Part shown: in pieces, positions 1-64,000 of the stretch
Position numbering within the stretch: the first letter of the stretch is position 1
Layout: the number at the start of each line of letters is the position of its first letter
Source of the DNA: Micavibrio sp.
GTDB lineage: Bacteria > Pseudomonadota > Alphaproteobacteria > UBA9219
Length of the DNA stretch: 64,000 nucleotides
Assembly: GCA_020718105.1 (NCBI GenBank)
Contig: DYDA01000003.1
Location: 17,332 to 81,331, forward strand
Direction of reading: 5' to 3'
Notes under the pieces: model-generated
The model's database searches: none
What the model saw: only the letters and a program-made list of their open reading frames with translations
Told to the model about the DNA's origin: nothing
Position numbers and translations under genes: made by a program

Positions 1-138
1 CCTCTTTATACGCTGAAGGGGCTGAGAATCGATAAAAAACACAAGATTCGTTGATTCTATTGGGTTTTTTCTTGTGGATTTGAGTTGTCATTTTGATGCG
101 ATTTTGCCTCTTAAAACACAAGCCTACAGCAAGCGTTC

Positions 139-645
139 TTAAAGCTGATCGATGCACGTGACGATGTCTTCCTTGGGGAGGGCGTCCCACAAAGCCTGAA
201 CCGTTTTCCCCAACGTGGGATGAACGCGTTGTGGGCAAATATCGCTTAATGGTTTTAGAACGAAGGAGCGTTCAGCCATCAGCATATGGGGAATTGTTAG
301 GTGGGGGCTTTGCATGACGACGTCATCAAAAAAAAGGATATCGATATCGATGACGCGTGGACCATAGTGAAATGTTGGCAAACGTCCCAACTCTATTTCA
401 ATATCCTTGATGGTATAAAGAAGGCCTTTGGGATCAAACGCTGTCGTTCCACAAAGCGCGGCGTTGAGGAAAAGGGGCTGGTCACCAGCATAGGACGACA
501 CCGTTTCATAAGCGGGAGAGCAGGCCTCAATCTCTATATAGGGGCGCAGCGCTTCCTTTGCTTTGCGAAGATAGGCAAGACGATCACCCACATTCGATCC
601 AAGGCTAAGCGCTACGGCGTGCTGTTTGGGGCTGGTTTCATTCAT
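139..645 (-). CDS. folK: 2-amino-4-hydroxy-6-hydroxymethyldihydropteridine pyrophosphokinase
   Basis: FolK transfers pyrophosphate from ATP to 6-hydroxymethyl-dihydropterin in cytosolic folate synthesis. The N-terminal signature ALSLGSNVGDR (about residues 12-22) and the family motif GPRVIDIDIL (about 95-104), whose acidic residues bind Mg-ATP, are both intact, and the roughly 168-residue length fits HPPK. The frame stays open upstream with a possible TTG at 684 and an ATG at 675. The ATG at 645 is chosen because the conserved region starts only nine residues later; none of the three starts has a clear ribosome binding site. It is divergent from the glutamate kinase gene across about 200 bp. 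No other folate gene is adjacent (folC is about 52 kb away). The function is secure, the start is not. Confidence 0.9.
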   Translation of the reverse strand: MNETSPKQHAVALSLGSNVGDRLAYLRKAKEALRPYIEIEACSPAYETVSSYAGDQPLFLNAALCGTTAFDPKGLLYTIKDIEIELGRLPTFHYGPRVIDIDILFFDDVVMQSPHLTIPHMLMAERSFVLKPLSDICPQRVHPTLGKTVQALWDALPKEDIVTCIDQL

Positions 646-842
646 GGCTGCGCGCATCATGACGCGCTTTTGCATCGTATGCAACAGGTGAGCTAAGCCG
701 TTTTGCTGTTCTTCAAATTTTCAAGGGAATGTGCGATGATTGTATTTGAATGAGCGTAAAAAAACGCTATTCTTAGAGCTGTGCACCAAGAAAATTAACC
801 AAGAGCGTTTTTTTTGTCCGGTTCTTTTTATTTGAGGTTTTT

Positions 843-1751
843 ATGAATCAAGCCATCGATCAACAGCGAAAAACAATTGTTGTAAAAATAGGAACCGAGG
901 CTTTAAGCAACGCTCAGGGCCTTCCTGATCTGACCGTTCTTGCGCCCCTTACCCAGCAGCTTTCTGCTTTAAAAAAAGAGGGTAAGGCTGTTGTTCTTGT
1001 CACGTCGGGGGCTGTGGGCGTCGGGCGTCATCTTTTGGGCTGGGATAAGGCAAAAAAGCTGACGCTTCGTGAGCGCCAAGTGGCATCGAAACGCGGCCAA
1101 GTTGAATTGATGAGTCTTTATGGTGATCTCCTTCGTTATGACGATATCGGCGTCACCCAATCCCTGTTTGAAAGAAGTCATTTCGGTCGGGGGGATATCA
1201 GCCCGAAGGAAGATGTCGCTGCGCCCCTTTTTGTTGAGATTGGTATGCCCAACATCATCCCCATCATTAATGAAAATGATGGTGCGGCGACGACTGAGCT
1301 TCGTTTTACCGATAATGATCAGTTGGCGAAGCACGTTGCGCGTTTAATCCAAGCCGATACGCTGATCGTCTTATCCAATGTAGACGGCGTTTATACGACG
1401 AACCCCAGTGATCCAGCGGCAAGGAAAATAAACACCATTAATTTTTGTGACCCTTCTTCGTGGCAAGGCATCAATACGGATGGAACCTCTTCAAGTGGTC
1501 TTGGCGGGATGAAGGGCAAGATCAAGTCGGCGCATTGTTTCTTGTGCGGCCGCGAGGGTGAACGTCTTTGCGACTCCGCACCGTGGGCGCATTGGGAGCG
1601 GGAGGTTTTTATCGCCAGTTCGCGTACACCGAACGTTATCACGCGTCTTTTGGCGGGAGATGAGGGCGTGGGAACCAGACTTGTGTGTCGCCCGCAGGAA
1701 TATAAAGTCGGCACAGGGTGTTTTGTAACCTGCGCTAAGACCAACGGCTAA
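843..1751 (+). CDS. proB: Glutamate 5-kinase, short form without PUA domain
   Basis: The protein belongs to the amino-acid kinase fold and most resembles glutamate 5-kinase, the first step of proline synthesis. Visible motifs are VVKIGTEAL (13-21), the phosphate loop SGAVGVGR (55-62), PIINENDGA (140-148), FTDNDQLA (155-162) and LSNVDGVYTT (177-186). It ends at 302 residues, so the C-terminal PUA domain found in many ProB proteins is missing. Residues 231-253, between KIKSA and VFIASSRTPN, form a Cys/Trp/His-rich segment that is longer than the usual loop and unlike the family (see findings). A GAGG ribosome binding site lies five bases before the ATG. No proA gene is nearby. The specificity could differ from ProB, so the symbol is probable rather than certain. 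Confidence 0.8.
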   Translation: MNQAIDQQRKTIVVKIGTEALSNAQGLPDLTVLAPLTQQLSALKKEGKAVVLVTSGAVGVGRHLLGWDKAKKLTLRERQVASKRGQVELMSLYGDLLRYDDIGVTQSLFERSHFGRGDISPKEDVAAPLFVEIGMPNIIPIINENDGAATTELRFTDNDQLAKHVARLIQADTLIVLSNVDGVYTTNPSDPAARKINTINFCDPSSWQGINTDGTSSSGLGGMKGKIKSAHCFLCGREGERLCDSAPWAHWEREVFIASSRTPNVITRLLAGDEGVGTRLVCRPQEYKVGTGCFVTCAKTNG

Positions 1752-1754
1752 GAC

Positions 1755-3608
1755 TTAGGACTCATCCGTGGCGGCTTCCGCTTCAAGGTCAACCCAACGC
1801 GCCAAGGCTTCATCAAGTTGCTGCGTGACGTCTGTCAGGCGAAGAGACAGCGCCAGAAAAGTGGCTTGGTCTTTTTCATAAAGGGTTGTGTCGGTCAGGC
1901 GTTCCTCGATTTGTTTTTTCTGATGCTCAAGGCCTGCGACTTTCTCTGGCATGTTGTCCAATTCATACCGCAGTTTATAGGAAAGTTGAGGGCGCTTGTC
2001 TCTTTTGGGTGAGTTGCTTTCACGCGGCTTCTTGGCGGTGCCGTTGGGTGCCGTGACATCGGGTCCTTTTTCTTTTTTTTGTGCGGCCTGATAATCACTG
2101 TAGCCGCCAATATACCCCTCGACCTTGCCATCGCCTTCAAAGGCCAGAATCTTTGTGACGGTTTGATCCAAAAAATCGCGATCATGACTGACGACCAGCA
2201 GCGTGCCGGTATAGCTGGCCAAAATATCCTCAAGACGATCCAACGTATCCATGTCCAAATCGTTGGTGGGTTCATCAAGGATCAAAAAATTGCCAGGATT
2301 GGCCAGTGTTTTGGCGAGCATCAATCGATTTTTTTGCCCACCTGAAAGGGTGTCAGTGGGTTGCGAGGCCATCTTGGGATCAAACAGAAAATCTTTCAGA
2401 TAACCGCAGACGTGCCGTGTTTTGCCCATCACATCGATGTAATCGCCCCCGCCCGGAATCAGGTTGCGTTGTAGCGTTTCCTTAGGGTTTAGGTCTTTGC
2501 GCCGTTGATCGAAATAGGTGAGCGATAAATCTTTAGCGCGTTTTATGGTTCCCGCGTCTTGCTTAAGCTCTCCGATCAGAAGTTTCAGAAAGGTGGTTTT
2601 GCCGGTTCCATTTTTCCCGACAATGCCAATGCGTTCGCCGCGTTGAAGGCGTAGATGGAAAGTGTCCAAAATAACGCGTTCTGGCTTGTCCGGATGGCTG
2701 GGGTCGTGAAAAGTTTTTGAGACGTTATAAAACTCAGCGATGAGACGCGAGGAAGCTTCAGCTTGTTCTTGCGGCGTGAACGTGATCCGCGCCAACATGC
2801 GGCCAAGCGTGTTTTTATCGGCACGCAGGCGATCTCGCTCGGCCTTCATTTGATCAAGGCGGCGGACATTGCGTTTACAACGCGCTTTGACGCCTCGGCT
2901 GGCCCACGCGACTTCTTGGTCAAGGTTCTTTTGTCGCGTGCGAAGCGTGCGCTCTTCTTGCTCTAGCACCATGACGGACCATTCTTCGAAGAAAGAAAAA
3001 CCCTTGGGGCAAACCCGTAACTTGCCACGATCCAACCAAAAGACTTTGTTTGAAATAGCGGCAAGAAACGCTTTATCGTGACTGATACATAAGACGGCAC
3101 CGCGATAAGCGCGCAGATAGTTTTCAAGCCATTCGATGATGGACAGATCAAGGTGATTGGTTGGCTCATCCAGCAAAAGAATATCGGGCTCTTCCACCAA
3201 GGCGCGCGCCAGCGCAGCGCGACGCAGCTCACCGCCTGATAAAGAGCCCATTTTGTCGTGAATGTTGAGCTCAAGCGGTTCAACGATTTTTTCGATTTTA
3301 TAGGCGTTATGATCGTTTTTGTTTTCGGGGTTTAGCTCATCGAACACGAACTCATAGATCGTTTGATCAGCACGCGGCGTTATTTCTTGCTGCATATAAC
3401 CAATAGAGGCGCCCTGCAATTGCCAGCGCGTGCCAACGTCCAGTTCACGCACGCCTGTGATGATGTTCATGAGGGTCGTTTTGCCCGCCCCGTTTTGGCC
3501 GATAAGACAAATCTTTTCGCCATCTTGAATGGTGAAGGCAAGGTCTTTGAAAAGCGTTTTAGCGCCAAAACTTATTTCAGCTTCTTGAACAGAGAGAATG
3601 AGGGGCAT
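1755..3608 (-). CDS. uup: ABC-F family ATPase (Uup type)
   Basis: A cytosolic protein with two ABC ATPase domains and no membrane segment. The first Walker A is GQNGAGKTT (37-45), with signature LSGGELRRAALARAL and Walker B LLLDEPTNHLDLS. The second has GKNGTGKTT, LSGGQKNRLMLAKTL and LILDEPTNDLDMD. A charged linker lies between the domains and a basic, coiled-coil-prone tail of about 100 residues follows (KRDKRPQLSYKLRYELDN onward), which is the layout of Uup. ABC-F proteins act on the ribosome, and Uup has been linked to ribosome assembly or rescue and to transposon excision. The open frame extends 31 codons further (to 3701), but homology starts at MPLILSVQEAEI, so 3608 is used. It converges on proB with three bases between the stops and is divergent from the pseudokinase gene. 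Confidence 0.92.
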   Translation of the reverse strand: MPLILSVQEAEISFGAKTLFKDLAFTIQDGEKICLIGQNGAGKTTLMNIITGVRELDVGTRWQLQGASIGYMQQEITPRADQTIYEFVFDELNPENKNDHNAYKIEKIVEPLELNIHDKMGSLSGGELRRAALARALVEEPDILLLDEPTNHLDLSIIEWLENYLRAYRGAVLCISHDKAFLAAISNKVFWLDRGKLRVCPKGFSFFEEWSVMVLEQEERTLRTRQKNLDQEVAWASRGVKARCKRNVRRLDQMKAERDRLRADKNTLGRMLARITFTPQEQAEASSRLIAEFYNVSKTFHDPSHPDKPERVILDTFHLRLQRGERIGIVGKNGTGKTTFLKLLIGELKQDAGTIKRAKDLSLTYFDQRRKDLNPKETLQRNLIPGGGDYIDVMGKTRHVCGYLKDFLFDPKMASQPTDTLSGGQKNRLMLAKTLANPGNFLILDEPTNDLDMDTLDRLEDILASYTGTLLVVSHDRDFLDQTVTKILAFEGDGKVEGYIGGYSDYQAAQKKEKGPDVTAPNGTAKKPRESNSPKRDKRPQLSYKLRYELDNMPEKVAGLEHQKKQIEERLTDTTLYEKDQATFLALSLRLTDVTQQLDEALARWVDLEAEAATDES

Positions 3609-3814
3609 GACGGCGGACAAACACTTAAAAAGAGGGATGCGAACCTCATCAATAGGAGATTGCAGCAAAGGAAGCCACATGATTTTACCAAAGGTTATCA
3701 AAGAGATGATGGTTTTTGATCATAAAGACAAAGAATAACGCCGGATTAACCACTTTTTTTACCATCTGGTTTGTATAGTTTGCGTTGTTGATTCTTTTAT
3801 CCCAGAACGTATCC

Positions 3815-5854
3815 ATGGCTGAAGAAAACAAAACGCAACAGGAAAATTGGGGATCGGGTCTTCCTTTGGAAGGGCGCTTCTTTTTGTATCCGGATAAAGC
3901 CTTGCCCGCCTTTAATGCTGCGGGAGGGGTTGCTTATGCTGCGCGGTATAAGAATGATGCAACGCAGGCGTTTATAGGCATTATCAGCTCTGGCGGGGTG
4001 TTGCCTCGCATTGAAAACGTTCATGCCATGAGAATGATTGATAGCCCCAGCATTCTGCGCTTGTGTGAGGGTGGTGTTATTCATTGGCCCGCCCAAAACG
4101 CCAATTGTTATGCTTTAGTTTATGAACAGCCGTCCGCTGAGCGGCATTGGAAGTCTTTTAATGAGACGCATCCTGTTATGAGCGAAGATACCGTCAATAA
4201 CGCGTTCATCATTCCCATGATTAAGGCGCTCCTTGAGTTTCAGCGCACGGGGCTTGTGCATGGCGCGATTAGGCCGACCAATATCTTTTGGCGAGAAGGA
4301 AGCATGACCCCGCCACAAATCGGGGATGGCCTTTCGGCGCCTTGTGGTATTGGGCAGCCCAGTCTTTTTGAAACAATTGAAAGAGCCCTTTGTCAGCCTA
4401 TTGCGCGCGGCGAGGGAAATCACGTCGATGATTGTTATGCTTTTGGGATGACCTTGGCTTTTGTTATTTTGGGGAGTCATCCCTTTCAGGGAATGGATGA
4501 TCAAGCTATTCTTCGTTTAAAGCTTGATAAAGGGTCGTTTAGCGCCACGTTAGGAAACCGTCGCTTGCCACCTGCTCATATTGAACTCTTGCGTGGGCTT
4601 TTAAGCGATGACCCGCGTCAAAGGTGGACAGCCGAAGACCTAGAGCAATGGATGACAGGGCGGCGCTCTACGCCGAAAAATTCTGACGCGGGGCGCCGCG
4701 CCAGCCGTCATTTTTCCATAGCGGGTAAGGAGTATTGGCAGCTTCGTCCCTTAGCCGCAGGCATGGCTGAAAATGTGGCTGAGGCTGTTAAAGTTATAGA
4801 AAACGGAAGCCTTGAAAAATGGATAACGCGTTCTTTGGGGGATGATGAGCGCGCCAAAGGCGTTGCCGAAGTCGTGGATGAAATCAACGAAAAGGGAAAA
4901 ACGGCTTCGTACCAAGATCAGTTGGTCGCGCGGGTTTGTATCGCTCTTGATCCTGTTTCTCCCATCCGTTATCGCGGTCTGTCGGTTATGCCACGAGGGA
5001 TTGCCACGGTTTTGGCTGAGGCGATGATGACGGGGCAGAATCTTCAGGTGCTTAGCGAAATCCTGACGTCACGCTTTGTGACGCTTTGGGTGAACATGCA
5101 AAAAGATGTCAAAACCGATTTGGTTCCTTTGGCGCAGCAGCTGGAGAGAATGGCTTCTTACGCCGAGAAAACATCTTTTGGAAGCGGGTTAGAGCGTGTT
5201 CTTTATGAGATGAATACGGGCGCGCCTTGTCTCAGCCCTCTTTTTAAAGGTGATTTTGTTCTCTCGCCTAAACAGATTTTAAATTCATTAGAGCGCGTGG
5301 CGGCTTCTGGCTCGCGCCCCAGTGAGCCGATGGATCGGCATTTGGCGGCGTTCTTGGTCGCGCGGGAAAAACGCAGCGAATCTCTTTTTACCGCCATGGG
5401 GCTTGGTGCGCCCAGTTTAAAGCGCGGTCTTGCCTTGCTCTCTTTGTTTGGAGAGATGCAGAATCGTTATGGCCCCGATAAACTGCCGCACCTTTGCGCT
5501 TGGTTGATGCCTCTTGTAGAGCCTTGTTTGCGGCGCTTTCTTAGTAAGCCGCTTCAAGACAAAGTGCGCCGTCAGGCCAAAGAGGCCGTTGATCAAGGGA
5601 GCCTTTCTTTATTGCTTAAACGGGTGGATGACACGGCGCGGGTTGTCGGTGACGAAAACGATTTTCTTGCGGCGCGGTCTATGTATCGCAACATACAAAA
5701 AGAGATGGCGACGATAGAAAGGAACATCAACAATAAGAATCAAGTGGCGCGTGAAATGGGTCGTCCTATCTCCGCGAGCATCGCCAGTTTATTGGCGCTT
5801 ATTTTGATTGCTGTAACTTTGTGGAAAACGGTGTGGCAAGGGTTGATGGGATAG
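3815..5854 (+). CDS. Pseudokinase-like protein with C-terminal membrane anchor
   Basis: Roughly the first 290 residues resemble a eukaryotic-type Ser/Thr kinase: the catalytic-loop region reads LVHGAIRPTNIFW (near residue 149), followed by VDDCYAFGMTLAFVILGSHPF, the usual helix F/G segment. The active-site residues are absent: the HRD Asp is replaced (HGAIRPTN), no VAIK lysine is evident near AFIGIISSGG, and IGDG stands where DFG would be. It is therefore probably a pseudokinase. The following 350 residues are helical, charged and unrecognised. The last 25 residues form one hydrophobic helix (SIASLLALILIAVTLW), giving a cytosolic body tethered to the inner membrane. The start is the ATG of MAEENKTQ; a TTG ten codons upstream is less likely. 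A small membrane protein gene follows four bases later, suggesting a two-gene unit. Confidence 0.72.
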   Translation: MAEENKTQQENWGSGLPLEGRFFLYPDKALPAFNAAGGVAYAARYKNDATQAFIGIISSGGVLPRIENVHAMRMIDSPSILRLCEGGVIHWPAQNANCYALVYEQPSAERHWKSFNETHPVMSEDTVNNAFIIPMIKALLEFQRTGLVHGAIRPTNIFWREGSMTPPQIGDGLSAPCGIGQPSLFETIERALCQPIARGEGNHVDDCYAFGMTLAFVILGSHPFQGMDDQAILRLKLDKGSFSATLGNRRLPPAHIELLRGLLSDDPRQRWTAEDLEQWMTGRRSTPKNSDAGRRASRHFSIAGKEYWQLRPLAAGMAENVAEAVKVIENGSLEKWITRSLGDDERAKGVAEVVDEINEKGKTASYQDQLVARVCIALDPVSPIRYRGLSVMPRGIATVLAEAMMTGQNLQVLSEILTSRFVTLWVNMQKDVKTDLVPLAQQLERMASYAEKTSFGSGLERVLYEMNTGAPCLSPLFKGDFVLSPKQILNSLERVAASGSRPSEPMDRHLAAFLVAREKRSESLFTAMGLGAPSLKRGLALLSLFGEMQNRYGPDKLPHLCAWLMPLVEPCLRRFLSKPLQDKVRRQAKEAVDQGSLSLLLKRVDDTARVVGDENDFLAARSMYRNIQKEMATIERNINNKNQVAREMGRPISASIASLLALILIAVTLWKTVWQGLMG

Positions 5855-5858
5855 GCGC

Positions 5859-6371
5859 ATGAGCGAGAACCAAGAAGAAAAAGGGAAAAAAGAAAAAAAC
5901 GCCAAGCCCAAGAAAGGTGGGTTTAAACTTATCTTGGTGATGGTGGTTATGGGCTGTCTTGCGCCCTTTGGTGTGCCCACGCTTCTTGTTTGCATGGGGC
6001 TCGCGCCGACGCTTGTCGCGCTGGTGACGGATACTGATGAAAATCGATCGGGGCTTGCAACGATAGGCTATATGAACTTTGCGGGGGTGCTGCCGTTTTT
6101 GATTGATCTTTGGCAAAACGGCCAAACGATGGAAGCGGCGCTGGCCATCGTTCGCCAACCTTTTTCATGGGCGATTATGTTGGGGGCGGCAGGGATCGGC
6201 CATTTGATCCTTTACGCTGTGCCGCCCGTGATTGCCTCGGTCTTTTTGATCAATCAAGAAAGTCGTTTGCGCACCCTACGCGAAGGGATGCAACAGCTAG
6301 AGGCCATCTGGGGCCCTGATGTTGCTTCCACGACATCGCTGGATGCCGTGAAGAGCAGTAGAGGCGGATAG
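5859..6371 (+). CDS. Small multi-spanning membrane protein, partner of the pseudokinase
   Basis: I do not recognise this 170-residue protein. The first 22 residues are highly charged (Lys/Glu-rich, cytosolic). Hydrophobic segments follow at about 23-55 (LILVMVVMGCLAPFGVPTLL, then VCMGLAPTLVALVTD), about 67-85 and about 100-130 (AIMLGAAGIGHLILYAVPPV), and a charged, coiled-coil-prone tail (INQESRLRTLREGMQQLEAI) ends the protein. It starts four bases after the pseudokinase stop, so the two are almost certainly cotranscribed and may form a membrane complex; that is inference from spacing. The next gene, lysS, converges with eleven bases between the stops. Confidence 0.75.
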   Translation: MSENQEEKGKKEKNAKPKKGGFKLILVMVVMGCLAPFGVPTLLVCMGLAPTLVALVTDTDENRSGLATIGYMNFAGVLPFLIDLWQNGQTMEAALAIVRQPFSWAIMLGAAGIGHLILYAVPPVIASVFLINQESRLRTLREGMQQLEAIWGPDVASTTSLDAVKSSRGG

Positions 6372-6382
6372 AAAAGAGGCCT

Positions 6383-7879
6383 TTACGCCAACGGACGCAT
6401 GGTCGGGAACGCAATGACTTCACGGATTGTCGTGCTGTTGGTCATCAAGATCGCCAAGCGATCCAGCCCAATCCCAAGGCCGCCCATGGGCGGCATGCCA
6501 AACGCCAACGCTTTAATAAAGTCATCATCGATGGGATGAGGTGGTTCATCGGGGCCGCGTTTTTGTTCAGCTTGCTCAAGGAAACGGGCGCGTTGTTCGC
6601 GTGGATCGTTCAACTCGCTAAACGCGTTGGCGATTTCCCAACCGTTGACATAGGTTTCAAAACGCTGCGCAACATGCGGGCGATCCGGCCACGCTTTGGA
6701 CAAAGGCGATATTTCTTTGGGAAGATCGACGACATGCGTGGGTTGAATTAATTTGTCTTCGACGCGTTCGCCAAAGACGGCTTCAACAATTTGTCCCCAA
6801 CACAGGCCTTCTTGCGTTTTAATGCCTATTTTGGTGGCGGCTTCCCGTGCAGCGACGGGATCCGTGATTTTATAAAAATCGACGCCCGTGTGTTCCGTGA
6901 CAAGATCGACCATGCTTTTGCGCGGCCATGGTGCGGTAAAGTCAATTTCTTTATCGCCGAAAACAATTTTGGCTGAGCCATGAATTGTTTTAGCCATATG
7001 TTCAATGATGGATTCCGCCAATTCGATCATGGCGGTAAAATCAACATAGGCCTGATAAAGTTCAATCATCGTGAATTCCGGATTGTGTCTTGGACTCATG
7101 CCTTCATTGCGGAAGCTGCGATTGATTTCGAAAACCTTTTCCGACAACCCACCGATGACAAGGCGCTTCAGGTGAAGCTCTGGCGCAATGCGAAGATAAA
7201 GAGGCATGTCCAGCGCGTTGTGATGCGTGACAAAGGGTTTGGCTAACGCGCCACCTGCTAAAACGTGCAGCATCGGCGTTTCAACTTCTAAAAAGCCCTT
7301 TTCATCCAAAAAGCGGCGCAGCGCCGTGATCATTTTAAAACGCGTGCGCAACGTGTCGCGTGTTTTTTGCGAGGAGGCAATATCTTGTTCACGGTGGCGG
7401 AAGCGCACTTCAACGTCCTTAAGCCCGTGGTATTTTTCGGGTGGTGGTTCTAAGGCTTTGGAGAGGACTTTAAGGTCATCGGCATCCACGGTGATTTCGC
7501 CGCGTGGCGTGCGGCGTACCTTGCCTGTCACCCCGATGATGTCGCCCAAATCGAGAAGGGAGAGAAGTTCTAGCCGTTCAGGCGATGTGTTTTTTAGATC
7601 GTGAAAAGCCTGAACGCGATCACTGTCGTCCATGATGTCAAGGAACATGCCGTTGTTGCGGATGGCCATGATGCGACCCGCGATGGCGACGGTGACATCG
7701 GTCTTTTCGCCATTTTCTAGCGCTTCAAATTGTTTTTTAATGGCCTGTGCGCTGTGCGTTTTATTAAAGCGCGTTTCGTCAAACGGATTGCCAAAACGGG
7801 CGGTCAGTGTGTCAAGGCGATGGAGGCGCCGCGCCCGTTCGTCTTCATGAGGAAGGGGGGCGTTGGAATCTTCGGACAT
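6383..7879 (-). CDS. lysS: Lysyl-tRNA synthetase, class II
   Basis: LysS charges tRNA-Lys. The N-terminal OB-fold anticodon-binding domain (about residues 40-155; VTVAIAGRIMAIRNNGMFLD) is followed by a class II catalytic core with motif 2 (EINRSFRNEGMSPRHNPEFT) and motif 3 (GLGIGLDRLAILMT). The length of 498 residues is normal. The start is placed at MSEDSNAP (7879); the frame continues 21 codons upstream without family similarity. Many alphaproteobacteria instead carry the unrelated class I LysK, so the enzyme type is informative about lineage. The S24-like regulator lies immediately upstream on the same strand. Confidence 0.95.
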   Translation of the reverse strand: MSEDSNAPLPHEDERARRLHRLDTLTARFGNPFDETRFNKTHSAQAIKKQFEALENGEKTDVTVAIAGRIMAIRNNGMFLDIMDDSDRVQAFHDLKNTSPERLELLSLLDLGDIIGVTGKVRRTPRGEITVDADDLKVLSKALEPPPEKYHGLKDVEVRFRHREQDIASSQKTRDTLRTRFKMITALRRFLDEKGFLEVETPMLHVLAGGALAKPFVTHHNALDMPLYLRIAPELHLKRLVIGGLSEKVFEINRSFRNEGMSPRHNPEFTMIELYQAYVDFTAMIELAESIIEHMAKTIHGSAKIVFGDKEIDFTAPWPRKSMVDLVTEHTGVDFYKITDPVAAREAATKIGIKTQEGLCWGQIVEAVFGERVEDKLIQPTHVVDLPKEISPLSKAWPDRPHVAQRFETYVNGWEIANAFSELNDPREQRARFLEQAEQKRGPDEPPHPIDDDFIKALAFGMPPMGGLGIGLDRLAILMTNSTTIREVIAFPTMRPLA

Positions 7880-7976
7880 TTTTAAACCATTCAATAAATG
7901 AGAACGAGCCTTCTTTTTACGTTGTTTAAGGACATTGGGCAAGTCCGCATTCGCAGAAAAAAAGGGGGGAAAAGAG

Positions 7977-8600
7977 CTATTGGCTGACCCACAGGATTCG
8001 ATTCATCCACACAATATCGTGACGCGGCAAGGTTAGGGGCGGCTCGTCCGCTGTAAGAGAGGCTAGCTCGATTTTAAGAACGCCTTCGCGGTTCAACCTT
8101 TTAATAAAAAGATCGCCCTGTACTGTGCGCACACCAACGGCTTCGCCTCGCCGTGGTTTTTCTGTGGGGGATAGAATAAGACGACATCCTTTAGGGTAAT
8201 GCGGCTCCAGTGTTTCATTATCAATTTCCAACGCGAACGCAGCCCCATCATGGACGGCTGGCAGAGTCATGAAATCGCCAAGGTCTTTACAGATGCGCCC
8301 CCCTTGATCAAAAAGGCTGTTGCTGGCGGCTTGCGTCAGGGTGAAAAGCGGTATTTTTGATTTCACGCGTTGTTTTGCCTCGATCAAGGCGACAAAGTCT
8401 TCAAGAGAGCACTGCGTTGCGCCTAAAATGGAGGCCAAGCTTTCTGTTGAGGGCCAGCGAGGTCGTCCGTTCTTAATGCGTTTACTGGGGTTGAACAGGG
8501 TCGCGCTCAGCCCCGCCTTACGCGCCAGACCAGACGGTGTAAGGCCTCGGTTTTCAGCCAAGCGATCAATGGCCAGCCAAAGAGAGGTGTGAGTGAGCAT
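7977..8600 (-). CDS. HTH regulator with catalytically altered S24/LexA-like domain
   Basis: A 207-residue DNA-binding protein. Residues 1-70 form an HTH (LTPSGLARKAGLSATLF..., with WPSTESLASILGA). Residues 110-205 resemble the S24 peptidase/LexA fold: ALEIDNETLEPHYPKGCRL aligns with the GDSM-P-y-GD region, and GDLFIKRL carries the expected lysine (about 167). The nucleophilic serine is missing (DNETLEP in place of GDSMEP), so self-cleavage is unlikely and the domain may serve for dimerisation or ligand sensing. It sits upstream of lysS, about 100 bp away, on the same strand. The ATG at 8600 has no ribosome binding site but lies seven bases after a good -10 box, consistent with a leaderless transcript. 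The target genes are unknown. Confidence 0.85.
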   Translation of the reverse strand: MLTHTSLWLAIDRLAENRGLTPSGLARKAGLSATLFNPSKRIKNGRPRWPSTESLASILGATQCSLEDFVALIEAKQRVKSKIPLFTLTQAASNSLFDQGGRICKDLGDFMTLPAVHDGAAFALEIDNETLEPHYPKGCRLILSPTEKPRRGEAVGVRTVQGDLFIKRLNREGVLKIELASLTADEPPLTLPRHDIVWMNRILWVSQ

Positions 8601-8620
8601 GATAGGAATAATAGCCTATC
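8601..8620. promoter_or_regulatory. Palindrome at the start of the S24-like regulator, candidate autoregulatory operator
   Basis: GATAGG and CCTATC form perfect 6-bp arms around 8 bp, directly abutting the start codon at 8600 and covering the predicted -10 box. A dimeric HTH protein bound here would block its own promoter. The palindrome is seen; the binding is inferred. Confidence 0.45.
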
Positions 8621-8636
8621 TTTGCTGGCTCGGCAA
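8608..8636 (-). promoter_or_regulatory. Predicted sigma-70 promoter of the S24-like regulator
   Basis: Read on the minus strand, a -35 box TTGCCG (8636-8631) and a -10 box TATTAT (8613-8608) are separated by exactly 17 bp. Only seven bases (TCCTATC) separate the -10 box from the ATG at 8600, so transcription should begin at or next to the start codon, predicting a leaderless mRNA. This agrees with the absence of a Shine-Dalgarno sequence. Confidence 0.55.
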
Positions 8637-8647
8637 GCTTCTAGGGT

Positions 8648-8812
8648 TTAATGAAGCTTTTTTTTGCCTATTCTTTCGACAGCCTTAAGAGCCGCTTCAA
8701 AGATATCGCTCAAATTGCCTTTTTTAAGTTTGTTGGGCTGATGGACTGCAAAGTCCAGCGGCGATTGATCGGTTTCATGAAAGCCCTTTTTATCTTTTTT
8801 GTCTTTTTTCAT
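8648..8812 (-). CDS. Small lysine-rich protein, 54 residues, unknown function
   Basis: A short open frame encodes a 54-residue protein beginning MKKDKKDKKGFHETDQSP, with a middle part LDFAVHQPNKLKKGNLSDIF and an amphipathic, basic C-terminus (EAALKAVERIGKKKLH). It has no membrane segment or signal peptide. A strong ribosome binding site (AAAGGTGAAACA then ATG, with AAGGTG about six bases upstream) is the main reason for calling it. It lies between dapB and the S24-like regulator, on their strand. The charge pattern suggests a soluble, possibly nucleic-acid-associated protein, but no family is recognised. The longer open frame on the opposite strand (8651-8872) has no such support. Confidence 0.6.
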   Translation of the reverse strand: MKKDKKDKKGFHETDQSPLDFAVHQPNKLKKGNLSDIFEAALKAVERIGKKKLH

Positions 8813-9065
8813 TGTTTCACCTTTGAAATAAATTCGTTGAAAGCAAGTATTGGCTATGTACTTATTGTATGATTAAATTCGATGGAGTCCAGATTTTTTG
8901 AATAGGCAACTATAAAAAATTATGTTAACCGTAAGAATTCAACATAAGCAAATTCTTACCGCAGTGCACACAATATAAATATACATAATGGTGTATGATT
9001 ACAGGTTCTCTTTTAAAGAACCCATACAGGACTTAATTAGTTTCATTGGGCTGAAGAGGCGTTTT

Positions 9066-9797
9066 TTAGGCGACGTCTAAAACGTCATCCATCATGTAAT
9101 AGCCCCGTTTTTGCATGGCGAGCCATAAGGCTGCCTGCACAGCGCCGCGCGCAAAGACGTGACGATCGGTGACTTCATGGGCGATGGTGATGGACTCGCC
9201 TGTTCCCGCGAAAAGAATATCATGCTCACCGATGATGGAGCCTGCGCGGGTAGAGGAATAGGCCGGAGGTTTTGCCCCCTCGTTGCCTTCTAAAATAGCC
9301 TGTCCAAGGGTCAAGGCCGTGCCTGATGGCGCGTCTTTTTTCCACTTGTGATGCTTATCGTGAATGGCAATGTCGTAGTCTTGGTCTTTTAGCAATTTGG
9401 CGGCCAGCTTCGCCATGCGTTTAACGACGATAAGGGAAAGGCTTGTGTTGGTGGTGTGCAAAACGGGAATGGTCGCGCTGACTTCGCGCAAGGTGGCTAA
9501 CGTTTCTTGATCAAGGCCCGTCGTGCCAGATAAGAAAGGTTTGCCGTATTGCGCCGCAAGTTTTGCAAAAGAGGCTGTCGCGTTGGCGTGTGTAAAATCA
9601 ATGAGAACGTCGCACTGAGGGAATAAAGCTTCTGGTTTGTCCGTCAGGATAACGGGCGTATCCTTACCCATGGGAGATACCGGTAACGTGCGGACAAGCC
9701 CGCCGCCAAGGCGAGCTGTGGGGTGGGTTTCGATGGCGCGGGCGATGGCTTGTCCCATGCGTCCTGCATAACCGATAAGGCCGATGGTTGTGATCAT
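9066..9797 (-). CDS. dapB: 4-hydroxy-tetrahydrodipicolinate reductase
   Basis: DapB reduces the DapA product with NAD(P)H in lysine and diaminopimelate synthesis. The N-terminal Rossmann motif is IGLIGYAGRMGQ (5-16), a second conserved patch is LIDFTHANA, and the substrate-binding and catalytic motif reads DKHHKWKKDAPSGTAL (147-162), with the paired histidines and the lysine. The length of 243 residues is slightly short but complete. An AAGGA ribosome binding site precedes the ATG by about six bases. The start overlaps the asd stop by four bases, so the two diaminopimelate-pathway genes are translationally coupled. Confidence 0.96.
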   Translation of the reverse strand: MITTIGLIGYAGRMGQAIARAIETHPTARLGGGLVRTLPVSPMGKDTPVILTDKPEALFPQCDVLIDFTHANATASFAKLAAQYGKPFLSGTTGLDQETLATLREVSATIPVLHTTNTSLSLIVVKRMAKLAAKLLKDQDYDIAIHDKHHKWKKDAPSGTALTLGQAILEGNEGAKPPAYSSTRAGSIIGEHDILFAGTGESITIAHEVTDRHVFARGAVQAALWLAMQKRGYYMMDDVLDVA

Positions 9798-10810
9798 AGA
9801 TGTTCCTTTACCAAAAGTTCAGCAATTTGGACGGCGTTGAGTGCTGCGCCTTTGCGCAGGTTGTCGCTTACAATCCAAAGAGAAAGGCCGTTTTCGACTG
9901 AGTCATCTTTGCGAATGCGGCTGACGAACACGCTGTCTTCGCCCGCGCATTCCACAGGCGTGACAAAGCCATCTTCATGTTGATGATCGATAACGGTCAC
10001 GCCTTTGGCTTTTTTCAAAGCCGCGCGTGCCTGCACGGCGCTGATCTCTTTTTCAAATTCAACCGTGACGGCTTCGCTGTGGCCGATAAAAACAGGCACG
10101 CGCACGCAAGTGGCCGCGACCTTGATTTGGGGATCAAGAATCTTTTGCGTCTCCACAACCATTTTCCATTCTTCCTTGGTGGAGCCATCTTTCATAAACA
10201 CGTCAATTTGGGGGATGACATTAAACGCGATTTGTTTGTGGAAGACTTCTTTAACCAACGCATCGTTGACATAGACGGCTCGCGTTTGGGAAAACAGCTC
10301 ATCCATTGCTTCGCGCCCTGCGCCAGAGACAGCCTGATAGGTGGACACAACAATGCGCTTGATTGTGGCCATATCGTGCAAAGGTTTTAACGCCACAAGC
10401 ATCTGGATGGTGGAGCAGTTGGGGTTTGCGATAATGTTTTTCTTTTTATAGCCTGCCAGAGCCTCAGGATTCACTTCTGGCACAATAAGGGGAACATCGG
10501 GATCCATGCGAAAATGCGAAGTGTTATCGATGATGACGCAACCCGCCGCTGCCGCACGCGGCGCAAAGGACTCGGATACTTTGGCACCGGCTGAGGATAA
10601 GCAGATGTCCATTCCTTTAAAATCGAATTGGTCTAAATCCTCAATTTTTAGAACAGTGTCCTCGCCAAAACTCACCTCGCGCCCTGTTGAGCCTCGCGAT
10701 GCCAAAGCGACTGTCTTGCCAACAGGAAATTGGCGCTCGGCCAAGGTTTTAAGCATTTCTTGTCCTACGGCGCCGGTCGCGCCGACAACAGCCACATTCA
10801 CTTTTTTCAT
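9794..10810 (-). CDS. asd: Aspartate-semialdehyde dehydrogenase
   Basis: Asd makes L-aspartate semialdehyde from aspartyl phosphate, the branch point to lysine/diaminopimelate, threonine and methionine. Visible features are the nucleotide-binding VVGATGAVGQEML (8-20), the active-site cysteine in ANPNCSTIQM (C132) and the C-terminal domain with VPVFIGHSEAVTVE. The length of 338 residues is typical. An AAGGGG ribosome binding site lies five bases before the ATG at 10810. It forms an operon with dapB through a four-base overlap. Confidence 0.97.
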   Translation of the reverse strand: MKKVNVAVVGATGAVGQEMLKTLAERQFPVGKTVALASRGSTGREVSFGEDTVLKIEDLDQFDFKGMDICLSSAGAKVSESFAPRAAAAGCVIIDNTSHFRMDPDVPLIVPEVNPEALAGYKKKNIIANPNCSTIQMLVALKPLHDMATIKRIVVSTYQAVSGAGREAMDELFSQTRAVYVNDALVKEVFHKQIAFNVIPQIDVFMKDGSTKEEWKMVVETQKILDPQIKVAATCVRVPVFIGHSEAVTVEFEKEISAVQARAALKKAKGVTVIDHQHEDGFVTPVECAGEDSVFVSRIRKDDSVENGLSLWIVSDNLRKGAALNAVQIAELLVKEHL

Positions 10811-11045
10811 AATAACCCCTTGGATCGCTTTGATAGTTTGATGAATGGCATGCTAAGGGAGTTTGTCTAAGAAGGCAACACCGCGTGAAGACAAGGGATA
10901 GGGCGAGCCAAAGGCTTAACTGTTTTTTCAGCGTTTAGGGGGCATAAGGGGCTCTCGCCTTGTTCTTAGGAAGCTAGATTGTTGATCAAAAGCGCGTTCG
11001 CGTTGTCAGGTTTCCTCCCCCCTTTTATTTTATGGAGACGTTCCG

Positions 11046-13367
11046 ATGTCCAAAGAAATCCGTAAGGTTGCCGTGATAGGCTCTGGCGTGATGGGAAGCC
11101 AGATTGCGGCGCAAGTCGCGAACGCGGGCGTTCCCGTTCTCTTGCTTGATATCGTGCTGAAAGATGCAACGGATCGCAACGCGCTGGCCAAGGGTGCGCT
11201 TGAGCGCATGATGAAGCCCGAATCCACGGCTTTTATGAGCGCTGAAGCCGCTAAGCTTGTGACGGTGGGGAACATCGATGACGATTTGCCCAAAATTAAA
11301 GAGTGTGACTGGGTTTTGGAAGCCGTCTTGGAAAATCCAAAAATCAAAAGCGATCTTTACAAGAAGATTGATGCGCTGCGCCAACCGGGCACGATTGTCG
11401 CGTCCAACACGTCCACCATTCCTTTGGCCAATTTGATCGGTGATCAATCGCCAGCCTTTGGCAAGGACTTTATGATCACGCACTTCTTCAATCCCGTGCG
11501 TTATATGCGGCTTTTAGAACTTATTATTGGCCCCAAGAACGATCCTGCCTCGGTTGAGCTGATGCGCGTTTTTTGCGATAAGAAGCTGGGCAAGGGCGTT
11601 GTGCCTTGTCATGACACGCCGGGATTCATTGCCAACCGCCTTGGCATGTTCTGGCTGCAATCTGCCGTCAACGCGGCTATGGATCTGGGACTGACGGTTG
11701 AAGAAGCCGATGAAGTGTGCGGCAGCCCGATGGGCGTTCCCCGCACGGGCGTTTTTGGTTTGATCGATTTGGTCGGGCTTGACCTGATGCCCTTGATTGG
11801 CAAGAGCCTTCTTTCCACGCTTGGCCCGAACGATACTTATCGCGGTTTGTATCAAGAGCCTGAATTGTTCCAAAAGATGATCGCCGATGGCTATACGGGC
11901 CGTAAAGGCAAGGGTGGCTATTACCGTTTTGCCAAAACGCCAGACGGCAAGAAGGTCAAAGAGTCTATCAATCTTGAGACGGGCGAATACGCGCCATCGG
12001 TTACGCCGAAAATCCCGACATTGGAAGCGGCAGGCAAGGACTTGCGCGCGCTGTGCGAAGCGACGGACAAAATTGGCCAATTCGCTTGGCGCGTTTTATC
12101 GGAAACGCTGTGCTATGCGTTTAATCTTATTCCTGCGACAGTGCCCGATATTACGCTGGTCGATGAGGCCATGCGCCTTGGCTACAACTGGAAGTTTGGC
12201 CCTTATGAGCTGATGGACAAACTGGGCGCGGATTGGATGATGGCGCGGCTCAAGGAAGAGGGACGCGCTGTGCCTTCTTTGATGGCTAAGGCTGCGGGCA
12301 AAAGCTTTTACCGCGTCGAAGGTGGAAAGCTGGAGTTCTTGCAAGAGGACGGAAGCTTTACGCCGATCCTTCGCCCTGAAGGCGTTTTGGTTTTGGGCGA
12401 TATTAAACGCGCGAAAAAACCTGTGGAGAAAAACGGCTCGGCGGCCTTGTGGGATTTGGGCGATCATGTCTTATGCCTTGAGTTCACCAGCAAGGCGAAC
12501 ACGCTGGACAGCGACATCTTTGCGATGATCCATAAAGCGATTGAACTGATCCAAGGAAGCGGTGGCCAGTGGCAGGGACTTGTTGTCTATAACGAGGCCA
12601 ACAATTTTTCGGCTGGTGCGAACCTTGGCATGTTCCGCGATTGGATCAAGGAAGGCAATTTTGGCGCGATCGAAGCCTTTATCAAGGAAGGCCAAGCGGC
12701 CTATAACGCTTTGCGCTTTGCCTTGTTCCCGACCGTGGCCGCGCCAGCGGGCGCGGCGATGGGGGGCGGGTGCGAGATTACCTTGCATTGCTCGGCTGTG
12801 CAGGCTTACTGCGAGGCTTCTATGGGGCTTGTCGAAGTAGGCGTGGGGCTTATTCCGGGATGGGGCGGTTGCGCGCAAATGCTGGGCCGCGCCTATAATA
12901 TGGACAGTTATGGTGACATGCCGCCGATCAATCATGTGTTTGAGCTTCTTATGACAACATGGGCATCAAAGTCGGCGGCAGAGGCCAAGAGCAACGGCTT
13001 CTTGCGTCCAACGGATCATATCTCTATGAACCGTGATCGCTTGTTGTTTGATGCGAAGGCGCAGGTGCTTGCGTTGGTCAAGGGCTATAACCCGCCAGAG
13101 CCTTGGACGATGACGTTGCCGGGTCCTGCGGGCAAAGCCTCGCTAGAGCTTATCCTTGAGACAACCAAAGCCTCCCCGCATGATGTGATGATTGGTAAAA
13201 TGCTGGCCGATGTTCTGTGCGGCGGCGAAGGCGGCCTGTCTGGCATTGTGAATGAAAAGCAGATTATGGACGTTGAACGCGATGTCTTTATGAAGCTTGT
13301 GCGCACGCCAGAAACGCTGGCTCGTATTGAACACATGCTGGATAAAGGCAAAGCGCTGAAGAACTGA
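11046..13367 (+). CDS. 3-hydroxyacyl-CoA dehydrogenase / enoyl-CoA hydratase fusion (FadN type)
   Basis: A 773-residue bifunctional beta-oxidation enzyme. The dehydrogenase part is first: NAD-binding VIGSGVMGSQIAAQVA (about 10-25), the catalytic-His region MITHFFNPVRYM and GFIANRLGMFWLQS, then two C-terminal dehydrogenase repeats to about residue 440. A crotonase domain follows, with NFSAGANLGMF forming part of the oxyanion hole, PAGAAMGGGCEITLHC and LVEVGVGLIPGWGG. This order is the reverse of FadB/FadJ and matches the FadN arrangement. It normally works with a thiolase (FadA) and an acyl-CoA dehydrogenase (FadE), neither of which is adjacent. TGGAG eight bases upstream supports the start. 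The gene stands alone and ends at a strong bidirectional terminator. Confidence 0.9.
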   Translation: MSKEIRKVAVIGSGVMGSQIAAQVANAGVPVLLLDIVLKDATDRNALAKGALERMMKPESTAFMSAEAAKLVTVGNIDDDLPKIKECDWVLEAVLENPKIKSDLYKKIDALRQPGTIVASNTSTIPLANLIGDQSPAFGKDFMITHFFNPVRYMRLLELIIGPKNDPASVELMRVFCDKKLGKGVVPCHDTPGFIANRLGMFWLQSAVNAAMDLGLTVEEADEVCGSPMGVPRTGVFGLIDLVGLDLMPLIGKSLLSTLGPNDTYRGLYQEPELFQKMIADGYTGRKGKGGYYRFAKTPDGKKVKESINLETGEYAPSVTPKIPTLEAAGKDLRALCEATDKIGQFAWRVLSETLCYAFNLIPATVPDITLVDEAMRLGYNWKFGPYELMDKLGADWMMARLKEEGRAVPSLMAKAAGKSFYRVEGGKLEFLQEDGSFTPILRPEGVLVLGDIKRAKKPVEKNGSAALWDLGDHVLCLEFTSKANTLDSDIFAMIHKAIELIQGSGGQWQGLVVYNEANNFSAGANLGMFRDWIKEGNFGAIEAFIKEGQAAYNALRFALFPTVAAPAGAAMGGGCEITLHCSAVQAYCEASMGLVEVGVGLIPGWGGCAQMLGRAYNMDSYGDMPPINHVFELLMTTWASKSAAEAKSNGFLRPTDHISMNRDRLLFDAKAQVLALVKGYNPPEPWTMTLPGPAGKASLELILETTKASPHDVMIGKMLADVLCGGEGGLSGIVNEKQIMDVERDVFMKLVRTPETLARIEHMLDKGKALKN

Positions 13368-13386
13368 TCTACCCCAGAGGACAAAG

Positions 13387-13422
13387 AAAAAGCGGCCATC
13401 CTTTACGGGTGGCCGCTTTTTT
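13387..13422. terminator. Bidirectional rho-independent terminator
   Basis: A 12-bp inverted repeat (AAAAAGCGGCCA and TGGCCGCTTTTT, loop of 11) lies between the convergent fadN-type gene and rpmE. It ends in a T run on both strands and can serve both genes. Confidence 0.9.
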
Positions 13423-13439
13423 ATGCAATCAAAAAACGC

Positions 13440-13787
13440 TTACGCTTTTTTCGCTTTTGCGGGGGCTTTGGCCTTGGCGGCGGCGGGCGTCGCTTTGGTC
13501 GTTAGCTTGATCTTGTCTTCTTTGGCAACAGGAGCGGCAGGCGCAGCAACGTCTTCGCCCTCGCCCTTCTTGGCGCCCAGACCGGCAAAACGCTTGTTGA
13601 ACTTGGCCAACTGACCGCCGCGATCAACCATGCGGAATTGGCCGGTCCATGCGGGATGCGTTTTGGCATCGATGTCAAGTTGCATGCGGTCGCCCGCCTT
13701 GCCATAGGTGCTGCGCGTTGTGAACTCAGTGCCATCGGTCATGGTGATGGTGATGTCGTGATAATCGGGGTGAATGTCTTTTTTCAT
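13440..13787 (-). CDS. rpmE: 50S ribosomal protein bL31 with extended Ala/Lys tail
   Basis: The first 75 residues match bL31: [27 protein letters not shown] and [20 protein letters not shown]. The zinc-binding cysteines of C+ L31 proteins are absent, so this is the zinc-independent form. The tail (about 76-115) is unusual in length and composition, rich in Ala, Lys and Pro ([17 protein letters not shown]), and resembles the disordered basic tails often seen on alphaproteobacterial ribosomal proteins. The upstream leader contains a 9-bp stem-loop (13871-13927). Confidence 0.95.
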
Positions 13788-13870
13788 CGTTACTTCTTTC
13801 TCAAGGCGTCAAATGAGCGCGCTTTTACGCGAACAAAACACTTCCAGCTTTAAGGGCGCGCCCATCGCCA

Positions 13871-13927
13871 GCCGAAAGCGAGAGGCCTTTTCTAGGGAAA
13901 ACGAGCTGCGAAAGCAAGGCTTTCGGC
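13871..13927. promoter_or_regulatory. Stem-loop in the region upstream of rpmE
   Basis: GCCGAAAGC and GCTTTCGGC are perfect 9-bp arms separated by 39 bases, within the 184-bp gap before rpmE. The function is unknown. It could be an mRNA leader structure of the ribosomal-protein gene. Confidence 0.3.
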
Positions 13928-13971
13928 AATAAAAATGAGTAAAACATCTAACCTGTTGTTGCTTATAGGGT

Positions 13972-14703
13972 TTAGCTTGCCGCCGCGATAACGGACAGGA
14001 ACTGGAACAGGCGCTCGGTCTGCGGGTTCTTCAGGATATCGGGCGTGCCGCTCTCGGCAATCACGCCGCCGTCCATAAACAGGACTTGATCGGCGGCATG
14101 GCGGGCAAAGCCCAATAAATGGGTGATCAGGAAGATGCCGATATTCTGGCCGCGCAGCGTTTTAAGATAGCCCAGAATCTTGGCGATTTGTTCCACATCC
14201 AGCGCCGACGTGATTTCATCCAGCAGCAAATAGTGCGGCTTCAGCATCAACGCCCGCGCCAAGGCAACGCGCTGGCGCTGGCCTAGCGAGGCCTCATTTG
14301 GATAGCGTTCGATAAACGCGCCCATGTCAAAGGCCTCGATCAGCTTGTCCAGCTCCTCATGACCATCTTCCAAACCGTTCAGCCGGACGGGGAGCAGGAT
14401 GTTTTCGCGCAAGGTCAGGTGAGGCCACAGGAAGAGTTGCTGAAAGACAGCCGTAAGCCGTGGCCACGGCGCAGGCGCATGCCCGCCCGCAGGGATGGGG
14501 AAGGCAAAGCGCTGCTCATCCACCGCAATTTCGCCGCTGCGCGGTTGATCCAAAAGAGCAAGGCAGCGCAGCAGCGTCGTCTTGCCCGTGCCGCTGGGGC
14601 CAATCAAAACGGTGATGCCGCCCAGATCAATATCCAGATCGACGTTGTTGAAAACGGTTTTGCCATCATCATAAGCAAAGGAAAGATTGCGGGCGGTCAG
14701 CAT
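13972..14703 (-). CDS. Polar amino-acid ABC transporter, ATP-binding subunit
   Basis: A single ABC ATPase domain of 243 residues, closest to the GlnQ/HisP type. Walker A is GPSGTGKTTL (about 34-43), Walker B is YLLLDEITSALD and the H-loop is FLITHLLG. The signature is degenerate (EASLGQRQRVALARAL, lacking the LSGGQ glycines), and Walker B ends in DEIT rather than DEPT. Both changes occur in some functional importers but are worth noting. Downstream partners on the same strand are absent; the permease and two binding proteins lie upstream in the same orientation, separated from this gene by a palindromic repeat (14756-14878). The substrate is not predictable. Confidence 0.88.
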   Translation of the reverse strand: MLTARNLSFAYDDGKTVFNNVDLDIDLGGITVLIGPSGTGKTTLLRCLALLDQPRSGEIAVDEQRFAFPIPAGGHAPAPWPRLTAVFQQLFLWPHLTLRENILLPVRLNGLEDGHEELDKLIEAFDMGAFIERYPNEASLGQRQRVALARALMLKPHYLLLDEITSALDVEQIAKILGYLKTLRGQNIGIFLITHLLGFARHAADQVLFMDGGVIAESGTPDILKNPQTERLFQFLSVIAAAS

Positions 14704-14755
14704 GGGGAAAAGGCTCCCAGATAGGATTGATATCCTTTTTTAGCCATTAAAAACA

Positions 14756-14878
14756 CGTCATTGCGAACGCAGCGAAGCAATCCAGCGCCGCGCGTCCGCG
14801 CGGCATAAGACTCATAGGCACCGCAGACGCGGCGCAGCTGGATTGCCGCGTCGGCCTTACGGCCTCCTCGCAATGACG
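14756..14878. repeat. Dispersed palindromic repeat, family B (intergenic copy)
   Basis: The segment opens CGTCATTGCGAACGCAGCG and closes with the inverted counterpart CCTCGCAATGACG; inner parts AAGCAATCCAG and CTGGATTGC also pair. It lies between the transporter ATPase and permease genes. The same family recurs inside trmB (62033-62176). Confidence 0.85.
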
Positions 14879-14915
14879 CAGTTCTTTTAAATTCCATCGT
14901 TTGCAAAACCATCCC

Positions 14916-15581
14916 CTATCTTTCCGAATAATCGCGGGTGTAGCGCTTTTTCAGCCACGCGGCGAGGATGTTGATGGGCAAGCAAACCGCAAGGAAGAAC
15001 AGCGCGAGCGCCGTGTAAATCTCAATGGGGCGATAGATCAGGCTGTTGATGCGCTGCGCGACGCGGAACAATTCTTCAACCGAGATAAGGCTGGCGAACA
15101 GCGAGGCATGAAGCATCCCAACTTGCAAGATCATCAGCGAGGGCAGCAGTTGGCGGAACAGAATGGGCAATTGGATATGGCGCACGATGTCGCGTGTCCG
15201 CATACCGCACACGCGCCCCGCCACGATATATTGGCGCGGAAAATCGGCAACGGCTTGCCGCACAATCTCGCCCACGCCAAACAGGTTGACCAGCGAAAGC
15301 GTCAGTGCCGCCGTATAGAAAGGATCAATCACAACGTCGAACATCGCCTGCGCCGGATAGTGAAGCCAGAACAAAATAACCAGTGTCGGAATGGCGGAAA
15401 AGGCGAAAGAGGTTCCTTGGATTGTCAGCCCCCAGCTGCGGCGGCGATGAGCGCCCAAAACGCCCATCGCAATGCCACCTACCAGCCCAACGCTCCATAT
15501 CACCGCACAAAGCTGAAGCGTGACCGACAGCCCTTGCAGAAAGGCAATATGATAGGTGATGAGAATATCAAGAACGGACAT
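14916..15581 (-). CDS. Polar amino-acid ABC transporter, permease subunit
   Basis: A 221-residue inner-membrane protein of the HisM/GlnP type. Hydrophobic helices are visible near 15-40, 55-75, 85-105, 150-170 and 190-210. The cytoplasmic coupling loop, equivalent to the EAA motif, reads EIVRQAVADF followed by AGRVCGMRTRD and IVRHIQLPILFRQLLPS (about 105-150). It is preceded by two periplasmic binding-protein genes and followed by the ATPase gene, giving a complete importer. Only one permease is present, so it would function as a homodimer. Confidence 0.88.
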   Translation of the reverse strand: MSVLDILITYHIAFLQGLSVTLQLCAVIWSVGLVGGIAMGVLGAHRRRSWGLTIQGTSFAFSAIPTLVILFWLHYPAQAMFDVVIDPFYTAALTLSLVNLFGVGEIVRQAVADFPRQYIVAGRVCGMRTRDIVRHIQLPILFRQLLPSLMILQVGMLHASLFASLISVEELFRVAQRINSLIYRPIEIYTALALFFLAVCLPINILAAWLKKRYTRDYSER

Positions 15582-15594
15582 GACCCTTTGCTTC

Positions 15595-16467
15595 CTATTT
15601 TCCAGAAGATGTTACATAGGGAAGGCTCATGCGCAAAAACCTATTTTCAGGCGTTTCATATTTGTCAAACAGCCTGTTGATAAAGCCCGTGCTGTGCAGA
15701 TAACCCATCGTGGTGTCCAACGCGTTTTTCAGATCCTGCTCTCTTTGCGGAATCGGAAATCCGGCGGCCATAACGGTTTGTGGCGGCCCAAAGGCAGGGC
15801 GAAGTTTTCCCGGATTGTTTTTATTATAGAGGTTAAACGTCGTCATTTCCGTGACGGCGACATCGGCTTTGCCGTTTGCGATATTAAGGAGCAATTCAGG
15901 GCCGCTGGCGTTTTGGGGAAGGGCGACTTTCTGCGCCTTGGGGAATTGTTCGTTCGCGGCGATGGCTGAAAACTCACCATCGATCACGGAGAATTTAATG
16001 GAAGGCTGATTGGCGGCGGCATAGTTGTTGTCAAACCGCGCATCGCCTTCCTTCACAAAAAGATAAGCGGGATGGAAGATAAGGGGAATCGTAAAGTCCA
16101 TTTCGCGCGCGCGTGATGGCGTGGCAAAAAGAATGCCGCAGACCATATCATAACGGCCACTTGCCAAATCGGTGGGAATGTGGGGGTGCAGAACCTCCGT
16201 TGCCCAATCAATTTTGATGCTGAGCTGCTTGCCAATCTCTTCGATGATCTCAACAAAGGGGCCACTCATTTTTCCTGTTGCCAAGTCTTTGTCGATAAAA
16301 GGTGGCCACAAATAATATCCGCACCTTAAAACCCCTGTGCGCTTGATTTGCTCAAGGCGTGTTTCTTTGACGGGCGCAGATTGTGCGGCAGGGCCAGCAT
16401 AACGCGCCACCCCAAACGCCACGGCGGCGGAAAGGAGAACGGTGAGGAGGAGGGAGGCGAGTTTCAT
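15595..16467 (-). CDS. Periplasmic amino-acid-binding protein (SBP family 3), copy 1
   Basis: A secreted solute-binding protein of 290 residues. The signal peptide is MKLASLLLTVLLSAAVAFGV; no lipobox is seen. The mature part has the family 3 pattern: GVLRCGYYLWPPFIDKD at the start of lobe 1, FVEIIEEIGKQLSIKIDW, RYDMVCGILFATPSRA and GKADVAVTEM. An AAGGA ribosome binding site precedes the ATG. It is a paralogue of the gene immediately upstream and shares a 47-bp identical stretch with it over the signal peptide (see findings). It lies thirteen bases upstream of the permease gene, so one operon is likely. Confidence 0.88.
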   Translation of the reverse strand: MKLASLLLTVLLSAAVAFGVARYAGPAAQSAPVKETRLEQIKRTGVLRCGYYLWPPFIDKDLATGKMSGPFVEIIEEIGKQLSIKIDWATEVLHPHIPTDLASGRYDMVCGILFATPSRAREMDFTIPLIFHPAYLFVKEGDARFDNNYAAANQPSIKFSVIDGEFSAIAANEQFPKAQKVALPQNASGPELLLNIANGKADVAVTEMTTFNLYNKNNPGKLRPAFGPPQTVMAAGFPIPQREQDLKNALDTTMGYLHSTGFINRLFDKYETPENRFLRMSLPYVTSSGK

Positions 16468-16479
16468 AAAATGATTTCC

Positions 16480-17349
16480 TTATATTGGAGCAAAGGGATC
16501 ACGAGCGCGTTCAAAGCGTCCATATTCAGCTTCATATTTTTTCAGGATGTTATCAATGGTTCCGTTATTTTGAAGCTCGCTGATAGCGGTATTCAGCAGC
16601 TCGCGCAATTCAAACTCGCCCATTCCAACGGCAAAAGATTCGCCATAAAGTCGAAGTGGAGGAATCCCAATAACGCGACGCAAGGGGTGCTGTGCATTCT
16701 TTTTGTTATAGGCGAGAACATTGCTTTCATCAAAGATGGTCGCGTCGGCTTTACCTGTGGACACTCCCATCATGATCTCGGATATGTTTCCTAACTGGGG
16801 AACTTTGTACAAGTTGGCTTTAGGAAAAGTGGTGGAGGCAACCGCCAAACCGCTCGCGCCATCCATGACGGAGAAAGTTACGGAGGCGTCGTTGAGGGCT
16901 TCCAGCTTGTTATCAAACCTGTTGTCGCCTTCTTTAACGTAAGCATGGATGGCGGCGAAGAAAAGCGGGGAGGTTAGAAGAATCTTGTGGGCTCGTGCTG
17001 AACTTGTCCACACCGTTCCGCAAAACATATCTTCTTTGCCGCTGCGCAGGTTTTCGGCGAAAGTGCCGTAGCCTGTGTCTTCGGCCCATTCGATTTTTAG
17101 GTGAAGGACTTTGCCGATCTCTTCCATGATGTCGACCAACGATCCTTGAAGGGCTTTTGTGTTGGGGTCAGGAATAAAACGTGGCGGGCCACTTAAGGCG
17201 TAGGCACAGCGGATGGTTTGCGTCCTCATCACGCGCTGGAACGCCGTTTCCTTGGCCGCCGAGGTGCCCGCCGGCGCGGTATATTTCGCCACCCCAAACG
17301 CCACGGCGGCGGAAAGGAGAACGGTGAGGAGGAAGGCGGCGGGTTTCAT
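16480..17349 (-). CDS. Periplasmic amino-acid-binding protein (SBP family 3), copy 2
   Basis: A second family 3 binding protein, 289 residues from MKPAAFLLTVLLSAAVAFGV. The mature part contains TIRCAYALSGPPRFIPD, LVDIMEEIGKVLHLKIEW, GKEDMFCGTVWTSSARAHK and GKADATIFDESN. The longer frame reaches 17415, but an AAGG ribosome binding site just before 17349 and the signal peptide fix the start there. It is the first gene of the transporter operon. Divergence from copy 1 in the mature domain suggests a different ligand served by the same permease; that is inference. Confidence 0.87.
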   Translation of the reverse strand: MKPAAFLLTVLLSAAVAFGVAKYTAPAGTSAAKETAFQRVMRTQTIRCAYALSGPPRFIPDPNTKALQGSLVDIMEEIGKVLHLKIEWAEDTGYGTFAENLRSGKEDMFCGTVWTSSARAHKILLTSPLFFAAIHAYVKEGDNRFDNKLEALNDASVTFSVMDGASGLAVASTTFPKANLYKVPQLGNISEIMMGVSTGKADATIFDESNVLAYNKKNAQHPLRRVIGIPPLRLYGESFAVGMGEFELRELLNTAISELQNNGTIDNILKKYEAEYGRFERARDPFAPI

Positions 17350-17526
17350 GACATTAACCTTTTGAAAAAGGACTGTTGTGGTCATTTTAAAGGGGCTTTT
17401 GGGAAAAACAAGCAATCATTTGACTCTGGGCTGGTCTTTCGGCTAGAAAGCCGTTGTTCCTTAAATGAAAAACTAGGGAAGCGCGATCTGGCGGGGCTTT
17501 TAAGTAAGCCTTGAAAAGGAGAGCGT

Positions 17527-17562
17527 AAGGTCAGTCCTCGCGTTGCGGGCACTGGCCTTTTT
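17527..17562 (+). terminator. Terminator-like hairpin without an obvious upstream gene
   Basis: AAGGTCAGT pairs with ACTGGCCTT (one G-T pair) around a 15-base G/C-rich loop and is followed by a T run. The only genes nearby are divergent (binding protein on minus, ffh starting 136 bp downstream). It may end a short untranslated transcript or attenuate ffh. Confidence 0.4.
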
Positions 17563-17577
17563 GTGCATTCTTTTTTT

Positions 17578-17604
17578 GTCATTCCCGCGAAAGCGGGAAT
17601 CCAG
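17578..17604. repeat. Dispersed palindromic repeat, family A (single unit)
   Basis: GTCATTCCCGCGAAAGCGGG followed by AATCCAG, containing the short palindrome TTCCCGC-GAAA-GCGGGAA. It lies in the ffh upstream region. Related units lie at 19101-19189, 21772-21861, 30645-30718 and 58307-58397. Confidence 0.85.
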
Positions 17605-17697
17605 CTGCGAGCGATAGCGAGCGTATGAAGAAAGTGGTAAGGCTTCTCTCGTTTCGGCGAGGAAAAGACAGTAAGGAAAAACGGTAGAAGAAGAACA

Positions 17698-19053
17698 ATG
17701 TTTGATAGTCTAAGCAGCAAACTCGGCGGCATCTTTGACCGCCTGAAAGGACGCGGCGCTCTGAGCGAGAGCGACGTGGCTGAGGCTATGCGCGAAGTGC
17801 GCGTAGCGCTGCTTGAGGCCGATGTTGCCCTGCCCGTTGTCAAGGATTTCGTCGCCAAGGTCAAGGAACGCGCCATCGGGCAGGACGTGATCCGCTCGGT
17901 CACGCCAGGTCAGCAAGTCGTCAAGATCGTGCATGATAATCTGGTGGAGCTTTTGGGGACGCAGGCCGAAGGCCTGAACCTTGCGGTTGTTCCGCCTGCC
18001 GTTATCATGATGCTGGGCTTGCAAGGCTCTGGCAAAACGACGACCTCGGCCAAGCTGGCCAAGCGGCTGCAAGAGGTGGATCGCAAGAAGGTTCTGCTTG
18101 CCTCGCTGGACGTGCGTCGCCCCGCCGCGCAAGAGCAATTGGCCGTTTTGGCGCAGCAGATTGGCGCGGCCAGCCTGCCCATTATCGCGGGGCAGGATCC
18201 TGCCTCCATCACGCGCCGTGCGATGGAGGCGGCTCGTCTGGGCGGCTATGACGTTCTGATTTTGGATACAGCTGGCCGCCTTGCGATTGACGATGAGCTG
18301 ATGGCTGAGGCTGCCTGCGTGCGCGATATCGCGAAGCCTCATGAAAGCTTGCTGGTTGTCGATGCGATGACGGGGCAGGACGCGGTCAACACGGCCCAGC
18401 ATTTTGAAGAAAAAATCGGCGTCACGGGCATTGTTTTAACCCGTATTGACGGCGATGCGCGGGGCGGCGCGGCTTTGTCCATGCGTGCGGTGACGGGGAA
18501 GCCGATCAAGTTTTTGGGCGTGGGCGAAAAGACCGACGCTTTGGAAGTCTATCACCCTGATCGCCTTGCGGGGCGCATTTTGGGCATGGGCGATGTTGTT
18601 TCGCTGGTCGAAAAGGCCGCCGCCACGATGGATCAAGACGTGGCCGAGGACATGGCCAAAAAGTTCATCAGCGGCAAGGCGTTTGACTTTGATGATCTGG
18701 CCAAGCAGATGCAGCAGATGCGCAAAATGGGCGGGATGTCTGCCATGATGACGATGCTGCCGGGGCTTGGCAAGTTGAAGGATCAGATGAAGAACGCAGC
18801 CATCGATGAAAAGCAGATCAAGCGCCAAGAGGCCATCATCCATTCGATGACGAAGGCCGAGCGCAAGAACGTGGATTTGTTGGCCGCCAGTCGCAAACGC
18901 CGCATCGCCAAGGGCGCGGGCGTTGAAGTGTCGGAGGTCAATCGCCTGATCAAACAGTTTTTGGAAATGCAAAAGATGATGAAGCAACTTGGCCGTCTAG
19001 GCAAAACAGGGTTCATGCGTAGCATGGCCGGTATGATGGGGGGCAGGCGATAG
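17698..19053 (+). CDS. ffh: Signal recognition particle protein Ffh
   Basis: Ffh binds signal sequences of nascent inner-membrane proteins and, with 4.5S RNA and FtsY, delivers ribosomes to the translocon. The N domain (1-95) is followed by the G domain with the P-loop GLQGSGKTTTSAKL (107-120), LDVRRPAAQEQL, ILDTAGRL and LTRIDGDARGGA. The methionine-rich M domain, from about 330 to 451, has many Met residues (QMQQMRKMGGMSAMMTMLPG and LEMQKMMKQLGRLGK). The length of 451 residues is normal. It starts the ffh-rpsP-rimM-trmD-rplS neighbourhood common in proteobacteria. The SRP RNA gene was not found in the window. Confidence 0.97.
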   Translation: MFDSLSSKLGGIFDRLKGRGALSESDVAEAMREVRVALLEADVALPVVKDFVAKVKERAIGQDVIRSVTPGQQVVKIVHDNLVELLGTQAEGLNLAVVPPAVIMMLGLQGSGKTTTSAKLAKRLQEVDRKKVLLASLDVRRPAAQEQLAVLAQQIGAASLPIIAGQDPASITRRAMEAARLGGYDVLILDTAGRLAIDDELMAEAACVRDIAKPHESLLVVDAMTGQDAVNTAQHFEEKIGVTGIVLTRIDGDARGGAALSMRAVTGKPIKFLGVGEKTDALEVYHPDRLAGRILGMGDVVSLVEKAAATMDQDVAEDMAKKFISGKAFDFDDLAKQMQQMRKMGGMSAMMTMLPGLGKLKDQMKNAAIDEKQIKRQEAIIHSMTKAERKNVDLLAASRKRRIAKGAGVEVSEVNRLIKQFLEMQKMMKQLGRLGKTGFMRSMAGMMGGRR

Positions 19054-19100
19054 AAAATTTTTGTCGTTTTTCAGTGATATGTTTTGACACCTTTTTTCCC

Positions 19101-19189
19101 TGTCATTCCCGCGAAAGCGGGAATCCAGGGGACTGGGCGAAAAACTTTGGTGTTAAACCCTCTGGATCCCCGCTTTCGCGGGGATGACA
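19101..19189. repeat. Dispersed palindromic repeat, family A (inverted pair)
   Basis: Two family A units face each other (TGTCATTCCCGCGAAAGCGG and its inverted counterpart ending CGCGGGGATGACA), separated by about 35 bp, between ffh and rpsP. The pair could fold into one long hairpin in RNA. Confidence 0.9.
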
Positions 19190-19271
19190 GGAATCTTAGG
19201 GGGAAACACGCGCTGAAAAAGATAAAAAATGAAATTAACACAAGAACACCAACCAAAGGAGAAAGACTAAA

Positions 19272-19664
19272 ATGATTAGCATGCGTTTAACACGTCACGG
19301 AGCCAAGAAGCGTCCTTTTTACCACATCGTTGTGGCGGACTCGCGCAGTCCTCGTGATGGCAAGTATCTTGAGAAAATCGGCACGTACAACCCGATGCTG
19401 CCCCGTGAAAGCGGTGAGCGTGTGAAGTTTGTCGAAGAGCGCGTGAAGTATTGGCTGGGCGTTGGCGCTCAACCAACCGATCGCGTTGCGCGTTTTCTGT
19501 CCGATGCGAAGCTGGCTCCCGCGTTTAAACAGCGCGAAACGCCTAAAAAGTCCGCGCCCCGCGCCAAGACTCAAGAGCGCATGAAGGTGGAAGCCGAAGC
19601 CGCTGCCAAGGCCGCTGCGGCTGCCGCTGCGCCTGCGCCTGTAGAAGCGCCCGCCGAAGCTTAA
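19272..19664 (+). CDS. rpsP: 30S ribosomal protein bS16
   Basis: The core matches bS16: [40 protein letters not shown], and [19 protein letters not shown]. The tail from about 85 to 130 is Ala-rich ([16 protein letters not shown]), a common alphaproteobacterial extension. An AAGGAG ribosome binding site lies upstream. A hairpin terminator follows (19684-19725), so rpsP may be partly uncoupled from the downstream rimM-trmD-rplS genes, with the inserted toxin-antitoxin promoter taking over. Confidence 0.97.
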
Positions 19665-19683
19665 GCTTTATAGTGTGCCCAAA

Positions 19684-19725
19684 GACCCCGCCAAAGCCAT
19701 AATAGGCTGGGCGGGGTTTCTTTTT
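19684..19725 (+). terminator. Rho-independent terminator after rpsP
   Basis: ACCCCGCC pairs with GGCGGGGT; an inner AGCC/GGCT stem extends the hairpin, and a T-rich run (TTTCTTTTT) follows. Confidence 0.8.
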
Positions 19726-19750
19726 GCTTTCTCGGTGGGGTAGGGCGTGA

Positions 19751-19769
19751 TATAATTCACAGCGAATTA
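19751..19769 (+). promoter_or_regulatory. -10 box and overlapping operator of the toxin-antitoxin pair
   Basis: A consensus TATAAT (19751-19756) is overlapped by a perfect inverted repeat TAATTC-ACAGC-GAATTA (19753-19769). The -35 region is weak. Antitoxins of this type usually repress their own operon by binding palindromes over the promoter, and this is the expected site; binding is inferred. Confidence 0.6.
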
Positions 19770-19795
19770 ACACGCCAAACCCGCACGAGGAAACC

Positions 19796-20092
19796 ATGAT
19801 CCATCTTGAAGACATCCACTCGCTCACCGACTTTGCGCGTAACACGAAGGCCTATGGCAAAAAGCTGAAGAAGACGGGAAGGCCTGCTATACTTACCGTC
19901 AATGGTCGCGCCGAGTTTATCGTGCAGGACGCGACTTCGTATCAATATCTTCTCAATATGGCGAGTCATATGGAAGAAAATATGAAACTTGATCAAGCGA
20001 TAGAAGAAATGGACGCGGGTCTTTTCCATACGGAAAAAGAGGCCATGAAGGTTCTTGGCATTAAAGCTAAGAAAATAACGAGGATCAAATGA
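19796..20092 (+). CDS. Type II antitoxin, Phd/YefM-like
   Basis: A 98-residue protein with the Phd/YefM fold pattern in its first half: LTDFARNTKAYGKKLKKTGR, PAILTVNGRAEFIVQDATSY and QYLLNM. The first half should bind DNA, and the charged C-terminus (EENMKLDQAIEEMDAGLFHT) should wrap the toxin. A GAGGAAACC ribosome binding site precedes the ATG. The toxin gene starts four bases before its stop (ATGA overlap). The pair is inserted between rpsP and rimM in an operon that is usually uninterrupted. Confidence 0.88.
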   Translation: MIHLEDIHSLTDFARNTKAYGKKLKKTGRPAILTVNGRAEFIVQDATSYQYLLNMASHMEENMKLDQAIEEMDAGLFHTEKEAMKVLGIKAKKITRIK

Positions 20093-20394
20093 AGTACGTG
20101 CTCCATTTTATGCCGAAAGCGCTGAATGATCTTGCTGAGATTCGCGCCTATATTGCGGCAGACAATCAGGTTCGCGCCAATACTTATGCGGAAGAGTTGT
20201 GGTCAGAAGTGCAAAGTCTTAAAGAGATGCCTAACAGGTGTTCATTAGCTCCAGAAGCACCAAAAAAAGGGCGTGATATCCGTCATCATATGGTTGGGGG
20301 TTATCGTGTTTTGTTTGTTGTGAAGGGTAGTACGATAAAGGTGCTGCGTATCGTTCATGGCGCGCGGACTCGTTTTGCTATAGGCCGCGCATGA
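20089..20394 (+). CDS. Type II toxin, RelE/ParE superfamily
   Basis: A 101-residue protein with the ParE-like layout: MPKALNDLAEIRAYIAADN (helical hairpin), then a beta-sheet core with GRDIRHHMVGGYRVLFVVKG and the C-terminal strand IKVLRIVHGARTRF. ParE members poison gyrase and RelE members cut mRNA on the ribosome; the sequence does not decide between them, although the helical N-terminus favours ParE. Its stop overlaps the rimM start by four bases, so translation of rimM is physically linked to the toxin gene. Confidence 0.88.
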   Translation: MKYVLHFMPKALNDLAEIRAYIAADNQVRANTYAEELWSEVQSLKEMPNRCSLAPEAPKKGRDIRHHMVGGYRVLFVVKGSTIKVLRIVHGARTRFAIGRA

Positions 20395-20954
20395 CCCAAA
20401 ATCACAAAATCTGCGTTGGTGTTTTTCTGGGCCCCCATGGCGTGCGTGGGCAGGTTCGTCTTGGTAGTTTTACGGATGATCCTGAATCCATTTTCACGTA
20501 TGAGCCGCTCACGGATGAAGAGGGCAGCCGCGTTTTCGCGCTCACAGCGCGTGGCGTGGGCAAGGATCATTACATTGTCTCGGTCAAGGGCTGCGCGACG
20601 CGCGAGGACGCCGAAGAGCTGAAAGGCACGCGTCTTTATGCGGCTCGCGACGCTTTGCCGCCTGAAGGAGAGGGCGAGTATTATCACGCTGACCTTATCG
20701 GGCTTGAGGCGCGTGACGCATCGGGTGCGACGATTGGCGTTGTCGAAAATGTTTTTGATTACGGCGCGGGTACGTTTTTAGAAATCAAGCCTGCGAACGC
20801 CAAAAGTTTTATGCTGCCGTTTAAAGACGCGTTTGTTCCTGTGGTGGACATCAAGAGCGGCTTTGTTAAAGTTGTTCTTCCCGAAGGGTGGCTTACGCCA
20901 GAAAAACCACCCAAGGAAAAGAAAAAGAAATCGGATATAAAGAGGGATGAATGA
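20391..20954 (+). CDS. rimM: Ribosome maturation factor RimM
   Basis: RimM binds uS19 and assists 30S head assembly. The N-terminal beta-barrel domain begins [20 protein letters not shown], and the PRC-barrel part includes [32 protein letters not shown] and [15 protein letters not shown] charged tail ([15 protein letters not shown]) extends the protein to 187 residues. The start is fixed by the overlap with the toxin stop; no independent ribosome binding site is obvious. It overlaps trmD by four bases. Confidence 0.95.
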
Positions 20955-21718
20955 AGTATCCTTCTTCCCTGACTCCTGACCCCCGACCCCTGAACCCTTC
21001 CCCTTGGCATGCCCAAATCCTTACGCTCTTTCCCGAAATGTTTCCCAGCGTTGTGGGGCAAAGCTTGGCGGGCAGGGCGCTGGCCGATGGTTTGTGGAAA
21101 CTGGACGTTTTGAACATCCGCGATTTTGCGACCGACAAGCATCGCACCGTGGATGACACACCCTATGGTGGCGGCGCGGGCATGGTGATGCGTCCCGATG
21201 TGATCGCGGCGGCTTTGCGTGGTGCGGAAAAACAGTTTGGCCGCGCAGAGCGGCGCGTGTACCTGTCACCTCGCGGGCGTGTTTTGAACCAAGCGTTGGT
21301 TGAGGAGCTGGTGGCCGCGCCATCGCTCTTGCTGCTCTGTGGGCGTTATGAAGGTGTGGATCAACGCGTTCTGGATGCCGAGGGGCTAGAGGAGATCAGC
21401 CTTGGCGATTTTGTTTTGGCGGGCGGTGAAGTTGCAGCGCTGACTTTGATCGAGGCTTGCACAAGGCTTTTAACGGGCGTGATGGGTAATGCTCAGACGG
21501 TTGAGGAAGAAAGCTTCGTGGATGGGCTTTTGGAATATCCCCATTACACCCGCCCGCCAGAGTGGGAGGGGAGGGCCGTTCCCGATGTTTTGATTTCCGG
21601 TCATCATGAGAATGTTAAGGCATGGCGGCAGGAACAAGCCGAGGCTCTAACGCGCCAAAGACGCCCTGATTTGTGGGAAATTCGTGAAAAGACGAAAAAA
21701 GAAGGGAAAAATGGTTAA
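20951..21718 (+). CDS. trmD: tRNA (guanine37-N1)-methyltransferase with repeat-derived N-terminal extension
   Basis: TrmD methylates G37 of tRNAs reading CNN codons. The SPOUT core is intact: [64 protein letters not shown] and [16 protein letters not shown] (knot and SAM site). Family members normally begin three to six residues before LTLFPEMF; here about 20 residues precede it ([18 protein letters not shown]), encoded by C-rich repeated CCTGA/CCCCGAC-like units. No in-frame start lies closer, and the ATG forms an ATGA overlap with rimM, so the extension appears to be translated. Confidence 0.95.
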
Positions 21719-21771
21719 AACGGCACGAAAATCTTGAGCCTATATCGCCCATCTTATTGAAAGAGAAAAAG

Positions 21772-21861
21772 AAATGGGATGCCAGCCTTCGCTGGCATGA
21801 CGGGTTTTTTGTTTAAATTTAACCCTCTCTCGTCATCCCCGCGAAGGCGGGGATCCCATTT
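21772..21861. repeat. Dispersed palindromic repeat, family A (inverted pair)
   Basis: AAATGGGATGCCAGCCTTCG and a facing unit ending GGCGGGGATCCCATTT lie in the trmD-rplS gap. The outer arms AAATGGGAT and ATCCCATTT allow one long hairpin in the polycistronic mRNA. Confidence 0.9.
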
Positions 21862-21955
21862 GGTTTTCTTTTGTGCTAATTGTGCAAGAACTCTATTGAG
21901 TTAGAGCCCAAGACCCTGTATAGGGACGAGCCTTAGAGCGTTATTGAGCCGATTC

Positions 21956-21974
21956 CCAGACAAGCTTTGTCTGG
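21956..21974. promoter_or_regulatory. Hairpin immediately upstream of the rplS ribosome binding site
   Basis: CCAGACAA-GCT-TTGTCTGG is a perfect 8-bp stem with a three-base loop ending 12 bases before the GGAGAG ribosome binding site of rplS. It could limit rplS translation or protect a processed 5' end; no named leader family is recognised. Confidence 0.4.
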
Positions 21975-21998
21975 CTGGCTTTTGTGGAGAGAATGAAA

Positions 21999-22391
21999 AT
22001 GAACTTGTTACAAAAATTTGAAGCCGCCCAAATTGAAAAGATCGGCGCTAAGATTCCTGCTTTTGCCGCTGGCGATACCGTTCGCGTCAACGTGAAGGTT
22101 GTTGAAGGCACGCGTGAGCGCATTCAGGCCTATGAAGGCGTTTGTATCGCGCGTAAGAACGCGGGCATCCATTCCTCGTTCACCGTTCGCAAGATCAGCT
22201 ATAACGAAGGCGTAGAGCGCGTGTTTCCGCTTTACAGCCCGCGCCTTGAATCCATTGTTCTGGTGCGCCGTGGCGATGTCCGTCGTGCCAAGCTGTATTA
22301 CTTGCGTGGTCGTCGCGGCAAGTCGGCTCGTATCACGGAAAAGACCAGCTACGCGCCCAAGGCTGTCGCTAAGGCCGCTGACGCATCGTAA
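21999..22391 (+). CDS. rplS: 50S ribosomal protein bL19
   Basis: bL19 lies at the subunit interface. The sequence matches the family: [60 protein letters not shown] and [19 protein letters not shown]. The start at MNLLQKF is chosen because GGAGAG lies seven bases upstream; an ATG six bases earlier is also possible. A strong terminator follows. Confidence 0.96.
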
Positions 22392-22411
22392 GCCAGATTT
22401 TTTTCTGTTTC

Positions 22412-22447
22412 AAAAAGCCCCTCTTGGAAAACCAAGGGGGGCTTTTT
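22412..22447 (+). terminator. Rho-independent terminator after rplS
   Basis: AAAAAGCCCCTCTTGG and CCAAGGGGGGCTTTTT form a long stem around a four-base loop, ending the rpsP-rplS gene block. Confidence 0.92.
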
Positions 22448-22680
22448 ATATCAACGGTTCTTTGAAATAATCTTTATCAGACAGCTTGCATAATCCCTTT
22501 CTGTCATTCCTGCCACGTGTCATGCCTTGGGTGTGACACGTGAGTCGGAATCCGATTTGGTTTGTGATGATGAAGAAATTAAATCGGATTTGCGCATCTA
22601 CGCCCCGCTCTACGCGGGACTTCGCCTGCCCCGCGAAGCCCGAAGGGCGTCGAGCCCGCAAGGGGAGGGCGATTTTAGTG

Positions 22681-22710
22681 CCAACTCTTGAACTGTTTTT
22701 GGTATACCTC
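22681..22710 (+). repeat. 30-bp direct repeat, copy 1
   Basis: CCAACTCTTGAACTGTTTTT then GGTATACCTC; 26 of 30 positions match the copy at 23038-23067. It also begins a 9-bp inverted repeat (CCAACTCTT ... AAGAGTTGG). Confidence 0.75.
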
Positions 22711-22756
22711 TCGTGAATGAAGAGTTGGCAAGCAGTAGACCCTTTACTTACCCCAC

Positions 22757-22965
22757 CGGTCATCCCGATGAAGCGATGCGTTAGCGTCGCCCCCCCCTCG
22801 TCATCCCGCACGAAGCGATGCGTGAGCGTCGCGAAGATGCGGGACCCAGTTAAAAACTTTTCTTTTCAACAGTCCCGATCCTTGTTTTTTGGCAAAACAA
22901 AGAGAATTCAACTGGGTCCCGCATCTTCGCGTTTGACGCGGTCAAACGCTCCGTGCGGGATGACG
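22757..22965. repeat. Dispersed palindromic repeat, family C (one partial unit plus inverted pair)
   Basis: The units open with CGTCATCCCGCACGAAGCG and run through GCGAAGATGCGGGACCCAGT; the facing unit begins AACTGGGTCCCGCATCTTCG and ends GTGCGGGATGACG. A truncated extra unit lies at 22757-22789. The second full pair is at 56329-56478. Confidence 0.88.
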
Positions 22966-23037
22966 AAGAGAGGGCGTCTAACGAAGAACGGGACAGGAGG
23001 AAATCCAATTTTCTTGTTTTTTTCTTCTGCCAGAAAG

Positions 23038-23067
23038 CCAACTCTTGAACTGTTTTCAGTATAGCTC
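23038..23067 (+). repeat. 30-bp direct repeat, copy 2, upstream of phaR
   Basis: CCAACTCTTGAACTGTTTTC then AGTATAGCTC. CTTGAA followed 15 bases later by CTCATTT resembles the sigma-32 promoter pattern of alphaproteobacteria (CTTGAA / CYTATNT), but the match is not decisive. A shorter relative, CTTGAACTGTTTT, lies upstream of aroA at 26769-26781. Confidence 0.6.
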
Positions 23068-23267
23068 ATTTCATAAAGCGGTTGGTTTTAGCCTTGGCGG
23101 CGATTCCCAATTGCCACAACTCAAAAAATCTTTACCAAAAGATTAAAAGGCTCTTGTATTTTTTTCTCGAATGGAGAAAATTGGTTAATCTTCTTTTCTT
23201 GGATTCGGGTGCGTTGCCACCCACCACCTTCTCACTTCGTCCTCCCTCATCACGTAGGAACAAAATC

Positions 23268-24095
23268 ATGTGCGCACAAACGGCCAAGCAAAGCATCACC
23301 ATCAAGAAATACGCCAACCGTCGCCTTTATAATACGGCGACCAGCACGTATGTCACGTTGGAGGATCTCTCCACAATGGTCAAAGCGGGCGACACTTTTA
23401 ATGTCTATGACGCCAAAACGAGTGATGACATCACGCGTTCTGTTCTGACGCAAATCATCGTTGAAGAAGAAAACAAAACGGGACAGCAAAACCTCCTTCC
23501 TATCGGCTTCTTGCGCCAATTGATTGGTTTTTATGGCGACAACTTGCAGTGGATGGTTCCTAAATATCTTGAACACAGCATGGATATGCTCACAGGGAAT
23601 CAGGATCAAATTCGCGATCATTACAAAAACACTTTTGGCAATATGTTCCCCTTTGGCACGACGCTTGAGGAAATGGGCAAGCAAAATATGTCCATGTTTG
23701 AAAACACGATGCGTATGTTCACGCCGTTTAATCTGGGCTCCATGTTGGGGGGCGGCGAGTCTTCGACGCAAACCGCTGCGACCACTACCGCTTCGACTCC
23801 AACAACCGCCACGGCCTCCTGCTGTTCCACAAAAAGCCACAGCGACAAACCCACTGCCGCTCCAGCCTCGTGCTGTTCTGTAAGCGCCAATAAGAACGAC
23901 AGCGGCGCTTGTTGCAAAACGGCGGAAACACCCTCGGCTTCTGTGACCACCATGAAGCCGCGCAGTGAAGCCCCCGCAACGCCAATGCCCAGCGTTGCCA
24001 GCGCGACAGCGGCCAGCACAGGTGCCGATGACATGCAGCAAAAAATCGCGAACCTGCAACGGCAACTTGCCGATTTGGCCAAAAGCCGCGCTTAA
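23268..24095 (+). CDS. phaR: Polyhydroxyalkanoate synthesis regulator PhaR, with CC-rich linker
   Basis: PhaR represses phasin and PHB-synthesis genes and binds PHB granules. The DNA-binding N-terminal domain is clear: ITIKKYANRRLYNTATSTYV, TLEDLSTMVKAGDTFNVYDA and DDITRSVLTQIIVEEE, followed by the PHB-accumulation domain with LLPIGFLRQLIGFYGDNLQW. From about residue 160 the protein becomes a Thr/Ala/Ser-rich linker with three paired cysteines (ASCCSTK, ASCCSVS, GACCKTA), and it ends in a helix (MQQKIANLQRQLADLAKSRA). The start MCAQTAK is supported by TAGGAA eight bases upstream. No phaC or phasin gene is in the window. Confidence 0.92.
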   Translation: MCAQTAKQSITIKKYANRRLYNTATSTYVTLEDLSTMVKAGDTFNVYDAKTSDDITRSVLTQIIVEEENKTGQQNLLPIGFLRQLIGFYGDNLQWMVPKYLEHSMDMLTGNQDQIRDHYKNTFGNMFPFGTTLEEMGKQNMSMFENTMRMFTPFNLGSMLGGGESSTQTAATTTASTPTTATASCCSTKSHSDKPTAAPASCCSVSANKNDSGACCKTAETPSASVTTMKPRSEAPATPMPSVASATAASTGADDMQQKIANLQRQLADLAKSRA

Positions 24096-24127
24096 AAATG
24101 CAGCCGTATAAAAACAAGGAGAGCAAG

Positions 24128-24677
24128 ATGAAGCAAAATAGAATTCATCTTGCTCTTTTTTTTGTTCTCGTTTTTCTGCTGGCTTTACCCTTTGTCTCCT
24201 ATGCGAAAGAGCCCAAGCGCGGCGCTTATTTTGAGTATGCAACCCTAGAGACACTGACAAGTCAAACTCTTGGCTCTGAAGGCGGTAGCATCGTTTTTGA
24301 TCAAAAAAACTCTCCTCTTTACGGTGTGACGCTAACCTTTCCTGCGGGGGGCGCTTCCCTTAAAAACGCTTGTCACCATATCCCTTCAAAAGGGCCGTCT
24401 CAGCCTGCCGGACGGAAGGCCTCACACAGCCCCCGTGTTTAAAATAACCTGCGGTTCCTTGCGCGCGTTAGAGAAACCTATCACCATCACCTTTCCTCAC
24501 GATTTTTCCCGCTCATCGGGAGGTGTGGCGTATGCTGTTGAACAATGTGATATGGGGCTTGATTGTGACACAGGCCGCCTTGAGCCTTTGACAACAGTTG
24601 GCTACGACCAGCAAAACGGAACGATTTCTGCCATAACCTTCCGTGCCGAAACAACTGTGACCATCGTGAATCATTAG
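24128..24677 (+). pseudogene. Secreted beta-sandwich protein gene disrupted by a frameshift
   Basis: The gene begins with AAGGAG six bases before an ATG and a clear signal peptide (ALFFVLVFLLALPFVSYA). The frame then runs through GSEGGSIVFDQ and LYGVTLTFPAGG to a run of six G (24346-24351). Removing one G restores a continuous frame: TFPAGALPLKTLVTISLQ, LSLPDGRPHTAPVFKIT, LEKPITITFPHDF and so on to the stop at 24677, about 182 residues in total. The restored sequence has a ZU5-like flavour (GGSI..GVTLTFPAGAL, repeated ITITFP). The break could be a true mutation, a phase-variable G tract or a sequencing error. As written, the product stops at 24442. Confidence 0.7.
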
Positions 24678-24699
24678 GCCTCTTCCCAGCTTTTAGCCC

Positions 24700-24841
24700 A
24701 ACAAAAAGGCCTCGCGCCGCCACGAAGCCCCTTTTTTTCCTCTCTTTTTCCCCTTGAACGCTGACCTCTGCCCAGCCCCTGAATCTGGACAAAGCTCCGC
24801 GTAGCAATGTCAATAGCAGGAATCGTACCCCCTGTCAAGGG
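24700..24841 (+). repeat. Dispersed repeat, family D, copy upstream of the HNH-like gene
   Basis: The segment starts AAAAAGGCCTCGCGCCGCC and ends with the 27-bp core AGCTCCGCGTAGCAATGTCA + ATAGCAG and CCTGTCAAGGG. The core is identical at 56605-56631, and the flanks align with a gap. Confidence 0.8.
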
Positions 24842-24948
24842 TTTTTTCTAAATTATTTTGGTTAATGCTTTCAACGGGTTGCGCGATGCTCTCCTTTTAT
24901 TTTAGAATATCCCCATCATTTTGCCTCTTCTTTTTTCGGAAAAGCCGT

Positions 24949-25536
24949 ATGCTGAACTCGTCTTTCTCTCCTGATTTGTCCTTAGGCCTCATCTCTATCG
25001 AATCCGATTCAAAAAGAACGCTCTGTCCATCCCTTCATGAACATCGGTGCAAAGTCACCCAAAAAAAACTCATTGAAGAGCTTCATCAAAGTCCCCCTTG
25101 GCGCTGTGTTTCTATGCCGTTAGAGCTTCAAGAGCCGTCCCTTGTTCACAATCTTCGGGCGCAATTTTGTAAAACGGCTAAAAAGATGTTTGTCAGAGAA
25201 ACGGTTCGCTCCATACGGGGACGCGGGGTTAAAGCGGCGCCCATCATTGTCCAATGGCCTGTTCATCATGTGATTCCGTTAAGCCTTGGTGGCAATAACG
25301 ACCAACTCGCCCTGTGCGCGCCGCTTTGGCATATTGCGATTCATCACACGATTGCCTTGCAAACCCGCGGCATGAAAGTTGGCGAAACGCGGCTTGTTGA
25401 TATTCCTCTTCTGGGCGGTTCTGTTTGGGGTTTGACACGAGAGTTTGTTGAGCGTTGCCAAAAAGAGCCTTCACCCAAAGCGCGGCGTGCCAATTATTTG
25501 GCGCAATCCAAAAAGATTTCTTTGAATTGCCTTTGA
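24949..25536 (+). CDS. Putative HNH-like nuclease
   Basis: A 195-residue protein of uncertain family. Its one recognisable piece lies near residues 105-145: [20 protein letters not shown], then [13 protein letters not shown]. This matches the HNH beta-beta-alpha metal pattern (H-H-x-I-P-L-x-x-G-G-x-N ... H-x-x-x-H). No zinc-knuckle cysteine pairs are evident. The rest ([26 protein letters not shown]-type basic stretches) is unrecognised. Starts 28 codons further upstream exist but the leader would be hydrophobic and unlikely. It converges with lipB, overlapping by 43 bp. No phage or restriction genes are adjacent, so the target is unknown. Confidence 0.6.
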
Positions 25537-26156
25537 AGGGCCGCGTCAACCTCGGCCATCGTGACGCGCACGCCTAAATCGTGCAATGAGGTGACGCCAT
25601 AGCCTGTGATCCCGCATGGCACGATGCCCGTAAAATGGGACAGGTCAGGGTTTACGTTGATCGCCACGCCGTGTGATGTCACCCAGCGCCGCGCCCTCAC
25701 GCCCAGCGCGGCAATTTTCTTATCTTGTCCGGTGGCGGTCATCACCCAAACACCTATACGTCCCTTGCGCCTCCCACCGCTCACGCCAAACTCGGCCAAG
25801 GTGCGGATAACCCACTCTTCCAATCGCCAGACATGGGCGCGCAGATCACGATCACGGCGCGTCAAATCCATGACCGCATAAACAACCCGCTGCTGAGGGC
25901 CATGATAAGTGTGCTTGCCCCCGCGCCCTGTTTGATAAACAGGAAAACGCGCCGCATCGATTAGCTCCTCCACGCAGGCGCTCGTGCCCGCCGTGTAAAG
26001 GGGGGGGTGCTCCAATAGCCAGACAAGCTCACCCGCCTGCCCCGCCAAAACCGCGTTCACGTGAGCATCCATAACGGCCAAGGCCTCCTCATAGGGCACA
26101 AGGCCTTGGGAAACCCGCCATTCAAAAGGAAAAAGGGGAGGGGGCTGATTGCTCAT
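25494..26156 (-). CDS. lipB: Octanoyl-ACP:protein octanoyltransferase
   Basis: LipB moves octanoate from ACP to lipoyl domains, the first step of lipoate synthesis. The motifs [17 protein letters not shown] (about 77-93), [20 protein letters not shown] with the catalytic lysine, and [16 protein letters not shown] with the catalytic cysteine are present. The usual HGPGQ is HGPQQ here, a glycine-to-glutamine change in the substrate loop. The length of 220 residues is normal. The 3' end overlaps the convergent HNH-like gene by 43 bp. lipA is not in the window. Confidence 0.94.
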
Positions 26157-26287
26157 GAAGCTAACCTATCCCATCCATGGGGCAAACCTCAATATCAGCA
26201 CTCTTTTTTTATCCCCCTTCGAAAAGGCGCTTGATTTACCTGCCCGTGATCTGCTACCCCTACGCACCTACTGGCGATAAGCCCCGT

Positions 26288-26374
26288 GCGGTCATGGCGG
26301 AATTGGTAGACGCGCAGCGTTGAGGTCGCTGTGGGAGAAATCTCGTGGAAGTTCAAGTCTTCTTGACCGCACCA
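26288..26374 (+). tRNA. tRNA-Leu (anticodon GAG)
   Basis: The acceptor stem pairs GCGGTCA with TGACCGC, and CCA is encoded. The anticodon arm is CAGCG-TTGAGGT-CGCTG, giving anticodon GAG. A long class II variable arm (GGGAGAAATCTC) and a T-arm GGAAG-TTCAAGT-CTTCT follow. The 87-nt length suits tRNA-Leu. A 17-bp perfect inverted repeat beginning within the CCA acts as terminator. Confidence 0.97.
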
Positions 26375-26410
26375 ATAAGAAAGCCCCCTGAAAGGGGGCT
26401 TTCTTATTGG
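26372..26410 (+). terminator. Terminator of tRNA-Leu
   Basis: CCAATAAGAAAGCCCCC and its exact inverse complement form a 17-bp stem with a five-base loop. The stem begins inside the encoded CCA end. Confidence 0.85.
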
Positions 26411-26680
26411 TCAGGTAAGGACAGGTCTCGAACTTCCATGGAAGTTCACAAAACGCGACCAAAGGAGCGTTTGGGACGCAACTTTTGCGAAGCGTTAGCG
26501 AAGCAAAAGGGCGCCCGAAGGGTGAAAACCGACCTAAGGGAGGTTTTTATCAATTCTTCTTGACCGCACCAGCCTTCGCTCGCGCAGCGAGGGAAGGCTG
26601 GTGCGACGTAGAGCCCAGCACTTGATGCGGGGGGAAGTCGGGCTCTCGCCGCTGCGCGAGCGACGGCTTCCTAAGCAGGA
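26411..26680. other. tRNA-derived and palindromic DNA downstream of tRNA-Leu
   Basis: No gene is seen. The interval holds an 18-bp perfect palindrome GAACTTCCATGGAAGTTC (26430-26447) whose right half copies the tRNA T-arm; nested hairpins (AAACGC/GCGTTT, CTTTTGC/GCAAAAG, AAACC/GGTTT) from 26450 to 26548; a second copy of the tRNA 3' end (26555-26571); and further hairpins (CCAGCCTTC/GAAGGCTGG, GAGCCC/GGGCTC). It looks like an element inserted into a duplicated tRNA 3' portion. Confidence 0.6.
26555..26571 (+). repeat. Direct repeat of the tRNA-Leu 3' end
   Basis: TCTTCTTGACCGCACCA is identical to 26358-26374 of tRNA-Leu, 197 bp further on. Such copies are typical of attachment-site duplications, but no integrase gene lies nearby. 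Confidence 0.8.
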
Positions 26681-26820
26681 TCCCCCCCGCCTTCTTCTGC
26701 GCTTTTCTCGCTTTGTGGGGCAGGTTGCGGATGGCGCGGGTGATGATATGGGGGCTTAATTTTCAACGCTTGAACTGTTTTGAGGTTCTTAATCCCTTCT
26801 TTTTTTGCTATAAGCCCCTC

Positions 26821-28158
26821 ATGAAACAAACAACACATACATCTCAAGCCTTGGTTTCTCGCTTGACGGGGGCCTTGCGCGGCACGGTGACCCCGCCGGG
26901 GGATAAAAGCATTTCGCACCGCGCTATCATGCTCGGCGGCATCGCTGCGGGTCGCACGAGCGTGCGCGGTCTTTTGGAGGGGGAGGATGTTCTGTCCACG
27001 GTGGCCGCCTTGCGAGCTTTGGGCGCACAGATTGCCAAAGAAGGCGACGTTTGGATCATTGATGGTGTTGGGCTTGATAAGCTGCAAGAGGCCGCTGGCG
27101 TCTTGGATATGGGGAACAGCGGCACCTCGGCGCGTCTTCTGATCGGCCTTCTTGGGGCACGTCCGTTCACCAGTTTTTTTACGGGCGACGCCTCACTGTG
27201 CAAAAGACCGATGGGGCGCGTGATAGAGCCTCTTTCACAAATGGGGGCGACGTTTATGAGCCGCGAGGGAGGACGTTTTCCACTCGCCGTGCGCGGGGCG
27301 GGGGCGCCCAAGGCTATAACCTATCGCTTGCCTGTTGCTTCGGCGCAGGTCAAGTCAGCCGTTTTGCTAGCGGGGCTGAGTGCGGAAGGGACGACCACGG
27401 TGATCGAGCCTATCCCTACGCGTGATCCGACCGAGCGCATGCTTCGCGCCTTTGGCGCTCAATTGACGATTGAAAAGGGAGAGGATGGCGCGTCCGTTAT
27501 TCGTTTGCAGGGGCGCCCGCGCCTGACGGGGCGCGAGATTATCGTTCCAGCGGATATTAGTTCGGCGGCCTTTCCTATCGTGGCGGCGTGTCTGCGCGAT
27601 GGCTCTAAAGTCAAGCTGATGAATGTCGGCATCAATGAACGCCGCGCAGGAATCTTATGCAGTTTGCAAGAAATGGGTGCCATCGTTCTTTTAGAGAATG
27701 AACGCGAAGTGTGTGGTGAGCCTGTGGCCGATATCCTTGTGCGCGGCAGCGCGTTAAAGGGAGTCACCATTCCCGCCAGCCGCGTGCCTTCGATGGTTGA
27801 TGAGTATCCTGTTTTGGCGATGGCCGCCGCGTGCGCGAACGGCACATCGCGCTTTATCGGCCTTGGGGAACTCCGCGTGAAGGAAAGCGATCGCCTGATG
27901 CTGGTGGCCGACGGGCTGAAGGCTTGCGGCGTAGCGGTCGAGATTGAAGGTGATGATCTGATTATTCATGGGACGGGAGTGCCCCCACGCGGCGGCGCGA
28001 CGATTGCCACGGCGCTGGATCACCGCATCGCGATGAGCTTTCTGGTGTTGGGCATGGCAACGCCTGAGCCCATTGCCGTGGATGATGGCCGCGTGATCGC
28101 AACCAGTTTTCCGAACTTCACCACCATGATGAATGATCTTGGCGCGAAGCTGGGATAG
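26821..28158 (+). CDS. aroA: 3-phosphoshikimate 1-carboxyvinyltransferase (EPSP synthase, class II-like)
   Basis: AroA makes EPSP from shikimate-3-phosphate and PEP in aromatic amino-acid synthesis. Motifs are PPGDKSISHRAIMLG (25-39), MGNSGTSARL (97-106), GDASLCKRPMGRVIEPL, PVASAQVKSAVLLAGL, TRDPTERMLRAFGA, VPSMVDEYPVLAMAAA, ELRVKESDRL and LDHRIAMSFLVLG. The overall pattern (SAQVKSAVLLAGL, TTVIEP, MSFLVLGMATPEPI) follows the CP4-like class II enzymes. At the position where CP4 EPSPS has Ala (NAAT), this protein has Gly (NSGT, G101). The start is the ATG at 26821, because the longer frame upstream lacks similarity. A CTTGAACTGTTTT motif about 50 bp upstream may be part of the promoter. Confidence 0.96.
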   Translation: MKQTTHTSQALVSRLTGALRGTVTPPGDKSISHRAIMLGGIAAGRTSVRGLLEGEDVLSTVAALRALGAQIAKEGDVWIIDGVGLDKLQEAAGVLDMGNSGTSARLLIGLLGARPFTSFFTGDASLCKRPMGRVIEPLSQMGATFMSREGGRFPLAVRGAGAPKAITYRLPVASAQVKSAVLLAGLSAEGTTTVIEPIPTRDPTERMLRAFGAQLTIEKGEDGASVIRLQGRPRLTGREIIVPADISSAAFPIVAACLRDGSKVKLMNVGINERRAGILCSLQEMGAIVLLENEREVCGEPVADILVRGSALKGVTIPASRVPSMVDEYPVLAMAAACANGTSRFIGLGELRVKESDRLMLVADGLKACGVAVEIEGDDLIIHGTGVPPRGGATIATALDHRIAMSFLVLGMATPEPIAVDDGRVIATSFPNFTTMMNDLGAKLG

Positions 28159-28162
28159 GGGA

Positions 28163-29071
28163 TTATCCTCCTCTTGGCAGCTTCGTGCCTAAGGCGGCGC
28201 GGGCTTGCATAATCTCGCGGCGAAAGGCGAAGAGCTTGGCGGGGCGGCCTTTGACAGAGGCCGTTTGATCGCTTGTTTCCTCGACAAGACCTTGTGAGAG
28301 GACAAGGCGGCGGAAGTTTTGTTTGTGAAGGCGAAGACCCGCCAAAGCCTCCACCGTGTTTTGCAGTTGTAAAAGCGTGAAGCGCGGCGGCAGCAATTCA
28401 AACACCACGGGACGGTATTTGATTTTGGCGCGAAGTCGTGCAATGGCCGTGGCCAGAATGCGGCGGTGATCATGCTTCATGGCGATGCCGCTGGCCATGG
28501 GCTTGGCGTTGTTTTGGCGCGGAGCGTGGCGCAGCGCCTCATCAATCAATCCGGCCTCCCACAACAATTCATAGCGCTGCAAGACAAGCTCTTCGTTCCA
28601 TGCGCGTGGGTCTTTGGGAAAGGCGATATCAATCCGCGCTTGCTTCTCGCGCCGTGTTTGTGCGTTTGGCGCAGCGCTTCGCCAGGCCACAAGGTGCTTG
28701 CGAAGTGTTAGGCCTAATGCTTCGGCCTTTTCGGTGCGGCGATCCTCCCATGGAAAAAATTGATACCAGTCCACGGCGGCGCTTTGGCCAAGGTCTTTCG
28801 CGAGCGCCAAATAGCCGATGGAAATAATGCGCTGGCCATCCGTTTCGCGATTTTTGTCGGCAAAGGTGTAAAGCTGTTCGACATAGCCAAGGGAAAGACC
28901 CGCGTGCTTGGTCACCCATGCGCGCAAGGCTTGTTCCAGCTTTTCATGCCGCGTTTCAAGAGGGCCAGAGGGCAGGGCAAAATCCGTGGCCACGACGATG
29001 CGTGGCTGTCCGTCCGTGACGCTGACAATCACGGCGCTTAGTTCAAGGGCAATTTTTTGCGCGGCGGCCAT
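28163..29071 (-). CDS. nadQ: Nudix-winged-helix transcriptional regulator of NAD synthesis (NadQ/NrtR type)
   Basis: Residues 1-140 form a Nudix-like domain (LELSAVIVSVTDGQPRIVVA ... LPSGPLETRHEKLEQALRAW), in which the catalytic REUXEE box is lost (RAWVTKHAG), so it should bind rather than hydrolyse a nucleotide. The C-terminal winged helix has the typical signature FTLLQLQNTVEALAGLRLHK, NFRRLVLSQGLVEE and KGRPAKLFAFR. The NrtR and NadQ families, both of this build, control NAD genes. The gene is divergent from nadA-nadB-nadC, and two matching palindromes lie between them. The assignment to NadQ rather than NrtR rests on the nadABC context and lineage, not on a specific residue. Confidence 0.82.
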   Translation of the reverse strand: MAAAQKIALELSAVIVSVTDGQPRIVVATDFALPSGPLETRHEKLEQALRAWVTKHAGLSLGYVEQLYTFADKNRETDGQRIISIGYLALAKDLGQSAAVDWYQFFPWEDRRTEKAEALGLTLRKHLVAWRSAAPNAQTRREKQARIDIAFPKDPRAWNEELVLQRYELLWEAGLIDEALRHAPRQNNAKPMASGIAMKHDHRRILATAIARLRAKIKYRPVVFELLPPRFTLLQLQNTVEALAGLRLHKQNFRRLVLSQGLVEETSDQTASVKGRPAKLFAFRREIMQARAALGTKLPRGG

Positions 29072-29092
29072 GGGGGCGGAGGATCCTTGCTT

Positions 29093-29113
29093 TTATGCTC
29101 AAAATGATCATAA
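29093..29113. promoter_or_regulatory. Palindrome 1, candidate operator of the nad regulator
   Basis: TTATGCTC-AAAAT-GATCATAA is a 21-bp imperfect palindrome (7 of 8 arm positions pair) 22 bp upstream of the Nudix-type regulator gene. It matches palindrome 2 at most positions. The centres are 62 bp apart, about six helical turns. Confidence 0.65.
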
Positions 29114-29154
29114 TCATTTGCGTGTCGCTTGGCGACTCCTTTTTTTATCTCTCT

Positions 29155-29175
29155 TAATGCTCAAAAGGAGCATAA
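29155..29175. promoter_or_regulatory. Palindrome 2, candidate operator overlapping the nadA ribosome binding site
   Basis: TAATGCTC-AAAAG-GAGCATAA (21 bp, 7 of 8 arm positions pair). Its GGAG is also the Shine-Dalgarno sequence of nadA (ATG at 29179), so bound protein would lie at or just after the transcription start. Confidence 0.65.
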
Positions 29176-29178
29176 AGC

Positions 29179-30153
29179 ATGACAGACGGCGAAGACTTGG
29201 TGGCTTTATACAAACGCCTTGAAAAAGTGGTGGCGCAGGATGCGTGGGAGGGGATGGCTGATGATATTAAGGCCATTCGCGCTTTAAAGCGGGAGAAAAA
29301 CGCGGTTATTCTGGCTCACAACTATATGACGCCAGAGGTGTATTTTGGTGTGGCCGATGTGACGGGCGATTCCTTGGCGCTGGCGCGAGAAGCGGCAAAA
29401 ATGCAGGCCGACGTGATCGTTTGCGCGGGCGTTCATTTTATGGCCGAGACGGCCAAGCTGATGAACCCATCGCGTATTGTTCTTTCGCCGGATTTGCAGG
29501 CGGGGTGTTCTTTGGCCGATTCCATTACGCCGCAGGACGTTCGAGATTTAAGAAAAAAATACCCGGATCGTCCCATCATCACCTATGTCAACACATCGGC
29601 GGCGGTGAAGGCCGAGTGCGATATTTGCTGCACGTCAGGCAATGCGAAGAAGATCGTGGAGTCGCTTAGCGTTTCTGAAGTTGTCATGGTTCCCGATGAA
29701 TATCTGGCGCAAAACGTGGCGCGGCAAACGGCTGTCAAAATTATTCCATGGCATGGGCACTGCGAAGTGCATGAGCAATACGCGCCGCAAGAAGTCGCCG
29801 CGATCCGGCGCGAGAACCCCGCCATCACGATTATCGCGCATCCCGAATGTCCGCCCGACGTGGTGGCGCAAGCCGATTTTGCGGGATCAACCGTGAACAT
29901 GAGCGATTGGGTCACGGAGCATCACCCTCGCCAAGTCATGTTGCTGACCGAGCGTTCCATGAGCGATAACGCGGCGGTGGATCACCCCGACATTGATTTT
30001 GTGCGTCCGCGTTTGCCGTGCCCCTATATGAAGCTCATCACGCTGAAATCTATCCGCCGTTCTCTTGAGACGATGACCCATGCGGTGGAGATCGATGAGA
30101 CTATTGCTACGCCCGCCCGCCGCGCTGTTGAGCGCATGGTTGCGGTGAAATAG
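29179..30153 (+). CDS. nadA: Quinolinate synthase
   Basis: NadA condenses iminoaspartate with dihydroxyacetone phosphate to quinolinate, using an oxygen-sensitive [4Fe-4S] cluster. Landmarks are ILAHNYMTPEVY (44-55), VCAGVHFMAETAKLM with C82, DLQAGCSLAD with C110, CDICCTSGNA with C150/C151, and AHPECPPDVV. Of the conserved cysteines, the ones in GVHF, CTSGNA and HPEC correspond to the cluster ligands. The length of 324 residues is normal. It heads the nadA-nadB-nadC operon; nadB starts at the very next base after its stop. Confidence 0.97.
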   Translation: MTDGEDLVALYKRLEKVVAQDAWEGMADDIKAIRALKREKNAVILAHNYMTPEVYFGVADVTGDSLALAREAAKMQADVIVCAGVHFMAETAKLMNPSRIVLSPDLQAGCSLADSITPQDVRDLRKKYPDRPIITYVNTSAAVKAECDICCTSGNAKKIVESLSVSEVVMVPDEYLAQNVARQTAVKIIPWHGHCEVHEQYAPQEVAAIRRENPAITIIAHPECPPDVVAQADFAGSTVNMSDWVTEHHPRQVMLLTERSMSDNAAVDHPDIDFVRPRLPCPYMKLITLKSIRRSLETMTHAVEIDETIATPARRAVERMVAVK

Positions 30154-31698
30154 ATGACAAGGCCGCCCGTCATCATCATCGGCGCAGGGCTGGCTGGCCT
30201 GACGGTTGCGTTGTCGCTTGCGCCGCAACCTTGCATCGTTCTGGGCCGCAAGGCCATGGCGGGCCTGACGAGCAGCGAATTGGCGCAAGGCGGCATTGCG
30301 GCGGCGGTGGGCGAGGGCGATGCGCCGCTCTATCACGAAAAAGATACGCTGGCGGCGGGCGCTGGTTTTTGCGATCCAAAGGTTGTTCGCATGATCACGC
30401 AGGCCGCGCCTTCTGTGATTGCTTTGCTGCAAGAATGGGGCGTGGCGTTTGATCGCGATGCGGCGGGACTTCTTGAAATGGGGTTGGAAGGGGCGCATAG
30501 CCATCGCCGCATCGTTCATGCGCAGGGCGATTCCACGGGTAAGGCGATAATGCAAGCTTTGGTGGATCGTGCGCGCGCCGCTCCCTCCATAACCTTGATG
30601 GAAGATGTTGAGGTGACGCAGATTCTAACCAATCAACCTTCTTCCGTCACTCCCGCGCAAGCGGGAGTCCCGTTTGGTTTTAATAAAAAACGGGATCCCC
30701 GTTTTCACGGGGATGACGAGCTGGGTGTTTGTAAGACTATCACAGGCGTCCTTTATCATCAGCGCGGATCAATGGAGTCCCTTCACCTCTTAACGGACAG
30801 CGTTGTTCTGGCGACGGGCAGCGCGTGTGCGCTTTGGCAAAACACAACGGTTCCCCTTGGCTCGTGGGGGCATGGCCTTTTGCTGGCGGCGAACGCGGGG
30901 GCGGCGCTTCAAGATTTAGAGTTTGTGCAGTTTCATCCTACGGGGCTGGCTGCGGGATGCGATCCTATGCCGCTGATCAGCGAGGCCGTGCGCGGTGATG
31001 GCGCGTTGCTGGTGAATGAGCGCGGGGAGCGTTTTGTGGATGAGCTTGCGCCGCGTGACGTGGTGGCTCTTTCCATCGCTGCACAGATTGAATGGGGACG
31101 GCGTGTTTTTCTTGATGCGCGAAGGCTACAGGATTTCGTCGCGCATTTTCCTACGGTGTTCGGGATTTGCCGTAAGGCGGGGCTTGATCCTGCGCAAGAG
31201 TTGATCCCTGTTCATCCTGTCGCGCATTATCATATGGGCGGCATTGCGACGAACGCGCAAGGGAAGACGAACGTGCAAGGTCTTTGGGCGTGCGGCGAGT
31301 GCGCGGCGACGGGGCTTCATGGCGCAAACCGCCTTGCCAGCAACTCGTTGTTAGAGGCCGTCGCGATGGGGCAACGTGTGGCGGAGGCTATCAACAAATC
31401 GGATTTCGAATCTGCGCCCCCCTCGCGCTTCGCTCAGGATGACCTTGTCCAGAATAACGAGAAAAAAGGGGATACGCCTGAAACGATTTCACAGGTGCGC
31501 GAAGTGATGACCCGTTATGTCGGCGTGATGCGTGATGCGGCAGGGCTGCATAGGGCGATAGAGAGGCTTGCGTCGTTGGAAAAAGCGGGATCGTCTCGCG
31601 CCGCTGTGGGGTTGCTGATCGCCAGCGCGGCTCTGGCACGCGTCCAAAGCCTTGGCGCGCATTACCGCATGGATGAAAGAAGGGAAAAGCATGGTTGA
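30154..31698 (+). CDS. nadB: L-aspartate oxidase carrying two repeat-derived insertions
   Basis: NadB oxidises aspartate to iminoaspartate for NadA. FAD and substrate motifs are present: VIIIGAGLAGLTVALSL (5-21), SSELAQGGIAAAV, HSHRRIVHAQGDSTGKAIMQ, VQFHPTGLA, GDGALLVNERGERF, HYHMGGIATN and ECAATGLHGANRLASNSLLE. Residues about 164-189 (SSVTPAQAGVPF ... RDPRFHGDDEL) come from a family A palindromic repeat read in frame, inside the FAD domain. A second short segment near 419-430 (APPSRFAQDDL) also looks repeat-derived, in the linker before the C-terminal helical domain. The frame is open throughout, so a full-length protein is expected, but its activity is uncertain. Confidence 0.94.
   Translation: MTRPPVIIIGAGLAGLTVALSLAPQPCIVLGRKAMAGLTSSELAQGGIAAAVGEGDAPLYHEKDTLAAGAGFCDPKVVRMITQAAPSVIALLQEWGVAFDRDAAGLLEMGLEGAHSHRRIVHAQGDSTGKAIMQALVDRARAAPSITLMEDVEVTQILTNQPSSVTPAQAGVPFGFNKKRDPRFHGDDELGVCKTITGVLYHQRGSMESLHLLTDSVVLATGSACALWQNTTVPLGSWGHGLLLAANAGAALQDLEFVQFHPTGLAAGCDPMPLISEAVRGDGALLVNERGERFVDELAPRDVVALSIAAQIEWGRRVFLDARRLQDFVAHFPTVFGICRKAGLDPAQELIPVHPVAHYHMGGIATNAQGKTNVQGLWACGECAATGLHGANRLASNSLLEAVAMGQRVAEAINKSDFESAPPSRFAQDDLVQNNEKKGDTPETISQVREVMTRYVGVMRDAAGLHRAIERLASLEKAGSSRAAVGLLIASAALARVQSLGAHYRMDERREKHG
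30645..30718. repeat. Family A palindromic repeat inside nadB
   Basis: An inverted pair: CGTCACTCCCGCGCAAGCGG ... and AACGGGATCCCCGTTTTCAC followed by GGGGATGACG. The same design as the intergenic family A pairs is kept open as coding sequence within nadB. Confidence 0.88.
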
Positions 31699-32539
31699 GT
31701 CATTACCGGACATGATGGTGAACGACATTGTAGGCGCAGCGTTACGCGAAGATTTGGGACGCGGCGGCGATATCACCAGCAACGCGCTCATTCCTCCCGA
31801 TCAGCATTGGCAAGCTGCGCTTGTCGCGCGCGGCGATGGCGTTGTGGCGGGCTTGGCGCTGGCGCGGCTTGCGTTTATACAGATGGATCCCATGGTTTTG
31901 TTCCAGCCACGCAAGGCCGATGGCGATGCCGTCCAGCGTGGCGCTATCTTGGCCGAGGTGTCGGGCAACGCCCGCGCTCTGCTTGCGGCAGAGAGGACGG
32001 CGCTCAACTTCATTTGTCATTTAAGCGGCATTGCGACGCTGACGCGCCTTTATGTTGACGCTGTTAAACCGCACAAGGCCAAAATCTGCTGTACGCGCAA
32101 GACGACGCCGACACTGCGCTTTCTTGAAAAATATGCGGTGAGAGCAGGCGGCGGCGCAAACCATCGCTTCGGCCTTGATGATGCTGTGTTGATTAAGGAT
32201 AACCATATCGCTGTGACGGGCGACGTGCGCCGCGCTGTGATCAAGGCGCGCCGCGTCGTTGGGCATATGGTCAAGATCGAGGCCGAGGTTGACACGCTGG
32301 ATCAGCTTCGCACGCTGCTTGATGCGCCCGTCGATGTCGTGATGCTGGATAACATGACCCTAGAGCAGATGAAGGAAGCGGTTGCGCTCGTGGGCGGTCG
32401 CTTTATGTTGGAGGCTTCGGGTGGCGTGTCGTTGGAAACGGTGGCCGCGATTGCTGCGACAGGCGTTGACGTGATTTCCGTCGGCGCTCTCACCCACAGT
32501 GCCCCTATCCTTGATATCGCGCTGGATGATGCTGGTTAA
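31691..32539 (+). CDS. nadC: Nicotinate-nucleotide pyrophosphorylase (carboxylating)
   Basis: NadC (quinolinate phosphoribosyltransferase) converts quinolinate and PRPP to nicotinate mononucleotide. Motifs are LREDLGRGGDITSNALIP, SGNARALLAAERTALNFICH, SGIATLTRLYVD, CTRKTTPTLRFLEKYAVRAG, GGANHRFGLDDAVLIKDNH, IEAEVDTLDQ, DVVMLDNM and LEASGGVSLETV. The start at MVESLPD (31691) has AAGGGA upstream and overlaps the nadB stop by eight bases. It completes the nadABC de novo operon. The stop overlaps the convergent glycosyltransferase gene by four bases. Confidence 0.97.
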   Translation: MVESLPDMMVNDIVGAALREDLGRGGDITSNALIPPDQHWQAALVARGDGVVAGLALARLAFIQMDPMVLFQPRKADGDAVQRGAILAEVSGNARALLAAERTALNFICHLSGIATLTRLYVDAVKPHKAKICCTRKTTPTLRFLEKYAVRAGGGANHRFGLDDAVLIKDNHIAVTGDVRRAVIKARRVVGHMVKIEAEVDTLDQLRTLLDAPVDVVMLDNMTLEQMKEAVALVGGRFMLEASGGVSLETVAAIAATGVDVISVGALTHSAPILDIALDDAG

Positions 32540-33489
32540 ACGTTCGTTGGGGCATCGCCCCTCGTAACGCTTTCCACAATAAAGGGTGGGCGGCGCTTGG
32601 ATTCGATATACAGGCGACCCAGATACTCGCCCAGCACGCCAAGGCACAGCAGTTGCACGCTGCCCATTACCAGCACGACGACCATCAAACTCGTCCAGCC
32701 TTGCACCGTTTCTCCCGCCAGCCATGCCCTCATGACATAGGCAAGCAGCGTAAGGCCAAGGACGCCCAGCAACGCGCCGCCATAGGATGCCAGCCGGAGG
32801 GGAATGATAGAAAAGCTTGTCACTGCATCCAGCGCAAAACGGATCATCTTGCGAAGGGGGTATTGGGTAACGCCTGCGGCGCGAGGCTGCCGCTCGTACG
32901 GAAACGCCACTTGCGTCAGCCCGATCCAGCCGATCATGCCGCGTAGGAAGCGCGATTGCTCTGGCATTCTGTTCAAAAGGTCGATGGTGCGGCGGCTGAT
33001 AAGGCGGAAGTCGCCCGTGTCTTTGGGAATGGTGGTATCGGCTAACCGCCCCAGCAAACGGTAAAACAGTGCGGCACTAACCCGCTTAAACCAGCTTTCG
33101 CCAGCGCGTGCGGTGCGCTGGCCATACACAACATCGGCTTTCGTCGTGTCCATGATTTTCATCATGGCGGCCAAATGCTCTGGCGGGTCTTGCAGGTCGG
33201 CGTCAAGGATCAATGCGCGTTCTCCGGCGCACAGCGACAGCCCAGCTGTCAGCGCCATTTGATGCCCAAAGTTGCGCGAGAGGTTGACGGCGATGATGTG
33301 CTGCGTTGTGGCGCATAACCCTTGCATCACGGCCAGTGTCGCATCGGTTGAGCCATCATTGATAAGCAGGATTTCAAAATCGCCACAAGCACTGGCCTGA
33401 CAAGCTGCCGTGATGCGCTTGCACGTCTCCGTCAGCCCTTGCGCCTCATTATAGCAAGGCACGATAACGGAAAGGGCGGCGGCGGTCAT
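32536..33489 (-). CDS. Polyprenyl-phosphate glycosyltransferase (GT2, GtrB/ArnC-like)
   Basis: A GT2 enzyme with an N-terminal cytosolic catalytic domain and two C-terminal membrane helices. Motifs are LSVIVPCYNEAQGL (about 7-20), LLINDGSTDAT, NLSRNFGHQMALTAGL, LILDADLQDPPE (the DxD-like D-A-D) and KDTGDFRLISRR. Two hydrophobic helices follow (GGALLGVLGLTLLAYVMRAW and MVVVLVMGSVQLLCLGVLGE). This matches enzymes that load a sugar onto undecaprenyl phosphate for later transfer outside the cell. It is the downstream member of a three-gene glycosylation cluster on the minus strand. The start is placed at MTAAALS; ten earlier codons are possible. Confidence 0.9.
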   Translation of the reverse strand: MTAAALSVIVPCYNEAQGLTETCKRITAACQASACGDFEILLINDGSTDATLAVMQGLCATTQHIIAVNLSRNFGHQMALTAGLSLCAGERALILDADLQDPPEHLAAMMKIMDTTKADVVYGQRTARAGESWFKRVSAALFYRLLGRLADTTIPKDTGDFRLISRRTIDLLNRMPEQSRFLRGMIGWIGLTQVAFPYERQPRAAGVTQYPLRKMIRFALDAVTSFSIIPLRLASYGGALLGVLGLTLLAYVMRAWLAGETVQGWTSLMVVVLVMGSVQLLCLGVLGEYLGRLYIESKRRPPFIVESVTRGDAPTNV

Positions 33490-33496
33490 TTTTGCT

Positions 33497-34426
33497 CTAC
33501 CGCTGCGTGACGGGGACATTCAGATAGCGCATGCGCTTCATCTCATTGCGACCCCGCGTAACGGTGTCGAGAATAAGGCCGCAGGCGAAACTGAGAAACG
33601 CCATGATCATCAGGCTGGTTGACAAGATTGCTGTCGGGAAGCGCGGCACCAAGCCCGTTTCGATATACTCGGCCAAAATGGGCAGCATCAATGCGATGGA
33701 AATAAAGCCAAGCGCTGCCGCGATCAGCGAGAAAAACGGCATCGGCTTTTCTTCTTTGATCAGCACAAGGATCATCCACAAAATACGGAAGCCGTCCTTG
33801 AACGTGCTTAGTTTGCTTAGCGAGCCGACGGGGCGATCTTTATAGGGCGTTTCCACCTCGTCGGTCGGCATCCGCAGGTGCAGCGCGTGGACGGTAAGCT
33901 CCGTTTCCGTCTCAAACCCGACGGCAAGCGCGGGGAAGCTTTTGACATAGCGGCGCGAAAAAACGCGATAGCCCGACAGCATATCCTTAAACCGGTTGCC
34001 GAAAATAAGCGACACCATGGAGGTGAGCATCCAGTTGCCAAAGCGATGCCCTGCGCGGTACGCCTCTTGGATTTCCGTGACGCGCGCGCCGTTGACCATG
34101 TCCAGTTGATTGTCCAAAAGCTTTTTGATCATGGCGGGGGCGGAAGCCGCGTCATAGGTCGCATCGCCGTCCACAAGCACATAAATATCCGCCTCGATAT
34201 CCGCGAACATGCGGCGCACGACATTGCCTTTGCCTTGCAGTGGTTCGCTTCGCACAATGGCGCCAGCGGCTCTTGCGACTTCGATGGTTTTGTCTTTGGA
34301 ATTGTTGTCGTACACGAAAATTTGCGCGTCTGGCAGGGCGCGGCGGAACGCGCCCACCACCTGCGCGATGGCGGTTTCCTCGTTATAGCAGGGGATCAAG
34401 ACGGCGGTTTTAAGGGCTTCGCTCAT
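33497..34426 (-). CDS. GT2 glycosyltransferase with C-terminal membrane helices
   Basis: A second GT2 protein, 309 residues from MSEALKTA. The catalytic domain has VLIPCYNEETAIAQVV, IFVYDNNSKDKT, LVDGDATYDA, MVNGARVTE and KDMLSGYRVFSRRYVKSFP. The tail has two hydrophobic segments (FFSLIAAALGFISIALMLPI and LSTSLMIMAFLSFACGLILD). Such proteins typically make polyprenyl-phosphate sugars or transfer sugars to lipid carriers; the sugar is unknown. Its ATG overlaps the stop of the GT-C-like gene by four bases, and the other GT2 gene follows seven bases after its stop, so all three are coupled. Confidence 0.9.
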   Translation of the reverse strand: MSEALKTAVLIPCYNEETAIAQVVGAFRRALPDAQIFVYDNNSKDKTIEVARAAGAIVRSEPLQGKGNVVRRMFADIEADIYVLVDGDATYDAASAPAMIKKLLDNQLDMVNGARVTEIQEAYRAGHRFGNWMLTSMVSLIFGNRFKDMLSGYRVFSRRYVKSFPALAVGFETETELTVHALHLRMPTDEVETPYKDRPVGSLSKLSTFKDGFRILWMILVLIKEEKPMPFFSLIAAALGFISIALMLPILAEYIETGLVPRFPTAILSTSLMIMAFLSFACGLILDTVTRGRNEMKRMRYLNVPVTQR

Positions 34427-36078
34427 GGTTTTGGCACCGGAAAGTTGGTTGTTTTTTCGACCTCGCATAGCACGAGCTTCGAGTCAAAGAGAGCATCCAC
34501 GACAGGTTGGCATTTTTGCGGCGAAAAGGTGAGCCCAAAATGGCCAAGCGCTGGCCCAGCGTGAAAAAAATGAGGGGCGGGAACCAGCAGTTTAAAAACG
34601 CCTTTGTGGCGGGCTATTTTTTCGGCGATCAGGCTGTTGATGCCTTTGTTCTGTTCGGGGCTGGAGAAATTGCTTTGTACACGCACAAAGGCGGTTTCTG
34701 TCGGGAAAGAGGGGATAACGTGTGAATAGGGATCAAACCCTGCCATTAAAATCATGGTTTCGGATGGATTCTGAAAGGCAGGAAAAGTGACGGGCGCGGT
34801 GGTTTTTAGCCACGGTTTTTTGCGCCCCCAGTCACCCGCTTGGATGGTGGCGGCGATGGCGAGCAACACGAAAAGGGTGAGCAGGGTGCGCGGCGCGGCG
34901 CGAAGCGGCAACAGCCCCATGGCTACGACGATCAAAAGCGGCGCCAGCATCTCTAGCGGGATGAGATAGCGATAAATCGCAAACATGAAAAGCCACAGCG
35001 CATAGGACAAGATAGCCAGCCACAATAAATAGCGCGTGGCGTAAAAGGACACGAGGCGATCAGGCGCGTGCTTGTTGCGGCCATAGGCAAGGCGGAGGAG
35101 GGCGCACAGCGGCAACAGGACATAGAGAGCGGGGATGCGTAAATCCCTCCACGGAATCTCACCCACACGCCATGGAACGGCGGTAAAGATAAAGGGAAAG
35201 AGCAGGCGGTCGCTCCATGTTGTTGGAAGAAATTGCATGTCCCTTCCGCTGTCTGGCGGCGCTAGGGGCGATTTAAAGATATCGTTGAAATAGGGAAAAA
35301 GGGGGCTTTGGTAATGCTCTTGCAAATGCCACGCCCATGGCCCCAAGGTTATGGCAAGGCCGGTCAGAACGCCTAAGCCAAAGCCAAACGCGATCCATAC
35401 GCGCCGCGTCCATGCGCCTGTGACAAACAGTATCGCGCCGCATAAACCGATGCAGAAAAGAACGAAGGGGAGCTTAAGCCCCATCATCGCGCCCGCCGGA
35501 AGGCCGCTTATAAACGCGAAGAAAAGCGCGATGCGCCACGGCGCGTAAACCATGCGTGGATAAAAGCGAATGACCATAAGCGCGGAGGCGAACAGGCCAA
35601 GGCTTGTGATGTTATCGTAAAAGGTCGTGCCTATTTGTGCGATGCCGCCGCCGCCAAGCAGGCCCAGCATGGCCAGTGCAAAGCACACCCAAACCTTTTG
35701 CCGCGCATTCGGGATGATCAGTGTCGCGTGGCACAGCATAAAAAGAAGGATGACGTTGAGGCCTTGAACGCTGCCTAAAATGAAGCCTGCGCCTTTTGCG
35801 CTGATGTGGCTGGCCAAAAGGAAGAAGGGCACATCCAAAGTCGGATTATAAAAAAACGGCGTTTGCGAGGGCAACAGGTCAACCCCAAGGCGCCCGTTCA
35901 AAAGGGCATAGGCATTATACCAGTGATAGTTGCGTAAATCCCAGTTGGTATCTTGCCCCAGATAAAGTGCCAGCGCGCCGATGACAAGCGGCGCCAGCGC
36001 CAGAAGAAAAAAAGCCAAGCCTCGCGCCTTGCTGCCGCGCAAGGGAAAGACGGGAAGGACGCTGCTGGGAGAGGGCAT
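34423..36078 (-). CDS. Multi-spanning GT-C-like membrane glycosyltransferase (putative)
   Basis: A 551-residue integral membrane protein with about ten or eleven hydrophobic helices. After the first helix (GLAFFLLALAPLVIGALALY) comes a periplasmic loop GQDTNWDLRNYHWYNAYALL with acidic and aromatic residues, the place where GT-C enzymes keep their catalytic acid. The last 110 residues are soluble and periplasmic (AGFDPYSHVIPSFPTETAFV, KGVFKLLVPAPHFFHAGP). No exact family is recognised. The context with two polyprenyl-sugar GT2 genes fits a transferase that uses a lipid-linked sugar outside the membrane, by analogy with the GtrA/GtrB/Gtr systems. The function is inferred from topology and neighbours. 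Confidence 0.68.
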   Translation of the reverse strand: MPSPSSVLPVFPLRGSKARGLAFFLLALAPLVIGALALYLGQDTNWDLRNYHWYNAYALLNGRLGVDLLPSQTPFFYNPTLDVPFFLLASHISAKGAGFILGSVQGLNVILLFMLCHATLIIPNARQKVWVCFALAMLGLLGGGGIAQIGTTFYDNITSLGLFASALMVIRFYPRMVYAPWRIALFFAFISGLPAGAMMGLKLPFVLFCIGLCGAILFVTGAWTRRVWIAFGFGLGVLTGLAITLGPWAWHLQEHYQSPLFPYFNDIFKSPLAPPDSGRDMQFLPTTWSDRLLFPFIFTAVPWRVGEIPWRDLRIPALYVLLPLCALLRLAYGRNKHAPDRLVSFYATRYLLWLAILSYALWLFMFAIYRYLIPLEMLAPLLIVVAMGLLPLRAAPRTLLTLFVLLAIAATIQAGDWGRKKPWLKTTAPVTFPAFQNPSETMILMAGFDPYSHVIPSFPTETAFVRVQSNFSSPEQNKGINSLIAEKIARHKGVFKLLVPAPHFFHAGPALGHFGLTFSPQKCQPVVDALFDSKLVLCEVEKTTNFPVPKP

Positions 36079-36085
36079 GGGACGG

Positions 36086-36733
36086 CTACCTTGCCATACC
36101 GCTCGTCAACGCTGAATCATGGGTGGGCGAGGGCGCGTTTACAGCGGCCTCGTTCAGGATAAAGCGGGACATATGCCCCCTGATGCCGCGCTCTAGCTCT
36201 TTGTTCAGATCGGCCATCAAGTTGGTGAGGAGTTTTTTGTACGCTTCGTGTTTTTCAATTTCCGTCGGGTCTTCAGGCAGGCTTACGCTATAGATCGCAT
36301 GCGCCGTGGCCATGCCGATGCTGGCATCGGAAGGCGATTGAGCCTCAAGCGAGACTTCAATGCGGCCAATATATTTTGTGGCTTGCTGGCGTGTGAACAG
36401 ACTTTCAAAATCCGAAGAAGTGTTCATTGATTGCTCGGTCACGTTCGCGTCCTTGATGATCAGCGTGGCGTGGCCCAGCGTTCCGGCGGCTTGCAAGCGA
36501 TCGGCCGCCATGCGACGAACGGCATCCGTCAAGGTCGGTTGGAACAGATGGCCGACATAGGGTTGCCACTGGGGCGTGTTTTGTGCGCGGTCAATAACGC
36601 GAATATCCTGCGCGTCCAACATGATTTTGCCCAGCTGGGTATAATCAAGACGGATGGGGTCGGGGCGCGGCGGCTCACTCGCGCAAGCGGAGAGGAAAGC
36701 AAGCAAAGATAAAAGAAGGGCGCGTTTTTTCAT
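36086..36733 (-). CDS. Lipoprotein of unknown function
   Basis: A 215-residue protein with a lipoprotein signal peptide MKKRALLLSLLAFLSACASE; the lipobox LSAC places the lipidated Cys at 17. The mature domain (IRLDYTQLGKIMLDAQDIRV, PTLTDAVRRMAADRLQAAGT, HATLIIKDANVTEQ, YIGRIEVSLEAQ) alternates strands and helices and resembles small periplasmic lipoproteins, but I cannot name the family. AAGG precedes the ATG. It lies seven bases upstream of the GT-C-like gene and may belong to the same transcript, which would place it in envelope glycan assembly or in stability of its products. Confidence 0.8.
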   Translation of the reverse strand: MKKRALLLSLLAFLSACASEPPRPDPIRLDYTQLGKIMLDAQDIRVIDRAQNTPQWQPYVGHLFQPTLTDAVRRMAADRLQAAGTLGHATLIIKDANVTEQSMNTSSDFESLFTRQQATKYIGRIEVSLEAQSPSDASIGMATAHAIYSVSLPEDPTEIEKHEAYKKLLTNLMADLNKELERGIRGHMSRFILNEAAVNAPSPTHDSALTSGMAR

Positions 36734-36759
36734 GATGGTAACCTTGTCATGTTAAGGTT

Positions 36760-37305
36760 CTATTCTAATTTGGTTAAGGGGCGCTGTAAAGCCGCGCCTT
36801 CATTTTGAAGAAGATGGCGTTTTAAGGCCTCGCCCCCTGCAAAGCCGCCAAGGCCGCCGCCCTTTGCCACAACGCGGTGGCAGGGCAGGAAAAAGGCCAC
36901 AGGGTTCTTGCCCAAAGCCGTGCCGACGGCGCGGACGGCCTTGGGGCTTCCGATGCGCTCCGCCAGCTCGCCATAGGTGATCGTTTCTCCTTGTGGAATG
37001 GTTAAAAGCGTCATCCACACAAGGGCTTGAAAGGGCGTTCCGACCAAAAGGAGGGGAGGGAGGCCTTTAAGTTTGCGCGCCTTTTTCCACCATGCTTCTA
37101 TGGCGCTTTGGTCTTTGATGAAATCTGTTGCAGGCCATGTGCTTTGCCACGATTTAATAGGAGAGCGGGCGGCGTTCTTTGGCGCGAAATGCACGCGGCA
37201 CACTTTCCCGTCCTCGGTCAGGCCAAGCCAAAGCGGCACGGGAAGGCCTTGGTTTATCAGCCCATAACGCACGCGTGGTGGGTATTGCTTGGATATGAGC
37301 ATCAT
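36760..37305 (-). CDS. ogt: Methylated-DNA-protein cysteine methyltransferase
   Basis: A suicide repair protein that removes O6-alkyl groups from guanine. The active-site region FFLPCHRVVAKGGGLGGFAGG (Cys in PCHRV) and the helix-turn-helix VWMTLLTIPQGETITYGELA with RAVGTALGKNP are typical. The 181-residue length and N-terminal RNase H-like domain fit Ogt rather than the larger Ada fusion. A full AAGGAGG ribosome binding site nine bases upstream fixes the start at 37305. It is divergent from nth, and both are base-damage repair genes. Confidence 0.94.
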   Translation of the reverse strand: MMLISKQYPPRVRYGLINQGLPVPLWLGLTEDGKVCRVHFAPKNAARSPIKSWQSTWPATDFIKDQSAIEAWWKKARKLKGLPPLLLVGTPFQALVWMTLLTIPQGETITYGELAERIGSPKAVRAVGTALGKNPVAFFLPCHRVVAKGGGLGGFAGGEALKRHLLQNEGAALQRPLTKLE

Positions 37306-37354
37306 GGCATGGTTCCTCCTTAAGGTGATACAGCCTAGCAAGGACAGACGTTTT

Positions 37355-37990
37355 ATGAAACCAGCCGATATACAAAAGCTTTTCGCCCGTTTGGCGGCGC
37401 TCCGCCCCGATCCCAAGAGCGAGTTGGACTACGTCAATCCTTATACGCTTTTGGTGGCGGTGGTGCTGTCGGCTCAGATGACGGATGTGGGCGTGAATAA
37501 AGCCACCGCGCCGCTTTTTAAGAAGGTGAAAACGCCTGAAGCGATGCTGAAACTGGGCGAAAACGGCCTTAAAACGTACATAAAAAGCATCAATTTGCTC
37601 AACAATAAGGCCAAAAACATCCTCCTTTTGTCGCAAAAACTGGTCGATGATTTCGGCGGCGAAGTTCCTTCCACACGTGAAGCTTTGGAAAGTTTGGCGG
37701 GCGTAGGGCGCAAGTCTGCCAATGTCGTTCTCAACGTAGCGTTTGGACAGCCGACGATAGGTGTGGATACGCATGTTTTTCGCGTGGCCAATCGCATGGG
37801 GCTTGTGGTCGGTAAAACGCCCGAAGAGGTTGAGGAAAAGCTGCTGAAAATCGTGCCGCAACAATGGATGAGCCATGCACATCACTGGTTGGTTTTGCAT
37901 GGGCGCTATATCTGTAAGGCGAAGAAACCCGACTGTCCTGTTTGCCCCGTGCGCGATTTGTGCGCTTATAAGGAAAAGACCAAGGCATGA
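37355..37990 (+). CDS. nth: Endonuclease III
   Basis: A DNA glycosylase/AP lyase for oxidised pyrimidines. The helix-hairpin-helix LESLAGVGRKSANVVLNVAF contains the catalytic lysine, and TIGVDTHVFRVANRMG contains the catalytic aspartate. The C-terminal [4Fe-4S] motif reads CKAKKPDCPVCPVRDLC (C-x6-C-x2-C-x5-C). The length of 211 residues is typical. The start MKPADIQ is chosen over upstream in-frame codons. queH begins four bases before its stop. Confidence 0.96.
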   Translation: MKPADIQKLFARLAALRPDPKSELDYVNPYTLLVAVVLSAQMTDVGVNKATAPLFKKVKTPEAMLKLGENGLKTYIKSINLLNNKAKNILLLSQKLVDDFGGEVPSTREALESLAGVGRKSANVVLNVAFGQPTIGVDTHVFRVANRMGLVVGKTPEEVEEKLLKIVPQQWMSHAHHWLVLHGRYICKAKKPDCPVCPVRDLCAYKEKTKA

Positions 37991-38586
37991 TCGATCTTTC
38001 CGTCCCGCCTGTCCCTTATGAACTTCCCCAAAGCATGGAAGCGGGGGCGCGGTTGCTGCTGCATGTGTGCTGCGCCCCGTGTTCTTGCGCGATTATCGAA
38101 GGCCTGTTGGCCAGCGGCCTCGCGCCCACGCTGTTTTTCTATAATCCCAATATCCACCCGCGCGAGGAGTATGAGCGCCGCAAGGCCGAAGTCGTTCGCT
38201 TTGCGGCCAAGCTTGACGTGCCGTTCGTTGATGCGGATTACGATACGGACGCGTGGCTTGCCCGCGTCAAAGGATTAGAGCAAGAGCCAGAGCGTGGCCG
38301 CCGCTGCGACGCCTGCTTTGCTATGCGGATGGAAAGGACGGCGCTTTACGCGCATGAGAATGGTTTTGCGTGGATGGCGACCAGCTTGTCCATCTCGCGT
38401 CATAAGGATCAGGCGCAGGTGCATAAGGCTGGGCTTGCCGCCGCTGCCCATCACCCTGAGGTGACGTTTTGGGATTACAATTGGCGGCGTTGTGGCGGCG
38501 CGGATCGCGGCGCGGCGCTGGCCAAAGAGGAAGCCTTTTACCGTCAGACCTATTGCGGCTGCGTGTATTCGCAAAGGAAAGTTTAA
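37987..38586 (+). CDS. queH: Epoxyqueuosine reductase QueH
   Basis: QueH reduces epoxyqueuosine in tRNA to queuosine, the last step of Q synthesis, and is not homologous to QueG. Features are LLLHVCCAPCSCAIIEGL with C28, C29, C32, YNPNIHPREEYERRKAEV, the second cysteine pair RRCDACFAMRMERTA, TSLSISRHKDQ and the C-terminal YCGCVYSQ. These cysteines carry an iron-sulfur cluster and an adjacent metal site in characterised QueH. It is translationally coupled to nth by a four-base overlap. Confidence 0.93.
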   Translation: MIDLSVPPVPYELPQSMEAGARLLLHVCCAPCSCAIIEGLLASGLAPTLFFYNPNIHPREEYERRKAEVVRFAAKLDVPFVDADYDTDAWLARVKGLEQEPERGRRCDACFAMRMERTALYAHENGFAWMATSLSISRHKDQAQVHKAGLAAAAHHPEVTFWDYNWRRCGGADRGAALAKEEAFYRQTYCGCVYSQRKV

Positions 38587-38604
38587 GGCTTTGTTGGCAA
38601 CGGC

Positions 38605-39342
38605 CTAATGAAAGGTGAGGGTGTTGGTGGCCACAAGGCTTGGTCGGCTCGTGTCTTGTGATGGCCGCAGAGGGAAGGCTTTCTCGATTCGATAGGCGAT
38701 GGGCTGTGTGACAACCGCCTCTAAAACACCAAGAACGTCAGGATCAAACTTGCTTTTTATGCCCTGCCCTAAAATAGCCAAGGCGGTTTCGTTGTTCATG
38801 GCGCTTTTATAGCAACGCTTGTTGGTTAGCGCGTCATAGACATCGGCAACGGCAAGGATTTTGGCCTCTGGCGTTATGCGATGGTCTTGCAGGCCAAAGG
38901 GATAACCCGATCCGTCAAGACGCTCATGATGCTGAAGCGCAATGACGGCAATCGAAGAAGCGTGCGCAAGGCCTTTGGCGTGGCTAAGAATTTTATAGCT
39001 GTTGATCGCGTGTTTCTTGACGTTTTCAAATTCTTGCGAAGAAAGGTGGCCGTTTTTAAAAATCGTTGAAGGCATTAGTTTGAGCTTGCCAATATCGTGA
39101 TACTGCGCGGCGGAATAAAGAATAGAGCGCGCCTGATTGGACAGGCCTAAGCGCGTTGCCATTTCAAAAGAAAGAAGAGCCACCCTGTTTTGGTGTTGGA
39201 TCGTGTTGTTGATGTCGGCTTGATACGCTCTCCATGATGTCGCTTTGCACATGGACGTGACGGTTTTGTCCATGCGATCAAGACCGCGTCCTTCGTGGGG
39301 GCGAAAGAGGGGGGAGCTGATATTTTTATAGGCTCCTGACAT
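38605..39342 (-). CDS. HD-GYP domain protein, probable cyclic-di-GMP phosphodiesterase
   Basis: A compact 245-residue protein made almost entirely of one HD-GYP domain. Metal and signature residues are in order: HQNRVALLS, AAQYHDIGKLKL (HD), FENVKKHAINSYKIL, ALQHHERLDGSGYPFGL (HH and GYP) and ILAVADVYDALTNKRCYKSA. No receiver, PAS or membrane domain is attached, so its input must come from another protein or from expression control. AAGGA lies nine bases before the ATG. It stands alone between queH (convergent) and the VPLPA-CTERM gene. Confidence 0.92.
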   Translation of the reverse strand: MSGAYKNISSPLFRPHEGRGLDRMDKTVTSMCKATSWRAYQADINNTIQHQNRVALLSFEMATRLGLSNQARSILYSAAQYHDIGKLKLMPSTIFKNGHLSSQEFENVKKHAINSYKILSHAKGLAHASSIAVIALQHHERLDGSGYPFGLQDHRITPEAKILAVADVYDALTNKRCYKSAMNNETALAILGQGIKSKFDPDVLGVLEAVVTQPIAYRIEKAFPLRPSQDTSRPSLVATNTLTFH

Positions 39343-39495
39343 AAGAACAATCCTTTTATAATCGTTCCAGAAAGCGCTTCAACATTTACTCTTGTATGCC
39401 TTAACAATAGATGAAATTGAGCAAAAAAGCACCATCAACAATGCTTTCATGTGGCTTTAAGGTATCAGGTGGATGCGAGAGGGGTAAGAAATGGC

Positions 39496-39533
39496 AAAAA
39501 AAAGAGCCGCCCCATGGGGCGACCCTTTTTTTG
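39496..39533 (-). terminator. Rho-independent terminator after the VPLPA-CTERM gene
   Basis: On the minus strand GTCGCCCC and GGGGCGGC pair around AT and are followed by eight T. The plus strand also ends in a T run, so it may act both ways. Confidence 0.85.
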
Positions 39534-39558
39534 GATAAGGCGTTAAGGCCTTAATGTC

Positions 39559-40131
39559 TTAAGCCGTAGCGGCTTCCTTCTTGCTCTTCTTGGCGCGATA
39601 AGCGGCCAGACCAGCAAGACCCAAGCCAAACAAGGGCAGGGCTGCGGGAAGCGGAACATTCGAAACGGCGTTGTAAGCTGTGGTTACAGTGCCTTGGAAC
39701 ATAGGCGAAATCATAAGACCAGCCGAGAAGGACAGCGTCGAGTCAAGAAGGTTAGAAATCATAAGCGTGAAGACATTCTTGTCAAAATCACTGGCTGTCA
39801 CGATTGAGTACTTTGTGGGATCAACTTCTGTGGGGGTGTACCAGAAATCAACGGAGCCCATAAGGCCAGCAACGGCTGAGGGAACAACGTTATAGGTGAA
39901 GGTGATGTCTGTTTTGCCCGCCAGAGTGCCGTTTGCAACATAATCTTGCAGACCAAAGAAAGGCGTTGTGTTGATGGCGCCGTACTGACCCGCTGGGACA
40001 TAGCCCATATCAACGTAGTACTGGGCTGGGCCTGTTGGCGTGCCGTTGAAGTCAACGGGAGCTGTTGCCGCTTGCGCGGAAAGCGAAAAAAGCGCGATAA
40101 AGGCGCCGAGGAAGAGGTTGCTAAGTTTCAT
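39559..40131 (-). CDS. VPLPA-CTERM sorted surface/extracellular protein
   Basis: A 190-residue secreted protein. The signal peptide is MKLSNLFLGAFIALFSLSAQ, cleaved near AQA-AT. The mature part is Gly/Thr/Asn-rich beta sequence (DITFTYNVVPSAVAGLMGSV, STLSFSAGLMI) without a named domain. The C-terminus has the sorting signal VPLPAALPLFGLGLAGL followed by a basic tail (AYRAKKSKK), the arrangement processed by exosortases in Gram-negative bacteria. AAGGA nine bases upstream supports the start. No exosortase gene is in the window. The passenger domain is unknown. Confidence 0.85.
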   Translation of the reverse strand: MKLSNLFLGAFIALFSLSAQAATAPVDFNGTPTGPAQYYVDMGYVPAGQYGAINTTPFFGLQDYVANGTLAGKTDITFTYNVVPSAVAGLMGSVDFWYTPTEVDPTKYSIVTASDFDKNVFTLMISNLLDSTLSFSAGLMISPMFQGTVTTAYNAVSNVPLPAALPLFGLGLAGLAAYRAKKSKKEAATA

Positions 40132-40327
40132 TTTTGTGAATCCTTATCCAATGTGGTTGTCGAAGAATCTATCTTCATGGCAGATGCTAGCAGGAAAAGG
40201 CAACCCAAGGCAATCGTTTTATCTATCTAAAGTGAAGATTCTTTGGTTAACGAAACGAATAAAAACAACCTTTGGTTGTGGCGGCTTGTGCCTTTGTGAA
40301 AATTTAAGGATTTAAAGAGTATAGTCC

Positions 40328-40413
40328 CCCAAGGCTAGGAATCCAAGTTAACAACCCACCCTCCCGCAAGGGGAGGGTGGGTTTCGTGCACTTGTTAATC
40401 CGAGTTCGGAGCC
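40328..40413 (+). repeat. Dispersed repeat, family F, upstream of rppH
   Basis: An 86-bp unit starting CCCAAGGCTAGGAATCCAAG, with a central hairpin CCCACCCTCCC-GCAA-GGGGAGGGTGGG and ending CCGAGTTCGGAGCC. Its partner lies at 55259-55344 in inverted orientation, upstream of accD. Confidence 0.85.
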
Positions 40414-40452
40414 ATCTCCCCCCCAACCTTTTTTCTTACAGGATAGATCACG

Positions 40453-40989
40453 ATGCAGCATGAAGTAACCGAGATGGATTCTGGCTTGCCTTATCGCAAC
40501 AGTGTGGGGCTTTGCATTTTTAATGCGGATGGCCTTGTTCTGTGTGCCGAGCGTCGCGATAAGCGCGGCGCGTGGCAGATGCCGCAAGGCGGCATTCAGA
40601 AGGGAGAGGATCCCGCGCTGGCCGTCTTCCGTGAGATGAAGGAAGAAGTCGGCACGGATAGCGCCGATATTATTGCCCGTCATCCTGAGCGGTTGAGGTA
40701 TGATTTTCCCGATGTCTTGCAGTATAAAAACGGCATTTTTCATGGGAAATACAGGGGGCAAGAACAAATCTGGTTCGCGCTGCTTTATCGCGGTCAAGAT
40801 GCCGACATTAATTTGACAAGCGAATATGAAGCCGAAGAGCCAGAGTTCATTGCGTGGCGCTGGGTTGAGCTGACCCAAACGCCGTCACTGATTGTCGATT
40901 TTAAACGCCCCGTTTATGAAAGCGTGGTGGAGGCGTTCTTGCCGTTTTCGCAGCGTCTTGCGCAAGGAACGGATGTGCCGCCTCTTTAA
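40453..40989 (+). CDS. rppH: RNA pyrophosphohydrolase
   Basis: RppH removes pyrophosphate from the 5' end of mRNAs and triggers RNase E decay. The Nudix box is GGIQKGEDPALAVFREMKEE followed by VG (about residues 43-65), preceded by RNSVGLCIFNADG and WQMPQGG. QEQIWFALLY and FIAWRWVELTQTPSLIVDFK are typical of the RppH/YgdP subgroup. The 178-residue length is normal. A family F repeat ends 39 bp before the start. Confidence 0.94.
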   Translation: MQHEVTEMDSGLPYRNSVGLCIFNADGLVLCAERRDKRGAWQMPQGGIQKGEDPALAVFREMKEEVGTDSADIIARHPERLRYDFPDVLQYKNGIFHGKYRGQEQIWFALLYRGQDADINLTSEYEAEEPEFIAWRWVELTQTPSLIVDFKRPVYESVVEAFLPFSQRLAQGTDVPPL

Positions 40990-41002
40990 CGGGAAGAAAG
41001 GA

Positions 41003-41698
41003 TTACAAAAGCGGATTCAATGTGCGTTCCAACGCGCGCAGGCGAGCCGTGGTTTCATCGTCAAAACCGTCCTCCAGTCTTTCGGGGTGATAGCGGCGTA
41101 AAAAGGCCTTTTGTGCGGCGTCCAGCGCGTCTGGTGTACGCACCTCATAGCCAAGTTCTCCTAGCATCGTCGCGATTTCATCCGGTAAGGCGGGACGGCG
41201 ATCTTCTGGCGTGGGAGAGGGCCATAGGCCAAGCCCACTTTTTGCCAGCTCTTGCCATGGAAATAACTCCCCCGGATCTTCTTTGCGTGTTGGCGCGATA
41301 TCGCTGTGCGCGAGCAAAGCGGAAGGCGGCAGGCTGTAACGCGCCATGATGTCGTGCAACAATGTTTTTAGGCTGTCGATTTGCGCCTTGGGAAAGGGCG
41401 TGTAGCCAAAGGCATGCCCTTTGTTGACCAACTCGATCCCGATAGACTGGCTGTTGATATCGCGTTTGCCTAACCAACAGCTATGCCCCGCGTGCCATGC
41501 GCGCTGTTCTTCTTTGACCAGTTGCGTGACGTCGCCCTTTTCGTCAATCATATAATGGGCGCTTACTTCGCTGTGGGGATCGCGCAGACGGTTTAAGGCC
41601 TCGGCGGCAGAGGGCATACCTGTATAATGAAGGACGACATAGGCTAAGAGGGCTTCTTCTGCGCGCTCATTGTGGTTGGGGGATGGCACATATTTCAT
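41003..41698 (-). CDS. N-acetylmuramoyl-L-alanine amidase (AmpD/AmiD type) with peptidoglycan-binding tail
   Basis: A zinc amidase of the amidase_2 fold: the first ligand is in YVVLHYTGMPS (H24), followed by VSAHYMIDEKGDVTQLV, WHAGHSCWLGKRDINSQSIG and LLAHSDIAPTRKEDPGELFP, which carries the second histidine and the Asp/Lys pair. A C-terminal helical segment (IATMLGELGYEV, AFLRRYHPERLEDGFDDETT) resembles a peptidoglycan-binding domain, as in AmiD. No signal peptide is seen from MKYVPSPN, which favours a cytosolic AmpD-like role in muropeptide recycling. The start overlaps the djlA stop by four bases. Confidence 0.9.
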   Translation of the reverse strand: MKYVPSPNHNERAEEALLAYVVLHYTGMPSAAEALNRLRDPHSEVSAHYMIDEKGDVTQLVKEEQRAWHAGHSCWLGKRDINSQSIGIELVNKGHAFGYTPFPKAQIDSLKTLLHDIMARYSLPPSALLAHSDIAPTRKEDPGELFPWQELAKSGLGLWPSPTPEDRRPALPDEIATMLGELGYEVRTPDALDAAQKAFLRRYHPERLEDGFDDETTARLRALERTLNPLL

Positions 41699-42498
41699 TT
41701 GATACCCCTCATTTTGCATATTTCGCTATAGGCGGCGTTGATCCGTTTTATTTTCTCTGTGGCTTCCGCTACGCGGCTGGCTGGAAGGCCCGCTGCCAGC
41801 AGTTTATCAGGATGATATTTGCGCACAAGGGCGCGATAGGTTTTTTTGATGACTTCTGTTGTGGCTGTTGTCGGAAGGCTTAAAACGTCATAGGCCGAGT
41901 CTTGTTTGGGCGCCTGCTCGGTGCTGGTTAAATAAATGCCAGCACGCGAGGCAATGCGCGTAAAGGTCTGCTCGTTAAAGCCAAAGAGAACCGCGACGCG
42001 GCGCAGGAAGAGGACTTCCGTTCGTGCCAGACGGGTGCTATCGGCGCGGGCGATGAGAAAAAGGCCGAAAAGAACTTCTTCAAGGACACTAGGCTGCCGC
42101 GCAAAGATTTGGGCTAAACGCGCTGCATACGGTTCATAGCCATCAGCGGTGGCGCGGGCATTATTGAACATATGACCGACCTCATCCAACTGCGCTTCCG
42201 AGGTATGAAAGGCTTGACGAAAGGCTAAAATCTCTTCTCGTGTGACGGGGCCGTCGATTTTTGCCAGCTTAGCGCCCAGAACAATGACGCTTACTGAAAA
42301 AATAGATCGTTGGGTGGCGCTAACGTCAAGGCCTTGGAAGAAGTCTTTTTCGGCAGAGGCTGTTGCTTTGCGGGAAGCACCATAATTGCCACGGCTATCA
42401 TACAAATGGCCCAGCAAAAGGCCTAGGATAGCGCCCACGGGGCCCCCTTGCGTGAACCCTAAAACAACCCCGACGAATTTTCCTACGAATCGCGACAT
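41695..42498 (-). CDS. djlA: DnaJ-like co-chaperone DjlA with TerB domain
   Basis: A membrane-anchored J-domain protein of 267 residues. An N-terminal glycine-rich helix (GVVLGFTQGGPVGAILGLLL) inserts in the membrane, a TerB-like helical domain follows (SVIVLGAKLAKIDGPVTREE, ADSTRLARTEVLFLRRVAVL), and a C-terminal J-domain contains AYDVLSLPTTATTEVIKKTY and VRKYHPDK with the HPD motif that stimulates DnaK ATPase. This is the DjlA domain order. It is coupled to the downstream amidase gene, which suggests a joint role in envelope upkeep. Confidence 0.93.
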   Translation of the reverse strand: MSRFVGKFVGVVLGFTQGGPVGAILGLLLGHLYDSRGNYGASRKATASAEKDFFQGLDVSATQRSIFSVSVIVLGAKLAKIDGPVTREEILAFRQAFHTSEAQLDEVGHMFNNARATADGYEPYAARLAQIFARQPSVLEEVLFGLFLIARADSTRLARTEVLFLRRVAVLFGFNEQTFTRIASRAGIYLTSTEQAPKQDSAYDVLSLPTTATTEVIKKTYRALVRKYHPDKLLAAGLPASRVAEATEKIKRINAAYSEICKMRGIK

Positions 42499-42557
42499 AG
42501 ACTCTTTTATAATCCGTTAGGCTTCCCTTTTCTTCTAGAATAGTTGATAATGTTTGA

Positions 42558-42986
42558 ATGTTATGCGTCAACCAAAAGAATGCTCAAAAAGAGAGGCTCA
42601 AGGCCTTGCTGGCTGCCAAAAAGCTGCGCCCGACGCGGCAGCGATTGGCTTTGGCGTCTTTTTTGTTTGATGGCCAGCCTAAGCATGTGACGGCGGAACA
42701 GGTGATGATGGCGGCGCAAAAGCGAAAAGTCCCTGTTTCATTGGCAACCGTCTATAACAGTCTGCACCAATTTACGAAAGCGGGCTTGTTGCGTGAAGTC
42801 CTGATTGATCAGGCGCGGCGCTATTTTGATACAACGACTGGGGATCATCATCACTTCTTTGACGAGGTTTCGGGGGAGCTGTGGGACATCCCGTCCGGCG
42901 TTTTACGGATTGAAGGCTTGCCACCGCCTCCTTCTGGCCGGAAGGTTGACGGGATAGGCGTGGTTGTTCGTTTGGGTAAGGCGTAA
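42558..42986 (+). CDS. irr: Fur-family iron response regulator (Irr-like)
   Basis: A 142-residue Fur-superfamily repressor. The winged helix reads LRPTRQRLALASFLFDGQPK, HVTAEQVMMAAQ and VSLATVYNSLHQFTKAGLLR. The dimerisation half contains RRYFDTTTGDHHHFFDEVSG and LWDIPSG; the triple-histidine DHHHFF and the lack of CxxC zinc motifs are typical of Irr, the haem-responsive alphaproteobacterial regulator, rather than Fur. The N-terminal haem-regulatory motif of Bradyrhizobium Irr is not evident. It may control haem and iron genes elsewhere. tadA follows after eleven bases. Confidence 0.86.
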   Translation: MLCVNQKNAQKERLKALLAAKKLRPTRQRLALASFLFDGQPKHVTAEQVMMAAQKRKVPVSLATVYNSLHQFTKAGLLREVLIDQARRYFDTTTGDHHHFFDEVSGELWDIPSGVLRIEGLPPPPSGRKVDGIGVVVRLGKA

Positions 42987-42997
42987 GCGTTCAGCCC

Positions 42998-43447
42998 ATG
43001 CCTGATTTTATGACCATCGCCCTTGAAGAAGCCGCCGCCGCCGCCGCGCGAGGCGAGGTGCCTGTGGGCGCGGTTTTGGTGACCGATAAGGGTGAGATTC
43101 TGGCACAAAACGGCAATAGAACGGAAGAATTGGCGGATCCTACGGCTCATGCGGAAATGCTGGTGATCCGCGCTGCCGCCGCGCGATTAAGCTCGCCAAG
43201 GCTGCCGGAATGTGACTTGTACGTGACGCTAGAGCCTTGCGCGATGTGCGCGGCAGCGATTAGTTTTGCGCGGATCAGGCGGGTGATTTTCGGAGCCTAT
43301 GACCCTAAGGGAGGCGGAATTGAACATGGGGGGCGCTTTTTTGCCCAACCCACCTGCCATCATGTGCCTGAAGTCATTGGCGGGGTCGAGGAAACGAAGG
43401 CAGCGGCGCTGTTAAAGAATTTTTTTAGGCAAAAACGCGCATTTTAA
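42998..43447 (+). CDS. tadA: tRNA-specific adenosine deaminase
   Basis: TadA converts A34 to inosine in tRNA-Arg(ACG). The zinc/catalytic motifs are PTAHAEMLVIRAAA (HAE) and VTLEPCAMCAAAISFARI (PCxxC), with the proline-rich VPVGAVLVTDKGEILAQ before them. The length of 149 residues is standard. It overlaps no neighbour but is likely cotranscribed with irr and pyrD. Confidence 0.95.
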   Translation: MPDFMTIALEEAAAAAARGEVPVGAVLVTDKGEILAQNGNRTEELADPTAHAEMLVIRAAAARLSSPRLPECDLYVTLEPCAMCAAAISFARIRRVIFGAYDPKGGGIEHGGRFFAQPTCHHVPEVIGGVEETKAAALLKNFFRQKRAF

Positions 43448-43503
43448 GACGTGCCAAGCAAAAACCCTTATGATAATCTGCCTTGGCAAAAAAAGGGGAC
43501 ACG

Positions 43504-44619
43504 ATGCTTGATTTTAGAAAATTAGATCTTTGGAAATGGTTTGCAAAATATGGCGATCCGTATCCTTTTGTGCGGCCTTTTTTGTTTATGATGGATCCTG
43601 AAGACGCGCATGAGCTGACCATGAAAGTTTTGGGCTATGGTCTTGGCCCTCAGTTTTCCAGTGATAACGATGACGCGGCGTTAAAAACCAAGGTGTTCGG
43701 CGTTGATTTTTCCAACCCCATCATTCTTGCGGCGGGCCTTGATAAACAGGCGACGCGCATGGATGAGTTTATGGGCTTTGGCTTTGGTTCGATTGAAATC
43801 GGAACCGTGACGCCAAGGCCTCAAGATGGCAACCCGCGGCCTCGCATGTTTCGCATTGCTCAAGCCAAAGCGCTCATCAACCGTTTTGGTTTTAACAGCG
43901 TGGGTGTTGACGTGTTCGTTGAGCGCCTTAAGGCGTGGCGCGAAAAGACGGAGCGGACGCATAACCCTATCGGCGTCAATATCGGCAAGAATAAAGAAAC
44001 AACGGATGACGTTGAGGATTATCTGACGGGGCTTGAAAAAGTCGCTCCTTATGCTGATTTTGTCGTCGTGAATATTTCTTCGCCCAACACGCCGGGGCTT
44101 CGCGATTTGCAGGGGCGTGAGCGTATGGCGACGCTTTTGGGCAAGATTACGGCCTTGCGCGATAAAATCGCGCCTGCGCTCCCTGTGTTGGTCAAGGTCG
44201 CTCCCGATTTGACCGAAGAGCAACAAGCCGATATCGCCGCTGTGGTGATGGAGGCAAAAATACAGGCGCTGATCGTCAGCAACACGACGCTTGCGCGGCC
44301 CAGCACGATCCCTGACGAGATTGCGCGTGAAGCGGGCGGGCTGTCGGGGCCGCCGTTGTTTGGCCCTTCGACGCGCCTTTTGGCGGCACTGTACAAATTG
44401 ACGGAAGGCAAGGTCCCGTTGATCGCCTCGGGTGGCGTGACGAACGGGCAGGAAGCCTATAAGAAAATACGGGCAGGCGCATCGTTGGTGCAGGTTTATA
44501 CCGCGCTGGTTTTCGAAGGGCCGCTTGTGATTCAAAAGATGAAACGCGATTTAGCGCGTTATCTGCGCCGCGATGGCTATGCCTGCGTTGCCGATGCTGT
44601 CGGCGCGGATCACCGCTAA
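43504..44619 (+). CDS. pyrD: Dihydroorotate dehydrogenase (quinone), class 2
   Basis: PyrD oxidises dihydroorotate to orotate with FMN and membrane quinone. The amphipathic N-terminal segment (FRKLDLWKWFAKYGDPYPFV, PEDAHELTMKVL) is the quinone tunnel of class 2 enzymes. FMN and catalytic motifs are NPIILAAGLDKQATRMDEF, IEIGTVTPRPQDGNPRPRMF, NRFGFNSVGVDVFVERL, VVVNISSPNTPGLRDLQ (with the catalytic serine), VKVAPDLTEEQ, VSNTTLARP and LIASGGVTNGQEAYKKIRAG. An AGGGGA ribosome binding site precedes MLDFRK. The 3' end overlaps the convergent phosphatase gene by four bases. Confidence 0.96.
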   Translation: MLDFRKLDLWKWFAKYGDPYPFVRPFLFMMDPEDAHELTMKVLGYGLGPQFSSDNDDAALKTKVFGVDFSNPIILAAGLDKQATRMDEFMGFGFGSIEIGTVTPRPQDGNPRPRMFRIAQAKALINRFGFNSVGVDVFVERLKAWREKTERTHNPIGVNIGKNKETTDDVEDYLTGLEKVAPYADFVVVNISSPNTPGLRDLQGRERMATLLGKITALRDKIAPALPVLVKVAPDLTEEQQADIAAVVMEAKIQALIVSNTTLARPSTIPDEIAREAGGLSGPPLFGPSTRLLAALYKLTEGKVPLIASGGVTNGQEAYKKIRAGASLVQVYTALVFEGPLVIQKMKRDLARYLRRDGYACVADAVGADHR

Positions 44620-45233
44620 GGCGCTTTGTTCCACGCCTCGATTGTCCAGCCTGTGGCTCTAGGCGCAAGGACGCAGTAGCGTCCTGTCTTGACCTTGGCC
44701 TCGTCGGCGGGCGGCTTGCCCGTGACCGCCTGATGAATAAATCGCAGAATGCCGTTGCTGGTGACAAGGATGCGGTGACCGGATTCAGGCAGCGAAAGAT
44801 TTTTATGTTGCTCATCTAAAAGAGACGCGATGTTATGTTCCAGTGTCGCTTTGGACGGCGTCCAGTTCGCGCTTTCTGGCCACATGCCGTCGTGATCCCA
44901 TGCGGCAAGCTGCGCCGCGTCGCCCAGTGCGGTGATGGCGGCGTCCGTTTTGTTTTCCCATGCGCCATAAGTAATCTCGGTCAGCCGTTCATCGATCATA
45001 AGAGCGGCGTTGGTCGCGTTGGCAATCGCCTCGGCCACACGCTTTGTTCGCAAAAGAGGCGCAGTGATGATGGCGCTTAAGGGGAGAAAACGCGCCTTGA
45101 TTAAAGCGGCAAGCGCCTGTGCTTGTGCTTCGCCCGCTGTGGTGAGGGGCAAATCTGTCGCTGCGCCAACGCGGCGAGGAGTCTCACCCGCTTCAAACGT
45201 GTTGCCGTGACGCATAAGAATAAGATGGGGCAT
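44616..45233 (-). CDS. Histidine phosphatase family protein with altered second histidine
   Basis: A 205-residue phosphoglycerate-mutase-like protein. The first catalytic motif HLILMRHGNTFEAGETPRRV (RHG) and the substrate arginine region PLLRTKRVAEAIA are present, with TEITYGAWENKT giving the acidic residue. The second catalytic histidine is replaced: RILVTSNGILRF has N where H is usual. It might hydrolyse slowly or use a different acid; CobC/PhoE-like roles are possible but cannot be assigned. The start at MPHLILM is preferred over a TTG six codons earlier. It is fourteen bases downstream of kdsB. Confidence 0.85.
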   Translation of the reverse strand: MPHLILMRHGNTFEAGETPRRVGAATDLPLTTAGEAQAQALAALIKARFLPLSAIITAPLLRTKRVAEAIANATNAALMIDERLTEITYGAWENKTDAAITALGDAAQLAAWDHDGMWPESANWTPSKATLEHNIASLLDEQHKNLSLPESGHRILVTSNGILRFIHQAVTGKPPADEAKVKTGRYCVLAPRATGWTIEAWNKAP

Positions 45234-45247
45234 AAGGAGCAGAATCC

Positions 45248-46066
45248 TCAATCAGTAAAAGGTTCGCCTTGCGTGGCAATCAAGGCTTCGGCGCGGGTGA
45301 TGTCTTCGGGGCTATCGATGCCGGACATAAATTTATCGCCGCTTGTTTGCACCGGAACGCAGCGAATGGTATAGCCGTTCTCGATCACGCGCAGTTGCTC
45401 CAGCCCCTCCAGCGCCTCATAGCGGCCTTCGGGGAGGCCTGCGAAAAGGCCCAGCATCATGCGGCTGTAGCCATAAAGGCCTATATGCCGCCATACGGGG
45501 GAGAGGCTTGAGGCTTCGCGCAACGCGGCCTCCTTGCGGATGGCGGGGATAATGTTTTTAGAAAACCAGTGCGCACGCCCCGTCTTTTCATCGAACAGCG
45601 CCGTCGTTCCGGTAAAGGGCGTTGTCTTTTTTTCCTCGCGTAATTGATCCAGTTGCGCCCACGTCATCCGCACGACGGGCGTGACAAGATCACAAGGCTG
45701 GCCAGAGAACGAGCGGATCATCGCCGTTAAAAAAGAAGGCGGCGTAAAGGGCGAGTCGCCTTGCAGGTTGATGATAAAATCAGCCTCGGACTTGAGCTTG
45801 ATAAAGGCTTCGCGCGCGCGGTCTGTTCCCGTGGCACAATCGGCTGGTGTCATCACCCACGGTGCGCCGATTTCATCGGCATGGCGTCCAATCCGCGCAT
45901 CGTCGGTGGCCACGACGAAGGAGGCGTTGGAGGGTTCCTCGCGCACGGCGGTTTGGGCGCAGCGCACAACGCGCGATAAAAGCGTTTGTCCTGCGATCAT
46001 CGCCAGTGGCTTACCAGGCAAGCGCGTTGAGCCATAACGGGCGGGAATGATGATCAGCGTGTTCAT
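45248..46066 (-). CDS. kdsB: 3-deoxy-manno-octulosonate cytidylyltransferase
   Basis: KdsB activates Kdo as CMP-Kdo for lipid A-core synthesis, so the cell should make LPS. Motifs are IIIPARYGSTRLPGKPLAMI (5-24), FVVATDDARIGRHADE, TPADCATGTDRAREAF, FIINLQGDSPFTPPSFL, HIGLYGYSRMML, YEALEGLEQLRVIENGYTIR and VDTPEDI-like GIDSPEDITRAEAL. The 272-residue length is slightly long, due to an insertion around KKTTPFTGTTALFDEKTG. Its start overlaps the adenine methylase stop by four bases. Confidence 0.94.
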   Translation of the reverse strand: MNTLIIIPARYGSTRLPGKPLAMIAGQTLLSRVVRCAQTAVREEPSNASFVVATDDARIGRHADEIGAPWVMTPADCATGTDRAREAFIKLKSEADFIINLQGDSPFTPPSFLTAMIRSFSGQPCDLVTPVVRMTWAQLDQLREEKKTTPFTGTTALFDEKTGRAHWFSKNIIPAIRKEAALREASSLSPVWRHIGLYGYSRMMLGLFAGLPEGRYEALEGLEQLRVIENGYTIRCVPVQTSGDKFMSGIDSPEDITRAEALIATQGEPFTD

Positions 46067-47298
46067 GAAGTCTCCAGCATTTCTTTTTCTAGTTTTAAGA
46101 TTGTTTGGGTCAGCGCGTCAATGGAAAGGCGGGAGGAAACGCCTGTTTGGGTTAACAGAATGTATTCAATGTTCATGGGACGCGGAGAAGAACGCTGACT
46201 GCTGACGCGATAGCGTTTATAGGGGCGCGTGAAAACCTGCACGTCACCGCGCTCTACATTGGCGCGGATCATCTCACGCAAAGGGATCATGCCGTCGGTG
46301 CTGTAGCTTGTGGCGATCCACGACGCTTGCAACGTCTCAAGGAGCAGGCGATAGGCGGCGGTGGCCTCGCGTCTATGGTTATAGGCGCTACGGCGCTCAT
46401 CTCGCCAATCGGTGCGAATGGCGGCCTTATCCCCATGCGCTGTGATCTGCGGCGGCAAAGCGGGCTTGTCCCACAGCGCGACGCTGTTCAAAACGTGATA
46501 GTTCGAGCCATAGGGATGCTGGTTATAGGGCGGATCCAGATAAACAAAGGCGCGGGTTGAAGGGGCATAAGCGTCCATATTCTTTGCAAGCGTTTGCGCG
46601 TCAAGGCGCAGCGCAAGACTTTGATGGCCATTGTCGTGGAACAGGGCGGGTCGTAAAACGGCATCGCCCATAATGCGATAAAGCGCGGTTTTTGTCTTTC
46701 CGCCCCAGCCGTTGTGAAAGCCTTTGAACACGCCGCTGGTGTTGCTGTTATAGCAGCACTGATAAAGCAAAGGCGCAAGCAAAGCGGCGCGTTGATGCGG
46801 ATCAAGATCGCCTTTTTTATCCCACGCATCAATTTGATGGCGTAGGGCGTCGATGCGCAGGCCGTTTTTACGCATAAAGAATAGGCGGTCTTTTTCAGGA
46901 TCAAACGCTTCGTCATCGCGGGGGCATAAGTGCCGCGTGATCCAATCTTCGCGCGGCGGCAGGGCGTTGAGTTCGTCCAAAACGCTTTCATACGAACGCT
47001 TGCCAAAGAAAACTGGCGGCGCGGGCGTTTCAATCGCGCAGCGGTTCAGCTCTTGCGCGTAAGGCTCCCAGTCATTGGTAATCGTGCGAAAGCCTGCGTG
47101 GCGAGCATAGCGGCTCACCACGCCTGTGCCTGCGAACAGATCGATAAAATTATGCGTGTCTGGCGCGGCGCCGGACGCCATAATCGCCTCATGGATCAGG
47201 TCCAGCAGCTTGCGCTTGTTGCCGATATAGGGGATTAGCTGATGAAACAAATACTCATCAGTCGTGTTGGCGGAATGTCGCGCGGCAGCCCATTTCAT
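46063..47298 (-). CDS. D12-class (Dam-like) N6-adenine DNA methyltransferase
   Basis: A 411-residue class D12 methyltransferase: LIPYIGNKRKLLDLIHEAIM, SAM motif I DLFAGTGVVSRYARHAG, and the catalytic motif VYLDPPYNQHPYGSNYHVLN (DPPY). The middle part (residues 90-260) is the target-recognition region and is much longer than in Dam. No restriction endonuclease is adjacent; instead the stop overlaps the kdsB start by four bases, which ties it to housekeeping genes. It may be a regulatory or phage-derived orphan methylase. The specificity is unknown. The start MKWAAARH is chosen because a TTG ten codons upstream has no ribosome binding site. Confidence 0.88.
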   Translation of the reverse strand: MKWAAARHSANTTDEYLFHQLIPYIGNKRKLLDLIHEAIMASGAAPDTHNFIDLFAGTGVVSRYARHAGFRTITNDWEPYAQELNRCAIETPAPPVFFGKRSYESVLDELNALPPREDWITRHLCPRDDEAFDPEKDRLFFMRKNGLRIDALRHQIDAWDKKGDLDPHQRAALLAPLLYQCCYNSNTSGVFKGFHNGWGGKTKTALYRIMGDAVLRPALFHDNGHQSLALRLDAQTLAKNMDAYAPSTRAFVYLDPPYNQHPYGSNYHVLNSVALWDKPALPPQITAHGDKAAIRTDWRDERRSAYNHRREATAAYRLLLETLQASWIATSYSTDGMIPLREMIRANVERGDVQVFTRPYKRYRVSSQRSSPRPMNIEYILLTQTGVSSRLSIDALTQTILKLEKEMLETS

Positions 47299-47373
47299 AA
47301 AGAGGGTTTTACGCTCTTTGAACGACAAAGGCTATCCCTTGCCGTGAGGACGGAAAAAGAGAACGTTTTCCCC

Positions 47374-47904
47374 TTATTGAGGTGCTTGCGCTAGTTTGTA
47401 GCGCTGCGCGTTTTTAACCGCACTCGGCTCAAGAGGGCGCGTGTCCTGAATAGCGAAGTGATGGTTGAACCAGTTGCTGGCGGCATCTTCGACCTTATCG
47501 ACATAAGGCATTAGTTTGTTGGCGGTTATGCTGGCGATGACCGCCAATGGAAAAACAACGGGAATACCGATGTTGATGAGAATCTTTTTGTTTGATTCTC
47601 TGGCGGCTTCAGAAAAGGCATCGACCTTGCCGTCCAGCTTTTCGACTCTATCAATAAAATCGTTCTTTTCGTCTTGCAAAAAAGCGGAAGTTTTCACCTC
47701 AATAAGGGCATCAATGAGAGAAGGCGAAGATATAAGTGTTGACAGGAATTTATTATCGATATTCCCTTCCGCGATTTCTTCGTGAAGGGCTAAGAAGGCT
47801 TGATCGACAAACAGAGCGTTCTTAGATGTGGCGCGTTCGTAAAACTTATCGTATAAATCTTTAGAAACTTGCCTATAGATGGAGAGTTGAATTGTTTCAA
47901 ACAT
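47374..47904 (-). CDS. Unknown protein with one membrane segment
   Basis: I do not recognise this 176-residue protein. It is mostly helical; residues 1-110 are charged (YRQVSKDLYDKFYERATSKN, VEKLDGKVDAFSEAARESNK, likely coiled coil), one hydrophobic segment lies near 109-128 (ILINIGIPVVFPLAVIASIT), and a short tail follows. GGAGG seven bases before the ATG is a strong ribosome binding site, so the gene is real. It lies 75 bp upstream of the adenine methylase gene on the same strand; a functional link is not proven. Confidence 0.75.
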   Translation of the reverse strand: MFETIQLSIYRQVSKDLYDKFYERATSKNALFVDQAFLALHEEIAEGNIDNKFLSTLISSPSLIDALIEVKTSAFLQDEKNDFIDRVEKLDGKVDAFSEAARESNKKILINIGIPVVFPLAVIASITANKLMPYVDKVEDAASNWFNHHFAIQDTRPLEPSAVKNAQRYKLAQAPQ

Positions 47905-47974
47905 AAAACCTCCGAATAAATAGCCTATTTATAGGGTGCAGGCGTTATTTTAAAAAAAGCTTATACGACGAACC

Positions 47975-48349
47975 TTAAGGGGTGCATGTCGATGCGTTCC
48001 TGCGGTTGCGTGACTCTACAATTTGTTCCCATCGTGCTCTTGAGCGTTCGAGCATTATTTTTTCTAGGCGGGCTGCTATGATCGGCGGGATTTCCGGTGC
48101 TGTGGACTCTGGGAGGGGTTCTCCTTTCATAACTCTTTCAGCACGTGCCAAAGTTTCTTTAAAAGGTATGGCAGCAGACCTTGCTCTTGCAGCTTCTATA
48201 ATTTCGGCGAGATCAGCGTCAGAAAAAAGCGCTGATAGTTTTTCCGGAGACATTTCTTTTTTCTTCCTTCCAAAACCGAACATAGCCCCTCTCTTTGCCG
48301 CAGTGTTTCGCGGCGTGGTGATTTCTGATGCGGGGTTAGTATAAGTCAT
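47975..48349 (-). CDS. Unknown small charged protein
   Basis: A 124-residue soluble protein without recognised domain. It has a basic patch FGFGRKKKEMSPEK near 24-37, an acidic helix LSALFSDADLAEIIEAARAR and an Arg/Glu-rich C-terminal helix (ARLEKIMLERSRARWEQIV). AAGGA nine bases upstream of the ATG supports translation. It may be cotranscribed with the next unknown gene and the methylase. No homology is claimed. Confidence 0.65.
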   Translation of the reverse strand: MTYTNPASEITTPRNTAAKRGAMFGFGRKKKEMSPEKLSALFSDADLAEIIEAARARSAAIPFKETLARAERVMKGEPLPESTAPEIPPIIAARLEKIMLERSRARWEQIVESRNRRNASTCTP

Positions 48350-48392
48350 AATTTCATTCCTTTCATATTATTTTCGACGTCTAGTCCGTCCG

Positions 48393-48481
48393 CTTGAAAA
48401 CCCGAAAATTTTTTCTCCGCCAAGACGCATAAGGCCAAGGTCAATCAACAGCCGCGGCCAAAAAATTTTTGGGTTTTCAAG
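48393..48481. repeat. Long inverted repeat (22-bp arms)
   Basis: CTTGAAAACCCGAAAATTTT + TT and AAAAAATTTTTGGGTTTTCA + AG pair at 21 of 22 positions around a 45-base loop, in the upstream region of the 124-residue unknown gene. No transposase is present. It may be a regulatory hairpin or a miniature mobile element remnant. Confidence 0.75.
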
Positions 48482-49096
48482 TTGACGTAGTATAGGAAAA
48501 TTGATTGTGAGGTGACTTTATAGGTTTTCGAAAAAATGTCAAGATTTTTACAATACTTTCAATATGTTAGTTAGTGTTTTGTTAACGGTTGTCTTCATTC
48601 TTTTTAAACCAAGACAAAGAAAATTGAGATGATAGAAGACACTGGCGCGAAAGCCTGCGCGGCGTGTTTATACTGGATCAGCGATATATTAAGCTGGAGT
48701 TCTTTCCTAATGAATCATCCTTTCGACCCTCTAAAAGCGATGTCGCTTGTGACCGTCCTTTAGGATGCCCTTTGCGGGCGTTTTAAGGGGGTCTGGGCGC
48801 GTTATTTTGACCCTTCCGCTACCTCTGGCCGCGGATTTTACCCCCTCTCAAATCGCTTTAAAACGCACGGAAACGCTATGCAGTTTTGGGATCAAAGCGA
48901 TCCAAAAATTAACCATACTGCCCTCTTCTTTTCGCATAGGGATGACAAGGTCCATGGGCTGTGCGAAAAGGTTGTCATGATGTGGTCTTTTCCCATCTTT
49001 TATCCGTTATCCCCGCGCCCTCGTCCCGCCGCTCTTGCGGCGGGCGAAAGGGCAAAGCGGGGATCCCGTTTGTTTTATGATGTCTAAGGATCAAAC
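48482..49096. other. 615-bp interval without a credible gene
   Basis: I see no supported coding sequence. It contains a small GCCC/GGGC hairpin with T run (48757-48773), a 9-bp inverted repeat CTTTTCGCA/TGCGAAAAG (48931-48973) and a degenerate palindromic repeat (49013-49074, CCCGCCGCTCTTGCGGCGGG core, ending GCGGGGATCCCGTTTG as in family A). The tsaD ribosome binding site ends it. Confidence 0.6.
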
Positions 49097-50146
49097 TTGC
49101 TCATTCTCGGCATTGAAACCAGTTGTGATGAAACGGCCTGCGGCATCGTGACCGATGCAGCGGCGGGACAGGCGCGGATTCTGGCGCACGTTGTGGCCAC
49201 GCAATTTGAAGAACACAAACCTTATGGTGGCGTTGTGCCAGAGATCGCGGCGCGCGCTCACCTTGACAAAATCGATGAGGTCGTGCGCCGCGCCCTTCAA
49301 GACGCGAGTGTGACGTTGGATGACATTGATGGCATCGCCGCGACCTGCGGGCCTGGCCTTATCGGCGGCGTCATGGTGGGCGCGATGACGGGCAAGGCTT
49401 TGGCTGCTGTTGCGGGCAAGCCGTTTATCGCGATTAATCATCTTGAAGCGCATGCACTGACGGCAAGGCTGACTCATGATGTGCCGTTTCCCTATTTGCT
49501 GCTGTTGGTATCCGGCGGGCATTGCCAGCTTGTTTTGGCCGAGGGCATCGGGCGCTTTCGTCGTCTTGGTACGACGTTGGATGATGCGGTGGGCGAGTGC
49601 TTTGATAAAAGCGCGAAGCTGCTGGGTCTTGGCTATCCCGGTGGGCCTTTGCTTGAGAAAGCGGCGGCGGATGGCAACGCGAAGGCCTTTGATCTGCCGC
49701 GCCCGATGATGGGACGGGCGGGCTGCGACTTTTCTTTTTCCGGCCTGAAAACGGCCGTGCGTCTGGCGGTAGAGGCCGCGCCCAAACCTTTATCCGAAAC
49801 CTTTGTGGCCAATATGGCCGCCAGCCTGCAGGCCGCGATTGCGGCGATCCTTGTGGATCGCACACGGCATGCGTTTAAGGCGGTGGAGGGGGAAGCCTCT
49901 CCTGTCACCGCGCTTGTCGTGGGCGGCGGTGTGGCGGCGAACGAGGCCATCCGCACGGCACTAACGGCGCTGGCGGCGGAAAACGGCGTGCCGTTTGTTG
50001 CGCCGCCCGTTTCTCTTTGTACCGATAACGGTGTGATGATAGCGTGGGCGGGGCTCGAGCGTTTGCGCCTTGGCCAGAGCGATGGGCTTGATTTTCGTGC
50101 GCGGCCACGGTGGCCGCTGGATGAGCTAAAAAAGGAAACAGCATGA
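49097..50146 (+). CDS. tsaD: tRNA N6-adenosine threonylcarbamoyltransferase
   Basis: TsaD installs threonylcarbamoyl on A37 of ANN-decoding tRNAs, working with TsaB, TsaE and TsaC. Motifs are [19 protein letters not shown], the metal site [13 protein letters not shown] (HLEAH, 115-119), [34 protein letters not shown] and [13 protein letters not shown]. The start is a TTG: an in-frame stop lies at 49085, no ATG intervenes, and AAGGA lies six bases before TTG, so the rare start seems firm. The 349-residue length is normal. It overlaps gpsA by four bases. Confidence 0.95.
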
Positions 50147-51147
50147 TGAATCTTCACCATTTCGGCGTGATTGGCGGTGGCGCATGGGGCACAGCGCTTG
50201 CGCAAGCGCTTATCCGCGCAGGACGCGATGTGAGCCTTTGGGCGCGTGAGGCCGATGTCGTGGACAGCATCAATAATGCTCACGAAAATGCCGTTTATCT
50301 GCCCAACGTGCCGTTGGATGAAAAACTGAAAGCTACGGCCGATCTGGCCGCGCTTGGCGCGTGCGATGCGTGGCTGCTCGTCACGCCTGTGCAGCATACG
50401 CGGGGCGTGTGCGTTCAGCTTGATGCCATCGCGGCCTCGCGCCCCGTCCCTATTGTGTTGTGCTCTAAGGGGATTGAGATGGGCACGCTGAAATTCCCCT
50501 CCACCATTGTCAGCGAAGCGTTGCCGTCTTGTCCGCTCGCCGTTTTATCGGGGCCGAGTTTCGCCATTGAAGTTGCTAAGGCTCAACCAACAGCGGTGAC
50601 GTTGGCTTGCGCGGATGAGGCGCTGGGCGCGACGCTTTGCCAAGCGATCGGCAGCCGCACCTTTCGTCCCTATGCCAGCACGGATGTGCTGGGCGCGCAA
50701 ATTGGCGGGGCGATTAAAAACGTGTTGGCCGTTGCAACAGGCATTGCGACAGGCTGTGGCATGGGCGAGGATGCGCGGGCCGCGCTGATCACGCGTGGCC
50801 TTGCCGAGATGATGCGCCTTGGCGTGGCGCTTGGCGCAAAGGCTGAAACGCTGATGGGGCTTTCAGGCCTTGGCGATCTGGTGCTCACGTGCTCCTCCAC
50901 ACAATCGCGCAATATGTCTCTTGGCATGGCGTTGGGGCAGGGGCGCCAATTAGCCGACATTTTGGGCGAGCGCAAAAGCGTGGCTGAGGGCGTGCCCACC
51001 ACAACATCAGCGGCAGCGTTGGCGCAGCTTAAAGGCGTGGATATGCCGATTGTGCAGGCCGTGGACGCGATCTTGAACAAAGGGGCTTGCGTGGATGAGG
51101 TCATCGCAGGGCTTTTGGCAAGGCCCCTTAAAGCAGAGCGCGTGTGA
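50143..51147 (+). CDS. gpsA: Glycerol-3-phosphate dehydrogenase [NAD(P)+]
   Basis: GpsA makes sn-glycerol 3-phosphate for phospholipid synthesis. The nucleotide-binding motif is [19 protein letters not shown] (9-27), followed by [39 protein letters not shown] with the catalytic lysine, and [18 protein letters not shown]. The 334-residue length is normal. A tandem ATGATG lies at the tsaD stop; either may start translation. Confidence 0.96.
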
Positions 51148-51300
51148 ATTGGGGGTATAAAGACAGACCGCCAGCATCAAACATCCGATAGAACTTTGCG
51201 TTCTGGACTTCTTCTTATCAAGGTGATTTGCTTATAGCGCGGTTTGTTTTCGAACATTTGGTACCATTAATCTTGAAAAGCCTAAGAAAAGGAAAGCGTC

Positions 51301-52374
51301 ATGAAGTGTCAATGCCAGTTTGAGGCTGCTTCTGTAAAAGAACCAGCTAACAAAAATTCTTCGCTTTTATGGATTGTTGGCACGTTGATTGGCTTTGCGC
51401 TTTGGGTCGCTCTTTACAGTCAGTTGATACCTTTCTCTGAATGGATTGTTTCGCTCTTCCCCATAGAAAAAGGAACGCCTCTGACCGAAGCCATAACCTT
51501 TTTCTTTTACGATACGCCGAAAATTTTGATGCTTCTTACACTTGTCGTTTTTCTGATGGGTATTATCCGCAGTTTCTTTTCGCCGGAGCGCACACGCGCT
51601 TTGTTGGCAAGTAAAAACGAAGGCCTTGGCAATATCGCCGCCGCTTGCCTTGGGATCGTCACGCCGTTTTGCTCTTGCTCCGCTGTTCCTTTGTTTATCG
51701 GATTTGTCTCAGCGGGCGTTCCGCTTGGCGTTACCTTTTCTTTTTTGATCGCTGCGCCGATGGTGAACGAGATTGCGCTTGGCCTTTTGTTCGGTCTTTT
51801 GGGATGGAAAATTGCGCTGGCTTATCTCGCTTTTGGCCTCAGCGTCGCCATTGTCGCGGGATGGGTGATCGGACGTTTTCATCTGGAAGGCTGGCTTGAG
51901 GATTGGGTGCGCAAGGCCCGCGCCAGCACCATCTCTCTGCCGTCCGGGAAACTGACGGCTGCCGCCCGCATCAAAGAGGGCCTTGTGGCCGTGCGTGAGA
52001 TCGTCGGGAAAGTTTGGCCGTGGATGATTGCTGGTATTGCGGCGGGAGCCTTCATTCATGGCTATGCGCCAGCCGAGCTTTTGGCCTCCATCATGGGCAA
52101 AGATACATGGTGGTCGGTTCCGGCAGCGGTGGTCGTTGGTATCCCTATGTATTCAAATGCAGCGGGGATTATTCCGGTTGTCGAGGCTCTTTTGGGCAAA
52201 GGCGCGGCGCTTGGAACGGTTCTCTCCTTTATGATGGCCGTGATTGCGCTATCGTTACCTGAAGCCATCATCTTGCGCAAAGTTCTGACGCTGCGGCTTA
52301 TCGCCGTTTACTTTGGTGTTGTGGGCAGTGGGATTTTGGCTATCGGATATCTGTTTAACGCGCTGTTTGGTTGA
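51301..52374 (+). CDS. Permease of the DUF318/ArsP-like family (UPF0718)
   Basis: A 357-residue inner-membrane protein with about eight to ten helices. The diagnostic motif ACLGIVTPFCSCSAVPLFIG (FCSCS, about 118-137) and the repeat-half equivalent VVGIPMYSNAAGIIPVVEAL define this permease family. Members include ArsP, which exports trivalent organoarsenicals, and others of unknown cargo. The cytosolic N-terminus contains a CxC (MKCQCQFE), which could bind a metal or arsenical. No arsenic-resistance genes or ArsR are adjacent, so the substrate is open. AAGGAAAG precedes the ATG. Confidence 0.85.
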   Translation: MKCQCQFEAASVKEPANKNSSLLWIVGTLIGFALWVALYSQLIPFSEWIVSLFPIEKGTPLTEAITFFFYDTPKILMLLTLVVFLMGIIRSFFSPERTRALLASKNEGLGNIAAACLGIVTPFCSCSAVPLFIGFVSAGVPLGVTFSFLIAAPMVNEIALGLLFGLLGWKIALAYLAFGLSVAIVAGWVIGRFHLEGWLEDWVRKARASTISLPSGKLTAAARIKEGLVAVREIVGKVWPWMIAGIAAGAFIHGYAPAELLASIMGKDTWWSVPAAVVVGIPMYSNAAGIIPVVEALLGKGAALGTVLSFMMAVIALSLPEAIILRKVLTLRLIAVYFGVVGSGILAIGYLFNALFG

Positions 52375-52438
52375 TCTTTTTGTACTGACGGAGTGAAGAG
52401 ATAACGAGGACAAGAATCACTTCATTGGGTTGGTGGTC

Positions 52439-52849
52439 TCATGTGATTCCTTTGGCGCGAAGATGGGGGCCATAGGCGCGGTCGCAAGAGGTCATGTGAA
52501 CAAGGAACCAGCATTTTAGGAAAACCAAAAGCTCTTGCATCAAGTCTGGCGTTATTTTCTCGTTGGCCATGGCATGAAACGTCATAAGCTGATGCCGGAT
52601 CCTATCGTGTTCGTCCCGATGATCGTGAAACGAAGGATAGTCTGCGGCACGCATGTGCGCTTCTTCATGAGAAAAATGCGTCACCGTGTGGGTGATAAGC
52701 TCGTCTAAAAGACGCCCGACGGTCATTTCTCCTTTTCCCATTTGGACAGAGTCATAAAACGAATTGAGAAGGGTCAACAAAGTTTTGTGCTCGCTATCCA
52801 AAGAGTCGATGCCTGTGCTGATATCATCGCTCCATTGTATAAATGGCAT
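52439..52849 (-). CDS. Bacteriohemerythrin
   Basis: A 136-residue single-domain hemerythrin with a diiron O2-binding site. Ligand pattern: IDSLDSEHKTLLTLLN (H21), THTVTHFSHEEAHM (H and E), YPSFHDHRDEHDRI (two His) and WFLVHMTSCDRAYGPHL (H118, D123). The start MPFIQWSDDISTGID has the conserved W and GAGGA just upstream; an earlier in-frame codon is unlikely. It may buffer oxygen or deliver it to a membrane enzyme. Neighbouring genes give no further clue. Confidence 0.93.
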   Translation of the reverse strand: MPFIQWSDDISTGIDSLDSEHKTLLTLLNSFYDSVQMGKGEMTVGRLLDELITHTVTHFSHEEAHMRAADYPSFHDHRDEHDRIRHQLMTFHAMANEKITPDLMQELLVFLKCWFLVHMTSCDRAYGPHLRAKGIT

Positions 52850-52897
52850 GGGGTCCTCGCATGAAAGAAAGTAGGCTCCCATTATAACAGGAAAAAG

Positions 52898-54226
52898 TTA
52901 TATATTTTGTTGATGCGGAGCATTCTCACGCATGGCTTGGCCCACTAAATAGAACGATCCGCATATCATCGTACGTGATGGGGCGTTATTCAAAGAAGAG
53001 AGAGAGGCTAAACTTTCTTTTAAAGAAATCCCTTCTTCACATTCTTGTATCCCCAGCGTTTTACTATAGCTCGCCAACGTTTTAGCGCTATGGGCTTCTG
53101 TTTCGCCCTCAATCGTGAGTGTGCGCACGCGGCGGATAAAGGGAAGCAGCGGCCTTAAAAACTCTTCGGGGCGTTTTGTCGCTAGCATACCGAAAACCAA
53201 ATCAATGGGCTTGCCGTCTTCGCGTTGCCATGTCGTCATCTGCGCGGCTAGAACTTCGCCAGCGGAATCGTTGTGACCGCCGTCCAGCCATAACTCTTCA
53301 TCGCCTTTCAGGCAACGGACAAGCGCCCCTTCGGTCAGACGTTGCAGACGGCCTTGCCATTCTACGTCCAGCATCGCTTGCCGGATAGCATCGTCATCAA
53401 CGACAAACGGAAGCGCTTGCACGGTGCAGGCGATGGCAAGGCCCGCGTTTTCCAGTTGATGATCTCCCAGCAACGCAGGGCGTGGAAGGTGGCGAACGCA
53501 GCGCGTTTCACTGATAAAGCAAAAATGACGGGCGCCTTCTTTTTCAACGCGCCAATCACGTCCCCCCAGCATAAGGGGCGTTTGCCTCTGCGCGGCCTGC
53601 GCCTCTAATGCTTGCTGTGCCTCGGCAGACGGTTGCGTTGCCACAAAACACGGTGTATGGGGGCGCATAATGCCAGCCTTTTCCCGCGCAATCTCCGCCA
53701 TCGTGTTGCCCAGATACTCGCGGTGGTCAAAGGACAGCCGCGTGATAACGCTGGCCTTGGGGGTGGGCACGATGTTGGTGGCGTCAAGGCGCCCGCCAAG
53801 GCCGACCTCTAACAGGCTGACGTCGGCCTTGTGCCTTGAAAAAGAAATCAGCGCGGCGGCGGTGGCGGCCTCGAAAAGGCTTAGGCCGCCTTTTTCCGCT
53901 TTATCTTCTATTTCCGCCAAAACGGAAGATAACTCCTCCTCACCAATCAACGCGCCCGCGATGCGAATGCGCTCATGAAACCGCACAAGATGGGGCGAGG
54001 TATAGACATGGGCGCTACGCCCTGCGCCCTCAATCATCGCCCTTAGAAAAGCGCAGGTTGATCCCTTGCCATTCGTCCCTGCGATCAGGATTGGATGAGG
54101 CAGGCTTTTTTCCGGCGAGCCAAAAGCCGCCAGCACATCGCTATAGGGCGCGCGCAGCCCCAGATCGATATCCTTGCCGTGTGTCGTTCTAAAGCGCTCT
54201 AGCAATGTTGCGGAGTCAAGAGCCAT
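52898..54226 (-). CDS. folC: Folylpolyglutamate synthase / dihydrofolate synthase
   Basis: FolC adds glutamate to dihydropteroate and to folates. The P-loop is LIAGTNGKGSTCAFLRAMIE, followed by YTSPHLVRFHERIRIAG, ALLEVGLGGRLDATNIV-like SLLEVGLGGRLDATNIV, SFDHREYLGNTMAEIAREKA and the ligase-domain LDGGHNDSAGEVLA. The 442-residue length is typical. It lies eighteen bases downstream of accD on the same strand, the standard accD-folC pair. Confidence 0.95.
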   Translation of the reverse strand: MALDSATLLERFRTTHGKDIDLGLRAPYSDVLAAFGSPEKSLPHPILIAGTNGKGSTCAFLRAMIEGAGRSAHVYTSPHLVRFHERIRIAGALIGEEELSSVLAEIEDKAEKGGLSLFEAATAAALISFSRHKADVSLLEVGLGGRLDATNIVPTPKASVITRLSFDHREYLGNTMAEIAREKAGIMRPHTPCFVATQPSAEAQQALEAQAAQRQTPLMLGGRDWRVEKEGARHFCFISETRCVRHLPRPALLGDHQLENAGLAIACTVQALPFVVDDDAIRQAMLDVEWQGRLQRLTEGALVRCLKGDEELWLDGGHNDSAGEVLAAQMTTWQREDGKPIDLVFGMLATKRPEEFLRPLLPFIRRVRTLTIEGETEAHSAKTLASYSKTLGIQECEEGISLKESLASLSSLNNAPSRTMICGSFYLVGQAMRENAPHQQNI

Positions 54227-54244
54227 GCGTCAAAAGCCGCCGCG

Positions 54245-55183
54245 TTACTTCCGGCGTAGCGGCAACGTGCGCGCGCCATGAGGAAACGGACCCGCCAGAG
54301 AGGCTGCAGCACTCTTGTTCTTATTTGCAGGCGCCTTTCCCGTCAAAAGACCCAGAATGCGAATAAGCGTCTCACGTAATTCATGGCGCGTGACGACGAT
54401 ATCCACCATGCCGTGATCCAGCAAGTATTCCGAGCGCTGAAAGCCGGGGGGCAGCGTTTCGCGAATGGTGCTTTCGATCACGCGTGCGCCCGCAAAACCG
54501 ATTTGCGCGTTTTTCTCGGCAATATGGATATCACCCGTCATGGCAAACGAAGCCGTGACGCCGCCCGTTGTCGGATCGGTAAAGACGACGATATAGGGCA
54601 GCCCCGCATCTTTGACGGACTTGGCGGCGATAATGCTGCGCGGCATTTGCATCAGGGACAGAATGCCTTCCTGCATCCTTGCGCCACCCGAAGCGGGAAT
54701 AACGATCAGCGGCGCACGGGCAGCGACGGCGCGCTGCGCGGCGATGACAAGGCCCTCACCGACGGCGATGCCCATCGATCCGCCCATAAAGGCGAAGTTA
54801 AAGGCGGCGATGATCACGGCTTTTCCACCCATCAGACCCTCGGCCACCATGATGGCGTCATTCTGGCCTGTCTTGCTTTGGGCTTCTTTCAGGCGCTCGC
54901 TATAGCGTTTCTGGTCACGGAACTTCAACGGGTCGTGCGTGGCCTTGGGCAGGGCGATCAGATCATAAGCGCCATCGTCAAACAGCATCTCCAGCCGCTT
55001 GGCGGGGGGCAAGCGCAGGTGAGCGCCGCAGTGACGGCAGACGTTAAACTGCTCCTCCAGCTCGCGCTTAAAGAGCATGGCGTTGCACCCTGGGCACTTT
55101 TCCCACAGGTTGTCGGGAATCTCTTTTTGCGCGCTGACAAGGGCGCGGATTTTGGGTCGGACAAAGTTGGTAAGCCAGTTCAT
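54245..55183 (-). CDS. accD: Acetyl-CoA carboxylase carboxyltransferase subunit beta
   Basis: AccD with AccA transfers the carboxyl group from biotin to acetyl-CoA. The N-terminal zinc ribbon reads WEKCPGCNAMLFKRELEEQF and VCRHCGAHLRL (C30, C33, C49, C52). The crotonase-like core has NDAIMVAEGLMGGKAVIIAA, FNFAFMGGSMGIAVGEGL, VIPASGGARMQEGILSLMQM and GGVTASFAMTGDIHIAEK. The start MNWLTNFVRPK matches the family; the open frame extends 25 codons further without similarity. A family F repeat (55259-55344) ends 75 bp upstream in the same orientation. Confidence 0.96.
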   Translation of the reverse strand: MNWLTNFVRPKIRALVSAQKEIPDNLWEKCPGCNAMLFKRELEEQFNVCRHCGAHLRLPPAKRLEMLFDDGAYDLIALPKATHDPLKFRDQKRYSERLKEAQSKTGQNDAIMVAEGLMGGKAVIIAAFNFAFMGGSMGIAVGEGLVIAAQRAVAARAPLIVIPASGGARMQEGILSLMQMPRSIIAAKSVKDAGLPYIVVFTDPTTGGVTASFAMTGDIHIAEKNAQIGFAGARVIESTIRETLPPGFQRSEYLLDHGMVDIVVTRHELRETLIRILGLLTGKAPANKNKSAAASLAGPFPHGARTLPLRRK

Positions 55184-55258
55184 GGGCAGTATGCTAAGGT
55201 TTGGGTTCACAAAAAGCAAGTGTTCAGCGCAAAGGGTCGGCGGAGGGGGCAAGTCCAC

Positions 55259-55344
55259 GGCTCCGAACTCGGTTTAACAAAAGCCCTAAAATCACCCTCC
55301 CGCAAGGGGAGGGTGGGGTATTAACTCGGATTCATAGCCTTGGG
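55259..55344 (-). repeat. Dispersed repeat, family F, upstream of accD
   Basis: The inverse complement matches 40328-40413: CCCAAGGCTATGAATCCGAG at one end, a CACCCTCCC/GGGAGGGTG hairpin in the middle and CCGAGTTCGGAGCC at the other. It fills most of the gap between accD and the unknown membrane protein gene. Confidence 0.85.
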
Positions 55345-55354
55345 AGCAAACCTT

Positions 55355-56125
55355 TTATCGTGGCGTTAGGGCGAAATCTTTGGTGCGTTTAATAAAAGCT
55401 TCTTTTCCAATTTCACAGGGGCTCTTTGCCAAAGGGGTAAAGATTTTCCCACCAATGGCAATGAGCATTTGTTCTCTCGGCGCTTGGGTGGTGACGGGGA
55501 GGGCGAGTTCTTTTCTTTCTTGATGGTTCCATTTCCCCTCCGGCGTCAGGGCGGTTCCGGAAAGGATCAGAGTCTTTTCATCACGGCAAGATAAATCCTT
55601 ATCCACGTTGGCCGCGAACCACTGCCCCTCCGTTTTAAAGGCTGTATAAACGTCTTTGAAATCCAAGTTAGAAACAACAATCGTCCGACTATCGCCATCC
55701 GCCGCCACAATCTGGCGCGTTATTTTGTCAAGATTGAACCCTGTTTTGCTCATAAAAGGCGGTTGATATTCTTGTATAGAGCCGACAGGGGCATTAAAAA
55801 TAGCGGGGTGAAGAGAAGGAGGGGAGGGAGAAAGCGCTCCAGCCACACCTAAGACAAACCCTGTTAAAGCCAAAGCAAAGGGAACGACAGTGCTTTCCCT
55901 ATATTTTCTTTGCGTGAAGGCAATTCCATTGCCAGCCAGTACCATCGTTCCAGCTATTCCAGCCCCCGGTCCGCAGGGTGAGGCAAGCCCACTGCCTATA
56001 ACGGCGGCGGTGAACAGGAGGGGGCCTTTTTCGCTATCAAGGAAACGAAGCGTCCGTGCGCCCAGCTCTTTTGCGACCTTGCCAAAAGAACGAAAAAGCG
56101 TATCGGATGAAGATGTTGTCGTCAT
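55355..56125 (-). CDS. Unknown membrane-anchored protein
   Basis: A 256-residue protein without recognised family. A charged N-terminus (residues 1-34) is followed by two hydrophobic segments (LLFTAAVIGSGLASPCGPGA with AGIAGTMVLAGNG, and VVPFALALTGFVLGVAGAL). A soluble domain of about 155 residues (NLDKITRQIVAADGDSRTIV, ILSGTALTPEGKWNHQERKE, MLIAIGGKIFTPLAKSPCEI) should face the periplasm. AAGGA about ten bases before the ATG supports the start. It is flanked by repeats on both sides and has no evident operon partner. Confidence 0.75.
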   Translation of the reverse strand: MTTTSSSDTLFRSFGKVAKELGARTLRFLDSEKGPLLFTAAVIGSGLASPCGPGAGIAGTMVLAGNGIAFTQRKYRESTVVPFALALTGFVLGVAGALSPSPPSLHPAIFNAPVGSIQEYQPPFMSKTGFNLDKITRQIVAADGDSRTIVVSNLDFKDVYTAFKTEGQWFAANVDKDLSCRDEKTLILSGTALTPEGKWNHQERKELALPVTTQAPREQMLIAIGGKIFTPLAKSPCEIGKEAFIKRTKDFALTPR

Positions 56126-56328
56126 GATCTATGTTTCCTTTTCTAAAATGATTGTCAAAGTATATACTGCCTCGCGGCGATTAAACTGTTATCGGAACAC
56201 TTATCGGTAAGCCATGGTCACACGCTCTGCCGCAAGGCCATTTTAGCATAGCACCCCCCACCGCATCAACATCCCCCGCTCATGGTTAATACTTTCGTGT
56301 GCCCTCAATTTCTAGCCCCCCCTTTTTT

Positions 56329-56478
56329 CGTCATCCCGCACGAAGCGATGCGTTAGCGTCGCGAAGATGCGGGATCCATCACCTGAACTTTCAACCAGAG
56401 TCGCTATCTGCCATTTCAGGCGATGGGTCCCGCATCACGCGTCTGGCGTTGTCACGCCATCCGCTGTGCGGGATGACG
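56329..56478. repeat. Dispersed palindromic repeat, family C (inverted pair)
   Basis: CGTCATCCCGCACGAAGCGA ... GCGAAGATGCGGGATCCA faces GATGGGTCCCGCATC ... TGTGCGGGATGACG. It shares most of its sequence with 22799-22965. Confidence 0.9.
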
Positions 56479-56498
56479 AGAGGGTGGAAATCGCCCAA

Positions 56499-56653
56499 CA
56501 AAAAAGGCTTCGCGCCGCACCCCTCTACGCCCTTCGGGCTTCGCGGGGCAGGCGAAGCCCCTTCTTTCCCTGAACTCTGATCCCTAACCCCTCACTTCGG
56601 GCACAGCTCCGCGTAGCAATGTCAATAGCAGAAACGTCCCGCCCCGTCAAGGG
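56499..56653 (+). repeat. Dispersed repeat, family D, upstream of ybeY
   Basis: AAAAAAGGCTTCGCGCCGC, a CCCTTCGGGCTTCGCGGGGC insert, a CCTGA-rich stretch and the 27-bp core AGCTCCGCGTAGCAATGTCA + ATAGCAG (56605-56631), ending CCCGTCAAGGG. It aligns with 24700-24841, which lacks the inner insert. Confidence 0.8.
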
Positions 56654-56816
56654 AAAAATATAGTTAAGACGATTTTTAATAATGGCCAATATCAGTATGT
56701 TAGCAAGCTATACAGGAAACAGCCCCGTTTTTTATAAACATCCTTTCCCTTTTTTAATGGCGAACAACCGAAAAACTGATATCCTCGCCCCATTAACCAG
56801 CTCAACAGCAGAGACT

Positions 56817-57338
56817 ATGGCCGCTTCTCAACGACTTCAAATTATCATCGAAAGCAAACCTTGGGGCGAAATCAAAGGTTTGAAAAAGCGGCTAGAGCAA
56901 GCGGCGGCGTTGACGCTGGCCGTGTTGCCAGAAAGGCTTTTGCCTGCGGCGTCTCGCGCTCAGCTGACGCTTCTTCTGACGACGGCGCGGGCTGTTCAGG
57001 TTCTCAATCGCGATTATCGCGGCGTTGATAAGCCGACGAACGTCCTGTCCTTTCCGCAGTTGGAGCGCCGCGCCCTTTTGAAAGAAAAGGGCGGCCAAGA
57101 GCCCCTTTATGTGGGCGATATTGCCGTGGCTTATCAGGTTGTGGTAAAGGAATCCAAGGCGGAAGGTAAGCTTCCTTTGGATCATGTGACGCATCTTTTG
57201 ATTCATGGAATCCTGCATCTTTTTGGGTATGACCATGATACCCTTCATCGTGCGCAGCGTATGGAAAAGATAGAGCGCGAGGTGATGGCGACCTTGGGCT
57301 TGCTCGATCCTTATGCGGCCATGGACGATGCCGATTAA
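56817..57338 (+). CDS. ybeY: Endoribonuclease YbeY
   Basis: YbeY is a zinc-dependent single-strand RNase for 16S rRNA maturation and 70S quality control. The zinc site is HLLIHGILHLFGYDHD (H-x3-H-x5-H), and the preceding KPTNVLSFPQLE with YVGDIAVAYQVV is typical. Start codons at 56682 and 56757 are open, but family similarity begins at LQIIIESKPW, so the ATG of MAASQRL is used; its ribosome binding site is weak. Typical length from there (173). It heads the ybeY-corC-lnt-XRE-metK-trmB block. Confidence 0.92.
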   Translation: MAASQRLQIIIESKPWGEIKGLKKRLEQAAALTLAVLPERLLPAASRAQLTLLLTTARAVQVLNRDYRGVDKPTNVLSFPQLERRALLKEKGGQEPLYVGDIAVAYQVVVKESKAEGKLPLDHVTHLLIHGILHLFGYDHDTLHRAQRMEKIEREVMATLGLLDPYAAMDDAD

Positions 57339-57366
57339 CTTGCTTGAAAGCGTGTAACAAAAAACA

Positions 57367-58266
57367 ATGAGCGATCCCCTTATAAAGACGGCTGTGGCGG
57401 CAGCCGACAAAGAAGAACCGCCGAGTTGGTTATCGCGTTTAAGGCGTCTTGTGCGGGGTCGTTGGCGCACGGCCTCCGCCGTGCAGGCTCTTCACGAAGC
57501 CGTGGACGAATTGATCGAAGACTCCTCCGATGGGGTGGGCGTGCCTACGGCAGAGCGCGTCTTTTTGGACAACGTCTTATCGCTCAGGGATAAAGAAGTC
57601 GTGGACTGCATGATCCCGCGTGCGCAAATCGTCGCGATTGATGTGGAAAGCCCGTTGGATGAGCTGGTGGCGTTGATGGCGCAGCATTCGCACAGTCGCA
57701 TCCCCGCTTATCGCGAAACGCTGGATGATGCGATTGGCATGGTTCATATGAAAGACGTGATGCCGTGTCTGGCTGATGGAAAAGCGTGTCGTCTTCGCGA
57801 GTTGTTACGCCCGATCCTGTTCGTCGCGCCTTCGATGCCTGTTTCCAAATTGTTGATCCAGATGCGCCAAACGCGGCAGCATATGGCCATGGTGGTTGAT
57901 GAGTTCGGCGGCATTGATGGCCTTGTGACCATCGAAGACTTGGTCGAAGAAATCGTGGGTGAGATTGAGGATGAGCATGATGCGCCTGTGGCGGCCTCTG
58001 TCATCACGCGCAATGATGGCTCGTTGTTGGTGGATGCCTCGATGTTGATCGAAGACTTCGAAACGAGGGTAGGCTTGTTGCTGACGGATGCTGAACGTGA
58101 GACGATTGACACGCTGGCGGGCTATGTCTTCCATTTGGCGGGGCACTTGCCCGCGATTGGTGAGACGGTCAAAGGCGCGCAAAACATCATGTTCGATATT
58201 CTGGAAACCGATCAAAATCGCATTAAGCGCGTGCGCGTGCGCGGGCTGAAACGCAGCGACGTGTAA
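57367..58266 (+). CDS. corC: CorC/HlyC family CBS-domain protein
   Basis: A cytosolic 299-residue protein with two CBS domains ([20 protein letters not shown]-like [36 protein letters not shown], and [36 protein letters not shown]) and a C-terminal CorC_HlyC domain ([40 protein letters not shown]). There is no DUF21 membrane domain, as in the YbeX/CorC subgroup. It has been linked to Mg/Co efflux and, next to ybeY, to ribosome function. The ybeY stop lies 28 bp upstream. Confidence 0.94.
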
Positions 58267-58306
58267 GGCTAACGAGTCAATGAAGCGACTCGTTGAAAAA
58301 GAAACC

Positions 58307-58397
58307 AAATGGGATCCCCGCCTTCGCGGGGATGACGCTAAAGGGAACTGCGGCCATAAAAAACACCGTCATGCCCGCGAAGGCGGGCATCCCATTT
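58307..58397. repeat. Dispersed palindromic repeat, family A (inverted pair) upstream of lnt
   Basis: AAATGGGATCCCCGCCTTCG and a facing unit ending GGCGGGCATCCCATTT. It is readable in the lnt frame but probably lies in the leader, because the better start codon is downstream. Confidence 0.88.
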
Positions 58398-58453
58398 CCT
58401 TTTTTCTTTGTGAGTTAGTCCACAGGTGGATTAGTGTAAGGGGATCAAGCACA

Positions 58454-60016
58454 GTGTTTTCTTTCGCGCACAAAGTGGCGGCGCTTAAAATAAGGTCGCG
58501 CTGTCTTTGGGCTTTTGGCGCGGGGCTTTTGGCGGCCTTCGCCTTTGTGCCGTTTGGGTTGATTCCTGTTCTGTGGCTTTCCTTTCCGGCGCTCTTTCTT
58601 CTTTTGCAAGGGACGCGGCGTGATCGGCAGGCCTTTGCCGTTGGGTGGAGTTTTGCGTTTGGCCATCTGATTGTTTGTCTGCATTGGATTGCGGGCGCTC
58701 TTTTCGTTGACATCAAAAGTTTTTGGTTTGTCTTGCCGTTGGCGGTGGCGGGGTTGCCCGCGCTTTTCGCCCTTTACTATGGCCTTGCGGCCATGGTGGC
58801 GCGGCGCTTTGGGCTGACGCGAAGCGTGGACGTTTTCTTCTTCGCCTTTTGCTGGTTCTTGGCCGATATGGCTCGCGCCCATCTTTTAACGGGCTTTCCG
58901 TGGGATATTCTGGGCTATGTGTGGGCTGATTTTTTGCCTGCCTTGCAAAGCGCCAGCGTGATTGGCATGGATGGCTTGACGCTGCTGACGCTTTTCCTTG
59001 CGCTGTTGCCCGCTTTGTTCTTTGTCAATCTTTCGCGCAAGAGGGCGCTGGCGGCGTGCGCCTTTGGCCTTATCGTTGCTGGGGGGCTTGGCTTGGCGGG
59101 GCAGGTTCGGCTTAACGGGGCGAAGACATTCTTTGATCCATTGGTTCGTTTGCGTTTAGTCCAACCCAATTTGGATCAAGCGTTAAAGTGGCAACCAGAG
59201 CGGCGGCTTGCTAACTTTCAAAATTTGATGCGCCTTAGTTTCGAAGCCGATGGTGAAAAACCTGTAACTCATATTTTGTGGCCAGAGACGGCGACCGCCT
59301 ATTACCTGACGGAAGAAGCCTCTATCCGGCAGCGCATCGCGCAGGCGATGCCGAAGGGCAGCGTTTTGCTTGCGGGGGTTGTTCGCCGCGTGCCGGATAG
59401 CGATGCGGAAACGCTGCGTTACTATAACGCGCTGGTGGCGATGGATGATAAAGGGACGCTGGTGGCGGGGTATGACAAGTTTCATCTTGTCCCTTTTGGC
59501 GAATACATGCCGCTGCGTTCTGTTATTCCCTTTCGGGTTATCACGGCCTTGGGCACGGATTTCAGCGCGGGGGCTGGCGTGCGGACGCTGCATGTGCCCA
59601 ACCTTCCGCCCTTGAGTCCCTTGATTTGTTATGAGGCTATTTTTTCTGGCGAGGTTTCTGAAAAAGCGGAGCGTCCCCGCTTCCTTTTAAACGCTACCAA
59701 CGATGCGTGGTATAAGGGAACGATAGGCCCCGCGCAGCATTTCATGATCGTGCGTGCACGCGCTGTGGAGGAAGGACTCCCGCTTGTTCGCGTTGCGAAT
59801 GGTGGAGTGACAGGCGTTGTGGATTCGTATGGACGAATCACGGCATTGATCGGTGCGAACCAAGAAGGCTTTTTGGATGCTGCGTTGCCGTTAGCGGCTG
59901 AACAAAAGACGGTCTTTTCAAAGCAGGGCGCACGCCTTCCGTTTTTCTTCTCTTCTATCTTATTGACTTTATTTGTTTTAATAAAATTCTATGGACGCAG
60001 GAAAAAGATACAATAA
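58454..60016 (+). CDS. lnt: Apolipoprotein N-acyltransferase
   Basis: Lnt adds the third acyl chain to lipoproteins at the inner membrane. Several N-terminal helices (LLAAFAFVPFGLIPVLWLSF and on) precede a nitrilase-like domain with catalytic Glu in HILWPETATAYYL, Lys in YDKFHLVPFGEYMPLR and Cys in LSPLICYEAIFSGE. The frame is open from 58280, and its first 58 codons would encode a family A repeat. The GTG at 58454 is preferred: AAGGGGA lies nine bases upstream, and the resulting 520 residues match normal Lnt length. It is preceded by corC and followed by the XRE regulator. Confidence 0.93.
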   Translation: MFSFAHKVAALKIRSRCLWAFGAGLLAAFAFVPFGLIPVLWLSFPALFLLLQGTRRDRQAFAVGWSFAFGHLIVCLHWIAGALFVDIKSFWFVLPLAVAGLPALFALYYGLAAMVARRFGLTRSVDVFFFAFCWFLADMARAHLLTGFPWDILGYVWADFLPALQSASVIGMDGLTLLTLFLALLPALFFVNLSRKRALAACAFGLIVAGGLGLAGQVRLNGAKTFFDPLVRLRLVQPNLDQALKWQPERRLANFQNLMRLSFEADGEKPVTHILWPETATAYYLTEEASIRQRIAQAMPKGSVLLAGVVRRVPDSDAETLRYYNALVAMDDKGTLVAGYDKFHLVPFGEYMPLRSVIPFRVITALGTDFSAGAGVRTLHVPNLPPLSPLICYEAIFSGEVSEKAERPRFLLNATNDAWYKGTIGPAQHFMIVRARAVEEGLPLVRVANGGVTGVVDSYGRITALIGANQEGFLDAALPLAAEQKTVFSKQGARLPFFFSSILLTLFVLIKFYGRRKKIQ

Positions 60017-60091
60017 CCGCGTAGAGAACAAGCTTTTATTTCTCGCTGGAATCGCGCATACAGCCGCGTGTTTTCCTAACGTGGGTTTAAG

Positions 60092-60550
60092 ATGGTAAAG
60101 CTGCCTGTTATAGCAAAAGAAAAGCGTACGACGAATCCTGACCCGATCGACGTGCATGTTGGCACGCGTCTTCGTCTTCGTCGCAATCTTTTGGGGCTTA
60201 GCCAAGAAAAGTTGAGCAAAGTTTGCGGTTTGACGTTTCAGCAAATCCAAAAGTATGAGCGCGGCGTCAATCGCATGGGAGCCAGCCGCCTGTATCAGAT
60301 TGCCAAAGAATTAGATGTTCCCGTCTCTTATTTCTTTGAAGAAATAGAAGGCGAGCAAAAGAGCCCATGCGCCGCCCTCGGTTTTGCCGAAAATGAGCAA
60401 AACCCCTTAAGCGGGGTGGCGTTTGAAGGCAGCGAATTGTTGTATCGCCGCGAAGTGATGGAGCTTATTCGCGCTTATTACAAAATCACGGACAGCAAGA
60501 CGCGGCGCAAGGTTTATGAACTTATTAAGTCCATGGCGGATACTGACTAA
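60092..60550 (+). CDS. XRE-family transcriptional regulator
   Basis: A 152-residue regulator with an HTH_3 domain at about 22-80: VGTRLRLRRNLLGLSQEKLS, KVCGLTFQQIQKYERGVNRM, GASRLYQIAKELDVPVSYFF. The C-terminal 60 residues (LLYRREVMELIRAYYKITDS, KVYELIKSMA) are helical and common to a group of alphaproteobacterial regulators found between lnt and metK. The target is not shown by the sequence; regulation of metK has been suggested by context only. It lies 75 bp after lnt. Confidence 0.9.
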   Translation: MVKLPVIAKEKRTTNPDPIDVHVGTRLRLRRNLLGLSQEKLSKVCGLTFQQIQKYERGVNRMGASRLYQIAKELDVPVSYFFEEIEGEQKSPCAALGFAENEQNPLSGVAFEGSELLYRREVMELIRAYYKITDSKTRRKVYELIKSMADTD

Positions 60551-60619
60551 TCCTTTCTTGATCTTGCCCGTCATTCGTGCTGAAATCGCCGCCTTTCTTT
60601 CTCCCTTAAAAAAGAGGCT

Positions 60620-61801
60620 ATGATGATCAGCAACCAGAAGAACTTTTCCTTTACGTCCGAGTCTGTCGGTGAGGGTCACCCCGATAAAGTGTGTGACCGC
60701 ATCTCCGATTCTATCGTTGACCTTTTCTTGAAGGAAGACGCCCACAGCCGCGTGGCCGTCGAAACGCTGGCTACCACGAACCGCATCGTTTTGGCGGGCG
60801 AAATCCGTGGCCCCGCGACCATTACGCCCAAGGAAATGGAACATGCGGCGCGTGAGGCCGTGCGCGAAATCGGCTATGCGCAAAAGGGCTTTCATTGGCA
60901 GTGGGCGGATGTCCAGATTTACATTCACGCACAGTCCTCGGACATCGCGATGGGCGTTGATGCTGGCGATAACAAGGATGAGGGCGCAGGCGATCAAGGT
61001 ATTATGTTCGGCTTTGCCTGCAATGAAACGCCGCAACTTATGCCTGCGCCGATCATGCTTTCCCACAACATTTTGCGTTTTATGTCGGAAGACCGCCATG
61101 CGGGCAAGTTGCCGCTTTTGGGTCAAGATGCCAAAAGCCAAGTGACACTGGAATATGTAGATGGCAAGCCCGTCCGCGCTTCGCGCATTGTGGTGTCAAC
61201 GCAGCATGATGAAAAGGCCGATCAGGCTGAAATTCGTGAAATAGTGCGCCCCTATGTTCTGAAGGCGTTGCCAGAAGGCTGGATGTGCGATGAAGAGTTT
61301 TTCTATGTCAACCCGACGGGCCGTTTTGTCATTGGTGGGCCCGATGGCGATACGGGCCTGACGGGGCGCAAGATTATCGTGGACACCTACGGCGGCTCCG
61401 CGCCTCATGGCGGCGGCGCGTTTTCGGGCAAGGACCCCACGAAAGTGGATCGCTCGGCGGCCTATATGGCGCGTTACATGGCGAAAAACGTCGTGGCGGC
61501 GGGCATTGCGGATCGTTGCACGATTGAGCTGGCCTATGCCATCGGCGTGTCAGAACCTCTGGCCGTTTATGCGACGACGGATGGAACCAACCATGTTGAC
61601 GATTCCAATTTGGTTGATGTGTTGCGTGGGTGTGTGAAGCTAACGCCTCGCGCAATCCGTGAGAAACTGGGACTCAATCGCCCGATCTATAAGAAAACCT
61701 CGTCCTTCGGCCACTTTGGCCGCGATCCTGAGGATGATGGTCACTTCTCGTGGGAGCGCCTCGACCTCGTCGCCGAGCTTAAGCGGGCGTACAATTTGTA
61801 A
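60620..61801 (+). CDS. metK: S-adenosylmethionine synthetase
   Basis: MetK makes SAM from methionine and ATP. Motifs are [80 protein letters not shown] and [20 protein letters not shown]. The 393-residue length is typical. ATGATGATC gives two adjacent start codons. No SAM riboswitch fits in the 69-bp leader. A perfect 13-bp terminator follows. The enzyme supplies trmD, trmB and the methylases in this window. Confidence 0.97.
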
Positions 61802-61823
61802 GGAACCTTCGGCTTCCGACATG

Positions 61824-61859
61824 CGGCATTCAGGAGGGGAATCTCCTGAATGCCGTTTT
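61824..61859 (+). terminator. Terminator after metK
   Basis: CGGCATTCAGGAG and CTCCTGAATGCCG form a perfect 13-bp stem with a six-base loop, followed by TTTTG. It separates metK from trmB. Confidence 0.88.
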
Positions 61860-61890
61860 GTTATTGGGGTTGCATAAAGGGCAAGAGGCC

Positions 61891-62730
61891 ATGATGGAAG
61901 AACAGCCTAAAACAAAACGCCTTTTTGGTCGCCGTAAGGGTCGCCCTTTGCGGGCGGGTCGCGCATCGCTGATGGATACGCTGTTGCCAAAGGTGGGGAT
62001 AGCGATTCCTGCGATCGTTGATACAGATAATCCGTCATTGCGAGCGACCCCCGCGAAAGCGGGGGGAAGCGTGGCAATCCATCTCCCGCACCTTCCACCA
62101 TCGCTTTTGTCTGACAGTTTGGGTGATGGATTGCCACGTCGCTTCGGCCTGACGGCCTCTGCTCCTCGCAATGACGGGGCGCTCAACCCCTTCGCCCTAT
62201 TTGACGCTGTGCCTGAAGCCGTGCGCCTTGAAATCGGCTTTGGGGGCGGCGAGCATTTGGCGGCGCAGGCGGCGGCGAATCCTTCCGTTGGTTTTATGGG
62301 GTGCGAGCCTTTCATCAACGGCGTGGCGAAGCTTTTGACGCAGATTGAAGCGCAGGATTTAAAGAATATCCGCATCTATCCCGACGATGCGCGTGTTTTG
62401 TTGGACGCTTTGCCAGACGCGTGCCTTGATATGTGTTTTGTTTTATACGCCGACCCGTGGCCTAAAAACCGTCATGCGGAGCGTCGCTTTATCGGAAAAG
62501 AAAATCTGGATCGTCTTGCGCGTGTGTTGAAGTCCGATGGGCAGTTGCGCCTTGCTACCGATGTGGCAGCACTTGCGCAATGGATGCGTGAGCAAACGAA
62601 CGCGCATCCGTCTTTTGCTTGCGTTTATGATGGGCCAAACGCGCCCACTGATTGGGTCCCAACGCGCTATGAGCAAAAGGGTATCGCCGCTGGCCGCACG
62701 CCAACCTATTTGGTTTATAAACGGCGCTGA
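61891..62730 (+). CDS. trmB: tRNA (guanine46-N7)-methyltransferase with in-frame repeat insertion
   Basis: TrmB methylates G46 of tRNAs. The N-terminal basic part (LFGRRKGRPLRAGRASLMDT) and core motifs LEIGFGGGEHLAAQAAANPS (SAM), IYPDDARVLLDALPD, YADPWPKNRHAERRF and TRYEQKGIAAGRTPTYL are intact. Between KVGIAIPAIVDTD and NPFALFDAVPEAV lies an extra segment of about 48 residues (48-95; PSLRATPAKAGGSVA ... ASAPRNDGAL), exactly matching a 144-bp family B repeat, so the frame is preserved. It would form a loop before the Rossmann domain. The start at MMEEQPK has AAGAGG upstream. Confidence 0.93.
   Translation: MMEEQPKTKRLFGRRKGRPLRAGRASLMDTLLPKVGIAIPAIVDTDNPSLRATPAKAGGSVAIHLPHLPPSLLSDSLGDGLPRRFGLTASAPRNDGALNPFALFDAVPEAVRLEIGFGGGEHLAAQAAANPSVGFMGCEPFINGVAKLLTQIEAQDLKNIRIYPDDARVLLDALPDACLDMCFVLYADPWPKNRHAERRFIGKENLDRLARVLKSDGQLRLATDVAALAQWMREQTNAHPSFACVYDGPNAPTDWVPTRYEQKGIAAGRTPTYLVYKRR
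62033..62176. repeat. Family B palindromic repeat inside trmB (144 bp, 48 codons)
   Basis: It opens CGTCATTGCGAGCGACCC, contains AAGCGTGGCAATCCAT and the inverted ATGGATTGCCACGTCGCTTC, and closes CCTCGCAATGACG. The ends match the intergenic copy at 14756-14878. Its length is a multiple of three and no stop occurs in the trmB frame. Confidence 0.92.
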
Positions 62731-62733
62731 CGT

Positions 62734-63354
62734 CTATTCCTTCCAGCCATGCAGGAAAACAAGATCGAGGGTGGCGGTGATGCCGCCGCCCTGCGCGGGG
62801 TGGCGCTCTTTGTACAGCTCATTCGCTTTTTCAAAAACGGCGCGACGCGTGAAATGGCGTGAGCGCTCTGGCAGCGGCGGCGTGCAGCGCATCGCTTGCA
62901 AATCGCGCATCAGGGCATAAAGATCATCATACACCAACACAAGGCGTTGCGTGTCCACGACGGGCAGGGTGAAGCCCGCCGTCATCAAATGACGTCCCAA
63001 ACTTTGCGGCTCAGGCATCGTATAAAGGCGCGGGCTTGCGCCGCCCGTCAGAAGGCTTTCGGCTTCGATCAAGCACGCCTTTACTTCGCGCAAGGACTCG
63101 CCGCCCAAAAAAGCGCCCAGAAACAAGCCGTTGGGCTTTAGCGCCGCGTATAGCGCACCAAGCTCGCCGCGCCAATCGGTTGTGGGGGGCAAGGTGAGGC
63201 ACGAGGTGATGAGGTCAAGCGAAGAGGCTGTTGCAAAGGCTTGTCCTTGCCATGTGCCGCGTAAGGGAAAGGGGCGCCCAATATCGCGCAGCCTTTCTTG
63301 AAGGCTTTCATTCGCCTCGCGATAAAGGGGGTGCAAGCGCAGCGCCTCAGGCAT
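62734..63354 (-). CDS. SAM-dependent methyltransferase-like protein lacking the N-terminal SAM motif
   Basis: A 206-residue protein whose C-terminal part follows the BioC/NDUFAF5-like methyltransferases: LDLITSCLTLPPTTDWRGEL, LYAALKPNGLFLGAFLGGES, LREVKACLIEAESLLTGGAS, GRHLMTAGFTLPVVDTQRLV and LDLVFLHGWKE. Those enzymes carry a Rossmann SAM motif (LDLGCGTG-like) in a preceding region of about 60-70 residues; here it is missing, and the start is followed by LRLHPLYREANESLQERLRD. It may be inactive or a partner subunit. Its start overlaps the RND pump stop by eight bases. No frameshift is obvious upstream because that DNA encodes the pump. Confidence 0.8.
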   Translation of the reverse strand: MPEALRLHPLYREANESLQERLRDIGRPFPLRGTWQGQAFATASSLDLITSCLTLPPTTDWRGELGALYAALKPNGLFLGAFLGGESLREVKACLIEAESLLTGGASPRLYTMPEPQSLGRHLMTAGFTLPVVDTQRLVLVYDDLYALMRDLQAMRCTPPLPERSRHFTRRAVFEKANELYKERHPAQGGGITATLDLVFLHGWKE

Positions 63355-64000
63355 CGGGCTCTTTGCTTTGCCAGATATAAAGCGCGGGGATCACCAAAAG
63401 CGTCAACGCCGTTGCGCTGGCAAGGCCAAAGACAAGCGAGATGGCGAGGCCTTGGAAAATCGGATCGGTGAGGATAAACGCCGCGCCGATCATGGCCGCT
63501 GCCGCCGTCAAAACAATCGGGCGCAGGCGGATCATGCCCGCCTCTAGCAAGGCTTGACGCAAAGGCATGCCGCCAAGGCGCAAATGCCGGATAAAATCGA
63601 CCAGCAAGATGGAATTGCGCACGATAATGCCCGCCAGCGCGATAAAGCCGATCATGGAGGTGGCCGTGAACGGCGCGCCGAAGAGGGCGTGACCGAAAAC
63701 GATGCCGATCAGCGTGAGCGGTACGGGAATCATAATGACAAGCGGGACAAGGAACGAGCGGAACAGCCCCACCACAAGCAAATAGATGCCCATGATGGCG
63801 ACGATAAACGCCGCGCCCATATCACGGAAGGTGACGTAGGTGATCTCCCATTCGCCGTCCCACAACAGGGTTGGTTTGGATTCATCCAAAGGTTGCCCGT
63901 GATAGCGAATGACAGGACGCTGCGCTTCATCGGGGATGATGTCTTCCAGACTGTTTTGGGCGGCCAACATGCCATAAAGCGGCGCTTCATAACGTCCCGC
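63347..64000 (-). CDS. RND-family efflux transporter, C-terminal part (runs off the right edge)
   Basis: The visible 217 codons are the C-terminal membrane half of an RND pump of the HAE1/AcrB-like type: FRDMGAAFIVAIMGIYLLVV, FLVPLVIMIPVPLTLIGIVF, MIGFIALAGIIVRNSILLVD, RLRPIVLTAAAAMIGAAFI and FGLASATALTLLVIPALYIW. The frame continues upstream beyond the window (AGRYEAPLYGM precedes the first Met at 63970), so no start is present. The drug or metal specificity cannot be judged from this part. The methyltransferase-like gene overlaps its stop by eight bases. Confidence 0.9.
   Translation of the reverse strand, partial: AGRYEAPLYGMLAAQNSLEDIIPDEAQRPVIRYHGQPLDESKPTLLWDGEWEITYVTFRDMGAAFIVAIMGIYLLVVGLFRSFLVPLVIMIPVPLTLIGIVFGHALFGAPFTATSMIGFIALAGIIVRNSILLVDFIRHLRLGGMPLRQALLEAGMIRLRPIVLTAAAAMIGAAFILTDPIFQGLAISLVFGLASATALTLLVIPALYIWQSKEPDA

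What the first reader, a model, noticed from the sequence alone, without database searches (positions are those of the whole stretch)
3815..6371. Pseudokinase plus small membrane protein as a two-gene module
The larger protein has the shape of a Ser/Thr kinase domain but lacks the HRD aspartate (HGAIRPTN), the VAIK lysine and DFG. It carries a 350-residue unknown region and a C-terminal membrane helix. The partner, four bases downstream, has a charged N-terminus, several helices and a coiled-coil tail. This looks like a membrane signalling or scaffolding complex with no name known to me.
Basis: partly seen in the sequence, partly recalled or inferred. Interest (0 to 1): 0.6.

Follow-up and report, generated by a model that had tools for sequence, protein, structure and literature searches.

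The report
Membrane pseudokinase with obligate small partner
Many alphaproteobacteria carry a membrane-anchored 'dead' protein kinase that practically always comes with one small membrane protein, and the sequences suggest that the two bind each other as a scaffold whose job in the cell nobody has described.

Summary
Window 3815-5854 encodes a 679-aa protein: a kinase-fold domain (model residues 12-283), an unknown helical region and one long C-terminal helix ending in a membrane segment. Four bases on, 5859-6371 encodes a 170-aa membrane protein with a helical tail. In 65 aligned rows the beta3 Lys is absent from all, the HRD Asp from 64, and the DFG Asp is mostly Gly: a pseudokinase family, not one decayed gene. 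Among 387 alphaproteobacterial genomes the pseudokinase is found in 131 and the partner in 130 of the same 131; in 126 of the 130 with listed places they are adjacent. Tandem duplicates are duplicated as pairs. Coevolution over 186 pairs gives a suggestive antiparallel contact, rich in opposite charges, between the two C-terminal helices (P about 0.02-0.2 by test; a stricter null was not passed). In the window's genome this is the only Pfam-Pkinase match. Best explanation: a two-protein inner-membrane complex with the dead kinase as cytoplasmic scaffold; client unknown. The recurrent site is purA-[pair]-rpoH; in one lineage the partner lies behind ftsH, a lead only. No match to the named bacterial pseudokinase families that I tested.

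The parts
3815..5854 (+). pseudokinase gene, 679 aa
   Evidence: conserved family, alignments A1 and A4
3848..4663 (+). kinase-fold domain, residues 12-283
   Evidence: model, structural match to kinases 11..282, PF00069 69-276
4259..4282 (+). HGAIRPTN in place of HRDxxxxN (residues 149-156)
   Evidence: Asp position not Asp in 64 of 65 rows; Arg153 in 63 and Asn156 in 64
4322..4330 (+). GDG (family G[E/D]C) in place of DFG (residues 170-172)
   Evidence: first position Gly in 63 of 65, second E/D in 61 of 65
4688..5626 (+). helical region of unknown fold, residues 292-604, with conserved GxGxER..Y, C.S and DRHxAA
   Evidence: no convincing family
5633..5848 (+). single 72-residue C-terminal helix (607-678): coiled-coil-like half, then membrane segment
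   Evidence: hydropathy 648-678
5859..6371 (+). small membrane partner, 170 aa
   Evidence: family alignment A2
5916..6119 (+). first membrane part, residues 20-57 (broken helices) and 64-87
   Evidence: model of a relative mapped to P0002; hydropathy covers 19-59 only
6159..6311 (+). last membrane helix running into the C-terminal helix, residues 101-151
   Evidence: hydropathy 103-132; coevolution with the pseudokinase tail helix
6309..6314 (+). invariant WG dipeptide (residues 151-152)
   Evidence: invariant in 35 of 35 rows

Best explanation
An inner-membrane complex of two proteins that depend on each other. The pseudokinase is held by one C-terminal membrane helix, with its dead kinase domain and an adjoining helical region in the cytoplasm. 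The small multi-helix membrane protein binds it through an antiparallel pairing of the two C-terminal helices next to and in the membrane. The kinase fold does not transfer phosphate; it serves as a docking or switching surface for a cytoplasmic client at the membrane. Shown here: catalytic motifs lost family-wide, fold (predicted), co-occurrence, co-duplication, anatomy. Suggested: the helix-helix contact. Inferred: topology, scaffold role. Not known: the client.
For: Loss of the catalytic marks kept over 65 rows while other residues of the pocket region (R65, R153, N156, E/D171) stay conserved. Co-occurrence 130 of 131 genomes, partner never alone, 256 of 387 without either; 136 of 147 listed partner genes lie downstream of a pseudokinase on the same strand; tandem duplicated pairs in G334, G268, G151. 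Named loci: partner in 70 of 80. Pseudolikelihood coevolution over 186 pairs: among the strongest inter-protein couplings 630-136, 617-155, 623-143 and 627-140 lie on one antiparallel line; 630-136 has opposite charges in 106 of 186 (4 of them swapped) and like charges in 8; 623-143 opposite in 68 (6 swapped), like in 9; 627-140 hydrophobic. Raw maximum 0.339 against 0.18-0.21 in four shuffles. Only Pkinase match in G000, G003 and G025.
Against: The band test is marginal: P 0.06-0.20 when all registers are searched, 0.02-0.09 for the restricted helices, and a mean-field analysis with cluster-wise shuffling did not exceed its null. Six kinase-domain couplings to the small protein pass z 6 in mean-field DCA without forming a pattern that I recognise. 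No natural fusion of the two genes among the loci held. The contact inside the two-chain model could not be inspected (no coordinates or PAE; pTM 0.75). Four genomes of f123 and some others hold a second pseudokinase copy without an adjacent partner, and two genomes of f17 hold four partner genes for one pseudokinase.
Confidence: 0.6

Rival explanations
1. The pocket is reused: the protein binds a nucleotide or other ligand, or carries out a different transfer reaction (as SelO does AMPylation), and the membrane partner transmits or uses this.
For: R65 (64 of 65), R153 (63), N156 (64), an acidic residue at 171 (61), Q181 and D206 (65 of 65) are kept although the classical motifs are gone; strong coupling 103-171.
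Against: Beta3 Lys, HRD Asp, DFG Asp and mostly the Gly-rich loop are lost together; conserved residues may only hold the fold.
Confidence: 0.18
2. The pair is a membrane adaptor of the protease FtsH, for instance for turnover of sigma-32.
For: In genus g3 the partner gene directly follows an FtsH-like frame in 9 of 9 loci read, 5-12 bases away in 8 (FtsH confirmed by NCBIfam for one); elsewhere the pair often lies beside rpoH.
Against: The ftsH position looks like one event in one lineage, and G007 has it behind a YchF-like gene instead (by eye). serC, hisZ, purA, rpoH and rluD are housekeeping neighbours, and rpoH is convergent.
Confidence: 0.08
3. An envelope or polysaccharide function: relocated copies sit near such genes.
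For: Wzi and SLBB genes in L265, GT41 in L278 and L285, GT2 in L280, GT4 and DUF218 near an extra partner copy in L065.
Against: Chosen by eye; a scan of 71 of 125 neighbours of relocated copies gave no dominant family (GGDEF 6, GT41 3 of 71); no background rate was measured.
Confidence: 0.06
4. Two neighbouring genes kept together by operon history without physical contact.
For: Both usually stay at the same place; the coevolution test is marginal.
Against: Co-occurrence persists where the genes have separated and copies are duplicated as pairs.
Confidence: 0.08

Closest known systems
EssB/YukC (pseudokinase of type VIIb secretion)
   Same: Cytoplasmic dead kinase domain on one membrane helix, non-catalytic scaffold that contacts the other components (PMC9600267 abstract and outline; PMC12599244 section 4, part 1).
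   Different: No YukC model among Pfam or NCBIfam matches; here the kinase domain is followed by an unknown helical region and comes with one small membrane partner, in alphaproteobacteria; no secretion genes noticed in the neighbourhoods looked at.
GLW pseudokinases (proteobacteria)
   Different: The defining GLW at the HRD position occurs in 0 of 65 rows; here it is mostly H[G/R/N]xIRPxN.
MviN/ActPs3 pseudokinases
   Same: Membrane-linked pseudokinase with loss of all motifs (PMC12599244, passages and Table 1).
   Different: MviN carries the pseudokinase domain in a larger transmembrane protein (a multi-pass flippase, recalled); here a single membrane helix, and HxxxRxxN is kept.
WNK kinases
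   Same: Best structural match of the domain, Z 23.6; WNKs also lack the beta3 Lys (recalled).
   Different: The catalytic Asp and DLG Asp of WNKs (recalled) are absent here; other kinases follow within 1-2 Z.
SelO
   Same: Kinase fold with altered motifs (PMC12599244, section 4, part 1).
   Different: SelO keeps Lys and DYG (its Table 1); here both are lost; no SelO model matched.

Membership tests
Hanks-type Ser/Thr kinase (PF00069) | kinase fold | tested here: met
   predicted model and profile matches
Hanks-type Ser/Thr kinase (PF00069) | score over Pfam's cut-off | tested here: not met
   26.6 of 31.7 bits
Hanks-type Ser/Thr kinase (PF00069) | beta3 Lys, HRD Asp, DFG Asp | tested here: not met
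   beta3 Lys 0 of 65, HRD Asp 1 of 65, DFG column Gly in 63 of 65
GLW pseudokinases | GLW in place of HRD | tested here: not met
   0 of 65
[quoted passage not shown]
   hydropathy segment 648-678
EssB/YukC | match to the YukC/EssB family | tested here: not met
   not among Pfam or NCBIfam matches at E<=1 for P0001, nor among Pfam matches of 32 relatives at E<=0.1
EssB/YukC | part of a type VII secretion locus | tested here: inconclusive
   purA, rpoH, hisZ, rluD, tilS, ftsH and other neighbours; no dedicated search for such a system was made
MviN / ActPs3 | pseudokinase domain fused to a multi-pass MurJ-type flippase (recalled) | tested here: not met
   one hydrophobic region in P0001; no MurJ match
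SelO | retained Lys and D of DFG (Table 1 of PMC12599244) | tested here: not met
   no SelO match
ActPs1, ActPs2, CP1, DYD, DLHK families | their family-specific motifs and linked domains | not tested
   only the review was read in part; the underlying atlas was not found in the library

The most novel reading that the evidence does not exclude
A widespread alphaproteobacterial membrane regulator built on a pseudokinase that, in some genomes, is the only protein-kinase-type fold left: a dedicated two-protein adaptor that steers a membrane machine such as the FtsH protease, and through it the sigma-32 heat-shock response, without any phosphorylation.
Probability: 0.07. Interest if true: 0.8.

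Novelty: new variant of a known kind. Interest (0 to 1): 0.52.

Why it matters
Bacterial pseudokinases are largely unexplored experimentally (PMC12599244, abstract). This is a well-bounded family with a fixed partner, found in cultured genera such as Azospirillum, Skermanella and Thalassospira, so its function can be tested by deletion and co-purification. It would be a clean case of a kinase fold kept for binding alone, in some genomes that seem to hold no other Pkinase match.

Tried and rejected
Natural gene fusion of the two proteins: searched in all loci then held, none. The long open frames around some partner genes are therefore not fusions.

Defence system: PADLOC matches (MkoA, PD-T4-6, mad6) fall on the kinase domain (MkoA reaches residue 352); the partner has none. 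Rejected.

Known domain in residues 292-604: Pfam, NCBIfam and PDB profile searches gave nothing better than E 5e-4 in single members.

MI with APC on all columns was dominated by nearly invariant columns and was set aside. Mean-field DCA with cluster shuffles did not support the antiparallel band; pseudolikelihood DCA did so marginally. One search failed by a script error and was repeated. The first hand-made alignment misread minus-strand loci and was replaced.

Common neighbours of relocated copies: no dominant family (71 of 125 neighbours listed were given). Literature: no description found in the searches (search listings; two papers opened).

Full report
What is there. Window 3815-5854 encodes a 679-residue protein and 5859-6371 a 170-residue protein on the same strand, four bases apart. 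The flanking genes, an ABC-F ATPase of the Uup type upstream and a lysine-tRNA ligase downstream, run on the other strand. No promoter-like or terminator-like excess over shuffles was seen.

The larger protein. Pfam finds a protein kinase domain below its cut-off (E 4.9e-6), and a profile of relatives finds PDB kinases at 6e-12. The AlphaFold2 model from a 65-row alignment has mean pLDDT 91 and pTM 0.84: a kinase fold up to about residue 283, a helical region 300-604 and a single helix 607-678. The kinase part superposes best on WNK kinases (Z 23.6, rmsd 2.8, 254 residues, 18% identity), with many other kinases within 1-2 Z, so WNK kinship is not claimed. In 65 aligned rows (the window plus 64 of the 80 named loci; mostly near-identical or broken ones left out) the beta3 Lys is absent from all, the HRD Asp from 64, and the DFG Asp column is Gly in 63; HxxxRxxN is otherwise kept (R153 in 63, N156 in 64), R65 in 64 and an acidic residue at 171 in 61. 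So the catalytic loss is family-wide, and the domain is under strong constraint. Residues 292-604 match no family at a convincing level.

The smaller protein. A Lys-rich start, hydrophobic segments at 19-59 and 103-132, and in the model of a relative a helix corresponding to 101-151. P50, N73, G76, W151 and G152 are invariant in 35 rows. No Pfam, NCBIfam or PDB relative of note.

Distribution. In 59 genomes (the own one included) the large protein was found in 40 (one of them, G039, only as a weak kinase-domain match) and the small in 38. In 387 class genomes at least 90% complete the profiles found 131 and 130; all 130 lie within the 131, the exception being G383 with a weaker match. Among the 130 genomes whose places were listed, 126 have the genes adjacent, and 136 of 147 listed small genes lie directly downstream (window -50 to 700 bases, same strand). 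In a phylum sample of 397, all 20 matches to the small protein lie in the same class (how many of the 397 lie outside the class is not shown). Named carriers include Azospirillum, Skermanella, Thalassospira and many metagenome-assembled Rhodospirillales. In the 80 named loci the partner is beside the pseudokinase in 70; nine of the other ten are of the split g3 type and one contig ends there (contig lengths). Copies duplicated in tandem are duplicated as pairs (G334, G268, G151). Exceptions: a second pseudokinase without adjacent partner in G119, G153, G235, G304 and G367, and in G266 where the contig ends, and four partner genes for one pseudokinase in G046 and G164.

Neighbourhood. The recurrent arrangement over many families is hisZ-purA-[pair], then convergent rpoH-rluD, often with serC or serA upstream (identities of purA, rpoH, hisZ and a RluA-family gene from one locus each; serC and serA named by eye). 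In genus g3 of the window's family the pseudokinase follows tilS and the partner follows an FtsH-like frame in 9 of 9 loci read, at 5-12 bases in 8 and 199 in one. G007 has its partner behind a YchF-like gene (by eye). These places are leads, not evidence of function.

Physical contact. From 220 adjacent pairs 186 non-redundant ones were kept (effective number 141). Pseudolikelihood coupling on the pseudokinase tail and the whole small protein ranks 630-136 first, with 617-155, 623-143, 657-120 and 627-140 among the seven strongest. With the two helices alone the top three are 630-136, 623-143 and 617-155, and the raw maximum is 0.339 against 0.18-0.21 in four shuffles. Residues at 630-136 carry opposite charges in 106 of 186 pairs and like charges in 8; at 623-143 opposite in 68, like in 9, with swaps in both; 627-140 is hydrophobic. 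This is what an antiparallel coiled coil would give. But searching all registers the best band has P 0.06-0.20, 0.02-0.09 for the restricted set, and mean-field DCA with cluster-wise shuffling stayed below its null. I count this as suggestive. The two-chain model (L086, genes read as one chain) has pLDDT 88.7 and pTM 0.75, but its contacts could not be read.

No classical kinase to serve. In 16 genomes searched with PF00069 at E<=0.001, G000, G003 and G025 match only at the pseudokinase itself. G075 and G181 have another match over the cut-off; some others have weak partial matches in frames of 450-560 aa, which I take to be UbiB-like from recall; five (G009, G052, G097, G154, G242) have no match at all, although the family profile finds the pseudokinase there. 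G000 is 96.4% complete, so absence is not proven.

Conclusion. The most likely reading is a two-protein inner-membrane complex with a dead kinase domain as cytoplasmic docking or switching surface. The comparison with EssB/YukC, MviN and GLW pseudokinases rests on a 2025 review (PMC12599244: outline, passages, section 4 part 1) and on the abstract and outline of PMC9600267. It may work like such scaffolds; it fails at least one tested membership feature of each. The kinase atlas on which the review builds was not found in the library, so I cannot exclude that this family is listed there under another name.

Noticed in passing
L286 and L287 (G304, G367); G235:C5, G153:C35: Four genomes of family f123 carry a second, divergent pseudokinase copy without an adjacent partner gene, in a shared local context in the two loci read.
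   Followed up: partly
L062, L063, L064, L065 (G046); G164: Two genomes of family f17 have four small-partner genes but one pseudokinase gene; one extra copy lies near glycosyltransferase and DUF218 genes.
   Followed up: partly
L041, L042, L044-L047, L049-L051: The small-partner gene sits directly behind an FtsH-like frame in genus g3.
   Followed up: partly
L145:9980-11983: The pseudokinase frame is split in two in this metagenome contig, perhaps a sequencing error.
   Followed up: no
window 843-1751: A glutamate-5-kinase-like gene of 302 aa whose C-terminal part looks unusual to the eye; not checked for a frameshift.
   Followed up: no
L120: A contig labelled Asaia bogorensis carries the Rhodospirillales-type purA-pair-rpoH order; the label may be wrong.
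   Followed up: no

Follow-up and report, generated by a model that had tools for sequence, protein, structure and literature searches.

In a Micavibrio-like alphaproteobacterium we identified a 144-bp palindromic repeat (a CGTC-tagged REP dimer; 62033..62176, forward strand) that lies inside trmB and is open in the frame of the gene. Judging from sequence comparisons, we regard it as very probable that this repeat is a tolerated selfish element in a permissive TrmB linker, and that the gene is read through it. The window analysed (64,000 nt) corresponds to positions 17332-81331 of contig C4 in the draft genome of the host (G000; 1.91 Mb, 42 contigs, 96% complete). Within it, the trmB CDS (61891..62730, forward strand; 279 aa, ATG start, stop codon counted in) is clearly identifiable as the gene for tRNA (guanosine-46-N7) methyltransferase: a Pfam search matched PF02390 to residues 111-270 (E 4.5e-39), both the SAM motif EIGFGGGEH and the DPWPK motif (DPWPKNRHAERR) are present, and the TIGR00091 score (112.3 bits) is marginally below the cut-off of 112.65. 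The product comprises a conserved basic N-terminal part (KRLFGRRKGRPLR...; 61891..62001, forward strand), encoded by the 37 codons ahead of the insert, and the conserved end of the linker (LNPFALF) followed by the SAM methyltransferase domain (62182..62727, forward strand). A putative Shine-Dalgarno-like site (AAGAGG, 61883..61888, forward strand) precedes the ATG and is hence situated 5' of the insert. Homology suggests that the TrmB linker is permissive. An AlphaFold2 model of TrmB was discarded (the alignment consisted of two sequences, TrmB and the sister protein; mean pLDDT 35).

The repeat, whose coordinates had been given exactly in the earlier note, starts with CGTCATTGCGAG (62033), ends with CTCGCAATGACG (62176) and is built of two CGTC...CCA halves placed head to head (49 + 45 + 50 nt). 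The left half (62033..62081, forward strand; CGTC ... CCA) contains an inner GC hairpin at 62048-62065; the 45-nt spacer (62082..62126, forward strand) is partly common to other copies of the same spacer subtype (CCAT-type), and the right half (62127..62176, forward strand; TGG ... GACG) terminates in 17 nt that are also found in the sister species (G005). The palindrome is predicted to fold strongly as RNA (MFE -82.4 kcal/mol, z = -9.4), with an outer stem of only 5 bp (ATTGC/GCAAT) enclosing a variable inner part. The repeat at 62033-62176 has no match in Rfam. Three of the six frames of this copy are open, and in trmB the codon register is one base off the start of the repeat (cCG TCA TTG). 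As measured between FGRRKG and EIGFGGGEH, the distance amounts to 96 residues, as compared to 43 at an empty site; the net gain is 53 codons, not 48, because the bases flanking the repeat differ too. The length of exactly 48 codons claimed previously therefore holds for the 144 nt themselves, but neither for the net gain nor for the codon boundaries, and the linker, which was said to have been replaced, is interrupted by a repeat inserted within it. Insert-junction peptides expected from the TrmB sequence include ...VDTDNPSLR and NDGALNPFALFDAVPEAVR.

The repeat belongs to a family that is widespread in the genome: with at most one mismatch, its 11-nt end motif occurs 84+80 times, as compared to 10+10 times for the reversed control. 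By searching for the CGTC end motif (at most one mismatch, the copies being read from the stretches fetched around the matches) we recovered 49 complete dimers with a median length of 124 bp, which fall by their spacers into a CCAT-type (31 dimers, including the one in trmB), a CCAG-type (17 dimers) and one dimer in neither. A CCA tail is present in 94 of the 98 dimer halves, and the trmB copy starts with CGTCAT. The search for further genomic copies proposed in the earlier note thus returned dozens, several of them intragenic. The intergenic copy at 14756..14878 (forward strand), to which the trmB repeat had been matched at both ends, is by copy comparison a dimer of the CCAG subtype; the likeness of the ends was confirmed, but it stops there, since the spacers are of different subtypes. 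Furthermore, as 36% of the frames are open when the 49 copies are taken together, the open frame of the trmB copy, correctly described as free of stops over its 144 nt, is on its own weak evidence. We also observed REP copies with near-identical flanks (G000 C2:84, C22:27148, C34:113298, C42:117429, C21:27978 and C27:38685), several of which are located at contig ends, as parts of a longer repeat unit at which the assembly is probably interrupted.

Comparison with relatives, based on draft genomes, showed that the trmB site is empty in the congeners G002, G003 and G004, in G010 and in many others, the distance from FGRRKG to EIGFGGGEH being 35-47 residues in most of the order. Relatives without the 48-residue insert, as anticipated, are thus numerous, and none was seen that carries the same 48 residues. 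The sister species G005 (77% protein identity), whose TrmB spans 103 residues between the two motifs, carries an in-frame insert at this very site, of which just the last 17 nt (TGCTCCTCGCAATGACG) are shared with the G000 repeat. The rest of it is another palindrome (TCACCCTCCCCTTGCGGGAGGG...; CCCTCCCC-type) with more than 100 matching pieces in each of the two genomes. The two TrmB inserts have almost no peptide in common, and the insert-bearing stretches (180 nt in G000, 201 nt in G005) are both divisible by three. The same trmB as in G005 is found on the MAG contig that is the closest publicly named relative, which was deposited under the name Micavibrio aeruginosavorus SulCav_GS09 and was the sole contig returned by the contig scan. 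Moreover, in G032 (a different family of the order) a third palindrome, with 63 matching pieces in that genome, is lodged in the same TrmB linker. A TrmB match was not found in G026 and G030, and the trmB of G029 (C1:1605151-1605831) is split over two frames, which is either real or a sequencing error.

Other genes display similar patterns of presence and absence. The PrmC linker ahead of the SAM domain contains a CGTC dimer in G000 and, in related genera, a short CGTC-type palindrome (G006, L179) or a CCCTCCCCC-type one (G010, L180), while PrmC of G001 and others is devoid of an insert; the G006 protein has one more palindromic repeat at its C-terminus. The yejF insert occurs in identical frame in G000 and G005. 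The anmK insert is present in G000 only and is absent from the 88%-identical G005. In G005, an in-frame CGTC dimer (PSSREEPKAERGDPAAE...APRNDG) was also observed in recG, which encodes a DNA helicase (L177).

In G000 the repeat is in frame in eight conserved genes, identified through profile searches: trmB, prmC, carB, a trpE/trpG fusion, anmK, murU, yejF and ubiV (the ubiV copy, of which a single exact end was recognised, is outside the set of 49). In carB the copy sits between the two homologous halves, and the carB profile match is near-full-length (1693 bits). The lengths of the repeats in these eight genes range from 111 to 146 bp and are not multiples of three in carB (146), murU (122) and yejF (139), which means that small edge changes must restore the frame and that the exact 48 codons of trmB are no rule. 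Three codon phases are used (PSL/SSL, VI and RHC). Under random net length and frame, eight in-frame cases out of eight would have a probability of about 4e-8, for a search that began from open ORFs and is thereby biased toward in-frame cases. No gene broken by a copy was found among the 14 same-strand flanking ORF pairs examined (19 flanking proteins scanned): the scanned neighbours match different families (ruvA/ruvB, purF/epmA, cysS/gltX, ddl/murB, nuoE/nuoD, ftsY/mtaB and others), so that none of those pairs is a split gene, while the remaining flanking ORFs (e.g. parC) were assessed by visual inspection, and a gene interrupted close to one of its ends could escape detection. Copies that disrupted conserved genes have, in our interpretation, been lost. 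Within the window, coding palindromes were observed in two genes, trmB and nadB (L-aspartate oxidase, 30154-31698), the latter with a shorter, in-frame CGTC-type REP dimer (30643..30720, forward strand; palindrome pair PSSVTPAQAGVPFGFNKKRDPRFHGDDELG). In the ubiU/ubiV region (G000 C36), one dimer (23009-23131) is located between ubiU and ubiV and another one inside ubiV (23617 onwards), about 0.5 kb apart.

Purifying selection acts on both sides of the trmB insert: between G000 and G005 the dN/dS is 0.125 for the 37 codons before it (Fisher p 1.8e-5) and 0.088 for the 182 codons after it. Given the low value upstream of the insert in both insert-bearing species, TrmB is most likely translated through the insert, and would then retain its enzymatic function. 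For yejF, whose insert is the sole shared one amenable to comparison, the dN/dS is 0.87 within the insert as compared to 0.155 and 0.109 in its flanks (based on 50 codons that could be aligned in a diverged repeat, and hence indicative only), which would fit a peptide that is close to unconstrained in a frame that is kept. Read together, these values are indicative of genes that are translated through their inserts, with the frame being under selection and the peptide not.

We considered that the inserted peptide may have been recruited for a function (e.g. an extra tRNA contact or the regulation of TrmB) and retained for that. The insert has indeed been kept, or overwritten by one of similar length, in two species, and three palindrome families occur in the same TrmB linker across the order; but the peptides encoded in G000 and G005 have hardly anything in common, the comparable yejF insert is nearly neutral, and the inserts of unrelated enzymes are read in three frames and so yield no common peptide, all of which makes recruitment unlikely. 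We consider it very unlikely that translation begins 3' of the repeat, with the repeat and the N-terminal fragment being either an untranslated leader or a short peptide of its own, and with expression being regulated by the hairpin. Such a late start would be in keeping with the GTG codons that follow the insert, and a position outside the true gene has been suspected for N-terminal REPs in several species (PMC3733652). It is contradicted by the 37 upstream codons, which show purifying selection in the two lineages and are conserved across the order, by the position of the Shine-Dalgarno-like site, by the frame being kept in the inserts of both species and by the location of the repeat well inside the protein in carB, trpE/G, nadB and yejF.

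Given that open frames are not rare in this repeat family, trmB could in principle be a young pseudogene that is open by luck; however, the low dN/dS of both flanks since the divergence from the insert-bearing G005, together with the same pattern in seven other conserved genes (including the near-full-length carB), renders this extremely improbable. An assembly chimera at the repeat, of the kind that a 42-contig draft with many repeat copies might harbor, is scarcely conceivable: the flanks are the two halves of one gene, the identity of the trmB copy to its best matches among the other copies reaches only about 74%, and the independent assembly of G005 has an insert at the same site.

The tolerated selfish element that we favor would have had the following history, which is the simplest one compatible with the sequences. 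In the shared ancestor of G000 and G005, a non-autonomous, CGTC-tagged REP dimer would have entered the flexible linker that joins the basic N-terminus to the SAM domain. Its net length would by chance have kept the frame and, with one frame of the repeat being free of stops, translation would have continued straight through, leaving TrmB with about 53 extra residues. Selection would act on the open frame only (because the enzyme must still be made) and not on the peptide, and most of the repeat would later have been overwritten in the G005 lineage by another palindrome family, again in frame. More tentatively, the linkers that precede the SAM domain in TrmB and PrmC might be hotspots of re-invasion, which unrelated palindrome families enter and overwrite, always in frame; we put this forward as a possibility in which our confidence is limited. 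If true, REPs would constitute a recurrent source of new linker peptide in bacterial enzymes.

As for the movement of the repeat, no target-site duplication of at least 3 bp was found in the 49 copies, and flank-to-flank pairing (i.e. an extended palindrome) was not above chance (p 0.38). A RAYT gene (Y1 transposase, PF01797) was found in none of the genomes G000-G004 and once in G005; RAYT was thus rejected as the mover of the G000 repeat, whose genome is without such a gene. The 12 nt to the left of the 49 dimers are depleted in G (7% vs 23% further out) and the 12 nt to their right in C (9% vs 25% further out), and this base bias of the flanks, with no target-site duplication, suggests a possible sequence preference at the insertion site.

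Palindromes within coding sequences are known above all from Rickettsia and Wolbachia. The CGTC REPs, mainly alphaproteobacterial, have been defined with M. aeruginosavorus listed as a CGTC-1 host (Di Nocera et al. 2013, PMC3733652); most of them are intergenic and some intragenic, a dedicated transposase was not found for them, and RPE-6 and RPE-4 of R. conorii were equated with CGTC-1 and CGTC-4 REPs, respectively (PMC3733652). The trmB repeat resembles them in its CGTC ends, the AT at the first stem positions, the CCA tails, the alphaproteobacterial host and the arrangement as head-head dimers with a spacer of 20-100 nt. It differs from CGTC-1 to CGTC-4 (8-9 bp stem, 4-5 nt loop) in having halves of about 49-50 nt with a 5-bp outer stem, and on account of this mismatch in stem-loop size we call it CGTC-tagged REP-dimer-like, outside families 1-4. 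The kinship to rickettsial elements suggested in the earlier note is in this way supported by the literature (PMC3733652), not by sequence alignment. Intragenic CGTC REPs and RPE-4/6 have already been described, and the trmB case belongs to that kind.

Among the rickettsial elements, RPE-4, RPE-6 and RPE-7 are 100-150 bp palindromes that are in frame in unrelated metabolic genes (Ogata 2000 as related in PMC10969869; PMC3767692), with different groups occupying identical or nearby positions of a gene in different species, much as we observe here. They differ in their obligate intracellular hosts (the present host is not Rickettsia), and the TrmB site goes beyond them in that each family found at it is separate and high-copy, and that empty sites exist within the same genus. 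RPE-1 is likewise of similar size and in frame in conserved genes, but a conserved peptide has been reported for it (PMC10969869), while three codon phases are used here. With MITEs the repeat shares its shortness, inverted ends, non-autonomous nature and multiple copies; it differs in that its 49 copies are without a target-site duplication of at least 3 bp and no cognate transposase was identified. In R. japonica, different RPE groups were found at the same gene positions, and the choice between insertion hotspots and one diverged insert was left open (PMC3767692). What the trmB site adds is a well-resolved case of unrelated palindrome families replacing one another at a single coding position, together with quantified selection around it. 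That one linker occurs in an empty state, with a CGTC dimer and with other high-copy families favors repeated invasion of permissive sites. Moreover, the low dN/dS of the flanks and the near-neutral yejF insert put numbers on the idea of a 'tolerated passenger', which is testable with single enzymes.
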